DNA of 64,000 nt, taken from Sipunculus nudus (lineage: Eukaryota; Annelida; Sipuncula; Golfingiida; Sipunculidae). The position numbers were made by a program, and so were the translations under genes. The stretch is from contig CM049311.1 of the NCBI GenBank assembly GCA_026874595.1, positions 44,891,676 through 44,955,675 on the forward strand, read 5' to 3'. The notes beneath the pieces are model-generated. The model was not told where the DNA came from, ran no database searches, and saw only the letters and a program-made list of their open reading frames with translations. The first letter of the stretch is position 1. Each line of letters opens with the position of its first letter. Shown here in pieces: positions 1 to 64,000 of this stretch.

Positions 1-401
1 ATCATAGTGAATGACTGCTGCCCTGAGCAAAGCTTGGGAACAAATAAACCGAAGTTCAACCTGACATTGATATCGCAATGAACAAAAGAAAACAAAGCCT
101 GAGAAGACTGAGAAATTAGTATGTGAAATATATGATTCAGTCACAAAAATTTTTATCAAAAAGATAGGAAAATGGATTTTGATCAAGGAAACAACAGATG
201 TGGTTTTTTTTCAGCTTTTTCTCAATAAAATCTAAGTCAATGCAGACAGCAAAAAAATAAGTTGTCAAATATAGTTTGACACGTGACTGATTCTTCCACA
301 AAACTTGCCGCTGCTAGCTTTAATGTTTTTTGAGACAGCAAAAGTGAACATACTGCAGACGGACAACGCAGCACCCTCGCATAAGCTCACAGGTTCGCTA
401 A
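1..401 (+). repeat. HLE-C right-end fragment
   Basis: This is the distal part of a dispersed element ending in CACAGGTTCGCTAA at about 388-401. The same end occurs near 7,914 and 11,247, preceded each time by a CATCGCATAAG or CTCGCATAAG lead-in and a run of GAC-rich sequence. The left part is cut by the window edge. No coding potential is seen. Confidence 0.7.
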
Positions 402-439
402 AAAGTATGATGACTACACTTTACTCAGTAACTTTTATT

Positions 440-604
440 TATCATAAATGAAACCTACTACAGTGCAGAAGTAATACTGTCATTAATGAATCACTTAAAA
501 TCCCTGATTGAGATATCCAGCTCACAAGGTGTTTAAAAAGTAGGGATGTCATGGGTGACAACAACAGCCCATCAGCCAATATAAGCTCAGGGCTGAAAAA
601 GTTC
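440..604 (+). repeat. HLE-E-like right-end fragment
   Basis: The end carries AGCCCATCAGCC followed by GCTCAGGGCTGAAAAA. It is a diverged version of the hairpin end seen at 3,791-3,820 and 21,130-21,158, including the preceding GGGTGACAACAA block. Only the terminal ~160 bp is recognisable. Confidence 0.55.
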
Positions 605-1620
605 TGTTGACAGCAGCTGTAGAAATGATCAGATAAATAATTATAGAGCAGATGAATCAATTTCTACTCATATGCCTAAAAGGAAGGGTGCTTACATAAA
701 CTGTGTAAACAGAGGCCATGGGATAAACAAAAGGTTGATGTGCTGCTGCACACAACTGCATGAACTTGGCCAACACATCCAGGGGCTTCTTACACCTCAC
801 ATACACAGACTGCAGTCAGACAAAAAAACTGTCCTGACAAGCAGAAGAGCATTCTAGCCCTGCAGCTGTGTGAGCCCAGCCAGGCACCTAGCTATAGCCA
901 GGCTGCTACCTGCTGATTTCCACCTTGAGGAGTGACCAAAGTCTGTCTAACCAGCTACACTGGCCACCAAACCTCACTATAATATCATCTTACTGTATTA
1001 AATCATTAATCTGTGTTGTATTAGAGTCAAAATTATCCCAGTTAGGGTAACCATTTGGCAACAGACTGTACTGCATACAGTGCTTCCTTGATCAGACCCT
1101 GGCCCTTAGTAAATTAAAAGCCCTATTTAGTGGCCAGGTCAAAATATCTAAATTTGACATCAGTTTTGTTCAGAGGCTGGTTACCAGAGTTGTTTCCAGG
1201 TTTGCTGTCAAATGCCGGATTTTCGTCTGTTACTCTAACATATGCATTTGTGGATAAAACTGAACTAACTTTTTCGTTAGTATGTTTTTGTATTAATAAA
1301 ATGTTTTAACTTTAGTTGCCTATTTCAATTCCTCCACACTGCTTTCATATATCTCATGGGGCTGCCTACCCTAAACATTTTGGCAAAGGTTATACCATTA
1401 TGGAGCCTTTGGTATGACAGTATAACAATCCACTGGAATTGGAAACTCAATATTATTAATTAACAAGAGAGAACTATATAACATTATGTGACTGAATGCA
1501 AACATGGGTACTGATGAGAATTTGATGTCCAATGAAAAATGATGTTAATCTAATCCAGCAAAATTTTCTCAAGCTGTGATTATTTAACATATAAGGCATC
1601 CTTAAAGCAGAGCAGGGGAA
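605..1620. other. Unassigned interval
   Basis: About 1 kb of AT-rich DNA. Only short open frames (at most about 61 codons) without recognisable domains or splice-flanked coding signal are present. I see no clear member of the window's repeat families here. Confidence 0.4.
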
Positions 1621-1626
1621 TGATTT

Positions 1627-2170
1627 AAAAAGTGACCCATGGGTCATGACGCTCAGCGGACTGACATGTTGACAATATGTCCATACACAGGGAACTAATT
1701 AAGATGGAGGTGGCACCATCATTCATGCAGGTTAACTTATGTTCATTAAGACGCATAAGCACACCAAATTTTAGGACAATCCATTCACCAATTCCTGAGG
1801 AATCTAGCAATTTGTGTGTATCCGCATTATTTCTGGGGTGCTCAAACATGCCGTTTAAGTTAGAAAATATGGGTTACAGACACCTATGATTTCCGGTTTG
1901 CAAGGAGACTTTTTCTGGACCTTTCTGGAAGTCAAATTAGAAGATTCTACGTCCAATGGTTATGATTTGTGCTCTGCTTTTGTTTTAAACTTTAAATTGT
2001 TCTGAGGGCACCTTTGAGTGCCATACGTAAGAGAGACCTAATTTCAGGTTTCCTTGGACACTTTGAATGGACCTTTTGGGATGTCAAATTGAAAGATTCC
2101 CGGTCCAGTCAATATGATTTGTTCCCTGTTAACAGATGACTGCATCTTTAAAGGTCTAAAAAAAAAAAGA
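1627..2170 (+). repeat. HLE-A variant element
   Basis: It begins with a GTGACCCATGGGTCATGACG block, the family's palindromic left end. It ends in CTGTTAACAGATGACTGCATC, then CTTTAAAGGTCTAAAA. The body repeats at 27,857-28,220 and 29,027 onward, where a hAT-like element interrupts it, and in inverted form around 62,830-63,700. It is non-coding. Confidence 0.65.
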
Positions 2171-2186
2171 AAAAAAATTTGTACAA

Positions 2187-2345
2187 CAGACCCATGGGTC
2201 ACATTGCTCATCTGAATTTTGGAAAATATTAGTTACTGCAAAATATTTTTATTTCTTTTGGTTTTTCATGTATATTATCATTTGAAAAGCTATGTGAAAA
2301 TGGCCCTGCTAAAGTGAAACTCTGTAAATTATAGAATAATGGACA
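2187..2345 (+). repeat. HLE-A left-end fragment
   Basis: AGACCCATGGGTCACATTGC followed by CATCTGAATTTTGGAAAATATT matches the left end at 16,286 (GTACCCATGGGTCACGTCGC...). The family's right end is not recognisable downstream, so this is probably a truncated copy. Confidence 0.5.
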
Positions 2346-2534
2346 TGTGCTAAACCATTTAGTGATGCACCAAGGAAACTTGATGTGTCAGAACGACACA
2401 AATGCCCCCGCCTGGGGCAAATTAGAAACACTAGAATATACCCCTATCAGTACCTGCATCCACACTTTTCTTAAATTATGAGTAAGCACTGACATGGCGT
2501 GCGCGTTTGAAATGCACTGACACCAATTTGTCGA

Positions 2535-2690
2535 GGGGTGAGATGTTCCGCGTCCAAAACCGTCCCAACGATTAACCCGCAACATGATTCATTTGTGCCA
2601 AAATTGCCGATATGGGCAGTGGTGAGATGTTCCCGGTCTAAATTCGTCCCCGCGGTCAACCCACAACAACATTCATTTGTGTTGACCTAG
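2535..2690 (+). repeat. Two-unit ~80-bp tandem repeat
   Basis: Two related blocks begin with GAGATGTTCC at about 2,539 and 2,619. Each runs through a CGTCC...AACCC...CATTCATTTGTG pattern. The remainder of 2,345-2,975 shows nothing I can assign. Confidence 0.5.
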
Positions 2691-2975
2691 CGGACTGCTT
2701 ATAAAAGGCCGACGCGTAGTGAATGTTTGGCAGACTATGTCAGGTTTGATTTGATTGGTTAGCGAGAGGAGATTCAGGAGGACGTGGGCGCACTATGTGA
2801 GAATGGCCATGGCACAGCGCAGGTATTAAACCCATAATATTTTTATCGATTTTGAGCCATTTCTTTACCAAACACCTAAAAAATATAAACTCGTTCTTCC
2901 CCGGACCAAGATGCACCCTCCCACGAAGTTTGACGACCGTGCGATCCCTAGCGTGCGAATGAATTATAGTATGAT

Positions 2976-4425
2976 TTGTTAAATTTTGTAAAATTTTTTA
3001 AGTTCAGGATGTGTCGTATGGTCAAAAGTAGGTCAACAAGGCCAAAATGCAAACTCAATCTGTTATGGGTCATTATCAAGCAACACACCAAAAATCAGGC
3101 CAGTATCTGCAGGCACTGTGAAAAAAAGTCCATACATGTGCTTCTTCATAAAAATTTCTGTCTTTTCTATGTTCAGGATCTGTCATATGGTCAAAAATAG
3201 GTCAGCTGGGACCAAACGCAAACTCGATCTGTAAGTGGTCATTATGCGCCCGCAGACCAAACATTAGGCCAGTATCTGTAAGCATAGCACTGCGAAACTA
3301 GAATATTAGCAAAAGCTTATAATCAGTTATAAATTTAAATTGAAGAGGTATGTACCATGATTCATAACAATCCACCAAATGCTTCCTGAGAAATAAGCCC
3401 ATAAGTTTTTTTCTATACTAAGCTCTGTGACCTTGAAAAGTAGGTCAAGATCACCCATCTTTGAACTTGATCAAGATTTTGTAAATATCATGCAATAGCA
3501 CTGAAGAAATGAATATCCTGTGTAGAATACCTTTGGAGATATCCTGCACAAAAGGCCAAAATTGAATAATCCAATAAAAATTCATTAAAAAAATCAGAAA
3601 TTGTAAGTGCAGCACGCACAGACCATCATTTCAAATGATCATAGTAAGTTTTGTGAAAATCTTCACTGATTAAATAAAATTCCAACGGTGAATCCTTTTA
3701 GAGATATCCCACTCACAAGGTAAAAGCTAACAGACCTGGGACGGACGGATGCAGGACGGACAGACAGTGGGACAGCTTGGGTGACGACAATAGCCCATCA
3801 GCCTATGAGCTGAGGGCTAAAAACGGTGGTACATGTACATTTGTCATGAAAATTTATATTTTTCATGAAATTTTCTATGTTTAGGAGCCGTAAAACAATC
3901 AAAAGTAGGTCAACCGGGACAAAAACAAACTCATTCTGTAACTGGTCATTATCTGCCCACATTTAAAAAATCAGGGCAGTATCTGCAGGCACTGCAGAAA
4001 AAAAAGTTTGTACATATGCATTTTTTATGAAAATTTCTATTTTTCATGAAACTTTCTATGTTCAGGAGCAGCCAAATGGTCAAAATTAGGTCAACTGGGA
4101 CGAAACACAAACTCGATCTGTAACTGCTCAATATCTGCCCACACACCAAAAATCAGGCCGTTATCTGCAGGCATTGCGAAAGAAAGTCCGTACATGTGTA
4201 TTTGTCATGAAAATTTCTATTTTTAATGAAATTTTCTAACTGTAGGAGCCGTAAATAGTCAAAAGTAGGTCATTGTCTGCCAACACACCATAAATCAGGC
4301 CAATATCTGCAGGCATTGCATAAAAAATTCTGTACAACTGTTTCATTTCGGAATGACAGAAGGACGAGAGGCGGACATGGGTAAAACTATATGCCCCGGT
4401 CACTTTGTGGCGGGGGCATAAAAAA
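2976..4425 (+). repeat. HLE-D array of ~178-bp units with hairpin end, split by HLE-E
   Basis: Units recur at about 3,000, 3,175, 3,880, 4,060 and 4,240. Each has a GTTCAGGA-like start, a CAAAAGTAGGTCAAC block and a CAGTATCTGCAGGCA block. The array ends in an imperfect hairpin ATGCCCC...GGGGGCAT then AAAAA at about 4,391-4,425. It is interrupted at 3,298-3,820 by another element, and the unit resumes on the far side. Short open frames here are repeat artefacts. Confidence 0.65.
3298..3820 (+). mobile_element. HLE-E element inserted in tandem array
   Basis: It starts CTAGAATATTAGCAAAAGCT and ends AGCCCATCAGCC...GAGCTGAGGGCTAA. It is a shorter relative of the 20,165-21,158 element. The host tandem unit is continuous across it (GCACTGCGAAA | AACGGTGGTACATG compared with sister units), so both boundaries are supported. 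Non-autonomous, 523 bp. Confidence 0.65.
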
Positions 4426-4525
4426 TGGGCCTACAGTAAGTGTTATATAAAAGTTACATTTCATAAACAAATAATGTGTGAAGGTAATTAAGTTTTCAAA
4501 AGATAATATATGGCCATATGAGTTA

Positions 4526-4828
4526 ACAAGGGACCCATGGGTCACTGTGCTCAGCTGAAGTTGACCTTGAAGGTAAAAATCTAAAATAATATCAAATGGA
4601 GATAAAGTGTAAGAGGAAGAGGTCATAGAGGCCATGGTTAGTTTACATGATTGGTTTGTATTGATGAGCAAGAAATTGTTGCAAATAATATTTTGTGACC
4701 TGACCATGTGTTTCCTAATGTTGAAACTGAAGCATGTGAGCAGTTTGTGAACAAATGATCTGTACTATTACCATGATCATTATGTAAAGTTTTGAAATGC
4801 GGTGCTAGTCTGTTACTTACAAAAGTAG
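4526..4828 (+). repeat. HLE-A left-end fragment
   Basis: ACAAGGGACCCATGGGTCAC, then TGTGCTCAGCTGAAG, is a good match to the family left end with its 12-bp palindrome and the GCTCAGCTGA subterminal motif. The body downstream is truncated by the palindrome that follows. Confidence 0.6.
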
Positions 4829-5017
4829 TGTAAATGGTTGACACCTTTTGAAAAAGACTAGCTGTGTGTGGGTTCTTGTACACAAGCTTTCGAGTGCTTG
4901 GCCCCCTTCCTCAGGTGTAAATCATTTACACCTGAGGAAGGAGGCCGAGCACCCGAAAGCTTGTGTACAAGAACCCACACACAGCTAGTCTTTTTCAAAA
5001 GGTGTCAACCATTTACA
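4829..5017. repeat. 189-bp near-perfect palindrome
   Basis: Two 94-nt arms meet at a single central base (4,923). Only about three mismatches are visible, around CGAGTGCTTGG versus CGGGTGCTCGG. The right arm contains CTGAGGAAGGAGGCCGAGC then ACCCGAAAGC, resembling the CTGANGA...CGAAA boxes of hammerhead ribozymes known from Penelope-like elements. The flanking stem does not fold as a good hammerhead. It could be two head-to-head terminal repeats of a degraded retroelement. Confidence 0.85.
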
Positions 5018-5800
5018 TTACCATGATCATTAGTTGGCTTTTTGATTAACTGTTGACATTTCAGTAGTTTACACATTTGTTCAATTGAATCTATTTTTTT
5101 GTATGATATATATTATTAAATATATATGAATTTTTTTTATGAAATGTATACAGTTAAAATATAAGTAATTAACAACATAAAACAGGGCAAACAAAGCCTG
5201 ATCTCAAATTCTGCTGAGGCAGGAAAATAATGAACAATGTTTGTATTAAATCCTCATTTTTTTATCACATCAATTTTTTTAATTTAAGTTTATATTTCTA
5301 TACATTTCCAATATAACATATATATCTGAATATAAAAGTTGTTTCATAATTCTCAACTGCATCATTATAAATCTCAATCTTGTCAGATAGCACCACATCA
5401 TGCATACAAATGTTTATTTAAAAAACAATAAATATCTAAAAATAATACTTGATTTACATTTCACAATTTTTAATTGTGTCTTTATTAATCCATAATGTGC
5501 TTCATATTTTATAAATTTAAAGGTCCAATAATTCTGCCAAAAATCATTCAAGTAAACTTGAACAAAGACCACCTAAGAATAATTTTTGTGCCATGTAACA
5601 GAAGTTATAATTGAAACAACAATTTTGTAGAAGAACAGTTTTGCATTCCTCAGTTTGAAACAGACATAATAATGGCCATAAGAACAACTTAAGCTTTTCT
5701 GAAATGATTGAAAGAACCATGTCCTAGGATAATTCTTTTGAATAATTGAACAATTCAACTTAACAGTTTCATCATTAACATTTTGAGCTGAAAGAGGCTA
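5018..5800. other. Unassigned AT-rich interval
   Basis: Strongly AT-rich DNA with A/T homopolymers. No open frame with domain features. The stretch near 5,530-5,780 loosely resembles the inverted sequence near 55,060-55,350 (AAGGTCCAATAATTCTGCCA versus its complement), suggesting an old dispersed repeat. Confidence 0.35.
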
Positions 5801-7914
5801 TAATTATGAGGTTTTTGCCCATAAAAAACAGGTCAATGTAGGTGGCACCACGAAATCTGCAACTTCAAATATGAGTCATGTGACCAACATTTGCAAAAGA
5901 CTTGGTAATGCTAGCTTCTGTCATTTCTGAGACAACTATGTCAGTATGCTTTCTTAGCCAAATGACTGTTCAAATTCGTTTAACTTCACTAAAATTCATT
6001 AAATGCAAACCATATGAACAAACTTGAGAGGGCTTGCCTCTGGGATCATTTCTGGGAAATATAGAACAATTTTGGCTGGACCATTTACAAGAAGACCTTT
6101 AAAGGTTTTTCAGCTTTTCCCCTATAAAATCCAAGTAAATGCAGATAGCAAAAAACATAAGCTGAATCCCACAACATTTGATATGTGACAGATAATTGCA
6201 TAAAATCTGGGGATGGTATCTCCTGCAATTCCTGAGAAATTATGGGTTGATATACAGATGACCAATGACCCAAAAAAGGTCAATGCAGGTGGCGTCACCA
6301 ATACCTGAATTTCATATATGACTCATGTGACCAACACTGGCATAAAATTTGGTGATGATAGCTCTGGCTGTTTCTGAGATTGTCATTTTAGTATGCTTTT
6401 TTGGAAAAATGACTAGGTTCAACTTCCTGTAATTCGGCCAAAATTCACAGAACTTGAACCATTTGAACAAACTTGATAGAGATGGTATAAAAGATTATAT
6501 CTGCGAAATATTAAACAAATTGGCTTGACCGTTTCAGAGGAGAAGATTTTTAAAGGTTTTTTAGCTTTTTCTCTATAAAATCTAAGAAAATGCAGATTTT
6601 TTTCAGATGGCTAATTTTTTGCATTAAATTTCATGATGCTAGTTCCAGTCGTTTTTGAAAAAGTATTGGTTTACGTATGCCTGTGATTATAAACATTACC
6701 TGGCATGAGGAATATCTAAATTCATAAATCTATATTTTTTAAAAGTTTTTAAAAAACATTCTTGCCAATATTAACCAAAGATAACCTGAAATCTAAATGT
6801 CTGGAGGCATGATGTAACGGATGCTGATAAACTGGTTCCAGGCTAGATGTATCTGCTTCACACAGCTAACATATATGGTAAAATGACTCAATTCAAATTT
6901 TATTATTCAGCCAAAATTCATTCTTTGGAACCATAAAAGACAATTATTATAAGAATAATTCAAGGGATTATTCTTGTGAAATATTAAACAAAATGGCCTC
7001 AGTGGTGTCAGTCAAAAAACCTTTTGCAGGTTTATAACTCATATGGGAAAATAAAGCAAAACAGCTAAGTTAAACTTCCAATAACTCAGCAAAAAATCAC
7101 TGAACCAAAACCATTTGAACAAAATTGAATTATCAACATCTAAGGATAATTAATTTGTGAGATTTAAGAATTTGGCCCAGTGGTTTTTGAGAAGAAGATC
7201 TTTGTAGCAACTGAGATAAAATGGGCTGTTCTGGCATATGACTAAGTTAAGCTTCCCATAACTCAGCCAAAAGTCACTGAACTGAGACCATTGGAATAAA
7301 CTTCAGAAAGCACTACCCTAGGATCATTTCTGTGCGATATTAAACAATTTGGCCAAATGGTCTCAGAGTAGCTGTCAGTATGATACGGGCACTGATGCCC
7401 CCGTTCAAAAAAGGCCGATGCAGGTGGCGCCACCAATACCTGAATTTCAGACATGACTCATGTGACCAACATTGGCATAAAATTTGGTGATGACAGGTCC
7501 AGCCTTTTCTAAGATTGTAATTTTAGTATGCTTTTTGGACAGATGACGAAGTTCAACTAGCTGTAACTTGGCCAAAAATCACTGAACTTAAACCATTCGA
7601 ACAAACTTGAGAGAGATTGTTACAGGGATCATTTCCGTGAAATATTGGACAATTTGGCTGAACAGTTTCAGAGAAGAAGATTTTAAAGTTTTTTTAGCCT
7701 TTTCTCTATAAAATCTAAGAAAATGCAGTTAGCCAAAAAATAAGCAAAATCCGATAGAGTTTTTTAGATGACTAATTTTTTGCAGAAAATTTCTTGATGC
7801 TAACTCTTGCCATTTTCAAGATAGTATGGGTTAACGTACAGATGACGGACGAAGTCCGACGGACGAAGGCCAACGGACGACGCCACACCATCGCATAAGC
7901 TCACAGGTTCGCTA
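5801..7914 (+). repeat. HLE-C body with repeated ~450-bp units and right end
   Basis: Related blocks beginning AGGTCAATGCAGGTGGCG recur near 5,830, 6,274 and 7,412. Each is followed by TGACTCATGTGACCAACATT and CTCAGCCAAAAATCA-like sequence. The element finishes in the HLE-C end: CATCGCATAAGCTCACAGG, then TTCGCTAA at 7,914. The left terminus is not clear. Reading frames here are short and shared with other copies, so the sequence is non-coding. Confidence 0.65.
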
Positions 7915-8138
7915 AAAAAGTTGAGGTTTTTCCTTAATTTCTCAAAGATACGAAATCACAAAGACCCAGTTTTCAGCTTGGTAGGAGATCTTGGGGATAT
8001 CTAACATTATGCCAAAATTTGGATTCCTAGGTCTTACGGTTTCAAAACTTGCCACATCTATGGATGGACAGATGGACGGACGACGGACAATGGACCATGA
8101 CTAAAGCTCAGATGACTTATAGTCAGCTGAGCTATAAT
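7915..8138 (+). repeat. HLE-A right-end fragment with terminal hairpin
   Basis: This is the last ~220 bp of the family. CCTAGGTCTTACGGTTTCAAA, then GGACGGAC-type sequence, precedes the hairpin AGCTCAGATGACT-TAT-AGTCAGCTGAGCT at 8,105-8,133. It abuts the start of the next element (8,142). Confidence 0.7.
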
Positions 8139-8334
8139 TGAACAAGGCCTACAGGCCTAATGTGAACCTGTGCAAAGTTTAGGAGTATGAATGGAGGTTT
8201 ATTTTTAAAATTTAATATTGATCCTCCTAAGTCCTGCATATCTACCTTAGTCATTATGATTTCAGCAAAATGGACGTTTTTGACCTGCAAGTTTCGGACT
8301 AGGACATTTTAAAACCAGAATATGGGTAGTCAAC

Positions 8335-8945
8335 AAGCCACTATGTGTATCCGCAGAAATCAGAGTGGGACGGGTGAAGTGAGGCATGGATTAAGTGGCA
8401 AGGGGAATAGAGCGTGATGTGTTACATATTAGCATGGATGTCTGCAGCTTAAACGTGAATGTAGGTGGTGCCACCTGTCATAAAATCAAGAAAATTGTCC
8501 AGGATGTATAAACCTGCAAAATTTCAGGTGGATAAGTCAAACCACTGCTGAGATATGAGTGGTTTTATCCCAAGGCAGTTCAACAGATGGATGCTGTTCA
8601 TAAGTGGTTGCAGGTGGCACCACCAGTTTTGCCTATGATGAAGAGCTATGCGAGATCTATACACATGCAAAATTTTGGCCTAATCGGTCAAACGGTTCCT
8701 GAGATATGTGGGTTTATGTGTGGAAACAGACGCACAAATGGACGCTGGGCAGAGAGGAAAGGTCAGGGATCAATGAAAAATGAGGGCGCACCAGTTCACA
8801 TGTGACTGATAATAATTCCGAATTTTAAAAAATTCTGCCCAGTGGTTATAAAGAAGTTCTCCGGAAAGCTATGCAGCGATGGTGTCAGCGTCAGCATCTG
8901 ACTGAAATCATAGTATCCGCAAAAGTCTGTTTTGGCGGATACAAT
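8335..8945 (+). mobile_element. HLE-B copy with GGTGGCGCCACC units
   Basis: The left end is CCAGAATATGGGTAGTCAAC (the usual first bases are CTAG). The right end is TTTTGGCGGATACAAT. A subterminal inverted repeat related to GTATCCGCCAAAA is seen near both ends. In between are units with a palindromic GGTGG(C/T)(G/A)CCACC core at 8,468 and 8,611, followed by ATGCAAAATTT-type text. No coding content. Confidence 0.6.
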
Positions 8946-9319
8946 GATTGTAGCTGGCACCACCAGTCTTATATACAACGAAGAGATATATAAATATGCC
9001 CGATGTCAGACTGATATGTCAAACCCCTCCTGTGAAATATGCAGGGACATACACTGTGCAAAAATTATTGTAGGTGGCGCCACCAGCCTTGTACGCTATA
9101 AAGCTACCTGATATGTATAAACATGCCAAATTTTAGGCTGATGTATCAAATTCCTCTGTAGAAATAAGCAGGCGCATACACTGCAAAAGTAAATGTAGGT
9201 GGCACCACCTGTCTTATAAGAATTCCAACATGTCTTATGAGAATACCATCAAAGACACATAGACAGGTCAAAATATCAGTCCAATAAATCAAACTTCCCC
9301 AGAGTTTGATGCACTGGGC

Positions 9320-9745
9320 TGACAAGGTTTAGGTGAGTAAGGCAGTTGCCCCCGAGTGACCTGTGACAAATTGCTGCCTCAAGCTACTGCACTGAGTGAA
9401 CTCTTGACCTGCACCTGGCTAGACTGAGTGAACTTTTGACCTGTATCTGGCTGCACTGAGTGAACTCTTGACCTGTTGCATAATCTGACAAAGTTGGCAG
9501 TCTGCCAAAGCTATAAATAGATTTAGGATGAACTTTGGTACCAAGTATGATGCAGTGAGCCAAAGCTATAAATAGAATGCAGCTACTGCACTGAGTGAAC
9601 TCTTGACCTATACCTGGCTGCAGTTCTTCCAATCCTGGCACTGTGCCAAAATTATTTATAGAGCTGACATCATCTTGGCTAATGGCCAACATCAAAGCAC
9701 TGGCAATCTGCCAATGGTAAACCAAGTGCTGCCATCTGTACACAA
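9320..9745 (+). repeat. Short tandem motif: CACTGAGTGAACTCTTGACC
   Basis: The ~20-22 bp motif (A)CTGAGTGAACT(C/T)TTGACCTG recurs four to five times between 9,385 and 9,610 with CTGGCTGCA spacers. The block repeats at 39,190-39,420 and occurs inverted near 55,515-55,570. The open frames through it are repeat-derived. Confidence 0.6.
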
Positions 9746-11249
9746 AAGTGGTCCCTACTTGAAATAACTTTGAAATTTATTTTTCCAATACAAAATGCTT
9801 TTCAGCTGACTTTTTATAAAAAAGAAATCAGGAATATATGTAAAGTTATTATGGATGCATACTGAATGCAAAATTAAAATACAGATATATCTCACTGATG
9901 GCAAATTCTTGAATTAAGTTGAGTAGGGATACCAATAATTTATAATCCACGTTCAGTTGTCTTTATATAGCCACAGAGAGCTGAATATCCTTGATTGTAA
10001 CATTGCCTGGTATGATGAATAACTTAAATCATAAATTTAAAATTTTTAAAAGCTTTTAAAAAAAACTTTCTTGTCAATATTAACTAAAGATAACCTGAAA
10101 TCTAAATGTCTAGTGCCATGATGTAATAGATGCTGATAAACTGGTGCCAGGCTAGATGTAACAGCATAACACAGCTAACATATATGGTAAAATGACTTAA
10201 TTCAATCTCCATTATTCAGCCAAAAATCATTCATGTGGAACCATAAATGACAATTATTATAAGAATTATGGTAGGGATTATTCTTGTAAAATATTTAACA
10301 AACTGGCTTCAGTGGCATCAGTCGAAAAACGTTTCACAAGTTTATAACTCATATAGGAAGATACAGCAAACTGGCTAAGTTCAGCTTCCCGTAACTCAGC
10401 CAAAAAGCACTGAACCAAAACCATTTGAACAAACTTGAATTATCAACATCTGAGGATAATTAATGTGCAAGATTTAAGAATTTGGCCCAGTGGTTTTTGA
10501 GAAGAAGATCTTTGTAGCCACTGAGCTCAAATGGGCTGTTATGGCATATGATTAAATTCAGCTTCCCATAACTTAGCCAAAAGTCACTGAAAAGAGACCA
10601 TTTGAACAAACTTCAGAAAGCACTACCCTAGGATCATTTCTGTGTGATATTAATCATTTTGGCCATATGGTTTCAGAGAAGAAGTTTTTTGTAGCCCTCA
10701 GTGTGATACAGGCACTGTCGACCCTGTACAAAAAAGGCCGATGCAGGTGGCGCCACCAATACCTCAATTTCAAATATGACCTATGTGACCAACATTGGCA
10801 TAAAATTTGGTGATGATAGCTCCAGCCGTTTCTGAGATTTAAATTTTAATATGCTTTTTTGCACAGTTAACAAAGTGCAACCTCCTGTAACTCAGCCAAA
10901 AATCTCCGAACTGGAACCATTCAAACAAACTTGAGAAAGATTGTTCCAGGGATCATTTCTATAAAATATTGGACAATTTGGCTGGACAGTTTCGGAGAAG
11001 AAGATTTTTAAAGCTTTTCTAGCTTTTTCCCTTTAAAATCTAAGAAAATGCAGTTAGAAAAAAAATAAACAAAATCCGATATAGTTTTTTTGGATGACTG
11101 ATTATTTGCAAAAAATTTGGTGATGCTAGCTCCTGCCGTTTTTGAGATAGCTATGGTTAACGTACAGACGGCGCACGACGCACAACGTACGACGCACGAC
11201 TCACGACACACGATGCCGCACCATCGCATAAGCTCACAGGTTCGCTAAA

Positions 11250-12365
11250 AAGTGAATGTGAAAATACCTTTCATTCTTTTCGAAGTGGACACTGTGCTAT
11301 TGCACAAGGTAGGTGGTGCCACCTGTCTGGTTTATAAGAAACCTTTTCAAGATGGATGCACATGCCAAATTTCAGACCAATACTTTGAAACACTTCTGAG
11401 ATATGAGCAATTTTCACCAAAGAAAATGTACAGATGGACGCCATGGGAAAACGATTGCAGATGGCGCTACCAGTCTTGATCTATGGATATGATCTATGGC
11501 CATTATTAAGATCTATGGATATGCACAATTTCAGGCCAATACAGCAAATCACTCCTCAGAAAAGGATATTAATTTATTCTACAAAAACGGGAAAGAATAT
11601 GGTGCCACCTGTCTTGGTTTAGAGAAAACTTTCCAAGATGTATGGACATGCCAAATTTCAGACCAATACCTTGAAACACTTCTGAGATATGAGCAATTTT
11701 CACCAAAGACAAATGTACAGATGGATGCAACGGAAAAACAATTGCAGATGGCGCTACCAGTCTTGAGTACAAGATGGAGGAGTCAAAGATCTATGGATAT
11801 GCATAATTTCAGGCCAATATGGCAAATCACTCCTCAGAAAGAGGCATTAATTTATTCTGCAAAAACAGGAAGGTAAGTGGTGCCACATGTGTGGTTTACG
11901 AGAAAACTTTTCAAGATGGATTGGACATGGCAAATTTCAGACCAATACCTTGAACCACTTCTGAGATATGAGCAATTTTTATCCAAAGCAAATGTACAGA
12001 TGGATGCCATGCCAAAACAAATGCAAATGGTGCCACCAGTCTTGTTTACCAGATGGAGGTGTCGAATATCTATGGACATGCACAATCTCAACCCAATACA
12101 CTGAACAACACTATGACGAACAGATTGCAAATCCAGAGGTGGACGTTACGCAAAAAGTATTGTAGGTGGTGCCACAAGTCTCCATAACGAAATAGAGAGA
12201 TCCAAGATCTATGGACAGACAAAATAAGAGCTCAATACGTTGAACCACTCCTGAGATATGGGCTGTTATCTAAAAAACACCCAGGTTCGTACAGCACAGG
12301 AAGGATTGCAGGTGGCGCCAACCGTCATTCTTACGCACAACTACTTAGGTGAGGGAACAACTATG
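11250..12365 (+). repeat. ~283-bp tandem array (3-4 units)
   Basis: Units start with a GGTGGTGCCACCTGTCT-like block at 11,311, 11,594 and 11,879. Each then has CATGCCAAATTTCAGACCAA, TGAGATATGAGCAATTTT, and a second ATGGCGCTACCAGTCTTG half-unit. A further, more diverged stretch runs to about 12,365. The two-unit array at 21,620-22,190 has the same unit length and sequence. Open frames along the array are by-products of the repeat. Confidence 0.75.
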
Positions 12366-12428
12366 CTGGGTTTTGGAAAGATCGGTCCAAGGGTCTCAGA
12401 GGAGACTATGTTTTCGCGGATTATAATA

Positions 12429-13410
12429 CAGTAGAACGCCTGCTAACGGCCACGCCTCAATAACGGTCAATACGTCTATAACGGTCAGATTTTCCGGTCC
12501 CGAATTTTCGACCGTTATATTTCATAATCATTTTGTTGTATATTACGGTCACTCCTCTATTCCGTATTACAGCCAGGTCTTTCGGTCCCGCAGGCCGGGA
12601 AACTCCTCAATTACGGTCAGGGGCAGTGACTCCGTGACAAGGGCTCAACAAATCGAACAGCCACTTCTGACCTCAATATCATTACACAAGTGTCCGCTCT
12701 CACATATTCCTGTCTGTTAATGAGTGCCTGGATAAAGGTAATCACTGGACCTTGACTGAGTTGTTTAAAACGTAGCCAGCATCGTATTACCCCACTAAGC
12801 CTCATTAGTATGCACAATAGTAAGGCATATGTTCCAACCTGCGTGCATGTTTGGGAATCAGTCGTGCGAGCCGGATCTTTATCATAGTGTTTGTCATTTA
12901 ATTAAAGAATGACAACCAGCCGGTCCAAAAGATTATGTCATCAGAAAAAAAGTTAGGTTAACTGTGCATCTTTAAACTTTCTTTAATATTCTTGTGAACA
13001 CTTACATCAAACAAAAACAGTGCGGCAAACATCGCAAATTTACTCATACATTAATAATTATGAATGCAAAATAAATATTGTTACATGTATAAAATGTTAC
13101 GCATACTCTGTCCCAATCACCAAGAAAAGACATGAACTTGCTTTCAAAGAAAAGGTAGATCTGATCAGGAAGAGTGACGGTTAAAGCAGCCAACAGCTAG
13201 CAGAAATATTTTATTTTTTTTATTGATTACAGTAGTTATACTAATACTGTGTATAAACGTTTATTTTGTTGAACGTAAAAAAGATTTGAATTTGGTTTTG
13301 TGTTAAATTTTAACCCCCCTATTCTGGTCAAGTCCTGTAAAATGGCCACTCCTGTATTAAGGCCACTTTCTTCCAGTCCCGATAATGACCGTAATACAGG
13401 CCTTCTACTG
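12429..13410. mobile_element. Tigger/pogo-like DNA transposon, degraded
   Basis: The left terminus CAGTAGAACGCCTGCTAACG and the inverted right terminus (reading CAGTAGAAGGCCTGTATTAC on the other strand) form imperfect terminal inverted repeats flanked by TA on both sides. Internal ACGGTCA/TAACGGTC repeats lie next to the left end. The element is 982 bp, far shorter than an intact Tigger, but it keeps a fragment of the DNA-binding domain (13,101-13,211). Confidence 0.8.
13101..13211 (+). pseudogene. CENP-B/pogo-type N-terminal HTH fragment
   Basis: The frame reads through KKRHELAFKEKVDLIRKSDG, then a TAA stop at 13,182-13,184, then SSQQLAEIF in the same frame. This matches the helix-turn-helix start (psq/CENP-B N-terminal type) of pogo/Tigger transposases. 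In those families the domain binds the terminal repeats; here the internal stop and the absence of a DDE catalytic domain show a dead copy. The location inside a TA-flanked TIR element supports the call. Confidence 0.75.
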
Positions 13411-14328
13411 TAAATAAATACTTAATGATATATCTTGGAAAAAGCAGGAAAGACCATTACAGCCTGCAGAATGTAGCTCAAAACAGATAGCGCCACCTGC
13501 AGGTCAAAATCATTAAGCAGTCACATGATCAATATTCCTGTGAAATTTGAATCTGAAGGCTGCAGCAGTTCCTGATTTGGTAACAGATCATATACAGAAA
13601 CACACCAAGTAGTCAAATTTTGCGATTGACACAATTTGAAGTTCTGTAGAAACGCCATCTTTAAAATGGCTTGACTGAATTTATAATCAAATTACTCCCT
13701 TGCTCTAAGGAACTGTTGACTATGATATGAAAACCAAAATATGAATACTTTATGACATATCTTGGAAAAAGCAGAAAGGACCATTACAGCCTGCAGAAAG
13801 TAGGTCAACACAGGTCGCACCATCTGCAGGTCAAAATCAATTAGCAGTCAAATGATCAATATTCCTGTGAAATTTGAAATCGAAGGCTTCAGCAGTTCCT
13901 AAGATATTTGGTAACAGACAATACATCATGTATGAAAACACATCAAGTTGTCAAATTTTGCGATCGACACAATTCATAGTTCTTTAGAGATGCCATCTTG
14001 AAAATGGCTTGACTGAATTTATACTCAAATTATTCCCCTTCCTCTAAGGAACTGTTGACTATGATATGAAGGCCAAAATATGAATACTTTATGACTTATC
14101 TAGGAAGAAGTAGAAAAGACCATTTCAGCCCGCAGAAAGTAGGTCAACATAGGTGGTGCCACCAAAAGCTTATTTTTGTATATTCATCCCATGATCAGTA
14201 ATTCTGCAAAGTTTCATGAATGCAGCTGCTGTGGCTGTTGAGATATTTAGTAACAGACTGTGGAATGTGAACGGTTGACGTTGGACAGTGGACGCTGCGC
14301 CATGGCATAAGTTCACAGAGTGAACTAA
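13411..14328 (+). repeat. ~330-bp tandem array with perfect terminal hairpin
   Basis: Units beginning TATCTTGGAAAAAGCAG recur at about 13,431, 13,758 and 14,097. Each has CCTGCAGAA(A/T)GTAG and (C/G)CACCTGCAGGTCAAAA or GGTGGTGCCACC text. The array ends with AGTTCAC-AGA-GTGAACT-AA at 14,310-14,328, a perfect 7-bp hairpin followed by AA. This resembles the HLE end design. Confidence 0.65.
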
Positions 14329-14382
14329 CAACCAAATAAGAAGGTTGCTAAAATTTTATGCATGTTCTGATCTGCTGTGGCT

Positions 14383-15474
14383 GCTAGTAAAACTCACTGA
14401 CAAAATCTGACAAAACTGACAAAATCACGCAGTTATAATTGAAATACCAAACATCTGATTTGTTGAGATCGTGGGTTAGAAATTTCAGTTGAAGGTTCCA
14501 TTAAATAGGCCCGCGTCATTTGCTTCATACTCACGGTGCCACTTTGACTGGTGCTGAAAAATACAACCACCACAAGCCACAAGATGTCAGTGATCATTTT
14601 CCTGCCAAAATAATCATGAATGATGTTACATTGGTGAATTTTGACTACAAACTTCTTACTGGCTTATGTAACCACGGGTGCTGTGAGGACACATCATGCC
14701 ATTAGTTCATCTCCACTCATTTGCATAGCCCTGATATGGCTTTAGGAAAATGCAAAATTCTCGGGGCTTTGGGGAAAAAGAAACAATCTCAGGTCACGGC
14801 TGTCAGACATTCGTGGCGCAGGTCACATTCATAACTAAGATCTAGTGGAACATATTTAATATTTATCTCTTTCTGTACAGCATTTAACCCTGCAGAATAA
14901 AAAAGCTGTTTATGCAGAACTATGTTCTGCTGGTAAAACTCACTGACAAAATCTGACAAAACTGACAAAATCACGCAGTTATAATTGAAATACCAAACAT
15001 CTGATTTGTTGAGATCTTGGGTTAGAAATTTCAGTTGAAGGTTCCATTAAATAGGCCCGCGTCATTTGCTTCATACTCACGGTGCCACTTTGACTGGTGC
15101 TGAAAAATACAACCACCACAAGCCACAAGATGTCAGTGATCATTTTCCTGCCAAAATAATCATGAATGATGTTACATTGGTGAATTTTGACTACAAACTT
15201 CTTACTGGCTTATGTAACCACGGGTGCTGTGAGGACACATCATGCCATTAGTTCATCTCCACTCATTTGCATAGCCCTGATATGGCTTTAGGAAAATGCA
15301 AAATTCTCGGGGCTTTGGGGAAAAAGAAACAATCTCAGGTCACGGCTGTCAGACATTCGTGGCGCAGGTCACATTCATAACTAAGATCTAGTGGAACATA
15401 TTTAATATTTATCTCTTTCTGTACAGCATTTAACCCTGCAGAATAAAAAAGCTGTTTATGCAGAACTATGTTCT
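14383..15474 (+). repeat. 546-bp head-to-tail tandem duplication
   Basis: Two adjacent copies (about 14,383-14,928 and 14,929-15,474) differ at only two positions that I can see: TAGTAAAA versus TGGTAAAA near the start, and GAGATCGTGGG versus GAGATCTTGGG. Each holds an identical 61-codon open frame beginning MLHTHGATLTG. It has no recognised domain, no convincing start context and no neighbours, so I do not call it a gene. Near-identity means either a recent duplication or an assembly artefact. Confidence 0.9.
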
Positions 15475-15599
15475 CAACTGACAGACCCCCTTAAGCACAT
15501 GAGCGTCCACTCATACTCCTACTGATTTTGTGGCATATCGAACATTGGTTCTTGACAGGTGTACTTAAATTGATGTCACTTCACTCATTCTGAAATTTT

Positions 15600-16280
15600 A
15601 AAATTTTGCCTGTAAAAAAAAGGTCAATCTACGTGGCGCCACCAAAACCTTCAATTTCAAATTCGAAAAAGGTAACCAATATTTGAACAAAACTTGAAGC
15701 TAGCTCCTGTCGTTTCTAAGATTGTTATGTCAGTATACTCACTTGGCCAAATGACTATGTTCAAATTCCTGTTACTCAGCCAAAGTTAATCAAACCCAAT
15801 CAATTTGAACATCTTGAGAGAGCTCATCTTTGGGATCTTTTTTTGTGAAATATTGAAAATTTAGCTAAATAATTTAAGAGAAAAAGATTTTCGAAGTTTT
15901 TTTTAGCTTTTTCCCTAATTAATATATGTTAATATTGGTGGTGCAACAGAAAGCTCAATCCCACAACATTTGGTATGTGACAGATTTTTGCATAAAAAAT
16001 TTGGGGATGCTACCTCCTTCTATTCCTGAGAAATTATACGTTAATGTACAGATGATCGATGACCTTCGTATGGAAAGGTTGATGCAGGTGGCGCCACCAA
16101 AACCTCAATTTCATATATGAGTCATGACCAACATTTGCATAAAATTTGGTGATAATAGCTCAAGCCGTTTATGAGACTTTTAGTATTCCTTTTTGGACAG
16201 ATGACTAAGTTCAACTTCCTGTAACTTGGCCAAAACCCTGATAACAGATGATCGCTTCATTTGAAGGTCTCAAAACTAGT
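15600..16280 (+). repeat. HLE-C body units (truncated)
   Basis: Two ~456-bp units start at GTGGCGCCACCAAAACCTTC (15,634) and GTGGCGCCACCAAAACCTC (16,089). Both continue with a GACCAACATTTG / AAATTTGGTGATAATAGCTC pattern. Neither family terminus is present; the copy is cut at 16,280 by the next element. Confidence 0.6.
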
Positions 16281-16284
16281 GAAA

Positions 16285-16355
16285 ACAAGGTACCCATGGG
16301 TCACGTCGCTCAACTGAATTTTGGAAAATTTTACCTAATGCAAAATATACTTATT

Positions 16356-16409
<54 letters not shown>

Positions 16410-16540
16410 TAGCATTTAAAAGCTAAGAGGAAATGGTCCTACTAACTTATGATAATCAAATATTAAATAAATATTTGGCAATCTAAAACTGTGCACTTTT
16501 TATGGAGAATATTAAAGGTGCAGGAGTCTCTCATGATCAA
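16285..16540 (+). repeat. HLE-A left-end fragment with (TA)n
   Basis: ACAAGGTACCCATGGGTCAC, then GTCGCTCAACTGAA, is the family left end with the central palindrome altered by one base. A perfect TA run of about 24 units follows at 16,358-16,406. The fragment is truncated at the next CTAG-type end (16,541). Confidence 0.6.
16358..16406. repeat. (TA)n microsatellite
   Basis: About 24 uninterrupted TA dinucleotides. Confidence 0.95.
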
Positions 16541-17535
16541 CTAGAATATTGGTAGTCAACAAGCGACTACATGTATCTGCCGAAATAAGAGCGGGACGGG
16601 TGAAGTGAGGCAGGATTTAGTGGCAAGGGGAAATAGAGTGTGGTGTGTTGCATATAAGCATGGATGTCTGCAGCATATGTGTATGTAGGTGGCTCCACCT
16701 GCCACAAAATCCAGAAAGCTATCCAAGTTGTATAAACATGCAAAATTTTAGGCAGATAAGTCCAACCACTGCTTGTATATGAGTGATTTTATCCCACAGC
16801 AGACAAACAGAAGGAAGCTGTGCAAAGAATGGTTGCAGGTGGCCCCACCAATTTTGTGTATGATAAAGAGCTATGTGTGATCTATACACATGCAAAATTT
16901 CAGGGGTATATGTCAAACCTATCCTGAGATATTAGCATGGATGTCTGCAGCGTAAACATAAGTGTAGGTGGAGCCATCTAGCACAAAATAGAGAAAGCTA
17001 TCCAAGATGTATAAACATGCAAAATTTTAGGCAGATAAGTCAAACCACTGCTGAGATATGAGTGATTTATCCCACTGCAGACAAACAGACTGACGCTGTG
17101 CAAAAATGGTTGCAGGTGGTGCCACTAGTTTTGCGTATGATAAAGGGCTATGTGAGATCTGTACATATGCAAAATTTCAGGAGAACATGCAAACCAATCC
17201 TGAGATATAAGCCTGGATGTTTGCAGCGTAAACATAAATGTAGGTGGCGCAACCAGCCACAAAATCAAGAAAGCTATCCTAGATGTATATAAATGCAACA
17301 TTTTAGGCAGATAAGTCAAACCACTGCCGAGATATGCGTGATTAACGGCAGACAAACAGACGAACACTGTGCAAAATGGTTGCAGGTGACGCCATCAGTT
17401 TTGCGTATAATAAATCGCTATGTGAGACAAACAGACAGAAGCTGTGCAAAAATGGTTGCAGGTGGCACAATTAGTTTTGCGTATGATAAAGAGCTATGTG
17501 AGATCTGTACACATGCAAAATTTCAGGAGGATATG

Positions 17536-17950
17536 TGTAACGGGTGAAAATAGTAACCAGGCCCGAATGTGGGTTCGAACCCGTAACCTGTGACACACAA
17601 GTCAGACGTTCTACCGCTTCGCCAATAAAGCAAGCTTCACTACCAAGGCCAGTAGGAACGCTTTTGGGTGTCCGGTTACATTCACCCCATCTCCGAGGAC
17701 GTTCTGTCCCCAGAACGTGGGATCTATCCCGGGGGTCACACAAGTGAACTGGGTGGGGCATCATGCCACGACACCGACTCCCCGTATCCCACTTCTGACA
17801 CCATTTGTAACGGGTGGAAATAGTAACCAGGCCCGAATGTGGGTTCGAACCCGTAACCTCTGACACACAAGTCAGACGTTCTACCGCTTCGCCAATAAAG
17901 CAAGCTTCACTACCAAGGCCAGTAGGAACACTTTTGTGTGTCCGGTTACA
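17536..17950 (-). mobile_element. TRIM (miniature LTR retrotransposon) with tRNA-like LTRs
   Basis: Two 145-bp direct repeats (17,536-17,680 and 17,806-17,950) have TGTAAC...GTTACA ends and differ at four positions. They flank a 125-bp interior. On the minus strand the interior begins two bases after the first LTR with TGGTGTCAGAAGTGGGAT, an 18-nt complement of the 3' end of animal tRNA-Leu plus CCA (a primer-binding site). It ends with the purine-rich GGAGATGGGGTGAA before the second LTR. TATG is duplicated on both sides (17,532-17,535; 17,951-17,954). Each LTR contains Pol III-type boxes: A box TGGCGAAGCGG and B box GGTTCGAACCC, 32 nt apart. No protein is encoded. Confidence 0.85.
17580..17635 (-). 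repeat. tRNA-like segment in LTR (downstream copy)
   Basis: On the minus strand TGGCGAAGCGGTAGAAC and GGGTTCGAACCC read as tRNA A and B boxes. The T stem keeps only two or three pairs and the anticodon arm is imperfect, so this is not a functional tRNA gene. A matching segment lies at 17,850-17,905 in the other LTR. Confidence 0.7.
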
Positions 17951-18407
17951 TATGTGAACCCAGTCCTGGGATAAGCCTGGATGTCTGCAGCCAGAACGTG
18001 AATGTAGGTGGTGCCACCTGTCATAACATCTAGAAGGCTATCCAGGATGAATAAACATGCAAAATTTCAGATGGATAATTCAAACCACTGTAGAGATATG
18101 AGTGATTATGAGGCAGATGAACAGATGGACGCTGTGCAAAAATGGTTGCAGGTGGGGCCACAATTTTTTTGTGTGTTATAAAGCTATCCAAGGGCAACAT
18201 TTGTGCAAAGTTTTAGCCTTTTTGGTCAAACAAGTCAGAAGATATGTTTGTTAATGTGTCAAAACAGAAGCACAGATGGACGCACTGGAGATAGGAAAGG
18301 TCAGAGGTCAACGCAAAATATTTTGGCATCAGTTCACATGTGACCTGATAATCGTGTAAAGTTTCTGAAATATCTGTCATGTGGTCTCAGATACATCAGA
18401 TACATCT

Positions 18408-18470
18408 CAGCACATCTCCTCCACTGTGTGAACACTAATGCAGGGACTGTAGCATCGTGCATAGGTCCAT
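18408..18470 (+). repeat. 63-bp direct repeat, copy 1
   Basis: CAGCACATCTCCTCCACTGT through GCATAGGTCCAT is identical to 19,170-19,232, 762 bp away. Confidence 0.9.
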
Positions 18471-19169
18471 ATCAGCATATCAGGCACGTTCTTTAATAAT
18501 TGTAACATCAAAAGCTTGATGTTTATTGTAACGGTTGTGAGCCGAAATCAGCAGACCTTGCTTGTTAAGTCTTTATGTAGTTGGCTGTCGCAGTTTGAAA
18601 GATATTCATTTTGGCTGAGAATTTCTTTACTTGCAGTTTAAATCTGCTCTAAATCGGACTTTCTGCCTATTTCAAGCATTTAATGATTCTAATTTTGAAC
18701 CCTAATTCCATTTTCCATCCTTTTCTCCATTTAAACAGAAATTCCTGGGCTCCAGACAAGGTCCAAAGGGTGATCACAGCTAATATTAATGGTGGTTTGC
18801 ATAACTTTTTAATCATGAATAAAATGAGAGAAGAAGGGAAATATTAACAACTCAATTGTAATGGCTCATATTTGCTAGATATGACCATGCAGTACATGCA
18901 TTTCTCTAGTGTCCCTGTACATAACATTGCAGCAGACTTGCATATGATGACCTAGGTGCATACATTTCATTGTTGTGATGTATTGTTAATGATAAACTGC
19001 ATGAGCAGGCCTCTGCAACAATGCCATGCTCATGCTTACATGTACACAAAGCAAAACTGGCTACAAGCAGGTGGGGCCTAAATTGGGGTCCGGTTTCACT
19101 GGAAGTACTGCTGCCTGTGCGAACCCAGTTATTCTAGGAATCTTCACAGCCTGTTGTAACAGCAACAGC
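18471..19169. other. Unassigned interval between 63-bp repeats
   Basis: About 700 bp of non-repetitive-looking AT-rich DNA, bounded by the identical 63-bp repeats. No supported gene. Confidence 0.4.
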
Positions 19170-19232
19170 CAGCACATCTCCTCCACTGTGTGAACACTAA
19201 TGCAGGGACTGTAGCATCGTGCATAGGTCCAT
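19170..19232 (+). repeat. 63-bp direct repeat, copy 2
   Basis: Exact match to 18,408-18,470. A 111-codon minus-strand open frame (19,061-19,396) runs across it but has no recognisable domain and no splice or start support. Confidence 0.9.
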
Positions 19233-20074
19233 CTCTCACCATACCCCTCTATCACAGGACAGGGGCTACCTGAGGCCTTGCTGGGCCAGACCATATATAT
19301 ACCTTTATAGTGGCACCAGTCATCATCCTGCTCCCTGGGAGGCAGGAGAGCAAGGCCTGGGAATTTCCTATTCTCAGAACAAAAGCACTGCTGCATTTAC
19401 AGTTACTGTTCAACACCAGAGTTTGGTTGTAAATGCTCAGTTTTGAGATGTAAAAAGCTGAAGTGTTGAGAATTTATTTCTAAAAATAATAATTTGTGGG
19501 GCTGGAAAGAAGATGGATACATTGATTGATGAAAGAGGAGTAAAACAAATATCATTGAATAAGGACTATTGAAAGCTCAGACAAGAATCAATATAAACAA
19601 GGACAAAAGTTAACTTGTAAAAATTTACTAATATGACAACACCAGAAAAAGCAAGAAGTATTCCTTTCATTTTGGAAACATCTTTAAATTTAACTCATTT
19701 CAGTTGCAAAAGCCACACAGAATTCTTAATGGATACAGGAACTTCAGATATTAATTCGTGCAGTTTGAAAAGTCTGCAATTTTGCATTGGCTGGCCAGGC
19801 TGCCATATGAACATTTGTTTTCTCCTAATTGTGTTATTGTATAGTTAAAATGAGCCACAAGAACTCTGCTGCACAGGCTCCAAGCCTGTGTGCACACACT
19901 CTTGTAATCAAGTTTTCTGGCTGTCCATCTGCAGGGATTAGGATGGATTTTAAAATAAGTGAGATTTTTCTGCTCATTACCAAGTGACATGGTGAGATTT
20001 TTTTCAAAAATCATGAGATTTTACTTTCCGAATTGTACATGTGTGTTATAATCAATACAATAAAGATGAAAATA
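19233..20074. other. Unassigned interval
   Basis: AT-rich DNA with short open frames (up to 87 codons) lacking domain features. No clear repeat-family member recognised. Confidence 0.35.
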
Positions 20075-20164
20075 ACAAGGGACCCATGGGTCACGGCACC
20101 CAGCTGAACTTTATAAATGTAAGAAAATGCCTTGCTATTTGGTGATAATCAAATCTAATATTAA
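20075..20164 (+). repeat. HLE-A left-end fragment
   Basis: ACAAGGGACCCATGGGTCAC, then GGCACCCAGCTGAAC, is cut off after about 90 bp by the next element. Confidence 0.65.
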
Positions 20165-21158
20165 CTAGAATATTGGCAAAAGCTGACAAAAGCCCTCAGC
20201 CAAAAGAACAGTGTTTATACCTGATAACAGGAACAAGTATGAAATATTTGTTGTCACATGGACCTATATCTATGTATGTCTCAGTTATAAATTTAAACTG
20301 GAGAGGTATGTACCATGTTTCATGACAATCCACCAAATGCTTCCTGAGAAATAAGCTCCTAAGTTTTACTCTATTCTAAGCTCTGTAACCTTGAAAGTAG
20401 GTCAAGGTCACCCATCTTTGAACATGATCAAGATTTTTGTAAATATGCATCAGCACCGAAGAAATGAAGTTCCTGTGTTGAATACCTTTGGAGATATCTT
20501 GCTCACAGGGCCAAAGTTGAAAAATCCAATAAAAATTCATTAAAATTGAGAAATTGTAGGATGCACCCCAAACATTTCCAGCAGGTACAAACCATCAGTC
20601 CCAATGATCATAGTAAGTTTGGTGAAAATCAACCCAATGGTTCCTGAGAAATAAGCTTATAAGTGTTTTTCTATAATTAGCTGGAAAATGTAGAAAAATA
20701 GGTCAAGGTCATCCATCTTCGAACTTGGCTAATTTTTGAAGATATACATCTTCACCTGAGAAAAAAAATTGGTATGGTGAATCCTTTAAAGGATATCCCA
20801 CTCACAAGGCCAAAGTTAAAATTTCCCAGAAAAATTCATAAAAAATCAGAAATTGTAGGTGGCTCCACCTAACTTGTGCAGCAGGTACAGACCATCAGTC
20901 CCAATGATCATAGTAAGTTTTGTGAAAATCCAGTGTTTTTCTATAATCTGCTGTAAAACATAGAAAAATAGGTCAAGGTCACCCATCTTTGAACTTGACC
21001 AAGATTTTGTTGGTATACATCTTCACTGAAGAAATAAAATTCCTTAAAGTGAATCCTTTTAGAGATATCCCGCTCACAAGGTAAAAGTTAACGGACGCCG
21101 GACGGACGGACAGCTTGGGTGACTACAATAGCCCATCAGCCTAAGGGCTGAGGGCTAA
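20165..21158 (+). mobile_element. HLE-E element, apparently full length (~1.0 kb)
   Basis: The left end CTAGAATATTGGCAAAAGCT is followed by AGCCCTCAGCC. The right end is AGCCCATCAGCC, then TAAGGGCTGAGGGCTAA. AGCCCTCAGCC and GGCTGAGGGCT form an 11-bp subterminal inverted repeat. The interior has three ~290-bp units containing AGGTCAAGGTCACCCATCTT and CGATCATAGTAAGTTTTGTG-like text, plus a GGACGGACGG patch near the right end. No protein is encoded. Confidence 0.7.
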
Positions 21159-21600
21159 TAAAAAGGAATTCGCTTCACCTTTGTCCTCAATGTTCTCTGA
21201 AACCACACTGTGTATGACACTGTGCAATACCTCATTTCGAGGGTTATTATTTCTGCAGTGACACTGCCACTATGATAATCAATCATTTTTCATGTACACA
21301 AAAGTTTCAGTGATTTCCCTGTTTCCGCATTTGGGGGGGGGGGTACCATATACTGAAAACAGCCGAACTTCCTTGGGCAAAAACTAGAATGCGACCTATT
21401 TGTTATTCAAATTTAAACAACCTCAAGCACAGGATTAAGCAGCCTAAATTAAGGTCTATTGTGCATGTAAATAAACCCTGTTGTCACTTACCCACTTGCT
21501 GGGTTAATAAATGTGAACAACAGGTGACTCTTGATCACTTGGCATTCATTTCTTATGTCAGCATACAACTAGATATATGGTGAATCACTCTTGAGAAATG
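21159..21600. other. Unassigned interval with G11 run
   Basis: It contains a homopolymer G run at 21,333-21,343 and otherwise unremarkable sequence. Confidence 0.4.
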
Positions 21601-22190
21601 AGCATTAATTTATTTTACAGAAATGGGTAGGTAGGTGGCAACACCTGTCTGGTTTATGAGGAAATTTTCTAAGATGGATGGACATCCCGAATTTCAGACC
21701 AATACCTTGAACCACTCCAGAGATATGAGCAATTTTCACCAAAAGCACATATTCAGATGGACGCCATGTAAAAACGATTGCAGATGGCGCAACCAGTCCT
21801 GAGATCAAGATGGAGTCCAAGATCTATGGATATGCACAATTTCAGGCCAACAGGGCAAATCACTCCTGAGAAAAGAGCATTTATTTATTCTACAGAAAGA
21901 GAAGGAAGGTGGTGCCACCTGTCTGGTTTATGAAAAACTTTTCAAGATGGATGGACATGCCAAATTTCAGACCTATAGCTTGAACCACTTCAAAGATATG
22001 AGCAATTTCCACCGGAGCAAACGTATGGATGGACGCCACACAATTACGATTGCAGATAGCACCACCAGTTTTGAATACAAGATACAGGTATCCAAGATCA
22101 ATGGACATGTACAATTTCAGCCCAATCTGTCCATTAGTTTTAGACTTATAATGCTCACCCTACTGTCAAGTGGCAATGATGGGTAATTAA
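21601..22190 (+). repeat. ~283-bp tandem array (2 units)
   Basis: Unit starts are at 21,624 (GGTGGCAACACCTGTCTGG) and 21,906 (GGTGGTGCCACCTGTCTGG). The internal text is the same as in the 11,250-12,365 array, showing two dispersed copies of one array family. Confidence 0.75.
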
Positions 22191-22445
22191 AAGGACCGAA
22201 AACAAAAAAAAGACAGATGGTGGAGCCACGTCTTCTGCAGAAGACAAAAGCTATCCAAGACCTTCGGTCAATTTGATTTTCGGACCAATCCATGCATCCC
22301 TTATTGAGATAATTATGATTTTGTGTGATTTTCATCATATATGGTAATATTCCAGGTCAAGGACACTCTCATAGGAAAATTAATGACATGGTTGGCAAGT
22401 TTTAGGCGAGGCAGTTTTACACAGCCTAATACCTATATTTGTTTT
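22191..22445 (+). repeat. Repeat related to 35,985-36,240
   Basis: GACTTATAATGCTCA...CTGTCAAGTGGCAATGATGG and CCAATCCATGCATCCCTTATTGAG are shared with the inside of the 34.1-36.7 kb insertion. This indicates a truncated copy of that family. Confidence 0.6.
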
Positions 22446-22449
22446 AATT

Positions 22450-22945
22450 TTTAGCGAACCTGTGAGCTCATAAGATGGTGCAGTGTTGTCAGTCCGCCAT
22501 CCATGGCTTGCCGTCCGCTGTCCATGGCTGTAAGTCAGAAACCTTCGGAGCTAGCAGCTCCAAATTAAATGTAAGAATTAGTCACATGTGAAACTTGGAG
22601 CCCTAGAGCTTATTATTAGGTATCTGCATTAATTTAGATTTTATAAAGAAAAAAGCTTAAAAACTTTTAAAAATCTTCTCTTCCAAAGCTGTCCAGCCAA
22701 ATTTTATCCAATATTTTACAGAAATGTTCCCTGGAACAATCTCTCTCAAGTTTATTCGAATGGTTCCAGTTCAGTGATTTTTGATCCAGTGACAGGAAGT
22801 TGAACTTGACCATATGCATGCTAAAATTCTTAGAAACACCTGGAGCTGTCATCATCAAATTTTATGTTAATGTTGGTCACTTGAGTCATATCTGAAATTG
22901 AGGTATTGGGGGTGCCACCTGCATTGGTCTTTTTGTATGGGGGTC
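22450..22945 (-). repeat. HLE-C fragment in reverse orientation
   Basis: TTAGCGAACCTGTGAGCTCA at 22,450 is the reverse complement of the family right end. The body continues as reverse-complemented C-type sequence (AATCTTCTCTTCCAAAGCTG, GGTGCCACCTGCATTGG). It is the only HLE copy I see in the left 41 kb with this orientation. Confidence 0.65.
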
Positions 22946-24029
22946 TTTTTCTGTGTATTCTTGTTCTATATCCCAATGAGATGGACCAGCATGGCCAATC
23001 AAACATCTTTCTATATAATATTTGATACACACCATAAAAGGCCATCAGTTTATCACTGCTGCATGCGAAGTCGCTGTGTCGACACGTAGTATGTATAATA
23101 CCAGTCACAGTAGTGATGTCACTTCGCTGGTTCCTGTGAAAGAGTGCTGATTAGGGCGAGTTTTGACCCGCAGCCTGCGGGCCCCCACGGGCCCCTGCAT
23201 AGGATTCTTTGCGGGCTACATCTAATAAAGTGCGGGGCGGGGCAGGCCGAAATAAAGTCTGTGCGAGGCAGGGCAGGCTATAGGTTGATGATCTGGCAGT
23301 TCAGTAGAACATGAATATAAAATCATTCTTTTGAAAAAACTATCTTTTGAAGTTATTGATATATTTGTATTAAATGTTTTCAGGTGTTGTAAAAACAGTA
23401 ATATGAAAAGATATATTTGAATAAAAGTTAATTTATTCCCATTAATCCCTTACACTGACTGACAGTTGTAACAATGCAAAGCAATTTTTTTTTCTAGGTA
23501 TAACGTCAATTTGTTATACAAAATAGATGATGCATCATTAATCTGAAACCTGGATTTTAAACAATTGTCCTAGCTTGCAATGGAAGCTGGTCATAACTTT
23601 GTATAAGTTACCTGGCCTGATGTTGTATATGGACTGTAACCCTGTACTTGTGTCAGGTCTCATATATTACATAATATGGCTGGGAGTGAAGCAAGGTCTT
23701 GATTATCTTTGATCTTGTAATAGACAGTTTGTGGCTACAGCTGGCTCTGTAGGTGACTCAATAGACCTAGAACTCCACAAAGCCTGGACACAGCTGGACT
23801 CCTTATCTCATTTAAACTCCATGTGCTGTCTGATTGTAACTGACATTGACCACTGGCTGGTCAAATCCCTGTTTGGGCACTGCATAATGTAGTGATGACT
23901 TCTATAAGAAACACTGCTCTGGTCATGTCTATCTAAATGAACATCCTGAACCTAATGCCACATCAGTCAAATTACCCCTATACTCCCTTGACCTGATTAG
24001 TCTCAGTTTCAGCTAATTAGCAGATTATG
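22946..24029. other. Unassigned interval with GC-rich patch
   Basis: A GC-rich patch at 23,145-23,285 (CCCGCAGCCTGCGGGCCCCC; GCGGGGCGGGGCAGGC) resembles 27,236-27,420. A 27-bp sequence at 22,945-22,971 (CTTTTTCTGTGTATTCTTGT...) recurs exactly at 27,575-27,601. The remaining ~700 bp shows no gene. Confidence 0.4.
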
Positions 24030-24625
24030 AATGAAAAGGTGATAAAGAGCTATGGAGATCTATACACATGCAAAATTTTGGCCCAATCAGTCAAATGGTT
24101 CCCGAGATAAGATTGCAGCGTAAACATGAATGTAGGTGGCACTACCTGTCATAAAATCAAGAAAGCTATCCAGGATGTATACGCATGCCGAATTTCAGGT
24201 GAATTAGTCAAACCACTGCAGAGATATGAGTGACTTTAACCCAAGGCAGACGAACAGATGGGGACTGTGAAAATATGGTTGCAGGTGGCGCCACCATTTC
24301 TTGTGTATGTTATAAAGCTATCAAAGGGCTACATTTGTACAAAATTTTTTCCTGATTGGTCAAACAGTTCCCAAGATATGTGGGTTTATGTGTGGAAACA
24401 GACGCACAAATGGACGCTGGGTAGACAGGAAATGTCAGTGGTCAACGCCAATTGGTTAGGCACCAGTTCACATGTGACACGATTATTTGTGTAAGTTTCG
24501 GAAATATCCGTCCAGTAGTCTCAGAGGAGTTTTCCGGAAACAAACGCAGCGGCGGCGGCAGCAGAACCTGGTCAAAAACATAGCATCCGCCAAAACGAGC
24601 AAAACTTCGTTTTGGCGGATACAAT
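24030..24625 (+). repeat. HLE-B right half with terminal hairpin
   Basis: Tandem units with GGTGGCACTACC and GGTGGCGCCACC cores lead to a strong hairpin at 24,587-24,620, ATCCGCCAAAACGA...TTCGTTTTGGCGGAT, and then ACAAT. This is the fullest example of the family right end. The left end is missing. Confidence 0.7.
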
Positions 24626-24792
24626 TAATTTTTCACTCCAATCATCAAACATTTCATATATATGAAAAATAAGGCTTATATATGCGGCTAATATGTGCTG
24701 TAAAAATATTCTTGATATGTAAACCTTTCGATCCAAAATCTTTTTTAAAAAAGTATTTTGCGGGCTGGAATGCAGGCCGGAAACTTAAACAA

Positions 24793-24850
24793 GTGACCCA
24801 TGGGTCATGACGCTCAGCTGCCAAGCATGACCTGTGACATCATGGACTGA
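24793..24850 (+). repeat. HLE-A left-end fragment
   Basis: ACAAGTGACCCATGGGTCAT, then GACGCTCAGCTGCC. Only the terminus is recognisable. Confidence 0.6.
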
Positions 24851-26380
24851 GATTCACAACTTCCAGTAAAATTTTGAAGAACCAATTTGCCAATTTGTTG
24901 AAAATTTTCTATGACAACAGAAATATATATCACCTATGTCTGGTTAAAACACAGTGAATTGATGGTCTGAGGAAAATGCATGATTGTTAAGCTATCAGGA
25001 ACTATTCCAACAGCTTGCTTGAAACCTGTCAGTCTCAAAAGGAACACCACAAAGGGCAAATATAAGATCAAAATATATAGCAAAAATCAAAGAAATACAT
25101 GCAAGAATTATTGAGAAACAGGTGCTTCTGTATGAATTTTTATTCAATACAAGCCAACTGTACTGCACTTTTATAAATGATAGTAATATTTATTCAGAAA
25201 TATTTAACCCAATCCCTTACAAGATTACATAAATATACATCCAACTGCATTCACTTTAACTGTTCTTGAGATAATATGATCAAAAGGAATTAAAAGATGG
25301 TTGCCTGGTGGCCATATTGGACTTCTGACAAGTCTGAAATCAGACAACAAACATTCTCTAAATCGGACCAAACATTGAAGAAAAATTACTGAAACTGCAC
25401 TGAAGAAAGAATTTCTAAGGTGGCTAACTGGCAGACATAATGGATTTCTGACAAGTATGACATTTGATATCCCACATTCTCCAATAAGAGACCAAACTTG
25501 GGGCAAATTATCCAGTAATAAATGCCCAAAATAATTCAAAAGGCATGTCCAGGCCCTCATATCAGATTTATAGATATGCAATTGTAAAAAGTGTAAGTCC
25601 AATATTTTTATTATCACTCTGCTTTTCAATGGGGTCAGCAGGGTAGGTAAACTGCCAAACCTGAAAGAAAAGAAATGCAGAAAGCATGTTTAAGAGTCTT
25701 GAAATAAAACAAAAAGCCATCCTAAATCAAGGTACAGATCCACATATTATGAGAACAAACACTTGCTTTTATATGTGGTGATATATATTAAAATATTCAG
25801 ATATCTAGGAAACTAAGTTTATTGCTAGGATTCCATAAAATAAACTGCAAAATGTTCCCATCATCTTATAAATCAGTAGCTAAACCTTAATACTATACTC
25901 TCGTCTTAATGCCTGGCTGAAGCATTCTGACAACAGTGTTTTTGTTATGAAGTAACGAGGTACTTATCACTGAGCCTTATCACTTAATAGGCTGATACAA
26001 AGGGAGTCATATGTCACCAGTGTCACTCACAATTACAGCCACACAGGGAGATGTACCAGCTGGAGTGGGATGGTTATATATACAAGAAAAATAGAGATGG
26101 TCTATAAAATAAGTAATTGTGAACATCCCTGACCTATGACCTTGGCCTTTTGCACATATATCAACTGGATTCTTTCTAAATGATGGGTAACTACTGACCA
26201 CTTAAATCTGGTGTAATTACTTGGCAACCAATGGGTGAATAACTTTGACCTGCAACCTTTAACCTGCTGACCAGCTGACCCCAAAATCAATAAGTTATTT
26301 ATTCAAGAAAAAAGACCCATAAATATGAAGTTTGAGTCAAACTGAGTGATGCATAGATGTGGCATATGTGAAAGACTGTA
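24851..26380. other. Unassigned interval
   Basis: About 1.5 kb with open frames up to 134 codons on the minus strand (25,225-25,629). They have no recognisable domain and lie in sequence with repeat-like phrasing (GGTGGCNNACTGG recurs at 25,300 and 25,420). I see no supported exon. Confidence 0.35.
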
Positions 26381-27230
26381 GGTTTGGGATGAACAGTTAC
26401 ACTTGAAATATGCTCACAAGCATTTAGAACAATTAAATATTGTGACCTTGACCTTTGACTTTTTGACCTCAACATCAATAGGCTTCTTCCCTTATTGGTA
26501 GGTAAGCCATATATGACAGATGGAAGGTACAGATTGAAAAGTTTGCCTGAAAATGACTCCACGCAAGAAGTGGGTGCTGTGAACTTGACCTTTGACCTCA
26601 AAATCAACAGGTCTTTTCCCCTGTTGGCAGAGAAGCGATGTCAGTGCTGGAAGGTTTGGAATGAAAAGTCTAGCTTGAAATGTGTCCACTACCTTTTCAA
26701 AGAAGTGGATCCTGTGACCCTGGCCTTTGACCTTGTGACCTCAAAATCTATAGGATTCTTCTCCAACATAGTAGGTGAGCTATATTCTGAAAGATCAAAG
26801 AATTGGGATGAAAGGGTTGGCTTAAAATGCATCCACAGGCTTTTCAAAGAGGTGGCCCCTGTGACCTTGACCTTTGACCTTTTGACCTAAAAAAATTATG
26901 GTTCTTCCCCTGTTTGTAGGTGAGCTGTATGTGAAAGATGGAAGGTTTGGGATGAAAATTTTGTCTCAAAGAGTTATTTCTGGGGGGTGCAAACACACCC
27001 CATAACTTCAAGAATATAGGTCGCAGTGACCCAATTTCAGGTTTGCAAGGAGATCTTTTTATAACCTCTAAGACTGCATAGGGTTCACGGCCCTAGCCCC
27101 TACAGTTATGATTTGTGCCCTGCTAACGGACAGACAGCCGGCCGGACGGCCGGCCGGACAGACAGACGGAAGGACGCCGGACAAAGACCCATCGCTATAG
27201 CCCAGCATGACTGAAAGTCAGCTGAGCTAA
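26381..27230 (+). repeat. Nuclear-receptor-site repeat family, HLE-A type end
   Basis: Three or more ~145-bp units carry GTGACCTTGACCTTTGACCT-like strings (26,584, 26,716, 26,862). The copy then runs through GGCCGGACGGCC-rich sequence and ends in AGTCAGCTGAGCTAA at 27,230, the HLE-A terminal arm. An open frame of 131 codons across the units (26,495-26,890) follows the repeat and is not a gene. Confidence 0.65.
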
Positions 27231-27235
27231 AAATG

Positions 27236-27430
27236 TGGGGCGGGGAGGATGCAGGCTGAAAGAAAATTTTACAGGGCTGGTGCAGGCTGAAATAATCACA
27301 GAAACTGTGGGGCGGGGCAGGCTTAATTTTTTTCTTTAATTGCAGGCGGACTGCGGGCTGACAGGGCAGCATGCGGGGCAGGTGCGATTCAATTTTTCGG
27401 CCTGCCAAGGGCCCAAGTACGGATACACAG
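27236..27430. repeat. GC-rich repeat end
   Basis: Successive GGGGCGGGG...GCAGGCT blocks at 27,239, 27,275, 27,308 and 27,385 resemble 23,145-23,285 and 24,760-24,785. This suggests terminal modules of an unrecognised repeat. Confidence 0.45.
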
Positions 27431-27440
27431 AGGAAGTTGG

Positions 27441-27572
27441 GGATCCCTGTTAGCTCAGTGGTAGAGCAGATAACCAGCAATCGGAGGCCCTCCGTCCAAA
27501 AGATGGGGAGACGGGTCTCTGGCTAACACACTGTCTGAGGGTCATGGGTTCGATTCCCATAAGGGGTGATCC
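27441..27572 (+). repeat. tRNA-like sequence (SINE head or split pseudo-tRNA)
   Basis: TAGCTCAGTGGTAGAGC (27,451-27,467) is an excellent A box with a 4-bp D stem. ATGGGTTCGATTCCCAT (27,544-27,560) is a perfect T arm and B box. An acceptor-like pairing (TCCCTGT with AAGGGGT, about 5 of 7) closes the structure. The boxes are 85 nt apart instead of about 30-40, and no clean anticodon arm forms. It could be a tRNA with a ~59-nt intron, a pseudo-tRNA or a tRNA-derived SINE. Confidence 0.5.
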
Positions 27573-27856
27573 AACTTTTTCTGTGTATTCTTGTTCTATA
27601 TGTCAGCTGTTATATATGATCACAAAATATGATTTGAAAGAGGAGCTAAGCAAATGCTGGTTTTGTGTGGTGATATAAGCTGTATTATAAGCTGATGGTG
27701 TTTAACTCAAGTTATGTAAGATTTTGATAATATCCTTGGAGACAGGGAAGGGGATTGATGTCATTTATATTATTTATGGTTGGAAATGGTCTGCTACTGT
27801 CACACAGGTTCTGACTTAGCCAAATAACTTTATCTACATTGCAGCAGAAATATTTG

Positions 27857-28220
27857 AAAACAAGTGACTGATGGGTCATGACGCTCAGCCGACAGACTTG
27901 TTGACAATATGTCCTTGCACAGGCAACTAATTAAGATAATGAAGGTGGCATCATAGTTCATGCATATTAGCTCAAGTTTATCAAGACCCATAAGCACACC
28001 AAATTTGATGACAATCCATTCAGCCGTTCCTGAGGAATCTGGCAATTTGTGTGTATTCTGCATTATTATTGGGGTGCTCAAACATGGCCTGTAACAGAGA
28101 GTATAGGTCACAGTGACCTATTTTCAAGTTTCTTAGGAGAACTTTTGAGGAAATCTCAGAATGTCAAGTTAGATGATACTAGGTACAGTGGTTATGATTT
28201 GTGTCCTGTTAACAGACCAA
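27857..28220 (+). repeat. HLE-A variant, left part (split by hAT)
   Basis: It starts ACAAGTGACTGATGGGTCAT and parallels 1,627-2,120 to the GTTAACAGA block. The matching continuation resumes after the hAT-like element at 29,027 (CAGACCACTGCATTTTTAAAG compared with CAGATGACTGCATCTTTAAAG at 2,129). Confidence 0.7.
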
Positions 28221-29026
28221 CAAGCCTGGGGTCAAATATGTATTTGTATTTGTATTTTAATACAGTCAAAGTGTATATTTGTATTTGTGATGTGCAAAAT
28301 GATAATATTTGTATTTTTATTTGTACTTGATCTCAATATTTGATGTATTTGATCAAATACTGTACAAATACATATGTATAAATAAATATTCATATCTGCC
28401 ATAATTTTGAAAATTTAACTACTACCTAACTTTTGGACAACCCAAAAGGCACTATCAGGTCAAGTGTTTCACTTCTTCCTGATGTTTGCATTCACAAATG
28501 TGCGTGGATACTAACCTGCTTAGTCACTTTGCTCATGGTCCATAACTGCTTATTGCCTCTGCCCCACCAGGTTGTTCAGTGGCAAGGGTCAGAACTGGAA
28601 AAGTGTTCCGTTCAGAGCGCTGCTGTCTTTCAGACAACAGGTTTTAGGAACTTATGTGCAAAAGGGAATTTATTTAGACTTTCTAGAATAAAGATGTCTT
28701 TCAGACAGTAGGTTTGAGGAATTTATGTTCCTGTGTTGCAACAGGAATTTTTTTTTTTTAAATATGTAGAATATAGAAGGACTCTGATCTTTAAAAGAAC
28801 ACAAGTAGTATCGGTACGAGTAGACATTATGAATATTTATGGTGCTCAAAATTAAAAAAATATTCTGTATTTATAACTACATTTGCGTATTTGTATTTGC
28901 ATTTGATATTTTGTATTTGTATTTGTTTTTAACTACACCTGTATTTGTATTTGTATTTAGAGGAGAACAGCTCTCGTATTTATATTTGTATTTGTATTTG
29001 GCATACTGTATTTGACCCCAACCCTG
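28221..29026. mobile_element. hAT-like non-autonomous transposon (806 bp)
   Basis: The left end CAAGCCTGGGGTCAAATA and the right end, reading CAGGGTTGGGGTCAAATA on the other strand, form ~18-bp terminal inverted repeats with TATTTGTATTTG subterminal runs. The flanks CAGACCAA (28,213-28,220) and CAGACCAC (29,027-29,034) are an 8-bp target duplication with one change, the hallmark of hAT elements. The uninterrupted target is preserved at 2,121-2,160. No transposase frame remains. Confidence 0.8.
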
Positions 29027-29034
29027 CAGACCAC

Positions 29035-29960
29035 TGCATTTTTAAAGGAAAAAAAAAAAGGAAACGTCCCCTATTGGCAGATGCACTATATTTGGATGAT
29101 GGAAGGATTAGGATGAGAGTTTGGCTTAAAATGCATCCACAATCTTTCTAAAGTAATGGGTCCTGTGACCTTGACCTTTGATCTCATTACCCCATAATCA
29201 ACAGTTCTTACTTTAGTGGTGGGCCATATATGTCAAGTTTCAAAATAATATTTCACACCAAACTGGTGTTATCATCTGGAAACTAATATGTGGAGAGATG
29301 GCCCCCATGGCCTTGACCTCTGACCTTGTGACCCCAACATCCATCAGTTACTTCCAATATTGGCAGGTGAGCAACACCTGGAAGATAGAAAATTGGGACA
29401 GAAAGTTTGGCTAAAAATACATCAACACTCTTTTTAAAGAAGTGGGTCCTGTGACCTTGACCTTTGGCCTTTTGACCCAAAAATCAAAAGGGTTCTTTCA
29501 TTATTGGTGGGTCATATATAAGTCAAAATTGAAACCAATATGTCAAACTAAACTGGAGTTATCATCTGGAAACCTATTTGTGAACAGATGGCCCCTGTGA
29601 CCTTGACATTTGACCATGTGACCCCAAATTCATCTATGCTCTCCCCATACTGGTAAGTCAGCTAAATGTGCAAAATGGAAAGTTTGGGATGAAAAGCTTG
29701 GCTTTAATTGCAGCCTTAATCTTTTTAAATAAGTGAGTCCTGTGACCTTGACCTTTGACCTTGTGACCCAAATCATATAGGTTCTTGCTTTAGTGGAGGG
29801 CCATACGTAAGTCAAGTTTGAAATCCATGTGTCAATACAACCTGGAGTTATCATCTGGAAAAAAATGTGTGGATGGACAGCTAGACAGACAGACAGACAA
29901 ACAGGGTGATTACTATATAGCATCCACTTGTGATCAAGACACACACCAGGTTTTGGGACA
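29035..29960 (+). repeat. Nuclear-receptor-site repeat units
   Basis: Units of ~145 and ~290 bp carry CTGTGACCTTGACCTTTG strings (29,165, 29,450, 29,740) with GGACAGATGGCCCCTGTGACC between them. They end near a CAGACAGACAGACAAACAG microsatellite (29,886-29,905). The block just after the microsatellite (29,906-30,012) recurs inverted at 62,615-62,740. Confidence 0.65.
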
Positions 29961-30012
29961 CTAGATGTAATTACAGCTAAGAAACTGGCATGATTGTTGT
30001 CATTTAATAGTA

Positions 30013-30779
30013 AAACAAGGCCTACAGGCCTAATGCGAACCTGTGCAATGAGATTACACCAGTTATAACGCTTCTATGCTGAACCATTACTTTTCAAGAA
30101 CATGTGTAACATGTGTATATGAACAATGCAAGTACTAAACACTTAGAACAAGAAACAATTAAACAAACATCACTGCTGAAATTCAGGCATGGGTGCACAC
30201 AACACAAAAACTAGAATATGGGTAGTCAACAAGCGACTATTTGTATCCGCCAAAATCAGAGTGGGACGGGTGAAGTGAGGCATGGATTGAGTGGCAAGGG
30301 GAAACAAAGTGAGGTGTGTTGCATAATAGCCTGGTTATCTTCAGCCGAAATGTGTATGTAGGTTGCGCCTCCTACCACAAAATCCAGAAAGCTGTCTAAG
30401 ATGTATAAACATGCAAAATTTTAGGCAGATAAGTCAAACCACTACTGAGATATGACTGATTTTAGCCCATGGCAGACAAACAGATGGACGCTGTGCAAAA
30501 ATGGTGGCAGGTGGCCCCACCAATTTTGTGTATGATTAAGAGCTATGTGAGATTTATACACATGCAAAATTTCAGGGGAATATGTCAAATCAGTCCTGAA
30601 ATATAAGCCTAAATGTCGGCAGCATATACATATATGTAGGTGGCGCCATCTGCCACAAAATCGGGAAAGCTATCAAAAGATGTATAAACGTGCAAAATTT
30701 TAGGCAGATAAGACAAACCAATACTGAGATATGAGTGATTTTGGACCAAGATAGACAAACAGACGGACGCTGTGCAAAA
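30013..30779 (+). repeat. HLE-C left end followed by HLE-B left part
   Basis: ACAAGGCCTACAGGCCTAAT, then GCGAACCTGTG, at 30,013 repeats the 8,142 terminus. An HLE-B left end (CTAGAATATGGGTAGTCAAC) starts at 30,211 and continues with GGTGGCNCC units to 30,779. Both are truncated by the HLE-A element that begins at 30,780. Confidence 0.65.
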
Positions 30780-31484
30780 ACAAGGGACCCATGGGTCATG
30801 GCGCCCAGCTGAAGTTTGAAAAAATTTTGCAAATGCAAAATATGCAAAATATTCTATTGTAATGTTTTTCATTTATATAAGCATATGAGAAGCTAAGAGG
30901 AAAGGGGCCCTCCTACTTTGTTATAGTAAAGTTCTAAATATATAATTGCAAACTAATACTCTGACAAGACTGTCATGAAGAAAAACAGTAACAGTTTTGA
31001 GATAGTGTGATGCATATGAAAAATTTACAGATGGACAGGCAAGTGGACAGAATGGACTAATACCTTTATTTCACTTTCAAGAGAATAATGCATTAAAGTT
31101 TATATATAAGCCTAATTTTTTAGCATATCCACTTGTTCCATAAATTTTTTTTATCTGATTCATTTTTTTTTTAATTACAAGTTTTATAAATTTGTAATAA
31201 AAAAAAACTGAAAATATAAGTTAAAATATTAGAATTCTAAGTTGAAATCATTATATATCCAGAGTGTAGCTCATATTGGGTCATATTATGCAAACACATA
31301 TATTTTATTATTTTTAAATCACAAATGTTTAAACTGAATTTAAAAGAAAATAATGCCACAACATGGCATCTACAAGATTATTCCTTGAATCACTATTAAA
31401 AAGTTTTGCACATTGGAGATTTCAGTACATGCTTAACTTTATTCACTGAATTGAAATAAAAGATTCAGTAAATTTGATAAAATA

Positions 31485-34095
31485 ACAAGGGACCTATGGG
31501 TCACGACGCTCAGCTGTTATATATGATAAAAAAATATTATTTAGAAATGAGGCACATGCTGGTAATAAATATAAGCTGTATTATGAGTTGTTGTTGTTTA
31601 GCTTATGTATGATTTTGATAGTACCTTTGGAGACAGGGAAGAGGATTGATTTCATTTATTTTATTAACAAATGGAGTACTATTGTCACACAGATTTTGAC
31701 TTGGCCATATAACTTATAAGCAGAACATATAATATAAGAGTTTAACTATTTATTAAAAAAAATACAAATATTGTCCCAAATATAATTTTTATTAAAAATA
31801 ATAAGAGAATCATATGATTTTTTAAAATGAAATATAACTGATATGATTATTAAAATAATATTAAAGAATATATTCATGAATGCATTCATGAATACATTTT
31901 GAAAGTATTTGCACGAGTATTCATATATTTTCATTTTTACCTGAATTCCCATTCTTTATGCAAGAAATTTTATAATGGAGTACAAAATCATATTCGTATT
32001 TAAATACAATTACAAAGTATTTGCACCATGTCTGGAATTTATTCAGTTTTCACCAAACAATGATGTTGAGAATCCAGAATATACAAAATTCACACATTTT
32101 AATAATGATCGTAAGTACCTGGTTTTATGGCTTTTATTTATATTAAAAAATAACTGTAAAAAATTCATTTTGGACTAATTTCACATCAATGTACACACTA
32201 GACACAGCAGGAATCTAGATTAATATTATCAACTGCATCTTTGTCTAATTTCCTTCATATGATCCCTAATGATTAGTAATGAATAATATGATTTACTTCT
32301 TTATCATTAAAATTGAACTGAAAAATGCCATAGGTGACTGCATGGTGTTATTTGGAATATGTGACATTCTACCCATCGATACAAGATTCTTATATCATCA
32401 GTAACTGCAAGTTAATTTCCTGTTATTATAAACTAACAAATTCCTTTTCTATTTTTCTTTAATTTGTTATTAAAAACCAATAAAAATTTATTAATTTATT
32501 GTTTTTTGTTATGTTCTTGGTTAAAACTACTAGATGAGTTGGGTTGGACACCTGGATCAACTGTGGCTTGCCATAAGCTGCCTGGATTCCATGTATGCCT
32601 CCCCTCAAGCGTGCATAATTTGATGAAAGGTCAACAAGGTCAACATACAGGTGACTCAAGAGGGGCTGGAGAGAGCCAAAGTCTGACAGGGTCTCATAAA
32701 AAACATTAATAAAAGCTACAATTTTTGGCCAATTTCTTTCAGCTTTCTAAACTAAAAAGCTGAAATGCTTATGTGTGCATGATATGAAAATTATATCAAC
32801 AGTGCTCACTGGAAACAAACGTGCCATGGTCATAGTTGGGCAAAATTTAAGGTACTAATTTTATATTTATACTAAATAAAATTTGAAAAAATCAGAACTA
32901 ATTTTGGGTATTTAATTGAATCTTGATTAAATAATGTTACATCCCTGACAAAAAAATCTCTAGCTTCAGCAATGCTCTTGTTAAGGGAGTAAATATATTT
33001 CTTGATTTTTTACAAAGTGCATTATGTTTGGGCCCATAACTTAAAACAATTACACAATACTGACATCATTCTGGCATGTGCATAGAGAATGAAAAATATG
33101 TATATTATTTATGATTAAAGTCAGATCAGTGGTTTTGATATTAGGCAGTCTTGAAGTGTAACAATGGGTTTTTTAATGGAAAAATGAAGTTTTTCATTAA
33201 TATCTCGAATGTCCTAGTGACCAAATTCTTGGCATGGTAGGGCATTTTGGAGACATCTAACTGTATGCCGAATTTAAGGAACTTAGAGCTGAAGCTGGGG
33301 AGCTGAGCTCTTGCCAACTGCATAACACTAGCTTGATGTAAACAATATGTTACATGGTGCTTGAAAACTTGATTAAAATCTACAGTTTTTGATCAACTGG
33401 TTTCAAATTTTTGGTGTTAACAGTTGAAATGCTAACAAAAACATGCTGTGAAAATTAAATCCACAGTACTTACAGGAAAAAAACGTGCCATGGTCAAAGT
33501 TGGGCAAAATTTAAGGTACCAATTTTTTATTTTTATTAATATTTTAAAAAATTTAAAAGATTTTCATCTAATTTTGGGTATACAATTTAATTTTGATTAA
33601 TTAAAGTTATATTACTGGAAAAAAGGTCCATAGCATTAACATTTTTTGTGTTAATTGATCAAATATCTTTTCTGATTTTTTACAAAATGCATTATGTTTG
33701 GGCCCATAACTTTTTTAAATTAAATAATACAGACATAATTTCTGGCATGTACATAGGAACTATATAGAGAAATATTTATGGTAAATATGAGGTAAAACAG
33801 ATGAGTGGTTTTGATAATAGGCAGTCCTGAAGTGTGAAAATAGGTTTTTAATAAAAATTTGAGGTTTTTCCTTAATTTCTCAAAGGAACGAAGTTGCAAA
33901 CACCCAGTTTTCGGCTTGGTAGGAGATCTTGGTGACATCTAACATTATGCGGAATTTTGGATTCCTAGGTCTTACGGTTTCAAAACGTGCCACATCTACG
34001 GACGGACGGACGGACGGACGGACGGACGGACAGACGGACGGACGACGGACAATGGACCACGACTATAGCTCAGATGACTTATAGTCAGCTGAGCT
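31485..34095 (+). mobile_element. HLE-A element nested in HLE-A
   Basis: It begins ACAAGGGACCTATGGGTCAC and ends in the hairpin AGCTCAGATGACT-TAT-AGTCAGCTGAGCT just after a (GGAC)n run (33,999-34,049). An inverted copy of the same ~2.2-2.6 kb element is at 60,450-62,614. The flanks AAAATA | AAAAACATC are joined without it near 54,085-54,100, giving an empty site. Internal repeats include GGGCCCATAACTT and AGATCTCGAATG-like text. Confidence 0.7.
33999..34049. repeat. (GGAC)n microsatellite
   Basis: About a dozen GGAC units with small interruptions, directly before the HLE-A terminal hairpin. Shorter GGAC/GTCC runs occupy the same place in other copies (8,070; 51,380; 60,510). Confidence 0.9.
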
Positions 34096-34112
34096 AAAAA
34101 CATCTTTTCAAA

Positions 34113-36731
34113 CTAGACATTTCTTGGCACCGCAGGTGCCAGAGTATCCCCAGACATAGTAGCCCCCCCCCCTTTAAGAATAGGCCCCCATTTTTAGCAG
34201 CATATACTGACACTTGGCAAGCAATTATTGTTTCCTCAATCTATCAATCCACAACCTTTTTGAACATGTTGGTCCTGTGACCTTGACCTTTGACCTCATG
34301 ACCCCAAAATCAATTGGGGTCTTGCTTTTTCAATGGGACATATATGAGTCAGGTTTGAAATCCATATATTAATCCAAGCTTGAATTATCATCTCCGGAAC
34401 TAATTTTTGGACAGATGGCTCCTGTGACCTTCACCTTTGACCTTGTGACCTCAAAATTGATAGGGTTCTTCCTGTCTTGGCAGGTGAACTATATGTGCAA
34501 GATGAAATGTCTGAGATGAAATGTTTGGCTGAAAATGCATCCATATTTCTTTTTAAAGATGTGTCCTGAGACCTTGACCTTTGACCTCATGACCCCAAAA
34601 TCAATTCGGGTCTTGCTTTTCCAATGGGACATATACAAGTCAAGTTTGAAATCTTTACACCAATAAAAGCAAGAATTATCATCTTCGGAACTAATTTTTG
34701 GACAGATGGCTCCTGTGACCTTCACCTTTGACCTTGTGACCTCAAAATTGATAGGGTTCTTCCTGTCTTGGCAGGTTAACTATATGTGCAAGATGAAAGA
34801 TCTGAGATGAAATGTTTGGCTGAAAATGCATCCACATTTTGTTAAAGAAGTGTCCTGTGACCTTGACCTTTGACCTCATGACCCCAAAATCAATTGGGGT
34901 CTTGCTTTTCCAATGGGACATATACAAGTCAAGTTTGAAATCCATACATCAATAAAAGCAAGAATTATCATCCAGAAACTAATTCTTGGACAGATGGCTC
35001 CTGTGACCTTCACCTTTGACCTTGTGACCTCAAAATTGATAGATGTCTTCCACTCTTGGCAGGTTAACTATATGTGCAAGATGAAAGATCTGAGATGAAT
35101 TGTTTGGCTGTAAATGCATCCACAATCTTTTTAAAGATGTGTCCTGTGACCTTGACCTTTGACCTCATGACCCCAAAATCAATTCTGGTCTTGCTTTTCC
35201 AATGGGTCATATACAAGTCAAGTTTGAAATCCATACATCAATAAAAGCAGGAATTACCATCCAGAAATTCTTGGACAGATGGCTCCTGTGGCCTTGACCT
35301 TTGACATTGTGACCTCAAATTTGATAGGGGTCTTCCTCTATTGGCAGATGAACTATATGTGCAATATGAAATGTCTGAGATGAAATGTTTGGCTGTAAAT
35401 GCATCCATAATTTTTTTAAAGATGTGTCCTGTGACCTTGACCTTTGACCTCATGACCCAAAAATCAATTGGGGTCTTGCTTTTCCAATGGGACATATACA
35501 AGTCAAGTTTGAAATCTTTACATCAATAAAAGCAAGAATTATCATCCAGAAACTAATTTTTAGACAGATGGCTCCTGTGGCCTAAACCTTCGACCTTGTG
35601 ACCCCAAAATTGATATGGATCATCCACTATTGGCAAGTGAGCTATATATTCAAGATGGAAGTCCCGGTATGAAAGTTTGGCTTAAAATGCATCCACAGTA
35701 TCTTTTAAGACGAAAGTCCAGTGACCTTGACCTTTGACCTCATGACCCTAGAACCTATAGGGTTCTTACTTTAGTGGTGGGCCATACATAAGTCACGTTT
35801 GAAATCCATATGGCTATCAACACTGGAGATATCATAAGAGGTGTGTGATTTTCACCAAATATGGACACATTAAAGGTCAAGGCCACTCTCATGGTAAACG
35901 TCATGACCTAAATGTAAATAGATCTCATCCCATAACACCATCTCTCTGCATGTGCATAATATGAAAGAAATCTGTCCATTAGTTTTTGACTTATAATGCT
36001 CAAAGTACTGTCAAGTGGCAATTATGGGGGTATTAAACGGCGTAAAAACAAAAAAAGGATAACAGGTGGCGCCATCTTTTCCAGTACATGACATTACTAT
36101 CCAAGATCTTCAGTCAAGTTGATTTTTGGACCAATCCATGCATCCCTTATTGAGATAATAATGATTTTGTGTGATTTTCACCATACATGGCAATATTCAA
36201 GGTTGAAGCCACTCCCATAGGAAAGGTTGTGACCCCAATTTAAATAACCATCATCCCATAACCCATATCTATGTATATGCATAATATAAAAGAAATCTGT
36301 CCATTTGTTTTTGACTTATAATGCTCACAGTACTGTAAAGTGGCAATTTTGGGGGTATTAAACGGCATGAAAACAAGTCAAGAATAATAGGTGGCGCCAC
36401 CAGTTTCTGGAACATGACAACCCTATCCATGATCTTCCATCAACTTGATTTTGGGATCAATCCATGCAAGATTTCTTGAGATATTTAAGAATTTGTGTGA
36501 TTGTCCCTAAAATTGGACCTATTCAAGGTCAAGGACACTCTCCTATTCAAGGTCATGACCTCATTTTAAATAGGCGTCGTCCTCTCACCTATATCTTTTT
36601 ATATACCAAGTTTTGTAAAGATCTGTGAAATATTTTTTGAGTTATCGCGCCAACAAGATTTATATGCGGCGGCGGTGGCAGCGGCGGGACCGGTATGAAA
36701 ACATAGTATCCCCCGACTTTGTCTGGGGATA
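34113..36731 (-). mobile_element. Helitron-like non-autonomous element with empty site
   Basis: On the minus strand the element ends ...TGGCACC-TGC-GGTGCCA, then AGAAATGTCTAG. This is a perfect 7-bp hairpin eight bases before CTAG, the standard Helitron 3' end. At the other end TTGTATCCCCAGAC pairs with GTCTGGGGATAC near the hairpin as a subterminal inverted repeat. The paralogous sequence at about 54,076 reads straight through (CTTTATTTG), with at most a 2-bp duplication. The interior is mostly a ~289-bp tandem array. No Rep/helicase frame is present. Confidence 0.75.
34240..35790 (+). repeat. ~289-bp tandem array with DR1-type motifs
   Basis: TGACCTTGACCTTTGACCT or a one-base variant occurs at 34,278, 34,569, 34,858, 35,147, 35,432 and 35,722. 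A second CCTGTGACCTTCACCTTTGA site lies halfway between, so each unit is two ~145-bp halves. Reverse-complemented, the core reads AGGTCA-A-AGGTCA, a perfect DR1 nuclear-receptor repeat, overlapped by TCAAGGTCA. Confidence 0.85.
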
Positions 36732-37868
36732 CAATAAAGTATACACACTGTTGGTTGAATGAGGGACAAACAATATCATTGTGCTAATTACTATCTCAGC
36801 TATAGTTTATTACTGAAATTAATAGTCAATTTCACACCTGGTGAAGTTTTTACTTTTCTAAAGTAAGGAAATACTTATTTGATGAACATCCACACTTTCA
36901 TACCAATACACCACTTTGTGGACACAAATCAATGTGCTCTTTAATCATTGTAACCCTGGTGGTACAATACAAAATCTAAAATGTAGCATAGCCAAGAATA
37001 AAATAAAATACAGAAAATTATAACATTCATCTAGTTATGGGGGGGGGGGCAGTGCGGGGCAGAGGGGAAGCTTGCTAGTCCAAGGCAAGCTGCCTGGGGT
37101 CAGTTACATAATGCAAGTGAAAGCTGTAGTACCGAAGTCAGCTAGATGTAAACAACACTTGACATGGTGTATGGAAACTTGAATAAAAGTTACTCTTTTC
37201 AATCAATTCCTTTGAAATTTCATATTTTAAAAGATTAAATCCTTATGTATATATGTTTTGAAAATTAAATCAACAGTGCTTACGTGCCATTGCCAAAGTT
37301 GGACAAAATTTAAGGTACTGATTTTTTATTTATGCTAATAACTTCACAAATTTGCACAATGCAGATCTAATTTTGGGTAAACAATTGAATCTTGATTGAA
37401 TAAAGTTATATTCCTGAAAAAAAGTCTCAAGCTTCAGCAATTCTCATGTTAGGGGAGTAAATATATTTCCTGATTTTTTAAAAATTGCATTATATTTTGG
37501 CCCATAACTTCAAAATAATACAAAATACTGACCTAATTTTTGGTATGTTCATAGAAAATGTATGGAAGAAAATAAATACTAAATATGATCAAAAACAGAT
37601 CAGTTGTTTTTATTTTAGGCAGCCTTGAAGTGTAACAATGGCTTTTTAATGGAAAACGGAAGTTTTTCCTAAATATCTCGAAGGAACGAAATCCTAATGA
37701 CCCAATTTTCGGTATGGTAGGAGATTTTGGGGACATCTAATGGTATGCAAAGTTTTGGATTCGTAGGTCCAACGGTTTTAAAACGTGCCATGTTAACGGA
37801 CTGATGGATGGACGGCCAGACAAAGGACCACGACTATAGCTCAGACGACTTATAGTCAGCTGAGCTAA

Positions 37869-40665
37869 TGATTGCAGGTGGTGCCACCAGTTTTGCGTAT
37901 GATAAAGATGATATGAGATCTATAAACATGCAAAATTTTTGCCAAATCGGTCCAATGGTTCCCAAGATATCAGCTTGGATGTCTGCAGCGTAAATCAGAA
38001 TGTAGGTGGCCGTAAATCAGAATGTAGGTGGCACCACCTGTCATAATATCTTCAAAGCTTTCAAGGATGTATAAACCTGCAAAATTTCAGGTGGATAAGT
38101 CAAACCACTGATGAGTTATGAGTGATTTTATCCCAAGGCAGATGAACAGATGGACGCTGTGCAAAAATGGTTGCAGGTGGCGCCACCAGTTTTGAGCATG
38201 AGAAAGAGCTATGGGAGATCTATACACATACAAAACTTTTGGCCCAACTGGTCAAATGATTCCCGAGATATGAGCTTGGATGTCTGCAGCATAAACGTGA
38301 ATGCAGGTGGCACCACCTGTCATAAAATCAAGAAAGCTGTCCAGGATGTATACACATGTAAAATTCCAGGTGGTCAGTCCACCAATCCAGAGATGTGAGT
38401 ATTTTTATCCCAAGGCAGATGAACAGATGGATGCTGTGCAAAAATGGTTGCAGTTGGCGCCACCATTTTTAGTGTATGTTATAAAGCTATCCAAGGGCAA
38501 CATTTGTGCAAAATGTTTAGCCTGATTGGTCAAACAGTTCCCAAGAGTGGGTTTATGTACAGAAACAGACGCACAAATGGACGCTGGGCAGAAAGGAAAG
38601 GTCAGAGGTCAACGTAAAAATGAGGGCGCAGCAGTTCACAGGTGACCCGATCATAATTCCTAATTTCAAACAATTCTGCCCAGTGGTTATGGAGAAAACC
38701 TATGCAACAGTGGCGTTGGCGTCGACTGAAAACATAGTATCCACAAATCTCTGTTTTGGAGGATACAACAATTGTAGGTGGCACCACCAGTCTTTTATAC
38801 AATGAACAGATATATACTGAGCCCGATGTCAGACTGATATGTCAAACCCCTCCTGTGAAATAAGCAAGGAAATACACTATGCAAAAATTATTGTATTTGG
38901 TGCCACCAGTCTTCTACAATATAACGCTACCCAATATGTATAAACACCAAATTTTAGGCTGATGTATCAAAATCCTCTGTAAATATAAGCAGGCACATAC
39001 ACTGCAAAAGTCAATGTTGGTAGCACCACCTGTCTTGTAAATGAGAATACCATCAAAGACGCATAGACAGGTCGAAATATCAGGACAATACATCAAACTT
39101 CCCCAGAGTTTGATGCACAGGGCTGACAAGGCTTAGGTGAGTAAGGCAGTTGCCCCCGAGTGAACTGTGACAAATTGCTGCCTCAAGCTACTGCACTGAG
39201 TGAACTATTGACCTGCAAGTGGCTAGACTAAGTGAACTTTTGACCTGTACCTGGCTGCACTGAGTGAACTCTTGACCTGCTGCATAATCTGACACAGTTG
39301 GCAGTCTGCCAAAGCCATAAATAGATCCAGGGTGATCTTTGGTGCCAAATCTGATGCAGTGAGCAGCCTGCCAAAGCTACAAATAGAATGCAGCTACTGC
39401 ACTGAATGAACCCTTGACCTATACTTGGCTGCACTTCTTTCAATCCTGGACTGTGCCAAAACTATTTATAGCGCTGACTTTAAGGCATGGCAATCTGCCA
39501 ATGGTAAACCAAGTGCTGCCATCTGTACACAAAAGTGGTCCTTACTTGAATTAACTTTGAAATTAATTTTCCCAATACAAAATGCTTTTCAGCTGACTTT
39601 TATAGAAAAAAAAAAAAGAAATCAGGAATATATGTAAAATTAATACAGTTGCATACTGAATGCAAAATTAAAATACAGATATATCTCATTGATGGCAAAT
39701 TCTTGAATTAAGTTGATTAGGGATACCAATAATTTATAATCTATGTACAGTTGTCTTTATATACCAACAGAGAGCTGAATATCCATGATTGTAACACTGC
39801 CTGGTATGATAAATAACTTAAATCATAAATCTAATTTTTTTAAGATCTTTCTTGTCTGTAATAACCAAAGATAACCTGAAATCTAAATGTCTATTGGCAT
39901 GATGTAATAGATGCTGATAAACTGGTGCCAGGCTAATGTAACAGCAAACTGGCTTAGTTCAGCATCCCATAACTCAGCCAAAAATCACTGAACCAAAACC
40001 ATTTGAACAGACTTGAATTATCAACATCTAAGGATAATTAATGTGTGAGATTTAAGAATTCGCCCGGTGGTTTTTGAGAAGATCACCTTTGTAGCCACTA
40101 AGCTAAAATGGGCTGTCATGGCATACAACTAAATTCAGCTACCCATAACTCAGCCAAAAGTCACTGTTCTGAGACCATTTGAACAAACTACAGAAAGCAG
40201 TACCCTAAGATCATTTCTGTGCAATATTAAACAATTTGGCCATAAGGTTTCAGAGAAGAAGTTTTTTGTAGCCCTCAGTATGATGTGTACTGATGATCCT
40301 GGTACAAAAAAGGCTAATGCAGGTGGCACCACCAATACCTCAATTTCAGATATGACTCATGTGACAAACATTCGCATAAAATTTGATGATGATAGCTCCA
40401 GCCGTTTCTGAGATTGTAATTTCAATATGCTTTTTTGGACAGATGACTAAGTTTAACTTCCTGTAACTCGGCCAAAAATCACTGAACTTAAACCATTCGA
40501 ACAAACTTGAGAGAGACTGTTCCAGGGATCATTTCTGTGAAATATTGGACCTATTTGGCTGAATAGTTTTCAGAGAAGAAGATTTTTAAAAGTTTTTAAG
40601 CTTTTTCCCTACAAACTCTAAGAAAATGCAGTTAGCCAAAAAATAAGCAAAATCCTATAAAAAAA
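37869..40665 (+). repeat. HLE-B/HLE-C mosaic, direct duplicate of 8.4-11.07 kb
   Basis: GGTGGCNCCACC units recur at 37,880, 38,009, 38,033, 38,173, 38,310 and 38,455. An HLE-B right end (CATAGTATCCACAAA...GGATACAAC) lies near 38,740-38,770. The sequence then follows the same order as 8,950-11,070 (the CACTGAGTGAACT block, the AT-rich block, the C-type body) with point changes and a deletion near 39,950. It ends where the two copies diverge near 40,665. Confidence 0.65.
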
Positions 40666-40689
40666 TTTTGGTGGCGCAACCAGGCTGCA

Positions 40690-41095
40690 GGAACTGTTAA
40701 TGATCAAGTCCTAGTGACCAAATTTTCGGTATGGTAGGAGATTTTGGGGACACCCAACTGTATGCAAAATTTTGGATTCGTAGGTCCAATGGTTTCAAAA
40801 CATGCCCTGTTAACAGAGGCCAGACAGACAAAGGACTACGACTATAGCTCAGATGACTTATAGTCAGCTGAGCTAAAAACCAGTGACTCCATCTTGTTCG
40901 CAGGAAGCACGAGTAGGAGTACACTTTATTGGCAGGCAGTTAACAAATGGCTGAGGGTTTTTTTTTTAATTCAGATCTAATTTTGGGTATACAACTGAAT
41001 CTTGATTGAATAAATTTATATATCCTCTAGCTTCAAATGACAATGGACCACGACTATAGCTCAGATGACTGATAGTCAGCAAAGCTAAAAATGGT
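40690..41095 (+). repeat. Two HLE-A right-end fragments
   Basis: GACTATAGCTCAGATGACTT...AGTCAGCTGAGCTAA ends near 40,877. A second, more diverged GACTATAGCTCAGATGACTG...AGCAAAGCTAA ends near 41,090. Confidence 0.65.
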
Positions 41096-43263
41096 ATAAC
41101 TCGTGGATGTTTCACTCTATATGCAAGATATATCTGTTCCTGAAAAATATACAAGCTTCTTTATGACAACAACAACAACTAAGCAAATATTTATTGTAGA
41201 AAGACCTCATGGCCCAAAGTACAAATAACATATAATTTAAGTCACATATAGATATATACAAGTTTGCCATCAATTTCTGTCAATATGTATTAATTTATGT
41301 TAAAAGATATAACATACTGTTGTAGAAAAGAATAACGCTGATCACTGTAAATGCAAGATATACCCGTTCCTGGGTAAAAATATACAAGCTTCTTTACATA
41401 TGCATAAGTACTTCATGTTTAAAACTCATCAATTAACCAACATCATGGAACCATTATCAATCAAACACAGGCCGTAAGCATTCATCTTCACCCGCATTGG
41501 GTACATGTGACCAGTGTACAGTTCTCGTTCACATTTCCAGGTCATGGTTATCACCTGAACACAGAGATTCACCTACGCCATGATCTTTCACCTGTAACGG
41601 GAATTGGCATCATACCTGATACTGTCCAGCTTCCACTGCTTTACAACATCCAGAAACCCCTTCAGTAGGAGCTGCATAATGACCTGAGCGGCAAATCCCC
41701 TCACCTCCTTATACCGCCTATCATCAGTTATACCTCGTGTATTTTCTACAACCATACAGGATTCCACGACATCATACAGATACAAACAGCCAGAAATACT
41801 TTCCCTGCATGCACACTGCCAATTTGTCAAGGTCGTCCGTAAGCCTTCGGTGCTTTACTTGATAGCTTCTTGACACTGAACTGAAAGATGTTTCATTCCA
41901 CTGCCACAAGTTTCCCGATGCAACTGGACCTGCCAATGCACTATGGGAGAAAATCAACTTGAGGTGCAGTATGCCGCTGATCAAACTTTACTTCAACAGA
42001 GATGCTATACCAGCAGGTGACACCTTTAACAAACTTAGACTTGATGAACTCTTTTGTTCAACTATTCATCCAAAAGGAAGGCATTCCCTTTTTTGGTCAA
42101 TGTGTTAGAGTTGTCAATAGACTTGATGTGACATTAACAATTAACCCCTTGTCTCTCGCAGGAAAAACGATTCCAACTTTACGCTGTCCATCAACATAAC
42201 TACATCACGGTTCACTTCTACTTCCATCCTCACAAATAAATCACACACATCACATACACCGTTCACTGGTAATAACCTCTTTCCCACAACAGGCATCTAA
42301 TCTATTAGACGACATCACAAGGTTTAATATTTTACCCCATTTCTCTCACTTTATTTGTACTTTAACCTATAAGGGAGAACTTTACATGAAGGGAGAACTC
42401 TCCTTGGGGATAACTTCACACAAAATGAAAACTCTCCCTTGTAGGAAGGGTTAACTCTCCCTTAAAGGTTCAGATTGGGAGCCCCCCAAGAGAAAACAAA
42501 AGGGAGACCACCGTAATAGTACATCACTATGAACTACTAACCTCAAGATGTTTTCTACATTTGTAGCTGATAAGTAGTAAAAACAGGACTAAAAGAAAAA
42601 ATATATTACATTTGTAGCTGATAAGTAGTAAAAACAGGACTAAAAGAAAAAATATATTACATTTGTAGCTGGTAAGTAGTAACAACATGACTATAAAAAA
42701 AAAAGAAATATTTTACAGATAGTTCAACCGACCCCCTATATATTTACTATATTTTCCTATAAAAATGGTCTATAATTTCTCATAAGTTCCTTTTGTTTAG
42801 GCCCTCATCTCCTATACTTTTTCTATGTTTTTTTATTACACAATCGTGATTCTGATATAATACTGTTATTATTGAAAACATTCAGTTTTTTTTTTGCATG
42901 TGAGTGTGCATGTAGGCATGTAAGGTGGCAGAATCAGGTTAACACACCGCGATATGATATGATTGGTCTGTTAGCTGTTTTCGTGCATGTGTGTATAAGG
43001 GCATTATAAAACTGACATGATGTAATAGTAGTATTCTGTACAGGGACATACCATTCATACACAGATATTGATTGAGAAGAGTATGTACAAACATATACCA
43101 GGCATTTTACCAATCAAGTTCTTCTTTTTCTCTCTCACACACACACACATTCACGCATTTGGCAACACATCAAAGACTGACTTAGTACAGCATCACATTA
43201 TAGACTTTGAATGAAACAAAAACGACTATCACATCCTGGGAGGTGCTTTTTGTGAGAGTTGTG
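41096..43263. other. Mostly unassigned interval
   Basis: This lacks the HLE families. Two overlapping minus-strand open frames at 41,588-41,984 (one containing YKEVRGFAAQVIMQLLLKG) look protein-like, but they lack a clear start, a strong acceptor or a recognised domain. They could be an exon of an unknown gene. A 51-bp tandem repeat is at 42,557-42,720, and small GGGAGAACTCTCC inverted motifs are near 42,395-42,470. Confidence 0.35.
42557..42720 (+). repeat. 51-bp tandem repeat, ~3 units
   Basis: ACATTTGTAGCTGATAAGTA recurs at 42,557, 42,608 and 42,659. The first two units are essentially identical and the third is diverged. Confidence 0.9.
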
Positions 43264-43265
43264 TA

Positions 43266-45266
43266 CCATAAAAGTCGTTGCAGAAGTCGCGACTTGTACT
43301 AGGAAATCGAATTCTAAAAACTAGAATTTTCTAGCTAAGTCAGGGTGCGACTTGTAATACGTACTAATCCTGTTTCTGTCAGCTTTTCCGGTACATGGAA
43401 CGACGTCAGTTGAGTGATAATCGGTGATACCTTTAACCAGTGCTTTGTGAAACATCTTTCCCCAGTAATTTACACTTTTAACCATCTCTTATGCCTTATA
43501 TTTTGTGAACTGACAAAATTTTCATTTTATTAACATTAAATGCAAATTTTAAATTTGCCCAGTTCAAGACCTACCCGTTCTGACAAGTCGCCATTCAAGT
43601 GACACCTCTAATCTGCGTTACTGTTATATCATGAGTCAATTTGACGCATATGCAAGTCTGCCACTCTTTGATGTACATTTTCTTTCCGTTTAACTATATG
43701 GGTATGCTTTCCATTATGAAAAACTCGCGGTTCCATATCCGTTTATGCATGTAAAGTTGCGCCACATTCAAGCTTGATCCACTACACATACTTCGTGAAT
43801 TCTTTTGCCTGCCCTGTTGATCACTGAATACCAGCTGACCTTTGAAGCCACTACGGAAGTTCAAGCCCCGGGTCACCCGTGCAATGACCTTTACATCCCC
43901 ATGTCAACAAAGCCTTCCGTGACTGATATCCACAATTATAAACTCTCATATTAAGAACCATTAGGTCACTGTAACCATCTCGTGGTTTTGGATAACAATG
44001 TTATAACGTTTCACGTGAGCTACAAATATACGATTTGCTTCCTGTGTTACCCGTGTCTCTTTCAGGAAGATCGTATGCCCGGTCAACAATATGGCAGCAA
44101 ATATGCATTACGGTCAATCGTGCGTTGACGTATTCGTGATTTTTTTAATGAAGACACATTAATCAATACAATGAAATAACAAACACCATACATGTACATA
44201 TATTTTATTTACTTAAAATGCCACATACGCACCTAAATTCCACGGGAACCGGCATCGTTTGGTGTCATGACAGATCTGGTTCAACACGGCTGAGTTTGCC
44301 ATACATCCAATCCATTGAATATAATCACTGATAACAATGGAAATTGGGTTTTCCAGATATTATCAAAGAAAAATAAATCATTAGTCCCAGTAAATATAAT
44401 ATCTGTTAATTCAATAAATGTTTATTTTACATTAACTGAGCGGTCAATAAAGCCTTCTTTGTCCCCTTGTTGACTGACATATATTTTAGTGATTTCAGTA
44501 ATACTGTGCATGTGCCGCGCCTAGATGGTAAGTTGTAACAATTAATTGAAGGGTTACTAAATTCAATTTTAGAGCCCATTTAAGAAATTAGGTGAATAAA
44601 TTCAAACTAAATTATTCTTTCCATCTTTCAGTTGTCTTAAGTCAGTTAAAATCATGCCCAATGCGACGGATTGGGACTCGTCACGCGTACGCAAACTAAT
44701 CATAGTCTAATGAATCCACCCTACGTTTGACAATCTTTAACGATTTAAAGAGTTGCTCGATTGTGATAGTATTTTGCCTCAGACTCTTTTAGTTTATTAA
44801 TACAGTCATTTAACTTGATATTTGCATTCTAATGTTACTTAACCTAGTAAGAAACGGCAACAATGACATCGTTTCACAGCACAAAATGTTATCCGACGCA
44901 GCTGACTTTGGCACTTTACAAATCTTACCTGACAATTGAACCCCGACTTAATATGTTAAGATTCTGTTGATATTCCTTAAATATAAGCATTGTATTAAAG
45001 CTGTCCAATTATTTTTATGTTTAAATGGTTTATCTAGTTTATAAACCACATAAGTACTACGGGGACATTGGTTGTTATCTTGCATCGCATGGAATGATAC
45101 TCAAATTCCAAAAGTATCAGGTGGTTGGGACGCCTCCGAAGTCTGGGTGCGACCTATATTATGGACTTTTCCTGAAACTAAAGTTGAACGGCTATTCCCC
45201 AGGGGGATCCTAAAAGTCAGGGTGCGACTTGTAATAAGGCTGCGACTTCTGCAACGACTTTTACGG
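43266..45266. mobile_element. TA-flanked TIR element T1 (2.0 kb)
   Basis: The left end CCATAAAAGTCGTTGCAGAA(GTCG) and the right end, reading CCGTAAAAGTCGTTGCAGAA(GTCG) on the other strand, are 24-bp terminal inverted repeats with one mismatch and TA on both flanks. Subterminal GGGTGCGACTTGTAATA blocks also repeat. The interior has only short frames, so it is a deletion derivative or an element whose transposase I cannot recognise. TA target use fits the Tc1/mariner/pogo group (inference). Confidence 0.75.
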
Positions 45267-46921
45267 TATTTGTATCATTAGTAGTTTGGCATGGGTTTGG
45301 GATTTTCGTTAAGTTTTGGCATGTTAATACGGAAAACTTATTTCCATTTCATTATAACTTGTAATGTTTTCATAAAAACAGCATTTTGTATTGATAAATC
45401 TGTCACAGATGAGCGGTGTTTTTGGTACAGTGGACCATACAGTTTGTACATGAACCACAGCAGATCAGTGACTGAGCATTGCATCACCAATTTCACCTAA
45501 TCAGGCTTGTATTGATTTTGAGCAGTCATTCGTTCTTTAGCATGGTACTGTTAATTGTTTGAATAGCGATTGATTTGTTAATATATAAGGGTGTTTGCAC
45601 ATAGCATATCTTATATTTTTTTTTTATATGGGAGTACGACTGTAACACCCCTCCCATGCCCTCCCCTTTGTACCTGTAATCAACTGAAAATTTGGTCTAG
45701 ATTTAATTCATATGTGACATAATAATAATAATTTATACATATTGATATATATATTTTTCATTGCATCAACTGCAAACCCAGTATTTCCGCCACTCTAAGA
45801 TAATATGTAACAACCCCTCGAAATAATACACTCCTATTATAAAGGGGACGGAAAATCAAACACACTCATATGTATATACAAATCATGATCTATATATAGC
45901 AGCCTATCATTGTGTAATAATTAGTTTTATAGGAATAAATATGTTACATTTATACTTAAACCAATAGGCAATAGATTAAAAAAAGAAATGCAATAAGGTG
46001 AAAATAAGTTGGTCATCAGTATTCCCATATGGCTATGGTTATCTCCATGTTGTGACATTTAAATTTCAAATACAAGAATGCAGACATATTTTCATAACAC
46101 ATAGAGCGCATTGGTTGACCCCAAGGTGGCTGTCGGTTTTCCTATTTGGCCATCGGTATTCCTATATGACTGTCAGTAATTGCGTCTTGTCTTTGGTGGC
46201 TGTCAGTGGCCATCACAAAATAGTCTGACTGGACTTGATATGACAAGGCTGCTGGTTCTCGACCTTGTGAAGAGCTTCACAAAGGCATGTCATGTGTACT
46301 GATATTTGACTTTCTCTCTCATCACAAGTTTGCCACCAGAAGAAGACACAGATGCACACAGCAGGCATACAAACAAGAAATAAGAACACCATAACCGTGT
46401 AGACAGATACACCGGTAGATTTTTCATTGACAGCAGCCTGAATTGTAAACTTGCTCCAATACTTTTTACCAATTTTTACCCACTGGGTTGGGTAAAACCA
46501 TTGCAAACCCTAATTTATATTTGACAATCCAGTGTTCTCTCACATTAGGTAGTTATACTTATAGTATATAATAGTCGGTTATAAATACAACTTGTAGGAC
46601 AGATTCTATAGTCGCTCCCAGAGCACATCCCTACATCAAACTCCTTATGTGCAAGCCTGTCAGTTTAACAGGATATTTACGGAACTTTGTATTCTGCAAA
46701 TTAAGAAGAATAATTAACGTGTATGAAAAAGTGCCATTTGTTTACATTTCTGTTCGTCGGTGTTTTTGTCCGTCCTGTTAAAATGAATCAAATGTCACAG
46801 AAGTCGGGGAAGACTGGTGTAGTTCTAACATAATGAGTATTATAAATATGGGATACGTACGGCTCTGAATGCGTAAGAAGACACACAGCTTCACTGACAT
46901 GGCAACATGCTACTTCCTTAC
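45267..46921 (-). other. Start of MYPT intron 1 (non-coding)
   Basis: Downstream of the exon-1 donor on the minus strand. It holds AT-rich sequence and a plus-strand patch with repeated GTATTCC(C/T)ATATGGC and GGTGGCTGTC phrases (46,015-46,215). A minus-strand frame (46,213-46,506) encodes a hydrophobic stretch (GVSVYTVMVFLFLVCMPAVC) after a weak acceptor-like AG. I do not call it a gene without other support. I found no second ankyrin exon here. Confidence 0.45.
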
Positions 46922-47167
46922 CTGGTGGAGCGCTGTCAAACCATCTATGTTCGCAGTGTTGATATCTGCTCCTCTCGAAAGTAAGTTTACAACTTCTTCT
47001 GTATCTCCACTAGAGCAAGCTGCCAAGAAAACACAACCGTCCTGGAATTGAATACGAGAACCGTTCTTTCTTTCTACACTTTCTTGGTTTGTTTCAGAAT
47101 CTTGCCAGCGATCTAATTGCTCTTGCCTCCTCCACAGGGCGCTTTTCTGCTCCTTGACGTCCGCCAT
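46922..47167 (-). CDS. PPP1R12A-like: Myosin phosphatase targeting subunit (MYPT), first coding exon
   Basis: This exon encodes the N-terminus of a PPP1R12-family protein, the subunit that holds the PP1 catalytic subunit on myosin and other substrates. Residues 38-41 (RIQF) fit the RVxF PP1-docking motif, equivalent to KVKF in vertebrate MYPT1. Residues 42-82 hold FLAACSSGDTEEVVNLL and GLTALHQ, the family's first ankyrin repeat; more ankyrin repeats would follow on the next exon. The MADVKEQK start (47,167) has G at -3 and +4 and aligns with vertebrate MADAK-type starts. An upstream in-frame ATG at 47,188 has poor context. The exon is 82 codons and ends phase 0 at CACCAG|GTAAGG. Family paralogues (PPP1R12A/B/C) cannot be separated from this exon alone. 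Confidence 0.93.
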
Positions 47168-47236
47168 TACAGCTGCAACACTCTGCATGTAAATGAGGCT
47201 AAGTCTCGCATGTTCTCTTCTCGCGAGGGTTAAATC
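47168..47236. promoter_or_regulatory. Bidirectional promoter/5'-leader region
   Basis: Only 69 bp lie between the divergent MYPT and MRPS35 start codons. TCTCGCGAG at 47,219-47,227 matches nine of ten bases of the TCTCGCGAGA element, a core-promoter motif of vertebrate CpG-rich and often bidirectional promoters bound by BANP. A CTCGCATG half-like site is at 47,205. Transcription starts must lie within or overlap the opposite gene's leader or coding exon. Confidence 0.6.
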
Positions 47237-47393
47237 ATGGCAGCCTCGATAAGCACGGCGCTTTGCTGTAAATCGTTATGGGTGTTCAGAAAAATTAGTG
47301 CACGAACATCATGTTTATTCGTTCGACATCGCTCAGGCGCTACATTTGCCGCAAGGCCAGTAAAAAATTACCACATTGAGGATCCAGATTTAG
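47237..47393 (+). CDS. MRPS35: Mitochondrial ribosomal protein mS35, exon 1
   Basis: It encodes 52 codons plus one base, beginning MAASISTALCCKSLWVFRKI, an Arg/Ser-rich, acid-poor leader typical of a mitochondrial targeting peptide. The start context is ATCATGG (A at -3, G at +4). The exon ends ...GATTTAG|GTAAAC in phase 1, which matches exactly the phase needed by the exon at 50,242 (GAT = Asp across the junction). mS35 is a small-subunit protein of the mitochondrial ribosome. This exon alone has no family signature; assignment rests on splice phase, position and the exon at 58,553. Confidence 0.75.
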
Positions 47394-47521
47394 GTAAACA
47401 CAAAAATTACGTGCAGTGCAAAGAAAGTAATGCCCTCTAACTTCTAAGGCACAGGCACCTGTCACATATCACATGTGAATTTAAGTCATTAAATTAATAA
47501 GGTATTTCTTATGGCCGAGGC

Positions 47522-47546
47522 TATCGGCACGACCGTCGTGCCGATA
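47522..47546. repeat. Perfect hairpin TATCGGCACGA-CCG-TCGTGCCGATA
   Basis: 11-bp arms with a 3-nt loop. A related palindrome lies at 47,960-47,982, and an ATCCGCACGACAG half copy at 47,556. These may be terminal modules of a small MITE-like element spanning roughly 47,505-48,010 (TTTCTTATGGCC and, inverted, TTCTATAAGAAA near its limits). Confidence 0.7.
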
Positions 47547-47959
47547 AGAAGTACAATCCGCACGACAGCCTCTCATAATATAAAACCTAACCACTGCTAA
47601 TAATATGGCTGGTAACAGACACCTCAGGTCCTCAGCACAACAGAACTATTTAAAAGTTGTAGATGCTGGGTTATTTACGTAAACTTAATACTTACATAAA
47701 GTGAAAAGTTAGACACAATCGGTGCACTGGAAAAGCCTGGGCCGGGCCTATTACACGAATATTCCTTGGCCAGCTGTCATATAGCAAGTACTTTGTGTAG
47801 TTTGTGGTATGTTTATTTCTGTTAATGAGTTTTGTTTTGTATCAATTTCCCAAAAATTATAATTCCTCTGATATTTAAGTAATTGTTTTATGAAAATTTA
47901 ATATATATTTAGTGTATGATACATGGGAACACATGGCTGTTGTGTGGATAAGAAAGCTA

Positions 47960-47982
47960 ATCCGCACGACAGTCGTGTGGAT
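47960..47982. repeat. Imperfect hairpin ATCCGCACGAC-A-GTCGTGTGGAT
   Basis: 11-bp arms with one mismatch and a single-base centre. The core CGCACGAC is shared with 47,522-47,570. Confidence 0.7.
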
Positions 47983-48224
47983 AGACACTACCATTTCTTA
48001 TAGAAGGCCGGTACTGGGGAGTGTCTTAGTATACATATAATGAACAAAGTATGGAGCCACTTTAGAATGCGGGCTACGCTTCTGTTGAGGAACATGAAAA
48101 TATAAATAAAACTGTCTCATCTCATTCCCTATTTTAACTCCTACTTTTCCCTGTAGATGTCCCTACACTCATATCAACTACTCTTAAGTCTAACATAAAC
48201 AACTACTAAACATCAGGAGTCACC

Positions 48225-48292
48225 TGAATCGGGAATCGAACCTACGATCTCTAGACCAGGAGACCTACAAGCTACTATGTGAGCCGTGAAGA
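48225..48292 (-). repeat. tRNA-like sequence (probable SINE head)
   Basis: On the minus strand CGGCTCACATAG (A-box-like) is followed 32 nt later by GGTTCGATTCCC, a perfect B box. A 5-6 bp anticodon-like stem (GTCTC/GAGAT) lies between. The T stem and acceptor stem do not pair well, so it is unlikely to be a working tRNA gene. Normal A-B spacing suggests a tRNA-derived SINE extending towards 48,060. Confidence 0.45.
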
Positions 48293-50241
48293 CAAGATAC
48301 CAGCAGGGCCGATTTTTGTTCATTTATATCTGCAATTGAAGAGCCATCTATCGCAAAAATGGGGAACCATTCACTGTTTGAACAGGAGAATTAAGCTTAA
48401 GGTTGGGGCTCCGCCCTCACACCCCTGTTCAGGCGGGGTTCCCCGAACCCCTTCTCCTCTAATATAATAGACTCCAGTTATGAGCAAAATTAAATACGGG
48501 AATTCTCAGGAAAATAATATGTATCAGCCTTTGTCAGGAAACAATTTATTATGCGACACCCGTTGTGCATAAGGTACCGGTGGTAGGCTGCAGCCCGGTT
48601 TCTATAGTTCTGCCCAAGGTACCCGTACCTTACTTTATCTGGCCCAGACTAGGGAGCGCCTGTTTCAACTGCTTTATTTTCACTGATGTTCCGCACAACA
48701 GATAAAAAATCCATGTTTGACACAAAGAGCAGTACCTTATTTTCCTGATGACACCACAAATGTGTTTATAGGCATGTCGCAACTACATCTAATTGGCTTG
48801 CATTCTCATAAAAACAAACGAATGACATGATTTCCTTCCCATTCTGAGAGATCACTCTTCCAGTACATGTGTAGCAGAAGGGACTTTCCAAATATCTGAG
48901 AATCTGCTGAGGGCTGGAGAATGACCTAAGAGTTTTTATGTTTGTATGAGGGGCAAATAACAAGAGCATGACCTGCGTCGACTCCAGCAGAAAGCTTAGT
49001 GTCTCGCACAAGATTAGACACAGACGACGGCACATTTGACAAAACGATACATGTCTTAGTTCATGAGCAACAACAACATTAAATCCGTAAAAAACACCCA
49101 TGGTTGAAGAAACCAGGTCATCTGGTATTCTTCAAAAATATTCTCCGGAATATCTAGTTACATTTCAGTTCACAGTTCATTTTATTTGGTCTTAGAACTA
49201 AGTGCATTTACTAATGATTCAATCTTATTGTACCAGTTAAATATAATAATATTAGTAATAAGCACTTATTAGTAGTTAAAGTAACTTTTAACTTTCTTTA
49301 GAACTTTCACAAAATTTGGTGAAATGCAATGGGTAAGCATATTATCCTTAAAAAGTTTGTGGATGCATTTTAAGCAAAACTTTTCATCCCAGACCATCAA
49401 TCTTAGACATATAGCTCTCCTGTCAAAAAGGAAAAAACCCTTTTGATTCTTGGCTCACAAGGTCAAAATTACAGGGACCATCTGTCCTCAAATTTATTTC
49501 CAGGTGATATGGATTTCAAAATTGATTTATTAATGACCCACCACTAATGTAATAATACTTTTGATTTCAGGGTCATGAGGTCACAGGTTAAGGTAACAGG
49601 ATCCACATCTTTAAAAAGATTGTGGAGGCATTGTAAACATTTCACCCAAAATCTGATATCATTTCATCTTTCATCTAATACCTTTGAGTAATGCTAAAAA
49701 AATTTATGCCTGAAAATTCATTCAAAATTTAATGGTCAGGTTATACTTATGGATATAGATTGGCATGTTAGGTTCTCACAGTTCAATATTGTAAACGAAG
49801 CCAGGTGGGTGATAATGGAAGTGGGAAAGTAGGGGAAGTAACATATTAATTATGACATCACAAGTTCAAAGGGCATGGCTAAAGGGCCATTCTACTGATT
49901 TATATGCTGACCAGGCTTACAGTTTAAAACATGTGACATTCAGTCCTGCACCTTCATACACAACTCGCTGATTTAGACCATAACATCTTTGTTCAGTTGT
50001 TTGAATACTGTTTTGAGTCAGTCCCCTCTGTCTCTACATGTAACCAGGTCCTTTATATTTCAAGCCTCACTCACCCTACACTAGATGTCTATGTACCTTC
50101 TGTGGGGCCCTTTCCTGACCTGTCAATGTTTGGGCGATGTACCATGTCTGACCTCTTACTTTAGTCCTTCTTTATTGTGTTGAGATAAGCTTATAATCAA
50201 TTTGTATATAACCAAACATCAAGCTGTGTGATTTATTACAG

Positions 50242-50324
50242 ATGAGGAATTCAGGGTACTGATTATACCTGGCCACACAAAGATAAAAGAAGAAAAAGTG
50301 TTTATGAAGTCAAGAAAAAAAGAG
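50242..50324 (+). CDS. MRPS35: mS35 exon 2
   Basis: It is flanked by TTTATTACAG and GTATGA splice signals. With one base from exon 1 it reads D-EEFRVLIIPGHTKIKEEK...KKE, 27 full codons, and ends in phase 0. Phase 0 is what the exon at 58,553 requires. The basic, Lys-rich end runs into the conserved PPPR motif of the next exon, as in vertebrate mS35 where a basic stretch precedes LPPR. It is too short to identify alone; confidence comes from exact phase compatibility on both sides. Confidence 0.75.
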
Positions 50325-50526
50325 GTATGATTTCATATTTATAAGTTAAGAGTGGTTTTGAGCACTTTAAAAGTAAGATTCTTCTGAGAGTCCAAGCATG
50401 TTCAACAAAAACAAAAAAAATGGACCTCAGAATTGTATTAATTTGCCTTAGTTATAGTCAAGACAGCATGCAAAATTTGAACAGAATAATCCTGACCAGC
50501 TCATGACAAATGTCACTTGAACATTT

Positions 50527-51290
50527 TTAGGCTGACTATAAGTCATCTGAGCTATAACAATGGGCCTTTGTCGGTTGTCCATCCATTGACAGGGCCCCCT
50601 TAGAAACCTTTGTACTTACTAATCCGGAATTCAACATACAGTTAGATGAAGTTCTCCTGCCAAACCCAAAACTAGGTCATTGATGCATTTTTCAAGGTCA
50701 CAAAGGTGATCATGTTAAAGTGATGTTACTGCAATAACTTTAAAAGAATTTGAGGCACAGTCACCAAACTTGTAGCATTGATACACCTCATAAAGGGCTA
50801 GGTCAAGTTGGAATATAGATGACCTTGACAATTTTTTCACAGAGGTCACAGAGGTGATAATGCTAAAATGTTGTTAACGCAATAATAACTTGAAAAGAAT
50901 TTGAGGCAAAGTCACCAAACTCACAGCAATGACACACCTCATGATGGGCTTGATAAAGTGCATACATGGATGACCTTGGCAGATTTTCAAGGTCACAGTG
51001 GCGATAATGCTAAAATGAAAACGCAATAACTCGAAACAAATTTGAGGCACAGTGACCAGTCTTGCAGCATTGATGCACCATATGAAGGGCTAGGTTAGGT
51101 TCGAATATGTGGATGAAATTAACACATTTTTCAAGGTCACAGAGGCAATAATGCTAAAATAAATTTAACGCAATAGCTTGAAAAGAAAATCAGGCAGTCA
51201 CCACACTTGCAGCTTGACATACCTCATGAAAGGCTAGGTCAGGTTGATGCAGTTATCAAGGTCACTTAGGTAATCTTGGTTGGTCACATT
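50527..51290 (-). repeat. HLE element with ~148-bp tandem units
   Basis: It begins TTTAGGCTGACTATAAGTCA, then TCTGAGCTATAA (the reverse-orientation HLE-A hairpin end). Four to five units follow, with CAAGGTCACAGAGGTGATAA at about 50,693, 50,845, 50,989, 51,133 and a partial one at 51,258. The opposite terminus is absent. Confidence 0.7.
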
Positions 51291-51326
51291 GACCCATCTC
51301 CAATTTTATACAAGTATTCACAATTT

Positions 51327-54300
51327 TTAGCTCAGCTGACTATAAGTCATCTGAGCTATAGACGTGGTCCATTTTCTGTTGTCCGTCGTCCGTCCGTCTG
51401 TCCGTCCGTCCGCACGTTTTTTTCCTGTAACTGCTGTGGATTTTATTTTCAAAGCATGTTTTTGTTAGCATTTCAACTGTTAACACCAAAAATTTGAAAC
51501 TAGTTGATCAAAAACTGTAGATTTTATTCAAGTTTTCAGGCACCATGTCACATATTGTTTACATCAAGCTAGTGTTATGCAGTTTGCTAGAGCTCAGCTC
51601 CCGAGCTTCATCTCTTAGTTCCTTAAATTTGGCATACATTTAGATGTCTCCAAAATCCCCTATCATGCCAAGAATTTGGTCACTAGGACTTAATTCCTTT
51701 AAGAAATTAATGAAAAACTTCATTTTTCCATTAAAAACCCATTGTTGCACTTCAAGACTGCCTAATATCAAAACCACTGATCTGACTTTGATCATATATA
51801 TTATACATATTTTTCTATACATTCGCTATGCACATGCCAGAAATGATGTCAGTATTGTGTATTTTTTTAAGTTATGGGCCCAAACATAAGGCACTTTTTA
51901 AAAAATCACTCACCTAAGATGGGAATTGCTGAAGCTGGAGACTTTTTTCAGGAATATAACTTTATTGAATCAAGATTCAATTGTTTACCCAAAATTAGAT
52001 CTGAATTTTGCAAATTTTTCAAGTTATTAGCATAAATAAAAAATCAGTAGCTTAAATTTTGTCCAACTTTGGCAATGGCACGTTTTTTCCCTGTAAGCAC
52101 TGTTGATTTAATTTTCACAGCATATATACATAAGGATTTAATCTTTTAAAATCTGAAAATTCGAAGGAATTGATTGAAAAGAGTAGCTTTTATTCAAGTT
52201 TTCATACACCATGTCAAGTGTTGTTTACATCTAGCCCACCTAGTACCGTAAAATCTCCACTTAAAACCGCGGCTTAATCAAGAAATTCAAAATCTTGAAA
52301 TCAGGTTGATTTCCTGAAAGCACTGTGCGGTTTATACTAGAAGGGTTTCCTTAATATCTTCCTGACAGACATCGTTTTTGGGCCGGCACGTGGGCGATAA
52401 TATTGCAATTTTCGAAGGCTGTTCTTAGCATGCATGGGAGCCGTGTGTAAATGTATTATTTACGATTATTTGTTATTTATAAATTAAATATTGCTGATTA
52501 GTTTTCGTGTTATATATAACTTGTTATAAAATCTTGGTAATTGTCACCAAATAATACGTTTACAACAACCCTGCTGTTACACACAGTGGTCCACTTCGTT
52601 GGGAATGGTCAAGTAAAATTGAAATAAAAGCCTACTTTAACCCATTTGTGGCATTATTTAGCAATGATTATTTGTTTAAAACGTAAAATGAATAAAAAGC
52701 TGACATCGTAAAGAGTCACACAATGGCGGACGATCGTTTTAAAACGAAGTTTGAGTGCCGCCATGTGCTGAAATGCCCCGGTATTCTGCTAAGAATATTT
52801 TGAACGGCTGTACGCGGTGGGTGGTAAATAGAACAGCCACCTATTTTCGTCCCAGCGTGCCTTGCGCGAACACTGCCTTGACAAAATGGCTCTCCACACG
52901 GAAACTTTCTTCAGGTAAAAAACTTGCTCACCCAGACTGGCCACTTTAATTTTACCTTAAAATCACTCGTTTCAAGCGTCATGTTTCCTATACGTGCGTA
53001 TCTCGACAAGGTAACTTCAGTATCTTTGATATTTAGTTAAGTTGACCAGCGATGTTTCCAAACGCACCAGCAAATTGTGACATGGAGCGATGTCAACGTA
53101 CGATGTGACGATGATAATATGGAAGTAACCGGTATGAAAATGAGTTGAATCTTCTGAGTGATTCCAGAAAATGGAATTTTCATCAAAAATTAAGATTTCA
53201 AAATAATACTTTTAGAATTAAAATATACAGTGACTTGAAATGGATCAGCAGAATATTTTTTCGATAATATAATGACAAACAGTAGCAAACAAGAATACGG
53301 CACGGAATATAAAATCTGTATAACCAGGCAGAGGTTCACCGGCCCTTACGTCTTCCAAAACTTCATGCTTGAGTGACCCTGCAAAAAAAAGTGTTATGAT
53401 GTGTTTAAATAAAATGCCCAAGGAATTTTTAAAGTGGACAGGAATGGCCGAGTCGCAACCTACGCATGTTCATTTCTAGATGATAGCTTGATTGTGTCTT
53501 TTGTCAAATCATTCCGTAGCGAAAGTTTGTGCGGTTTTAAAGGGGGGTTCTTAGTATTTGAGCCCCTCGCGGTGTCTCGCCTGGAATTTCGGCGAAGTCT
53601 GGGTGCGGTTTTTATCGGAAGTGCGGTTTTAAGTGGAGATTTTACGGTAGTACAGCCTTCACTTGTATTATGTAACCCACCCCAGGCAGCTTGCCTTGGC
53701 TCAGCTTGGCCACTACTAGCAGGCTTCCCCTCTGCCCTGCACACCCCCCCCCCCCCCCAGATGGTGCATTAACTAGATGAATGTTATAATTTGCTGTATT
53801 TCATTTTATTCTTGGCTATGCAATGCTACATTTTAGATTTTGTATTTACCACCAGGGTTACAATGATTAAAGTGCACATTTAATTGTGTCCACAAAGTGG
53901 TGTATTGCTATGAAAGTGTGGATGTTCATCAGATAAGTAATTCCTTACTTCAGAAGAGTAAAAACTTCAACAGGTGTGAAATTGACTATTACTTCCAGTA
54001 ATAAATTATAGCTTAGATTGTAATTAGCATAATGATATTGTTTGTCCCTCATTCAACCAACAGTGTGTATACTTTATTTGAAAAGATGTTTTTATTTTAC
54101 CAAATTTACTAAATCTTTTATTTTATTTCGGTGAATAAGATTAAGCATGTACTGAAAACTCCAATGTGCAAAACTTTTTAATAGTGATTCAAGGAATAAT
54201 CTTGTAGATTCCACGTTGTGGCATTATTTTCTTTTAAATTCAGTTTAAACATTTGTGATTTAAAAATAATGAAAATATATGTGTATGCATAATATGACCC

Positions 54301-54760
54301 AATAAGAGCTACACTCTGGATATATAATGATTGCAACTTAGAATTCTAATATTTTAACTTATATTTTCAGTGTTTTTTAATACAAATTTATAAAACTTGT
54401 AAATAAAAAAAATTAATCAGATAAAAACTATTTTAATGGAAAAAGTGGATATGCTTAAATAATAGGCTTATATATAAACTTAAATATGCATTATTCCCTT
54501 GAAAGTGAAATAAAGGTATTAGTCTTTTCTATCCACTGGCCTGTCCATCTGTTAATTTTTCATATGCATCACAGTATCTCAAAACTTTTACTGTTTTTCT
54601 TCATGACAGTCTTGTCAGAGTATTAGTTTGCAATCATATATTTAGAACTTACTATAACCAAGTAGGAGAGCCTCTTTCCTCTTAGCTTCTCATATGCTTA
54701 TATAAATGAAAAACATTAAAATAGAATATTTTGCATTTGCAAAAATTTCAAACTTATGTA
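51327..54760 (-). mobile_element. HLE-A element, reverse orientation, carrying T2
   Basis: It starts TTAGCTCAGCTGACT-ATA-AGTCATCTGAGCT, followed by a GTCCGTCCGTC run. The body matches 37.87-36.73 kb and then 31.48-30.80 kb in reverse, without the two insertions present there. It ends near 54,760 without the CCATGGGTCCCTTGT terminus. Its first ~300 bp resemble the nested element at 33.3-34.1 kb more closely, suggesting recombination between copies. Confidence 0.6.
52246..53647. mobile_element. TA-flanked TIR element T2 (1.4 kb)
   Basis: The ends CCGTAAAATCTCCACTTAAA(ACCGC) are perfect 25-bp inverted repeats, flanked by TA within a longer TAGTA match on each side. The paralogous sequence near 37,129 lacks it, confirming the insertion. 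An internal AAGTCTGGGTGCGG block near the right end resembles AAGTCTGGGTGCGA in T1, so the two are relatives. Frames inside (one beginning MADDRFKTKFECRH on the plus strand at 52,723) are short and have no recognised domain. Confidence 0.8.
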
Positions 54761-56170
54761 AAAATTGATACAGATGCTCCAATATCTGAATGATCCCAGA
54801 GATAAGCTCTCTCAAGTTTGTTCAAATGGTTTTGGTTTGATGAATTTTGGCAGAGTTACAGGAATTTGAACTTAGTCATTTGGCCAATTAAGCATACCTA
54901 CATTACAGTCTCAGAATCAACAGGAGCTAGCATCACCAAATTTTGTGCAAATGTTGGTCACATGACTATTTGGAATTACATTTTTTGTCGCACCATCTAC
55001 ATCAATCTGTTTTTTATGGACAAAAACCTCATAATTTTAGCCTCTTTCAGTTTTAAAATGGTTTATGATGAAACTGTCAAGCTGAAACATTTAATTTTTC
55101 ACAAGAATTATCTTAGAATAGGGTTCTTTCAATTGAATAAGAATAGATTTGGTTGATTTATTTTTGGTAAAGTCAAAGAAAGCTTCATGAAATTGGTCTT
55201 GCGGCCATTAGTAAGCATATTTCAATCTGAGGACTGCAATAGTCTTCTTCTTCAAAACTTGTTTCAACTTCTGTAACATTGCACAAAAATGATTCTGAGA
55301 AGGCCTTTGTTCAAGTTTACTGAAATAATTGTTGGCAGAATTATTAGTCCTTTAACATTGAAAGGACTATATATATCTTTTATTATTCTAAACGTTTAGA
55401 TCAAACATTCTTTTAGATTAGTCTTTCAGTATGTGTAAACGAATTTAATAACAGGCCAAGAATGTGTCTGTATCTATAAATAGCTTGGCAGACTGTCAAC
55501 TATTTCAGATTTGGCAACAGGTGAAGAGTTCACTCAGTGCAGCCAAGTACAGGTCAAGAGTTCACTCTAACTTTACATCCAGGGAGGTCCTATGCAAATC
55601 TCCTCGGAAAAAAAGAAATTAGGTCATGGTGCACAGGTTATATTCAATGTTCTGTGAGCCAAAGAAAAAATGAATTTTAGCACCCAGACAGACGAGGTAC
55701 AAATTGTATCTATTTTCCTTGGAACCTTCTATTGGAAAGTCTAGGGAGGTCTTTGGCAAGTCTTCCCTGAATCCTAAAATTAAGTAACTTAATTCTTATA
55801 ATACATGTCAAGTACAGTCAGATAGGGCACAAATTGTATCCCTAAGCCCTAAAATCATTCAAAACAACATCCAGGGAGATCTTGGCAAATCCCACTTGAA
55901 ACCTGCACATTACAGGTCAAAAACATGATCTGAGCACCTTTAACATGAGATAAGTACAAATTGTATCAATTAGGCCTAGGTCCTGGGAAAATCTCCTTTT
56001 AAATTTAAAATTTGGTCATGGTGACCTATATTCTGTGACCCATGGACCAGAAACATGATTTTGAGCCCCTAGACAGACAGGGTAAAAAAATGGTATCCAT
56101 TTTCCTTAGAACCTTCTATTGTGAAATCCAGGGGGGTCCTATGCAAGTCTCCTTTGAATCCTTTTTTCTG
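54761..56170 (-). repeat. Reverse-orientation HLE-C-like and other repeat fragments
   Basis: 54,780-55,350 is reverse-complemented C-type sequence (AAATTTTGTGCAAATGTTGG, CTCAAGTTTGTTCAAATGG). 55,490-55,570 carries the inverted AGAGTTCACTCAGTGCAGCC motif. 55,570-56,160 consists of diverged units with CATCCAGGGAG(G/A)TC and GACAAATTGTATC-like text also seen at 58,900-59,500. No gene. Confidence 0.5.
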
Positions 56171-56176
56171 CCTATT

Positions 56177-57222
56177 TTTAGCTCAGCTGACTTTAAGCCA
56201 TCTGAGCTATAATCGTGGTCCTTTGTCCATCGTCCGGCCGGCCATCTGGCCAGCCATCCGTTAACAGAGCACATTTTGAAACCATTGGACCTGCAAATCC
56301 AAAGTTTGCATACAGTTAGATGTCCACAAAATTTCCTACCATACTGAAAATTGGGTCACTAAGACTTTGTTCCTTGCAGATATTAAGGAAAAACCTCCAT
56401 TTTCTATTAAAAACCCATTTTGTTACAATTCAAGACTGCCTAATATCAAAACCACTAATCAGAATTAGATCATAGTAAATACCCATATTCTTCCATTCTG
56501 TTTACAGACCTGTACTATAATAAAGATGAATCTATAATTTTTCATTTGTTTAGCATTGAGCAGTAACAACAGAGACTCCTCCCCCCACCCACCCCTTCAA
56601 TACACAGGACAAATAAACAAGATGAATCTAATAATTTTAATGTTAAATTGATTCTTTTTGTTGAGACTTGGACACTTTTGATTTTTTTAAAGAATAAAAT
56701 GTTCAGGAATTGAATCCTTATATTCAAATGTGATAAAATATTAGGATCTAATGTAAGTGGAAACTGACAAGATTTAAGAAGATATAAATTCTCTTAAAGT
56801 GGTCCAGCCTAGGTGTGAATTACACTGTTAAACTTAATTTTAAAATCAGGAATATTGGTCAAACTTTGTGGGATTAATTTTAACTCATATGGCCATATAT
56901 TTATCTTTTGAAAACTTAATTATCTTCACACATTATTTATTTATGAAATTTTACTTTTATTTAACACTTGCTTTGGCACATTTTTTCCCTTGGTGCATCA
57001 TTAAATGGTTTCAGGCCACAAGTTTCATTTATTACATAGTGCATATGCCTTGGCTCATGTCCATTATTCTATAATTTACAGATTTTCATTTTAGCAGGGC
57101 CATTTTCTCTCAGCTTTTCAAATGCTAATATACATGAAAAACCAAAAGAAATAAATATATTGTGTAGTTGCTAATATTTGCCGAAATTCAGCTGACGTGC
57201 CTCATGAGTCCCTTGCTTTTTC
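56177..57222 (-). mobile_element. HLE-A element, reverse orientation (~1.05 kb)
   Basis: The left terminus TTAGCTCAGCTGACT...CATCTGAGCTATAATCGTGG is followed by GTCCGGCCGGCCATC-type sequence. The right end CAGCTGACGTGCCTCATGAG, then TCCCTTGC, is a mutated version of the CCATGGGTCCCTTGT terminus. Both ends are present, giving a compact full-length copy with no long frame. Confidence 0.65.
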
Positions 57223-58470
57223 TTGGCTCAGTTGAATGGGAATTAAAATGATTTGGTTTTTTTTCTCCATCTTTCTGCCTGTTTTGAATATTTAATAATT
57301 ATGAATAAACTTTTTTTCCTGTAAGCACTGTTGAATTAAATTCATATCCTGTATAAATTTGCAAGGGTGTTGTAACTCCCACCATCCCCTTCCCCTAACC
57401 CACTGAGTCCTGGCTCCTTAGCACTGTGAACAATAGTTCTATTGCTATAGCATAAAATTTAATAAATGAAGAAAATACATACAGAGAGACAGAGGCGTTG
57501 TAACTCCCATCATAACCCTCCTTCCTCTCCCCCATGAAGTCCTTCTACCTGAGGAGTGGGGACATTATGGCAACTGTATACATATCATAAAATAGAAAAA
57601 AAGATTTATTAAAAAAATTGGATCTCATTAGACAAATGTGTAAACTGTTGAACTGTCAAAAGCTAATCAAAAAGTTAACCATGATCAGATCTCAAAATAT
57701 TATTGCAACAATTTCTCCAATCATACCAACCAACCACGTTCTAGGTTACCTCTTGCTCTCAGACTTTATCTACATTTCATAATATTTTAGATTTTAACCT
57801 TCCAGGTGTTTAAGTTCTGTTGAATGCTCAGTTCCCCTCTCTTGCCTCTCCTTTTCTCTCTACATCCACCCCTCCTTGCTGCCCTCACTGTTCCCTTCTC
57901 CAAACCCCATCCCAATGTCAGCCTCAGTAAACAAGAACAAGATGAATCAGATGTATTCATATTTTTATATTTTGTATAACTATTTGTTTATAGGTACTTA
58001 TGTACATGCCAGAAATTTTGTTAATATTGTCTTATATGTAGACGTGGTGGGAATCAAAATAATGTACCTTGTCAAGACTGAAGAGTTATCATGTCACACA
58101 GTCACAAATTCATAAATCCCCTCATCAGCATAGTTAAATCATAACATTATATCTGTCAAATTGAAATCTTATCATCATTCTACTACTGCTTAGTATACTG
58201 TCATTGCATTAATATTTGCTCAAATATACCGCTGTTTACAACACCTCCCAAATAAATAAAAAATAAACCACTATATTTTACTCCATATTAATCCATCAGT
58301 CAGGTTATTTCATATATCATTTACTCACTTATTACATTATATTCCTTTAAAATAGCCTAACATGCCCATGATATTCATAAGCTTTATTGACTTGATATAT
58401 TATCACAATGATGATACATTTATAGTCCAATCACAATCAGCTGAGCGCCATGACCCATGGGTCCCTTGTT
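57223..58470. repeat. Diverged repeats ending in an HLE-A terminus
   Basis: CAGCTGAGCGCCATGACCCA, then TGGGTCCCTTGT, at 58,439-58,470 is a good reverse-orientation HLE-A end. The matching left end is not clear. Upstream there are two similar CCCNTCCTNCCCC...-type patches (57,375-57,410; 57,510-57,545). No gene seen. Confidence 0.5.
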
Positions 58471-58552
58471 TTGAGACTCAAAAATATATGGAACAGTTGT
58501 GAATGATAACCCATTATGTCAGAGGTCATGCTTACCGGATTGTTTATTTCAG

Positions 58553-58672
58553 GTGCCACCTCCCAGATCAAAATTAATGAACACTGAACAGGACTGGACC
58601 AATGTTTGGCCTTCAGCACACACGTTCAAGTGGTCAGCTATTCCTTTTCCAGTCAGACAAGGCATGGTTGAT
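58553..58672 (+). CDS. MRPS35: mS35 exon 3 (diagnostic exon)
   Basis: This phase-0, 40-codon exon lies between TTTATTTCAG and GTAAGTAC. It encodes VPPPRSKLMNTEQDW, then TNVWPSAHTFKWSAIPFPVRQG. Vertebrate mS35 has the same pattern (PPR, then D-QDW, a V-P block, FK-SA-P-PVR-G), which identifies the gene. In that family the segment leads into the conserved body of the protein on the small subunit of the mitochondrial ribosome. The next exons are not in the window. The three exons together give 120 residues of an expected protein of roughly 320. Confidence 0.9.
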
Positions 58673-58794
58673 GTAAGTACCTGTCACTATAAAATTAGTT
58701 ATAGACTAGCTGATAAACCTGGTAACTGGGCTTTCATTAGGGTGCGGGGGAGGGGCGTAAAATGAGATAAGGAATGTTGGCTCTTTTTTATAGC

Positions 58795-59625
58795 TTGTCT
58801 TTTGAGTATAGTAAGTCATTTGAGCTATAAATATCACTTTTTGTCGAGTGTCTGTCAGTTAACAGGGCATTAATCATAACCATTAGACCTAAAAACTTCA
58901 AACTGTACATCCTTGGAGATCTTAGGCATATCTCTTTGAAACCTGAAATTAGGTCATGGTGACCTAAATTCTACTACCTATGGGCTGAAAACATGATTTT
59001 GAGCACTCAGACAGTCAGCCGAAGCACAAATTGTATCCATTAGGCCCAGAATCTTCTAACATAAAATTCAGGGAGGTCCTTGGCAAATGTCTCTGGAAAC
59101 TTGAAATTAGGTCACCGTGACCAATATTCTGTGACCTAAAGGAAGAAGATGTCATATGAGCACCTTGAATATCAGATGGGCACAAATTGTATCTATTAGG
59201 TTAGAATCTTCTAGCCCAACACCTATGGATTCTTTGAAAAATTTCCATGGAATCCTGAAAGTAGGTCATAGTGACCTCTAAGACAGGGTAGCATGATTGG
59301 TCACAGTTGGACCTAGAAACTTCTAATATCATTAATCCAGGAAAATTAAAGTAAATATTCCTTGTAAACCTGTATCTGCGAGCTTTGTGAAACAACATAA
59401 TTTTACCACCCTATTAGTCAGATGGACACAAACTGTAGCATTTGTATGTTGAAACTTCAAACTTAGCATGTTGGGAGTTTCTGGTAGAATTTCCCTGGAA
59501 ATGCTATATAAGGTCACTGTAACCTATTTTCTGAGGACTATGGGCGAAAAGTATTTATAAATAAATAATGCATGTGTCACCTGTATGTCAAATTCAGCTG
59601 AACCTCATGGCCCCTGGGTCACTTT
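58795..59625 (-). repeat. HLE-A variant, reverse orientation
   Basis: A diverged left end (TATAGCTTGTCTTTTGAGTA, then GTCATTTGAGCTATAA) leads to units with GAAATTAGGTCATGGTGACC and CACAAATTGTATCNATTAGG at about 58,930, 59,100 and 59,260. It ends CAGCTGAACCTCATGGCCCC, then TGGGTCACTTTT. Short frames are repeat-derived. Confidence 0.55.
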
Positions 59626-59703
59626 TATTCTAAAAGTTAGAATAAAATATAGATTTTCAATGGTAAACTGTCTCAATAATGTGTACAAATATTTTTTACA
59701 TTT

Positions 59704-60215
59704 ATTAGCTCAGCTAACTGTAAGTCAGGGCACAAATTGTAACCACTGGACCTACAATCTTCTAACTCCACATCCAGGGAGATCCATGAAAAATCTCTTT
59801 GGAAACCTGAAATTAAGTCTCTGTTACCCATATCCTCTGAATTATGGGGCTCAGAAGTACCACCTGTAATTTCAAGATGTTTTAAGGTGCAGTCATCTAT
59901 TAACAGAGCACAAATCGTAATGACTGGACCTAGAACCTTGTTTCATTACATGCAGGGAGGCCCCTGAAAAGACTCCTTTGAAACCTGATATCAGGTCTCT
60001 GTCACCCATATTCTTCCTGCTATTTGGCTCAGAAGTACCCCCCCCCCCCCCCCCCCGGAATAATGGAAAATTTGATACAAAAGCTCAAGTATAGATCTGT
60101 ACAACTAATGCATTGATCACCATTATTATTTGCATGGATATTGGACATGGAATGTTTTATCAATTTCTGTAGACTGATGGCATTACCTGTATTTTTTTTT
60201 CAATTTTTTAGCTCA
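59704..60215 (-). repeat. HLE-A variant fragment with C19 run
   Basis: It begins TTAGCTCAGCTAACTGTAAG and carries GGGCACAAATTGTAACCACTGG-like units. A homopolymer C run is at 60,038-60,056. Confidence 0.5.
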
Positions 60216-60449
60216 GCTGACTATAAAGTCCGTCCGTCTGTCCGTTAGACTGGCAGGTTTTGAAACCTTTAGACCTAGGAATCCAAAATTCGGCATACTG
60301 TTAAATATCCCCAAAATCTCCTTACCTTACTGAAAATTGGGTCAACATGACTTTGTTCCTTTGAGATATTTAGGAAAAACCTCAAATTTCCATTAAAAAA
60401 CCTATTATCACACTTCAGGACTGCCTAATATCAAAACAATGTATCTGTT
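60216..60449 (-). repeat. HLE-A end fragment
   Basis: TTAGCTCAGCTGACTATAAA is followed by GTCCGTCCGTCTGTCCG, then AAACCTTTAGACCTAGGAAT. It is truncated by the next HLE-A copy that starts at about 60,450. Confidence 0.6.
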
Positions 60450-62614
60450 TTTAACTCAGCTGACTATAAGTCATCTGAGCTATAGTCATGGTCCATTGTC
60501 CGTCGTCCGTCCGTCCATAGATGTGGCACGTTTTGAAACCGTAAGACCTAGGAATCCAAAATTCGGCATCATGTTAGATGTCCCCAAGATCTCCTACCAA
60601 GCCAAAAACTGGGTCTTTGTGACTTCGTTCCTTTGAGAAATTAAGGAAAAACCTCAATTTTTCATTCAAAATCTATTTTCACACTTCAGGACTGCCTTAT
60701 ATCAAAACTACTCATCTGTTTTTCCTCATATTTACCATAAATATTCCTCTATGTAGTTCCTATGTACATGCCAGAAATTATGTCTGTATTATATAATTTA
60801 AAAAAGTTATGGGCCCAAACATAATGCATTTTGTAAAAAATCAGGAAAGATATTTGATCACTTACGACAAAACATGTTAAAGCTATGGATTTTTTTTCCA
60901 GTTATATAACTTTAATTAATCAAAATTAAATTGTATACCCAAAATTAGATCAAAATCTTTTAAATTTTTTGAAATATTAACAAAAATAAAAAATTGGTAC
61001 CTTAAATTTTGCCCAACTTTGACCATGGCACATTTTTTTCGTGTAAGTACTGTGGATTTAATTTTCAAGCATGTTTTTGTTAGCACTTTGTCTGTTTACA
61101 CCAAAAATTTGAAACCAGTTGATCAAAAACTGTAGATTTCATTCAAGTTTTCAAGCACCATGTAACATATTGTTTACATCAAGCTAGTGTTATGCAGTTT
61201 GCAAGAGCTCAGCTCCCCAGCTTCAGCTCTCAGTTCCTAAAACCTGCCATACAATTAGATGTCTCCAAAATCCCCTACCATGCCAAGAATTTGGTCATTA
61301 GGACTTAATATCTTCGAGATATTAATGAAAAACTTCATTTTTCCATTAAAAAACCCATTGTTACACTTCAAGACTGCTTAATATCAAAACCACTGATCTG
61401 ACTTTGATCATGTATAATATACATGTTTTTCTATACATTCTCTATGCACATGCCAGAAATGATGTCAGTATTGCGTAATTGTTTTAAGTTATGGGCCCAA
61501 ACATAATGCACTTTGTAAAAAATTAAGAAATATATTTACTCCCTTAACAAGAGGATTGCTGAAGCTAGAGATTTTTTGTCAGGTATGTAACATTATTTTA
61601 TCAAGATTTAATTGAATACCCAAAATTAGTTCTGAATTATTCAAATTTTATAAGTTATTAGTATAAAAATAAAATTAGTATCTTAAATTTTGCCAAACTT
61701 TGACCATGGCATGTTTGTTTCCTGTGTGCACTGTTGATATAATTTTCATATCATGCACACATAAGGATTTCAGCTTTTTAGTTTAGAAAGCTGAAAGAAA
61801 TTGGCCAAAAATTGTAGCTTTTATTAATGTTTTTATGAGACCATGTCAGACCTTAGCTCTCCCAAGCCCCTCTTGAGTCACCTGTATGTTGACCTTGTTG
61901 ACCTTTCATGCACGCTTGACAGAGGCATACACTGGGGCAGCCAGGCCAGCCACAGTTGATCCAGGTGTTCAACCCAACTCAACTAGTAGTTTTAACTAAC
62001 AACATAACAATAAACAATAAATTAATAAATTTTTATTGGTTTTTAATAACAAATTAAAGAAAAATGGAAAAGGAATTTGTTAGTTGATAATAACAGGAAA
62101 TTAACTTGCAGTTACTGATGATATAAGAATCTTGTATCGGGAATTCAGGTAAAAATGAAAGTATATGAATACCAGTGCAAATACTTTCAAAATGTATTAA
62201 TGAATGCATTCATGAATATATTCTTTGATATTATTTTAATAATCTTTTCAGTTGTATTTTATTTTTTAAAATCATACGATTCTCTTATTATTTTTAATAA
62301 AAATTATATTGGCACAATATTTGTTATTAAATTTTAATAAATAGTCAAACTCTTTTATTATATGTGCTGCTTATAAGTTATATGGCCAAGTCCAAATCTA
62401 TGTGACAATCGCACTCCATTTGTTAATAAAATAAATGAAATCAATCCTCTTCCCTGTCTCCAAAGATACTATCAAAATCATACATTAGCTAAACACCAAC
62501 AACTCATAATAAAGCTTATATTTATTACCACACAAAACAAGCATGTGCCTCTTTCCCAAATCATATTTTTTATCATATATAACAGCTGAGCGCTGTGACC
62601 CATGGGTCCCTTGT
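60450..62614 (-). mobile_element. HLE-A element, reverse orientation (~2.2 kb)
   Basis: The ends are TTAACTCAGCTGACTATAAG and GCGCTGTGACCCATGGGTCC, then CTTGT. It is an inverted counterpart of 31,485-34,095 across nearly its whole length, including the ATGAATGCATTCATGAATA block (62,200) and the CCTGTATGTTGACCTTGTTG block (61,880). Both termini are present and no long frame exists. Confidence 0.75.
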
Positions 62615-63720
62615 TTTACTATAAAATGACAACAATAATGTCAGTTTCTTTGCTGTAATTACATCTAGTGTCCCAAAACCTGGTGTGTTTATTGATCACA
62701 AGTGGATGCCATATAGTTACACCCTGTCTGTCTGTTTGTCTGTCTGTCTGTCCATCTTTCCATCCACACAAATTTGGAACCACCTGTATTTTATAGATTT
62801 TTTTTACAATTTTTTCCTCTATTTTGAGACCTTTAAAGATGCAGTCATCTGTTTACAGGGCACAAATCATCACTGCTTGACCTGGAATCTTCTAACTTGA
62901 CATCCAGATAGGTCTATAAAAAGTCTCTCTGAAAACCTAGAATTAGGTCTCTGTTACCAATATTCTTCAAGCTATGGGGCTCCGAAGTACCCCCCAGGAT
63001 AATGAAAAATTTGATACAAAAGCTCAAGTATCTGAACAACTAATGCATTGATCACCATGATTCTTTGCATGGATATTAATCATGGAGTGTTCCATCAGTT
63101 TCTGTAGACTGGTGGCGCCACCTGTATTTTTTTTTATTTTTACAATTTTTTTTCTCTATTTTTGAGACCTTAAAAGATGACATCATCTGATAATAGGGCA
63201 CAAATTGTAATGACTAGACCTAGAATCTTCTTTCTTGACATGGTTGAAGCCAATGAAAGGTCTCCTTGGAAACCTGAAATTAGGTCTATGTCACCCATAT
63301 TTTCCGAGCTATGAGGCTCAGAAGTAACCCCCAGAATAATTGAAAATTTGATACCAAAGTAGGGCACAAATCATAACCATGGGGCCAAGAATCTTCTAAC
63401 TTGACATCCTGAGAGTTCCTAGAAAGTTCTCCCCAGAAACCTGAAATTTGGACACAGTGACCAATATTCTCAGAGGATATGTTTTTAGGATATGTTTGAG
63501 CACCCCAGAAATAATGCAAAATACACACAAATTGCCAGATTCCTCATGAAAGGCTGGTTGGATTGTTATCAGATTTGTTGTGCTTAAGAGTTTTTATGAA
63601 TTTAAGCTAATATGGATGAACAGTGATGTCACCTATCTTTAATGGTTACCTGTGCAAGGATATATTATCAACATGTCAGTCAGCTGTGCGTCATGACCCA
63701 TGGGTAACTTGTTTTTACTA
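62615..63720 (-). repeat. HLE-A variant sequence, reverse orientation
   Basis: The first ~125 bp match 29,906-30,012 inverted, with a TGTCTGTCTGTTTGTCTGTC microsatellite. The rest is the reverse complement of the 1.6-2.2 kb type element, containing CCTTTAAAGATGCAGTCATC, and ends CAGCTGTGCGTCATGACCCA, then TGGGTAACTTGT, at 63,680-63,712. Confidence 0.6.
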
Positions 63721-63767
63721 TAAAATGACATCAATCATGTCAGTTTCTCAGCTGTAAAATTATTTTG

Positions 63768-64000
63768 TATCCCCAGACAAAGTCAGGATACTATGGTTTC
63801 ACGACGGTCCTGCCGATTTCACTGATCTTTTTCAAACTTTACATTTGTATAGATATAGGTAAGGGGACGAAGCCTATTTAAAATGGGGTCATGACCTATG
63901 CTAGGAGAGTGACCTTGACCTTGAATAGGTCCATTTTTGCTGAAAATAACACAAATTCCTAAATATCTCAAGTAAGCTTGCATGGACTGGTCCAAAAATC
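63768..64000 (+). mobile_element. Helitron-like element, 5' part, cut by window end
   Basis: TTGTATCCCCAGACAAAGTC, then AGGATACTATGG, is the same terminus as the right end of the 34,113-36,731 element, here in opposite orientation. The sequence to 64,000 matches 36,660-36,430 in reverse, including AGAGTGACCTTGACCTTGAA. Confidence 0.7.

What the first reader, a model, noticed from the sequence alone, without database searches (positions are those of the whole stretch)
17532..17954. Miniature LTR retrotransposon whose LTRs carry a tRNA-like Pol III promoter
Seen directly: 145-bp direct repeats with TGTAAC...GTTACA ends (four differences), a 125-bp interior, a tRNA-Leu-complementary primer site TGGTGTCAGAAGTGGGAT two bases inside one LTR (minus strand), a purine-rich tract at the other, and a TATG target duplication in an otherwise continuous tandem array. 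Each LTR also contains TGGCGAAGCGG and GGTTCGAACCC with tRNA-like 32-nt spacing. Known: TRIMs lack proteins and depend on other elements, and plant Cassandra TRIMs carry 5S rRNA promoters in the LTR. Inference: this is a parallel animal design in which a tRNA-type promoter was captured or evolved in an LTR, a possible LTR/SINE hybrid. Low LTR divergence suggests recent movement.
Basis: partly seen in the sequence, partly recalled or inferred. Interest (0 to 1): 0.78.

Follow-up and report, generated by a model that had tools for sequence, protein, structure and literature searches.

The report
Mini-retrotransposon with tRNA-like promoter
A tiny, protein-less jumping DNA element carries a tRNA-like control region in both of its end repeats; this kind of element was named in 2024, but the genome around this one holds unusual clues to which larger element moves it and how it is copied.

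Summary
Window 17536-17950 (minus strand) is a 415-bp element: two 145-bp LTRs (four differences), a 125-bp interior, a tRNA-Leu primer site, a purine tract and a 4-bp duplication (TATG), in a satellite array whose empty site can be recognised. It belongs to a dispersed, recently active family. A TRIM with tRNA-type A and B boxes in its LTRs is what Kojima (2024, PMC10886601) named Helenus, in animals including bivalves: a new member of a known kind. Pol III transcription is unproven. New here: (1) Helenus and a 12-kb Gypsy ('Gypsy-A') share the TATA/(TA)n target, cut in the same phase; two Gypsy families that share Helenus's primer site do not share the target. (2) One composite locus joins Helenus cDNA, a 58-nt copy of tRNA-Leu (primer site included) and Gypsy-A sequence. 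The copy reads G at the wobble base, where the other 58 of 59 matches to the searched tRNA-Leu stretch read A or T. This fits a mature, inosine-edited primer copied into DNA. Helper and primer may thus be uncoupled; this rests on sequence alone.

The parts
17532..17535 (.). target site duplication, left copy (TATG; CATA read in the sense of the element)
17536..17680 (-). 3' LTR (145 bp)
17547..17550 (-). TTTT, the only T4 on the sense strand of this copy: a possible Pol III terminator (inferred)
17571..17581 (-). B box GGTTCGAACCC in the 3' LTR
17614..17624 (-). A box TGGCGAAGCGG in the 3' LTR
17681..17694 (-). purine-rich tract (PPT) next to the 3' LTR
   Evidence: aligned in 28 interiors
17681..17805 (-). 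interior, 125 bp, too short to code for retrotransposon proteins
17786..17803 (-). primer binding site complementary to the 3' end of a tRNA-Leu (isoacceptor CAA/CAG assigned from recall)
17806..17950 (-). 5' LTR (145 bp); reads TTTC where the 3' LTR has TTTT
17841..17851 (-). B box in the 5' LTR
17884..17894 (-). A box in the 5' LTR
17951..17954 (.). target site duplication, right copy (TATG)

Best explanation
This is a Helenus-type TRIM, a non-autonomous LTR retrotransposon whose LTRs carry a degenerate tRNA-derived A/B-box region. Shown: paired LTRs, PBS, PPT, 4-bp duplication, empty site, many copies, some with identical LTRs. Inferred: the boxes drive (or help to drive) Pol III transcription of an RNA that is packaged in a Gypsy element's particle, primed by a tRNA-Leu, reverse transcribed like any LTR element and integrated by that Gypsy's integrase into TATA, often (TA)n, sites. 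The most likely helper of those tested is Gypsy-A, the family that shares target and phase and is fused with Helenus cDNA at one locus, although its primer site differs. My estimate for Gypsy-A or a near relative as the helper is 0.55; the confidence below is for the Helenus-type TRIM as such.
For: Structure. Family. Of 25 loci (L001-L024 and the window) 15 have a matching duplication of at least 4 bp; five more (L010, L011, L012, L014, L020) carry two A before the LTR. Of the 10 other loci with an LTR (L028, L031-L037, L039, L044), 3 match; the flank pieces L025-L027 are not counted. Nine of 29 two-LTR loci have LTR pairs without a mismatch over 138-145 aligned bases. Target: Helenus 5' flanks end in YATR in 31 of 52, RTAY 0; Gypsy-A 18 of 35, RTAY 0; Gypsy-B 0 of 33, RTAY 26 (flanks; counted; Helenus against B p = 1.4e-9). 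Gypsy-C 1 of 8. Gypsy-A 3' flanks begin with TATA in 7 of 8 copies. Composite C3:93849282-93870486. tRNA genes. Gypsy protein domains.
Against: No expression data. ARAGORN calls no tRNA in 68 LTR rows at default (58 at a relaxed 80% setting), Rfam finds nothing at E up to 1, and the predicted fold is no cloverleaf. Box columns are not better conserved than the rest of the LTR: 44 of 145 slid positions do as well in the 7 older copies, 102 of 145 in the younger. A T4 behind the B box is in 56 of 67 LTRs, 5' LTRs included, where it should stop Pol III early; three loci (L007, L012, L033) with identical LTR pairs lack it in both LTRs. Gypsy-A's own primer site is not the tRNA-Leu site, and Gypsy-A sits in TATATA runs more often than Helenus does (29 of 35 against 29 of 52, p = 0.01). 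The composite is one locus and needs several events.
Confidence: 0.9

Rival explanations
1. The helper is a Gypsy that shares the tRNA-Leu primer site (Gypsy-B, L040/L041; Gypsy-C, L042; or the L043 family), as Kojima's primer-site argument would predict, and the common TATA target with Gypsy-A is coincidence.
For: All three have LTRs ending in GTTACA and the same 18-nt site TGGTGGCAGCGGTGGGAT as the main Helenus type. The L030 Gypsy has the window's type; its target was not examined. So both primer-site types of Helenus occur in Gypsies of this genome.
Against: Gypsy-B cuts in the other phase (RTAY 26 of 33, YATR 0 of 33; its pure AT runs end in T in 6 of 6, those of Helenus in A in 16 of 16). 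Gypsy-C shows YATR in 1 of 8 flanks (5 of the 12 regions fetched did not reach a recognisable LTR start). L043 duplicates CAAA in the one copy read. No LTR or interior match of Helenus to L040-L043 was reported.
Confidence: 0.3
2. The tRNA-like region is a fossil: the element is transcribed by Pol II from the LTR or from flanking promoters, and the boxes no longer matter.
For: Boxes are not more conserved than other LTR columns, the T4 is missing from both LTRs of three copies with identical LTR pairs, and there is no tRNA call at default or cloverleaf fold.
Against: Both boxes are recognisable in 57 of 67 LTRs, and the only T4 of the family's majority LTR lies 20 nt behind the B box.
Confidence: 0.35
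3. The composite locus C3:93849282-93870486 arose by later DNA rearrangement of separately inserted elements in a TA microsatellite and says nothing about co-packaging.
For: Its left end and its right end both lie in TA repeats. It holds an inverted and a permuted Gypsy-A, so several events are needed.
Against: A 58-nt tRNA-Leu copy behind the Helenus LTR, starting with the complement of CCA and with G at the wobble base, is best explained by a primer tRNA copied during reverse transcription. It is joined to antisense Gypsy-A pol in the order expected if synthesis jumped from tRNA to Gypsy RNA.
Confidence: 0.3
4. A SINE inserted into one LTR and was spread by gene conversion, so there is no TRIM lineage with this promoter.
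For: A SINE insertion into an LTR of an ancestor is Kojima's proposed origin of Helenus.
Against: The region is present in both LTRs of dispersed, structurally complete copies, diverged ones included.
Confidence: 0.03

Closest known systems
Helenus (TRIMp3; Kojima 2024, PMC10886601)
   Same: TRIM with tRNA-derived A/B boxes in both LTRs, PBS, PPT, 4-bp duplications in animals, solo LTRs, size within 311-1263 bp, degenerate tRNA
   Different: tRNA-Leu primer sites of two types within one family (the paper names Lys, His, Ile, Pro, Glu, Ser for bivalves; Leu among others for wasps and vertebrates). Helper evidence here comes from target phase and a composite locus, not from primer-site similarity. 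Whether this very family is in Repbase could not be checked.
Cassandra (plants) and Ajax (nemerteans)
   Same: TRIMs with a small-RNA-gene promoter in the LTR
   Different: 5S rRNA derived; no Rfam match here
biv-TRIM (bivalves; PMC6934838: abstract, first part of Results, Discussion)
   Same: animal TRIM with solo and tandem forms
   Different: 202-218-bp repeats, 77-80-bp interior, no clear PBS; here 145 bp, 125 bp and an 18-nt PBS
Drosophila gypsy clade (target preference; PMC3276498, passages)
   Same: 4-bp TATA target core, as in Helenus and Gypsy-A here
   Different: autonomous elements; the 412 and Idefix clades have ATAT cores, like Gypsy-B here
Retroviral plus-strand over-extension on the tRNA primer (PMC13191261, passages)
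   Same: synthesis running past A58, with products that end at position 37 or at the tRNA's 5' end
   Different: there described for HIV-1, where those two products cannot serve as active templates; here seen as genomic copies

Membership tests
Helenus | short element, two LTRs, no protein | tested here: met
   415 bp, LTRs 145 bp, interior 125 bp
Helenus | tRNA-derived A and B boxes in the LTRs | tested here: met
   both LTRs; 57 of 67 family LTRs carry both
Helenus | PBS matching the 3' end of a tRNA next to the 5' LTR | tested here: met
   the main family type continues into host tRNA-Leu sequence at C3:93869202; the isoacceptor of the window type is from recall
Helenus | polypurine tract before the 3' LTR | tested here: met
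Helenus | 4-bp target duplication (animal Helenus) | tested here: met
   window and 14 of 24 further loci of the first set; 10 of 24 without
Helenus | functional Pol III promoter | not testable with these tools
   no expression data; the paper too says it awaits experimental validation
Helenus | sequence match to a listed Helenus family | not testable with these tools
   Repbase and the paper's supplement were not held
Cassandra/Ajax | 5S rRNA-derived sequence in the LTR | tested here: not met
   no Rfam match at E up to 1 in 17300-18200
biv-TRIM | 202-218-bp repeats, 77-80-bp interior | tested here: not met
   145 bp and 125 bp
SINE | no LTRs | tested here: not met
   paired LTRs with 4-bp duplication

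The most novel reading that the evidence does not exclude
Helper and primer are uncoupled in a tRNA-promoter TRIM. It is packaged and integrated by a Gypsy whose own primer site is different (Gypsy-A), while it takes its tRNA-Leu primer independently and even changes isoacceptor. One genomic locus preserves a reverse-transcription accident in which the particle's enzyme copied the mature, inosine-edited primer tRNA-Leu(IAG) as far as the 5' side of its anticodon stem and then jumped onto Gypsy-A RNA.
Probability: 0.4. Interest if true: 0.65.

Novelty: new member of a known kind. Interest (0 to 1): 0.45.

Why it matters
For animal Helenus, Kojima points to Gypsy helpers from similar primer sites and from the length of the target duplication. 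If target phase and the composite locus are right, the primer site can mislead: a TRIM may borrow one element's particle and integrase while using another tRNA. A genomic copy of an inosine-edited primer would also be a natural record of which tRNA, in which state of modification, primed reverse transcription.

Tried and rejected
Rejected: a late SINE insertion confined to one copy; a functional tRNA gene; 5S or another Rfam family; biv-TRIM. Tried without result: naming the host. Of 11 COX1 matches, 10 lie on small contigs; the two of these that I read (C60, C123) are bacterial, and the eleventh is a short fragment on C5. A literature search on 17 chromosomal pseudomolecules in Mollusca named only Tridacna gigas, whose assembly size differs; one on Pinnidae found nothing. 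Seventeen contigs are of chromosome size, by my own sum of contig lengths shown in the fetch calls. L027 (beside L008) held only the end of L008's own LTR. Box conservation was tested and gave nothing. A search with the diverged LTR of L044 returned mostly the same young copies.

The same note gives Gypsy-A as about 10.1 kb with a 1.76-kb LTR; searches give about 12 kb and 2.7 kb. The Fisher value printed used 17 pure runs where the count is 16; I do not use it.

Papers: PMC10886601: abstract, Results, Discussion, figures/tables. PMC6934838: abstract, first part of Results, Discussion. PMC3276498 and PMC13191261: passages only. All others: search listings only. That no helper of an animal Helenus has been shown experimentally rests on Kojima's text and on the listings.

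Full report
The element. On the minus strand of the window, 17536-17950 reads as LTR (145 bp), AA, an 18-nt primer site, interior, purine tract, LTR (145 bp), between copies of TATG. The two LTRs differ at four places. Both carry TGGCGAAGCGG and GGTTCGAACCC 32 nt apart, a combination found nowhere else in the window and not expected by chance. The surrounding DNA is a satellite array, and the flanks joined by script align through the insertion point to other units.

The family. The LTR gave 698 first-look candidates and the interior 276, 40 scored each. The exact LTR start occurs 132 times with a non-C base 12 positions upstream. Of 25 loci read (L001-L024 plus window), 15 have matching duplications of at least 4 bp. 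Of the other 10, five carry two A before the LTR (L010, L011, L012, L014, L020), one retains purine-tract letters (L008), and four are incomplete or rearranged (L002, L004, L018, L021). Some of the matches lie in TA runs, where a duplication cannot be told from the run (L003, L005, L024 match over 6 bp). Of 10 further loci with an LTR, 3 match. Two loci are solo LTRs (L014, L020); tandem forms occur (L019, L021, L039). Nine of 29 two-LTR loci have LTR pairs without a mismatch, so the family moved recently; 8 of 67 LTRs are under 90% identical to the window's 5' LTR (66-89%).

What kind it is. Kojima (2024) described TRIMs with tRNA-derived LTR sequences as Helenus, in fungi, one plant and six animal phyla, with 4-bp duplications in animals. 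Each structural feature that I could test is met. The window element is therefore a Helenus.

Promoter. The boxes and their spacing are shown; transcription is not. ARAGORN finds no tRNA at default settings in 68 LTR rows and 58 at a relaxed setting. The fold is not a cloverleaf. Box columns are no better conserved than others. In the family's majority LTR the only TTTT lies 20 nt behind the B box; 56 of 67 LTRs have a T4 there. In the window copy it is present only in the 3' LTR, so a Pol III transcript from the 5' LTR could run the whole length (inference). In most loci with two or more LTRs scored it is in both, which would demand read-through, and three loci with identical LTR pairs have it in neither. 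This leaves the Pol III step plausible but weakly supported.

Primer. In 28 aligned interiors the window alone has TGGTGTCAGAAGTGGGAT; the others have TGGTGGCAGCGGTGGGAT or near variants, and L001 has a longer stretch. Behind GTTACA the window's type occurs 21 times in the genome, 8 of these with the AA spacer of Helenus (seven of the eight, besides the window, were fetched as L033-L039, of which L033, L034, L035 and L039 are clear Helenus copies, L036 and L037 diverged ones, and L038 has only a short interior match). The main type occurs 118 times behind GTTACA over all families, 100 listed. At C3:93869202 the main type continues without a break into a copy of tRNA-Leu, 58 nt in all, that reaches the 5' side of the anticodon stem. 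Of 59 places in the genome that match the searched 35-nt tRNA-Leu stretch (up to one mismatch), 58 have A or T at the wobble base; this one has G. Host matches thus offer AAG and TAG, not GAG. Inosine at position 34 of tRNA-Leu(AAG), reported at over 90% in another system (PMC13191261 passage), would be copied as G. L001 holds a second over-extended primer site, 47 nt with one difference, whose match to tRNA-Leu ends just before position 37. The same review lists a product that stops at position 37 and one that runs to the tRNA's end among over-extension products in HIV-1, and says that neither can serve as an active template there; so both copies here need another way into the genome, such as a template jump. 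Position numbers, the m1G37 expectation for tRNA-Leu and the isoacceptor names of the primer sites are my reading and recall.

Helper. Kojima infers Gypsy helpers for animal Helenus from primer-site similarity and duplication length. I compared 5' flanks of families. Helenus: 52 genomic flanks (100 of 132 hits were listed; 47 purine-tract flanks and one internal one were dropped): YATR 31, RTAY 0, pure (TA)6 16. Gypsy-A: 35 genomic flanks of 52 hits (17 dropped): YATR 18, RTAY 0, pure (TA)6 12. Gypsy-B: 33 of 64 hits (31 dropped): YATR 0, RTAY 26, pure (AT)6 6. In the window as background YATR stands at 2.6% and TATATA at 0.13% of positions. Helenus and Gypsy-A do not differ in YATR (p = 0.51), Helenus and Gypsy-B do (p = 1.4e-9), and Gypsy-C (1 of 8) differs at p = 0.02. 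Against full identity, Gypsy-A sits in TATATA runs more often than Helenus (29 of 35 against 29 of 52, p = 0.01). Six Helenus flanks end in TGTG, as does the one of L042 itself. Helenus and Gypsy-A also share a habit: two letters like the end of their purine tracts stand between the TA run and the LTR (AA in 3 Helenus flanks; GA in 7 and AA in 1 Gypsy-A flanks). TATA against ATAT cores separate Gypsy clades in Drosophila (PMC3276498 passages), so I take phase as an integrase trait. Gypsy-A's own primer site (TGGCGCAGCCTGCAGG...) looks like tRNA-Ser by recall; it was not compared with host genes.

The composite. At C3:93849282-93870486 lie, in order: a TA run; an inverted Gypsy-A whose 5' LTR lacks its first 140 or so bases; a Gypsy-A opened in its leader, with gag, a cut-short pol, part of an LTR, primer site and leader up to GGCC; two letters; the last letters of a Helenus interior; three Helenus LTRs with two interiors; primer site plus tRNA-Leu copy; 1.25 kb of Gypsy-A pol in antisense at 99.6% identity; and a TA run. 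The tRNA-to-pol join runs in the direction expected if synthesis on the primer tRNA switched to Gypsy-A RNA. It indicates that Helenus cDNA and Gypsy-A nucleic acid met during reverse transcription. It is one locus, and several events are needed. At C15:3304330-3304570 a Gypsy-A LTR and a Helenus solo LTR share one TA run.

Autonomy. The Gypsy-A copy in L025 has Gag (RRM, PNMA and CCHC matches) and RT, RNase H and integrase matches, with pol cut short; the frames read of Gypsy-B and C have protease, RT, RNase H and integrase matches. No claim of activity is made.

Verdict. The feature is real and correctly described, and belongs to a kind named in 2024. The added evidence on target phase, the copied primer and the composite makes the open question of which element moves Helenus testable, and gives moderate interest.

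Noticed in passing
G000:C5:52594041-52636346: Tandem array of about 50 matches to tRNA-Leu in which AAG and TAG types mostly alternate with a period near 1.6 kb.
   Followed up: no
G000 contigs C60, C61, C62, C66, C72, C74, C75, C89 and C123: The assembly seems to hold bacterial contigs: COX1 frames of 577-578 aa with nearly equal scores on eight of them (the one on C60 is 52-58% identical to the 80 best bacterial matches), and another bacterium's genes on C123. Only C60 and C123 were read.
   Followed up: partly
L025 3352-4710: Gag of Gypsy-A matches RRM, PNMA and CCHC models.
   Followed up: no
L030 and L042: Two Gypsies with similar LTR ends carry the two different tRNA-Leu primer sites that Helenus also shows.
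   Followed up: partly
L014 (C15:3303800-3305200): A Gypsy-A LTR and a Helenus solo LTR lie in one TA microsatellite.
   Followed up: partly
window 14397-15336: The same two short tandem repeats recur 546 bp apart, which suggests a local duplication.
   Followed up: no
window 27547-27557 and 48232-48242: Two further B-box-like sites GGTTCGATTCC outside the element.
   Followed up: no
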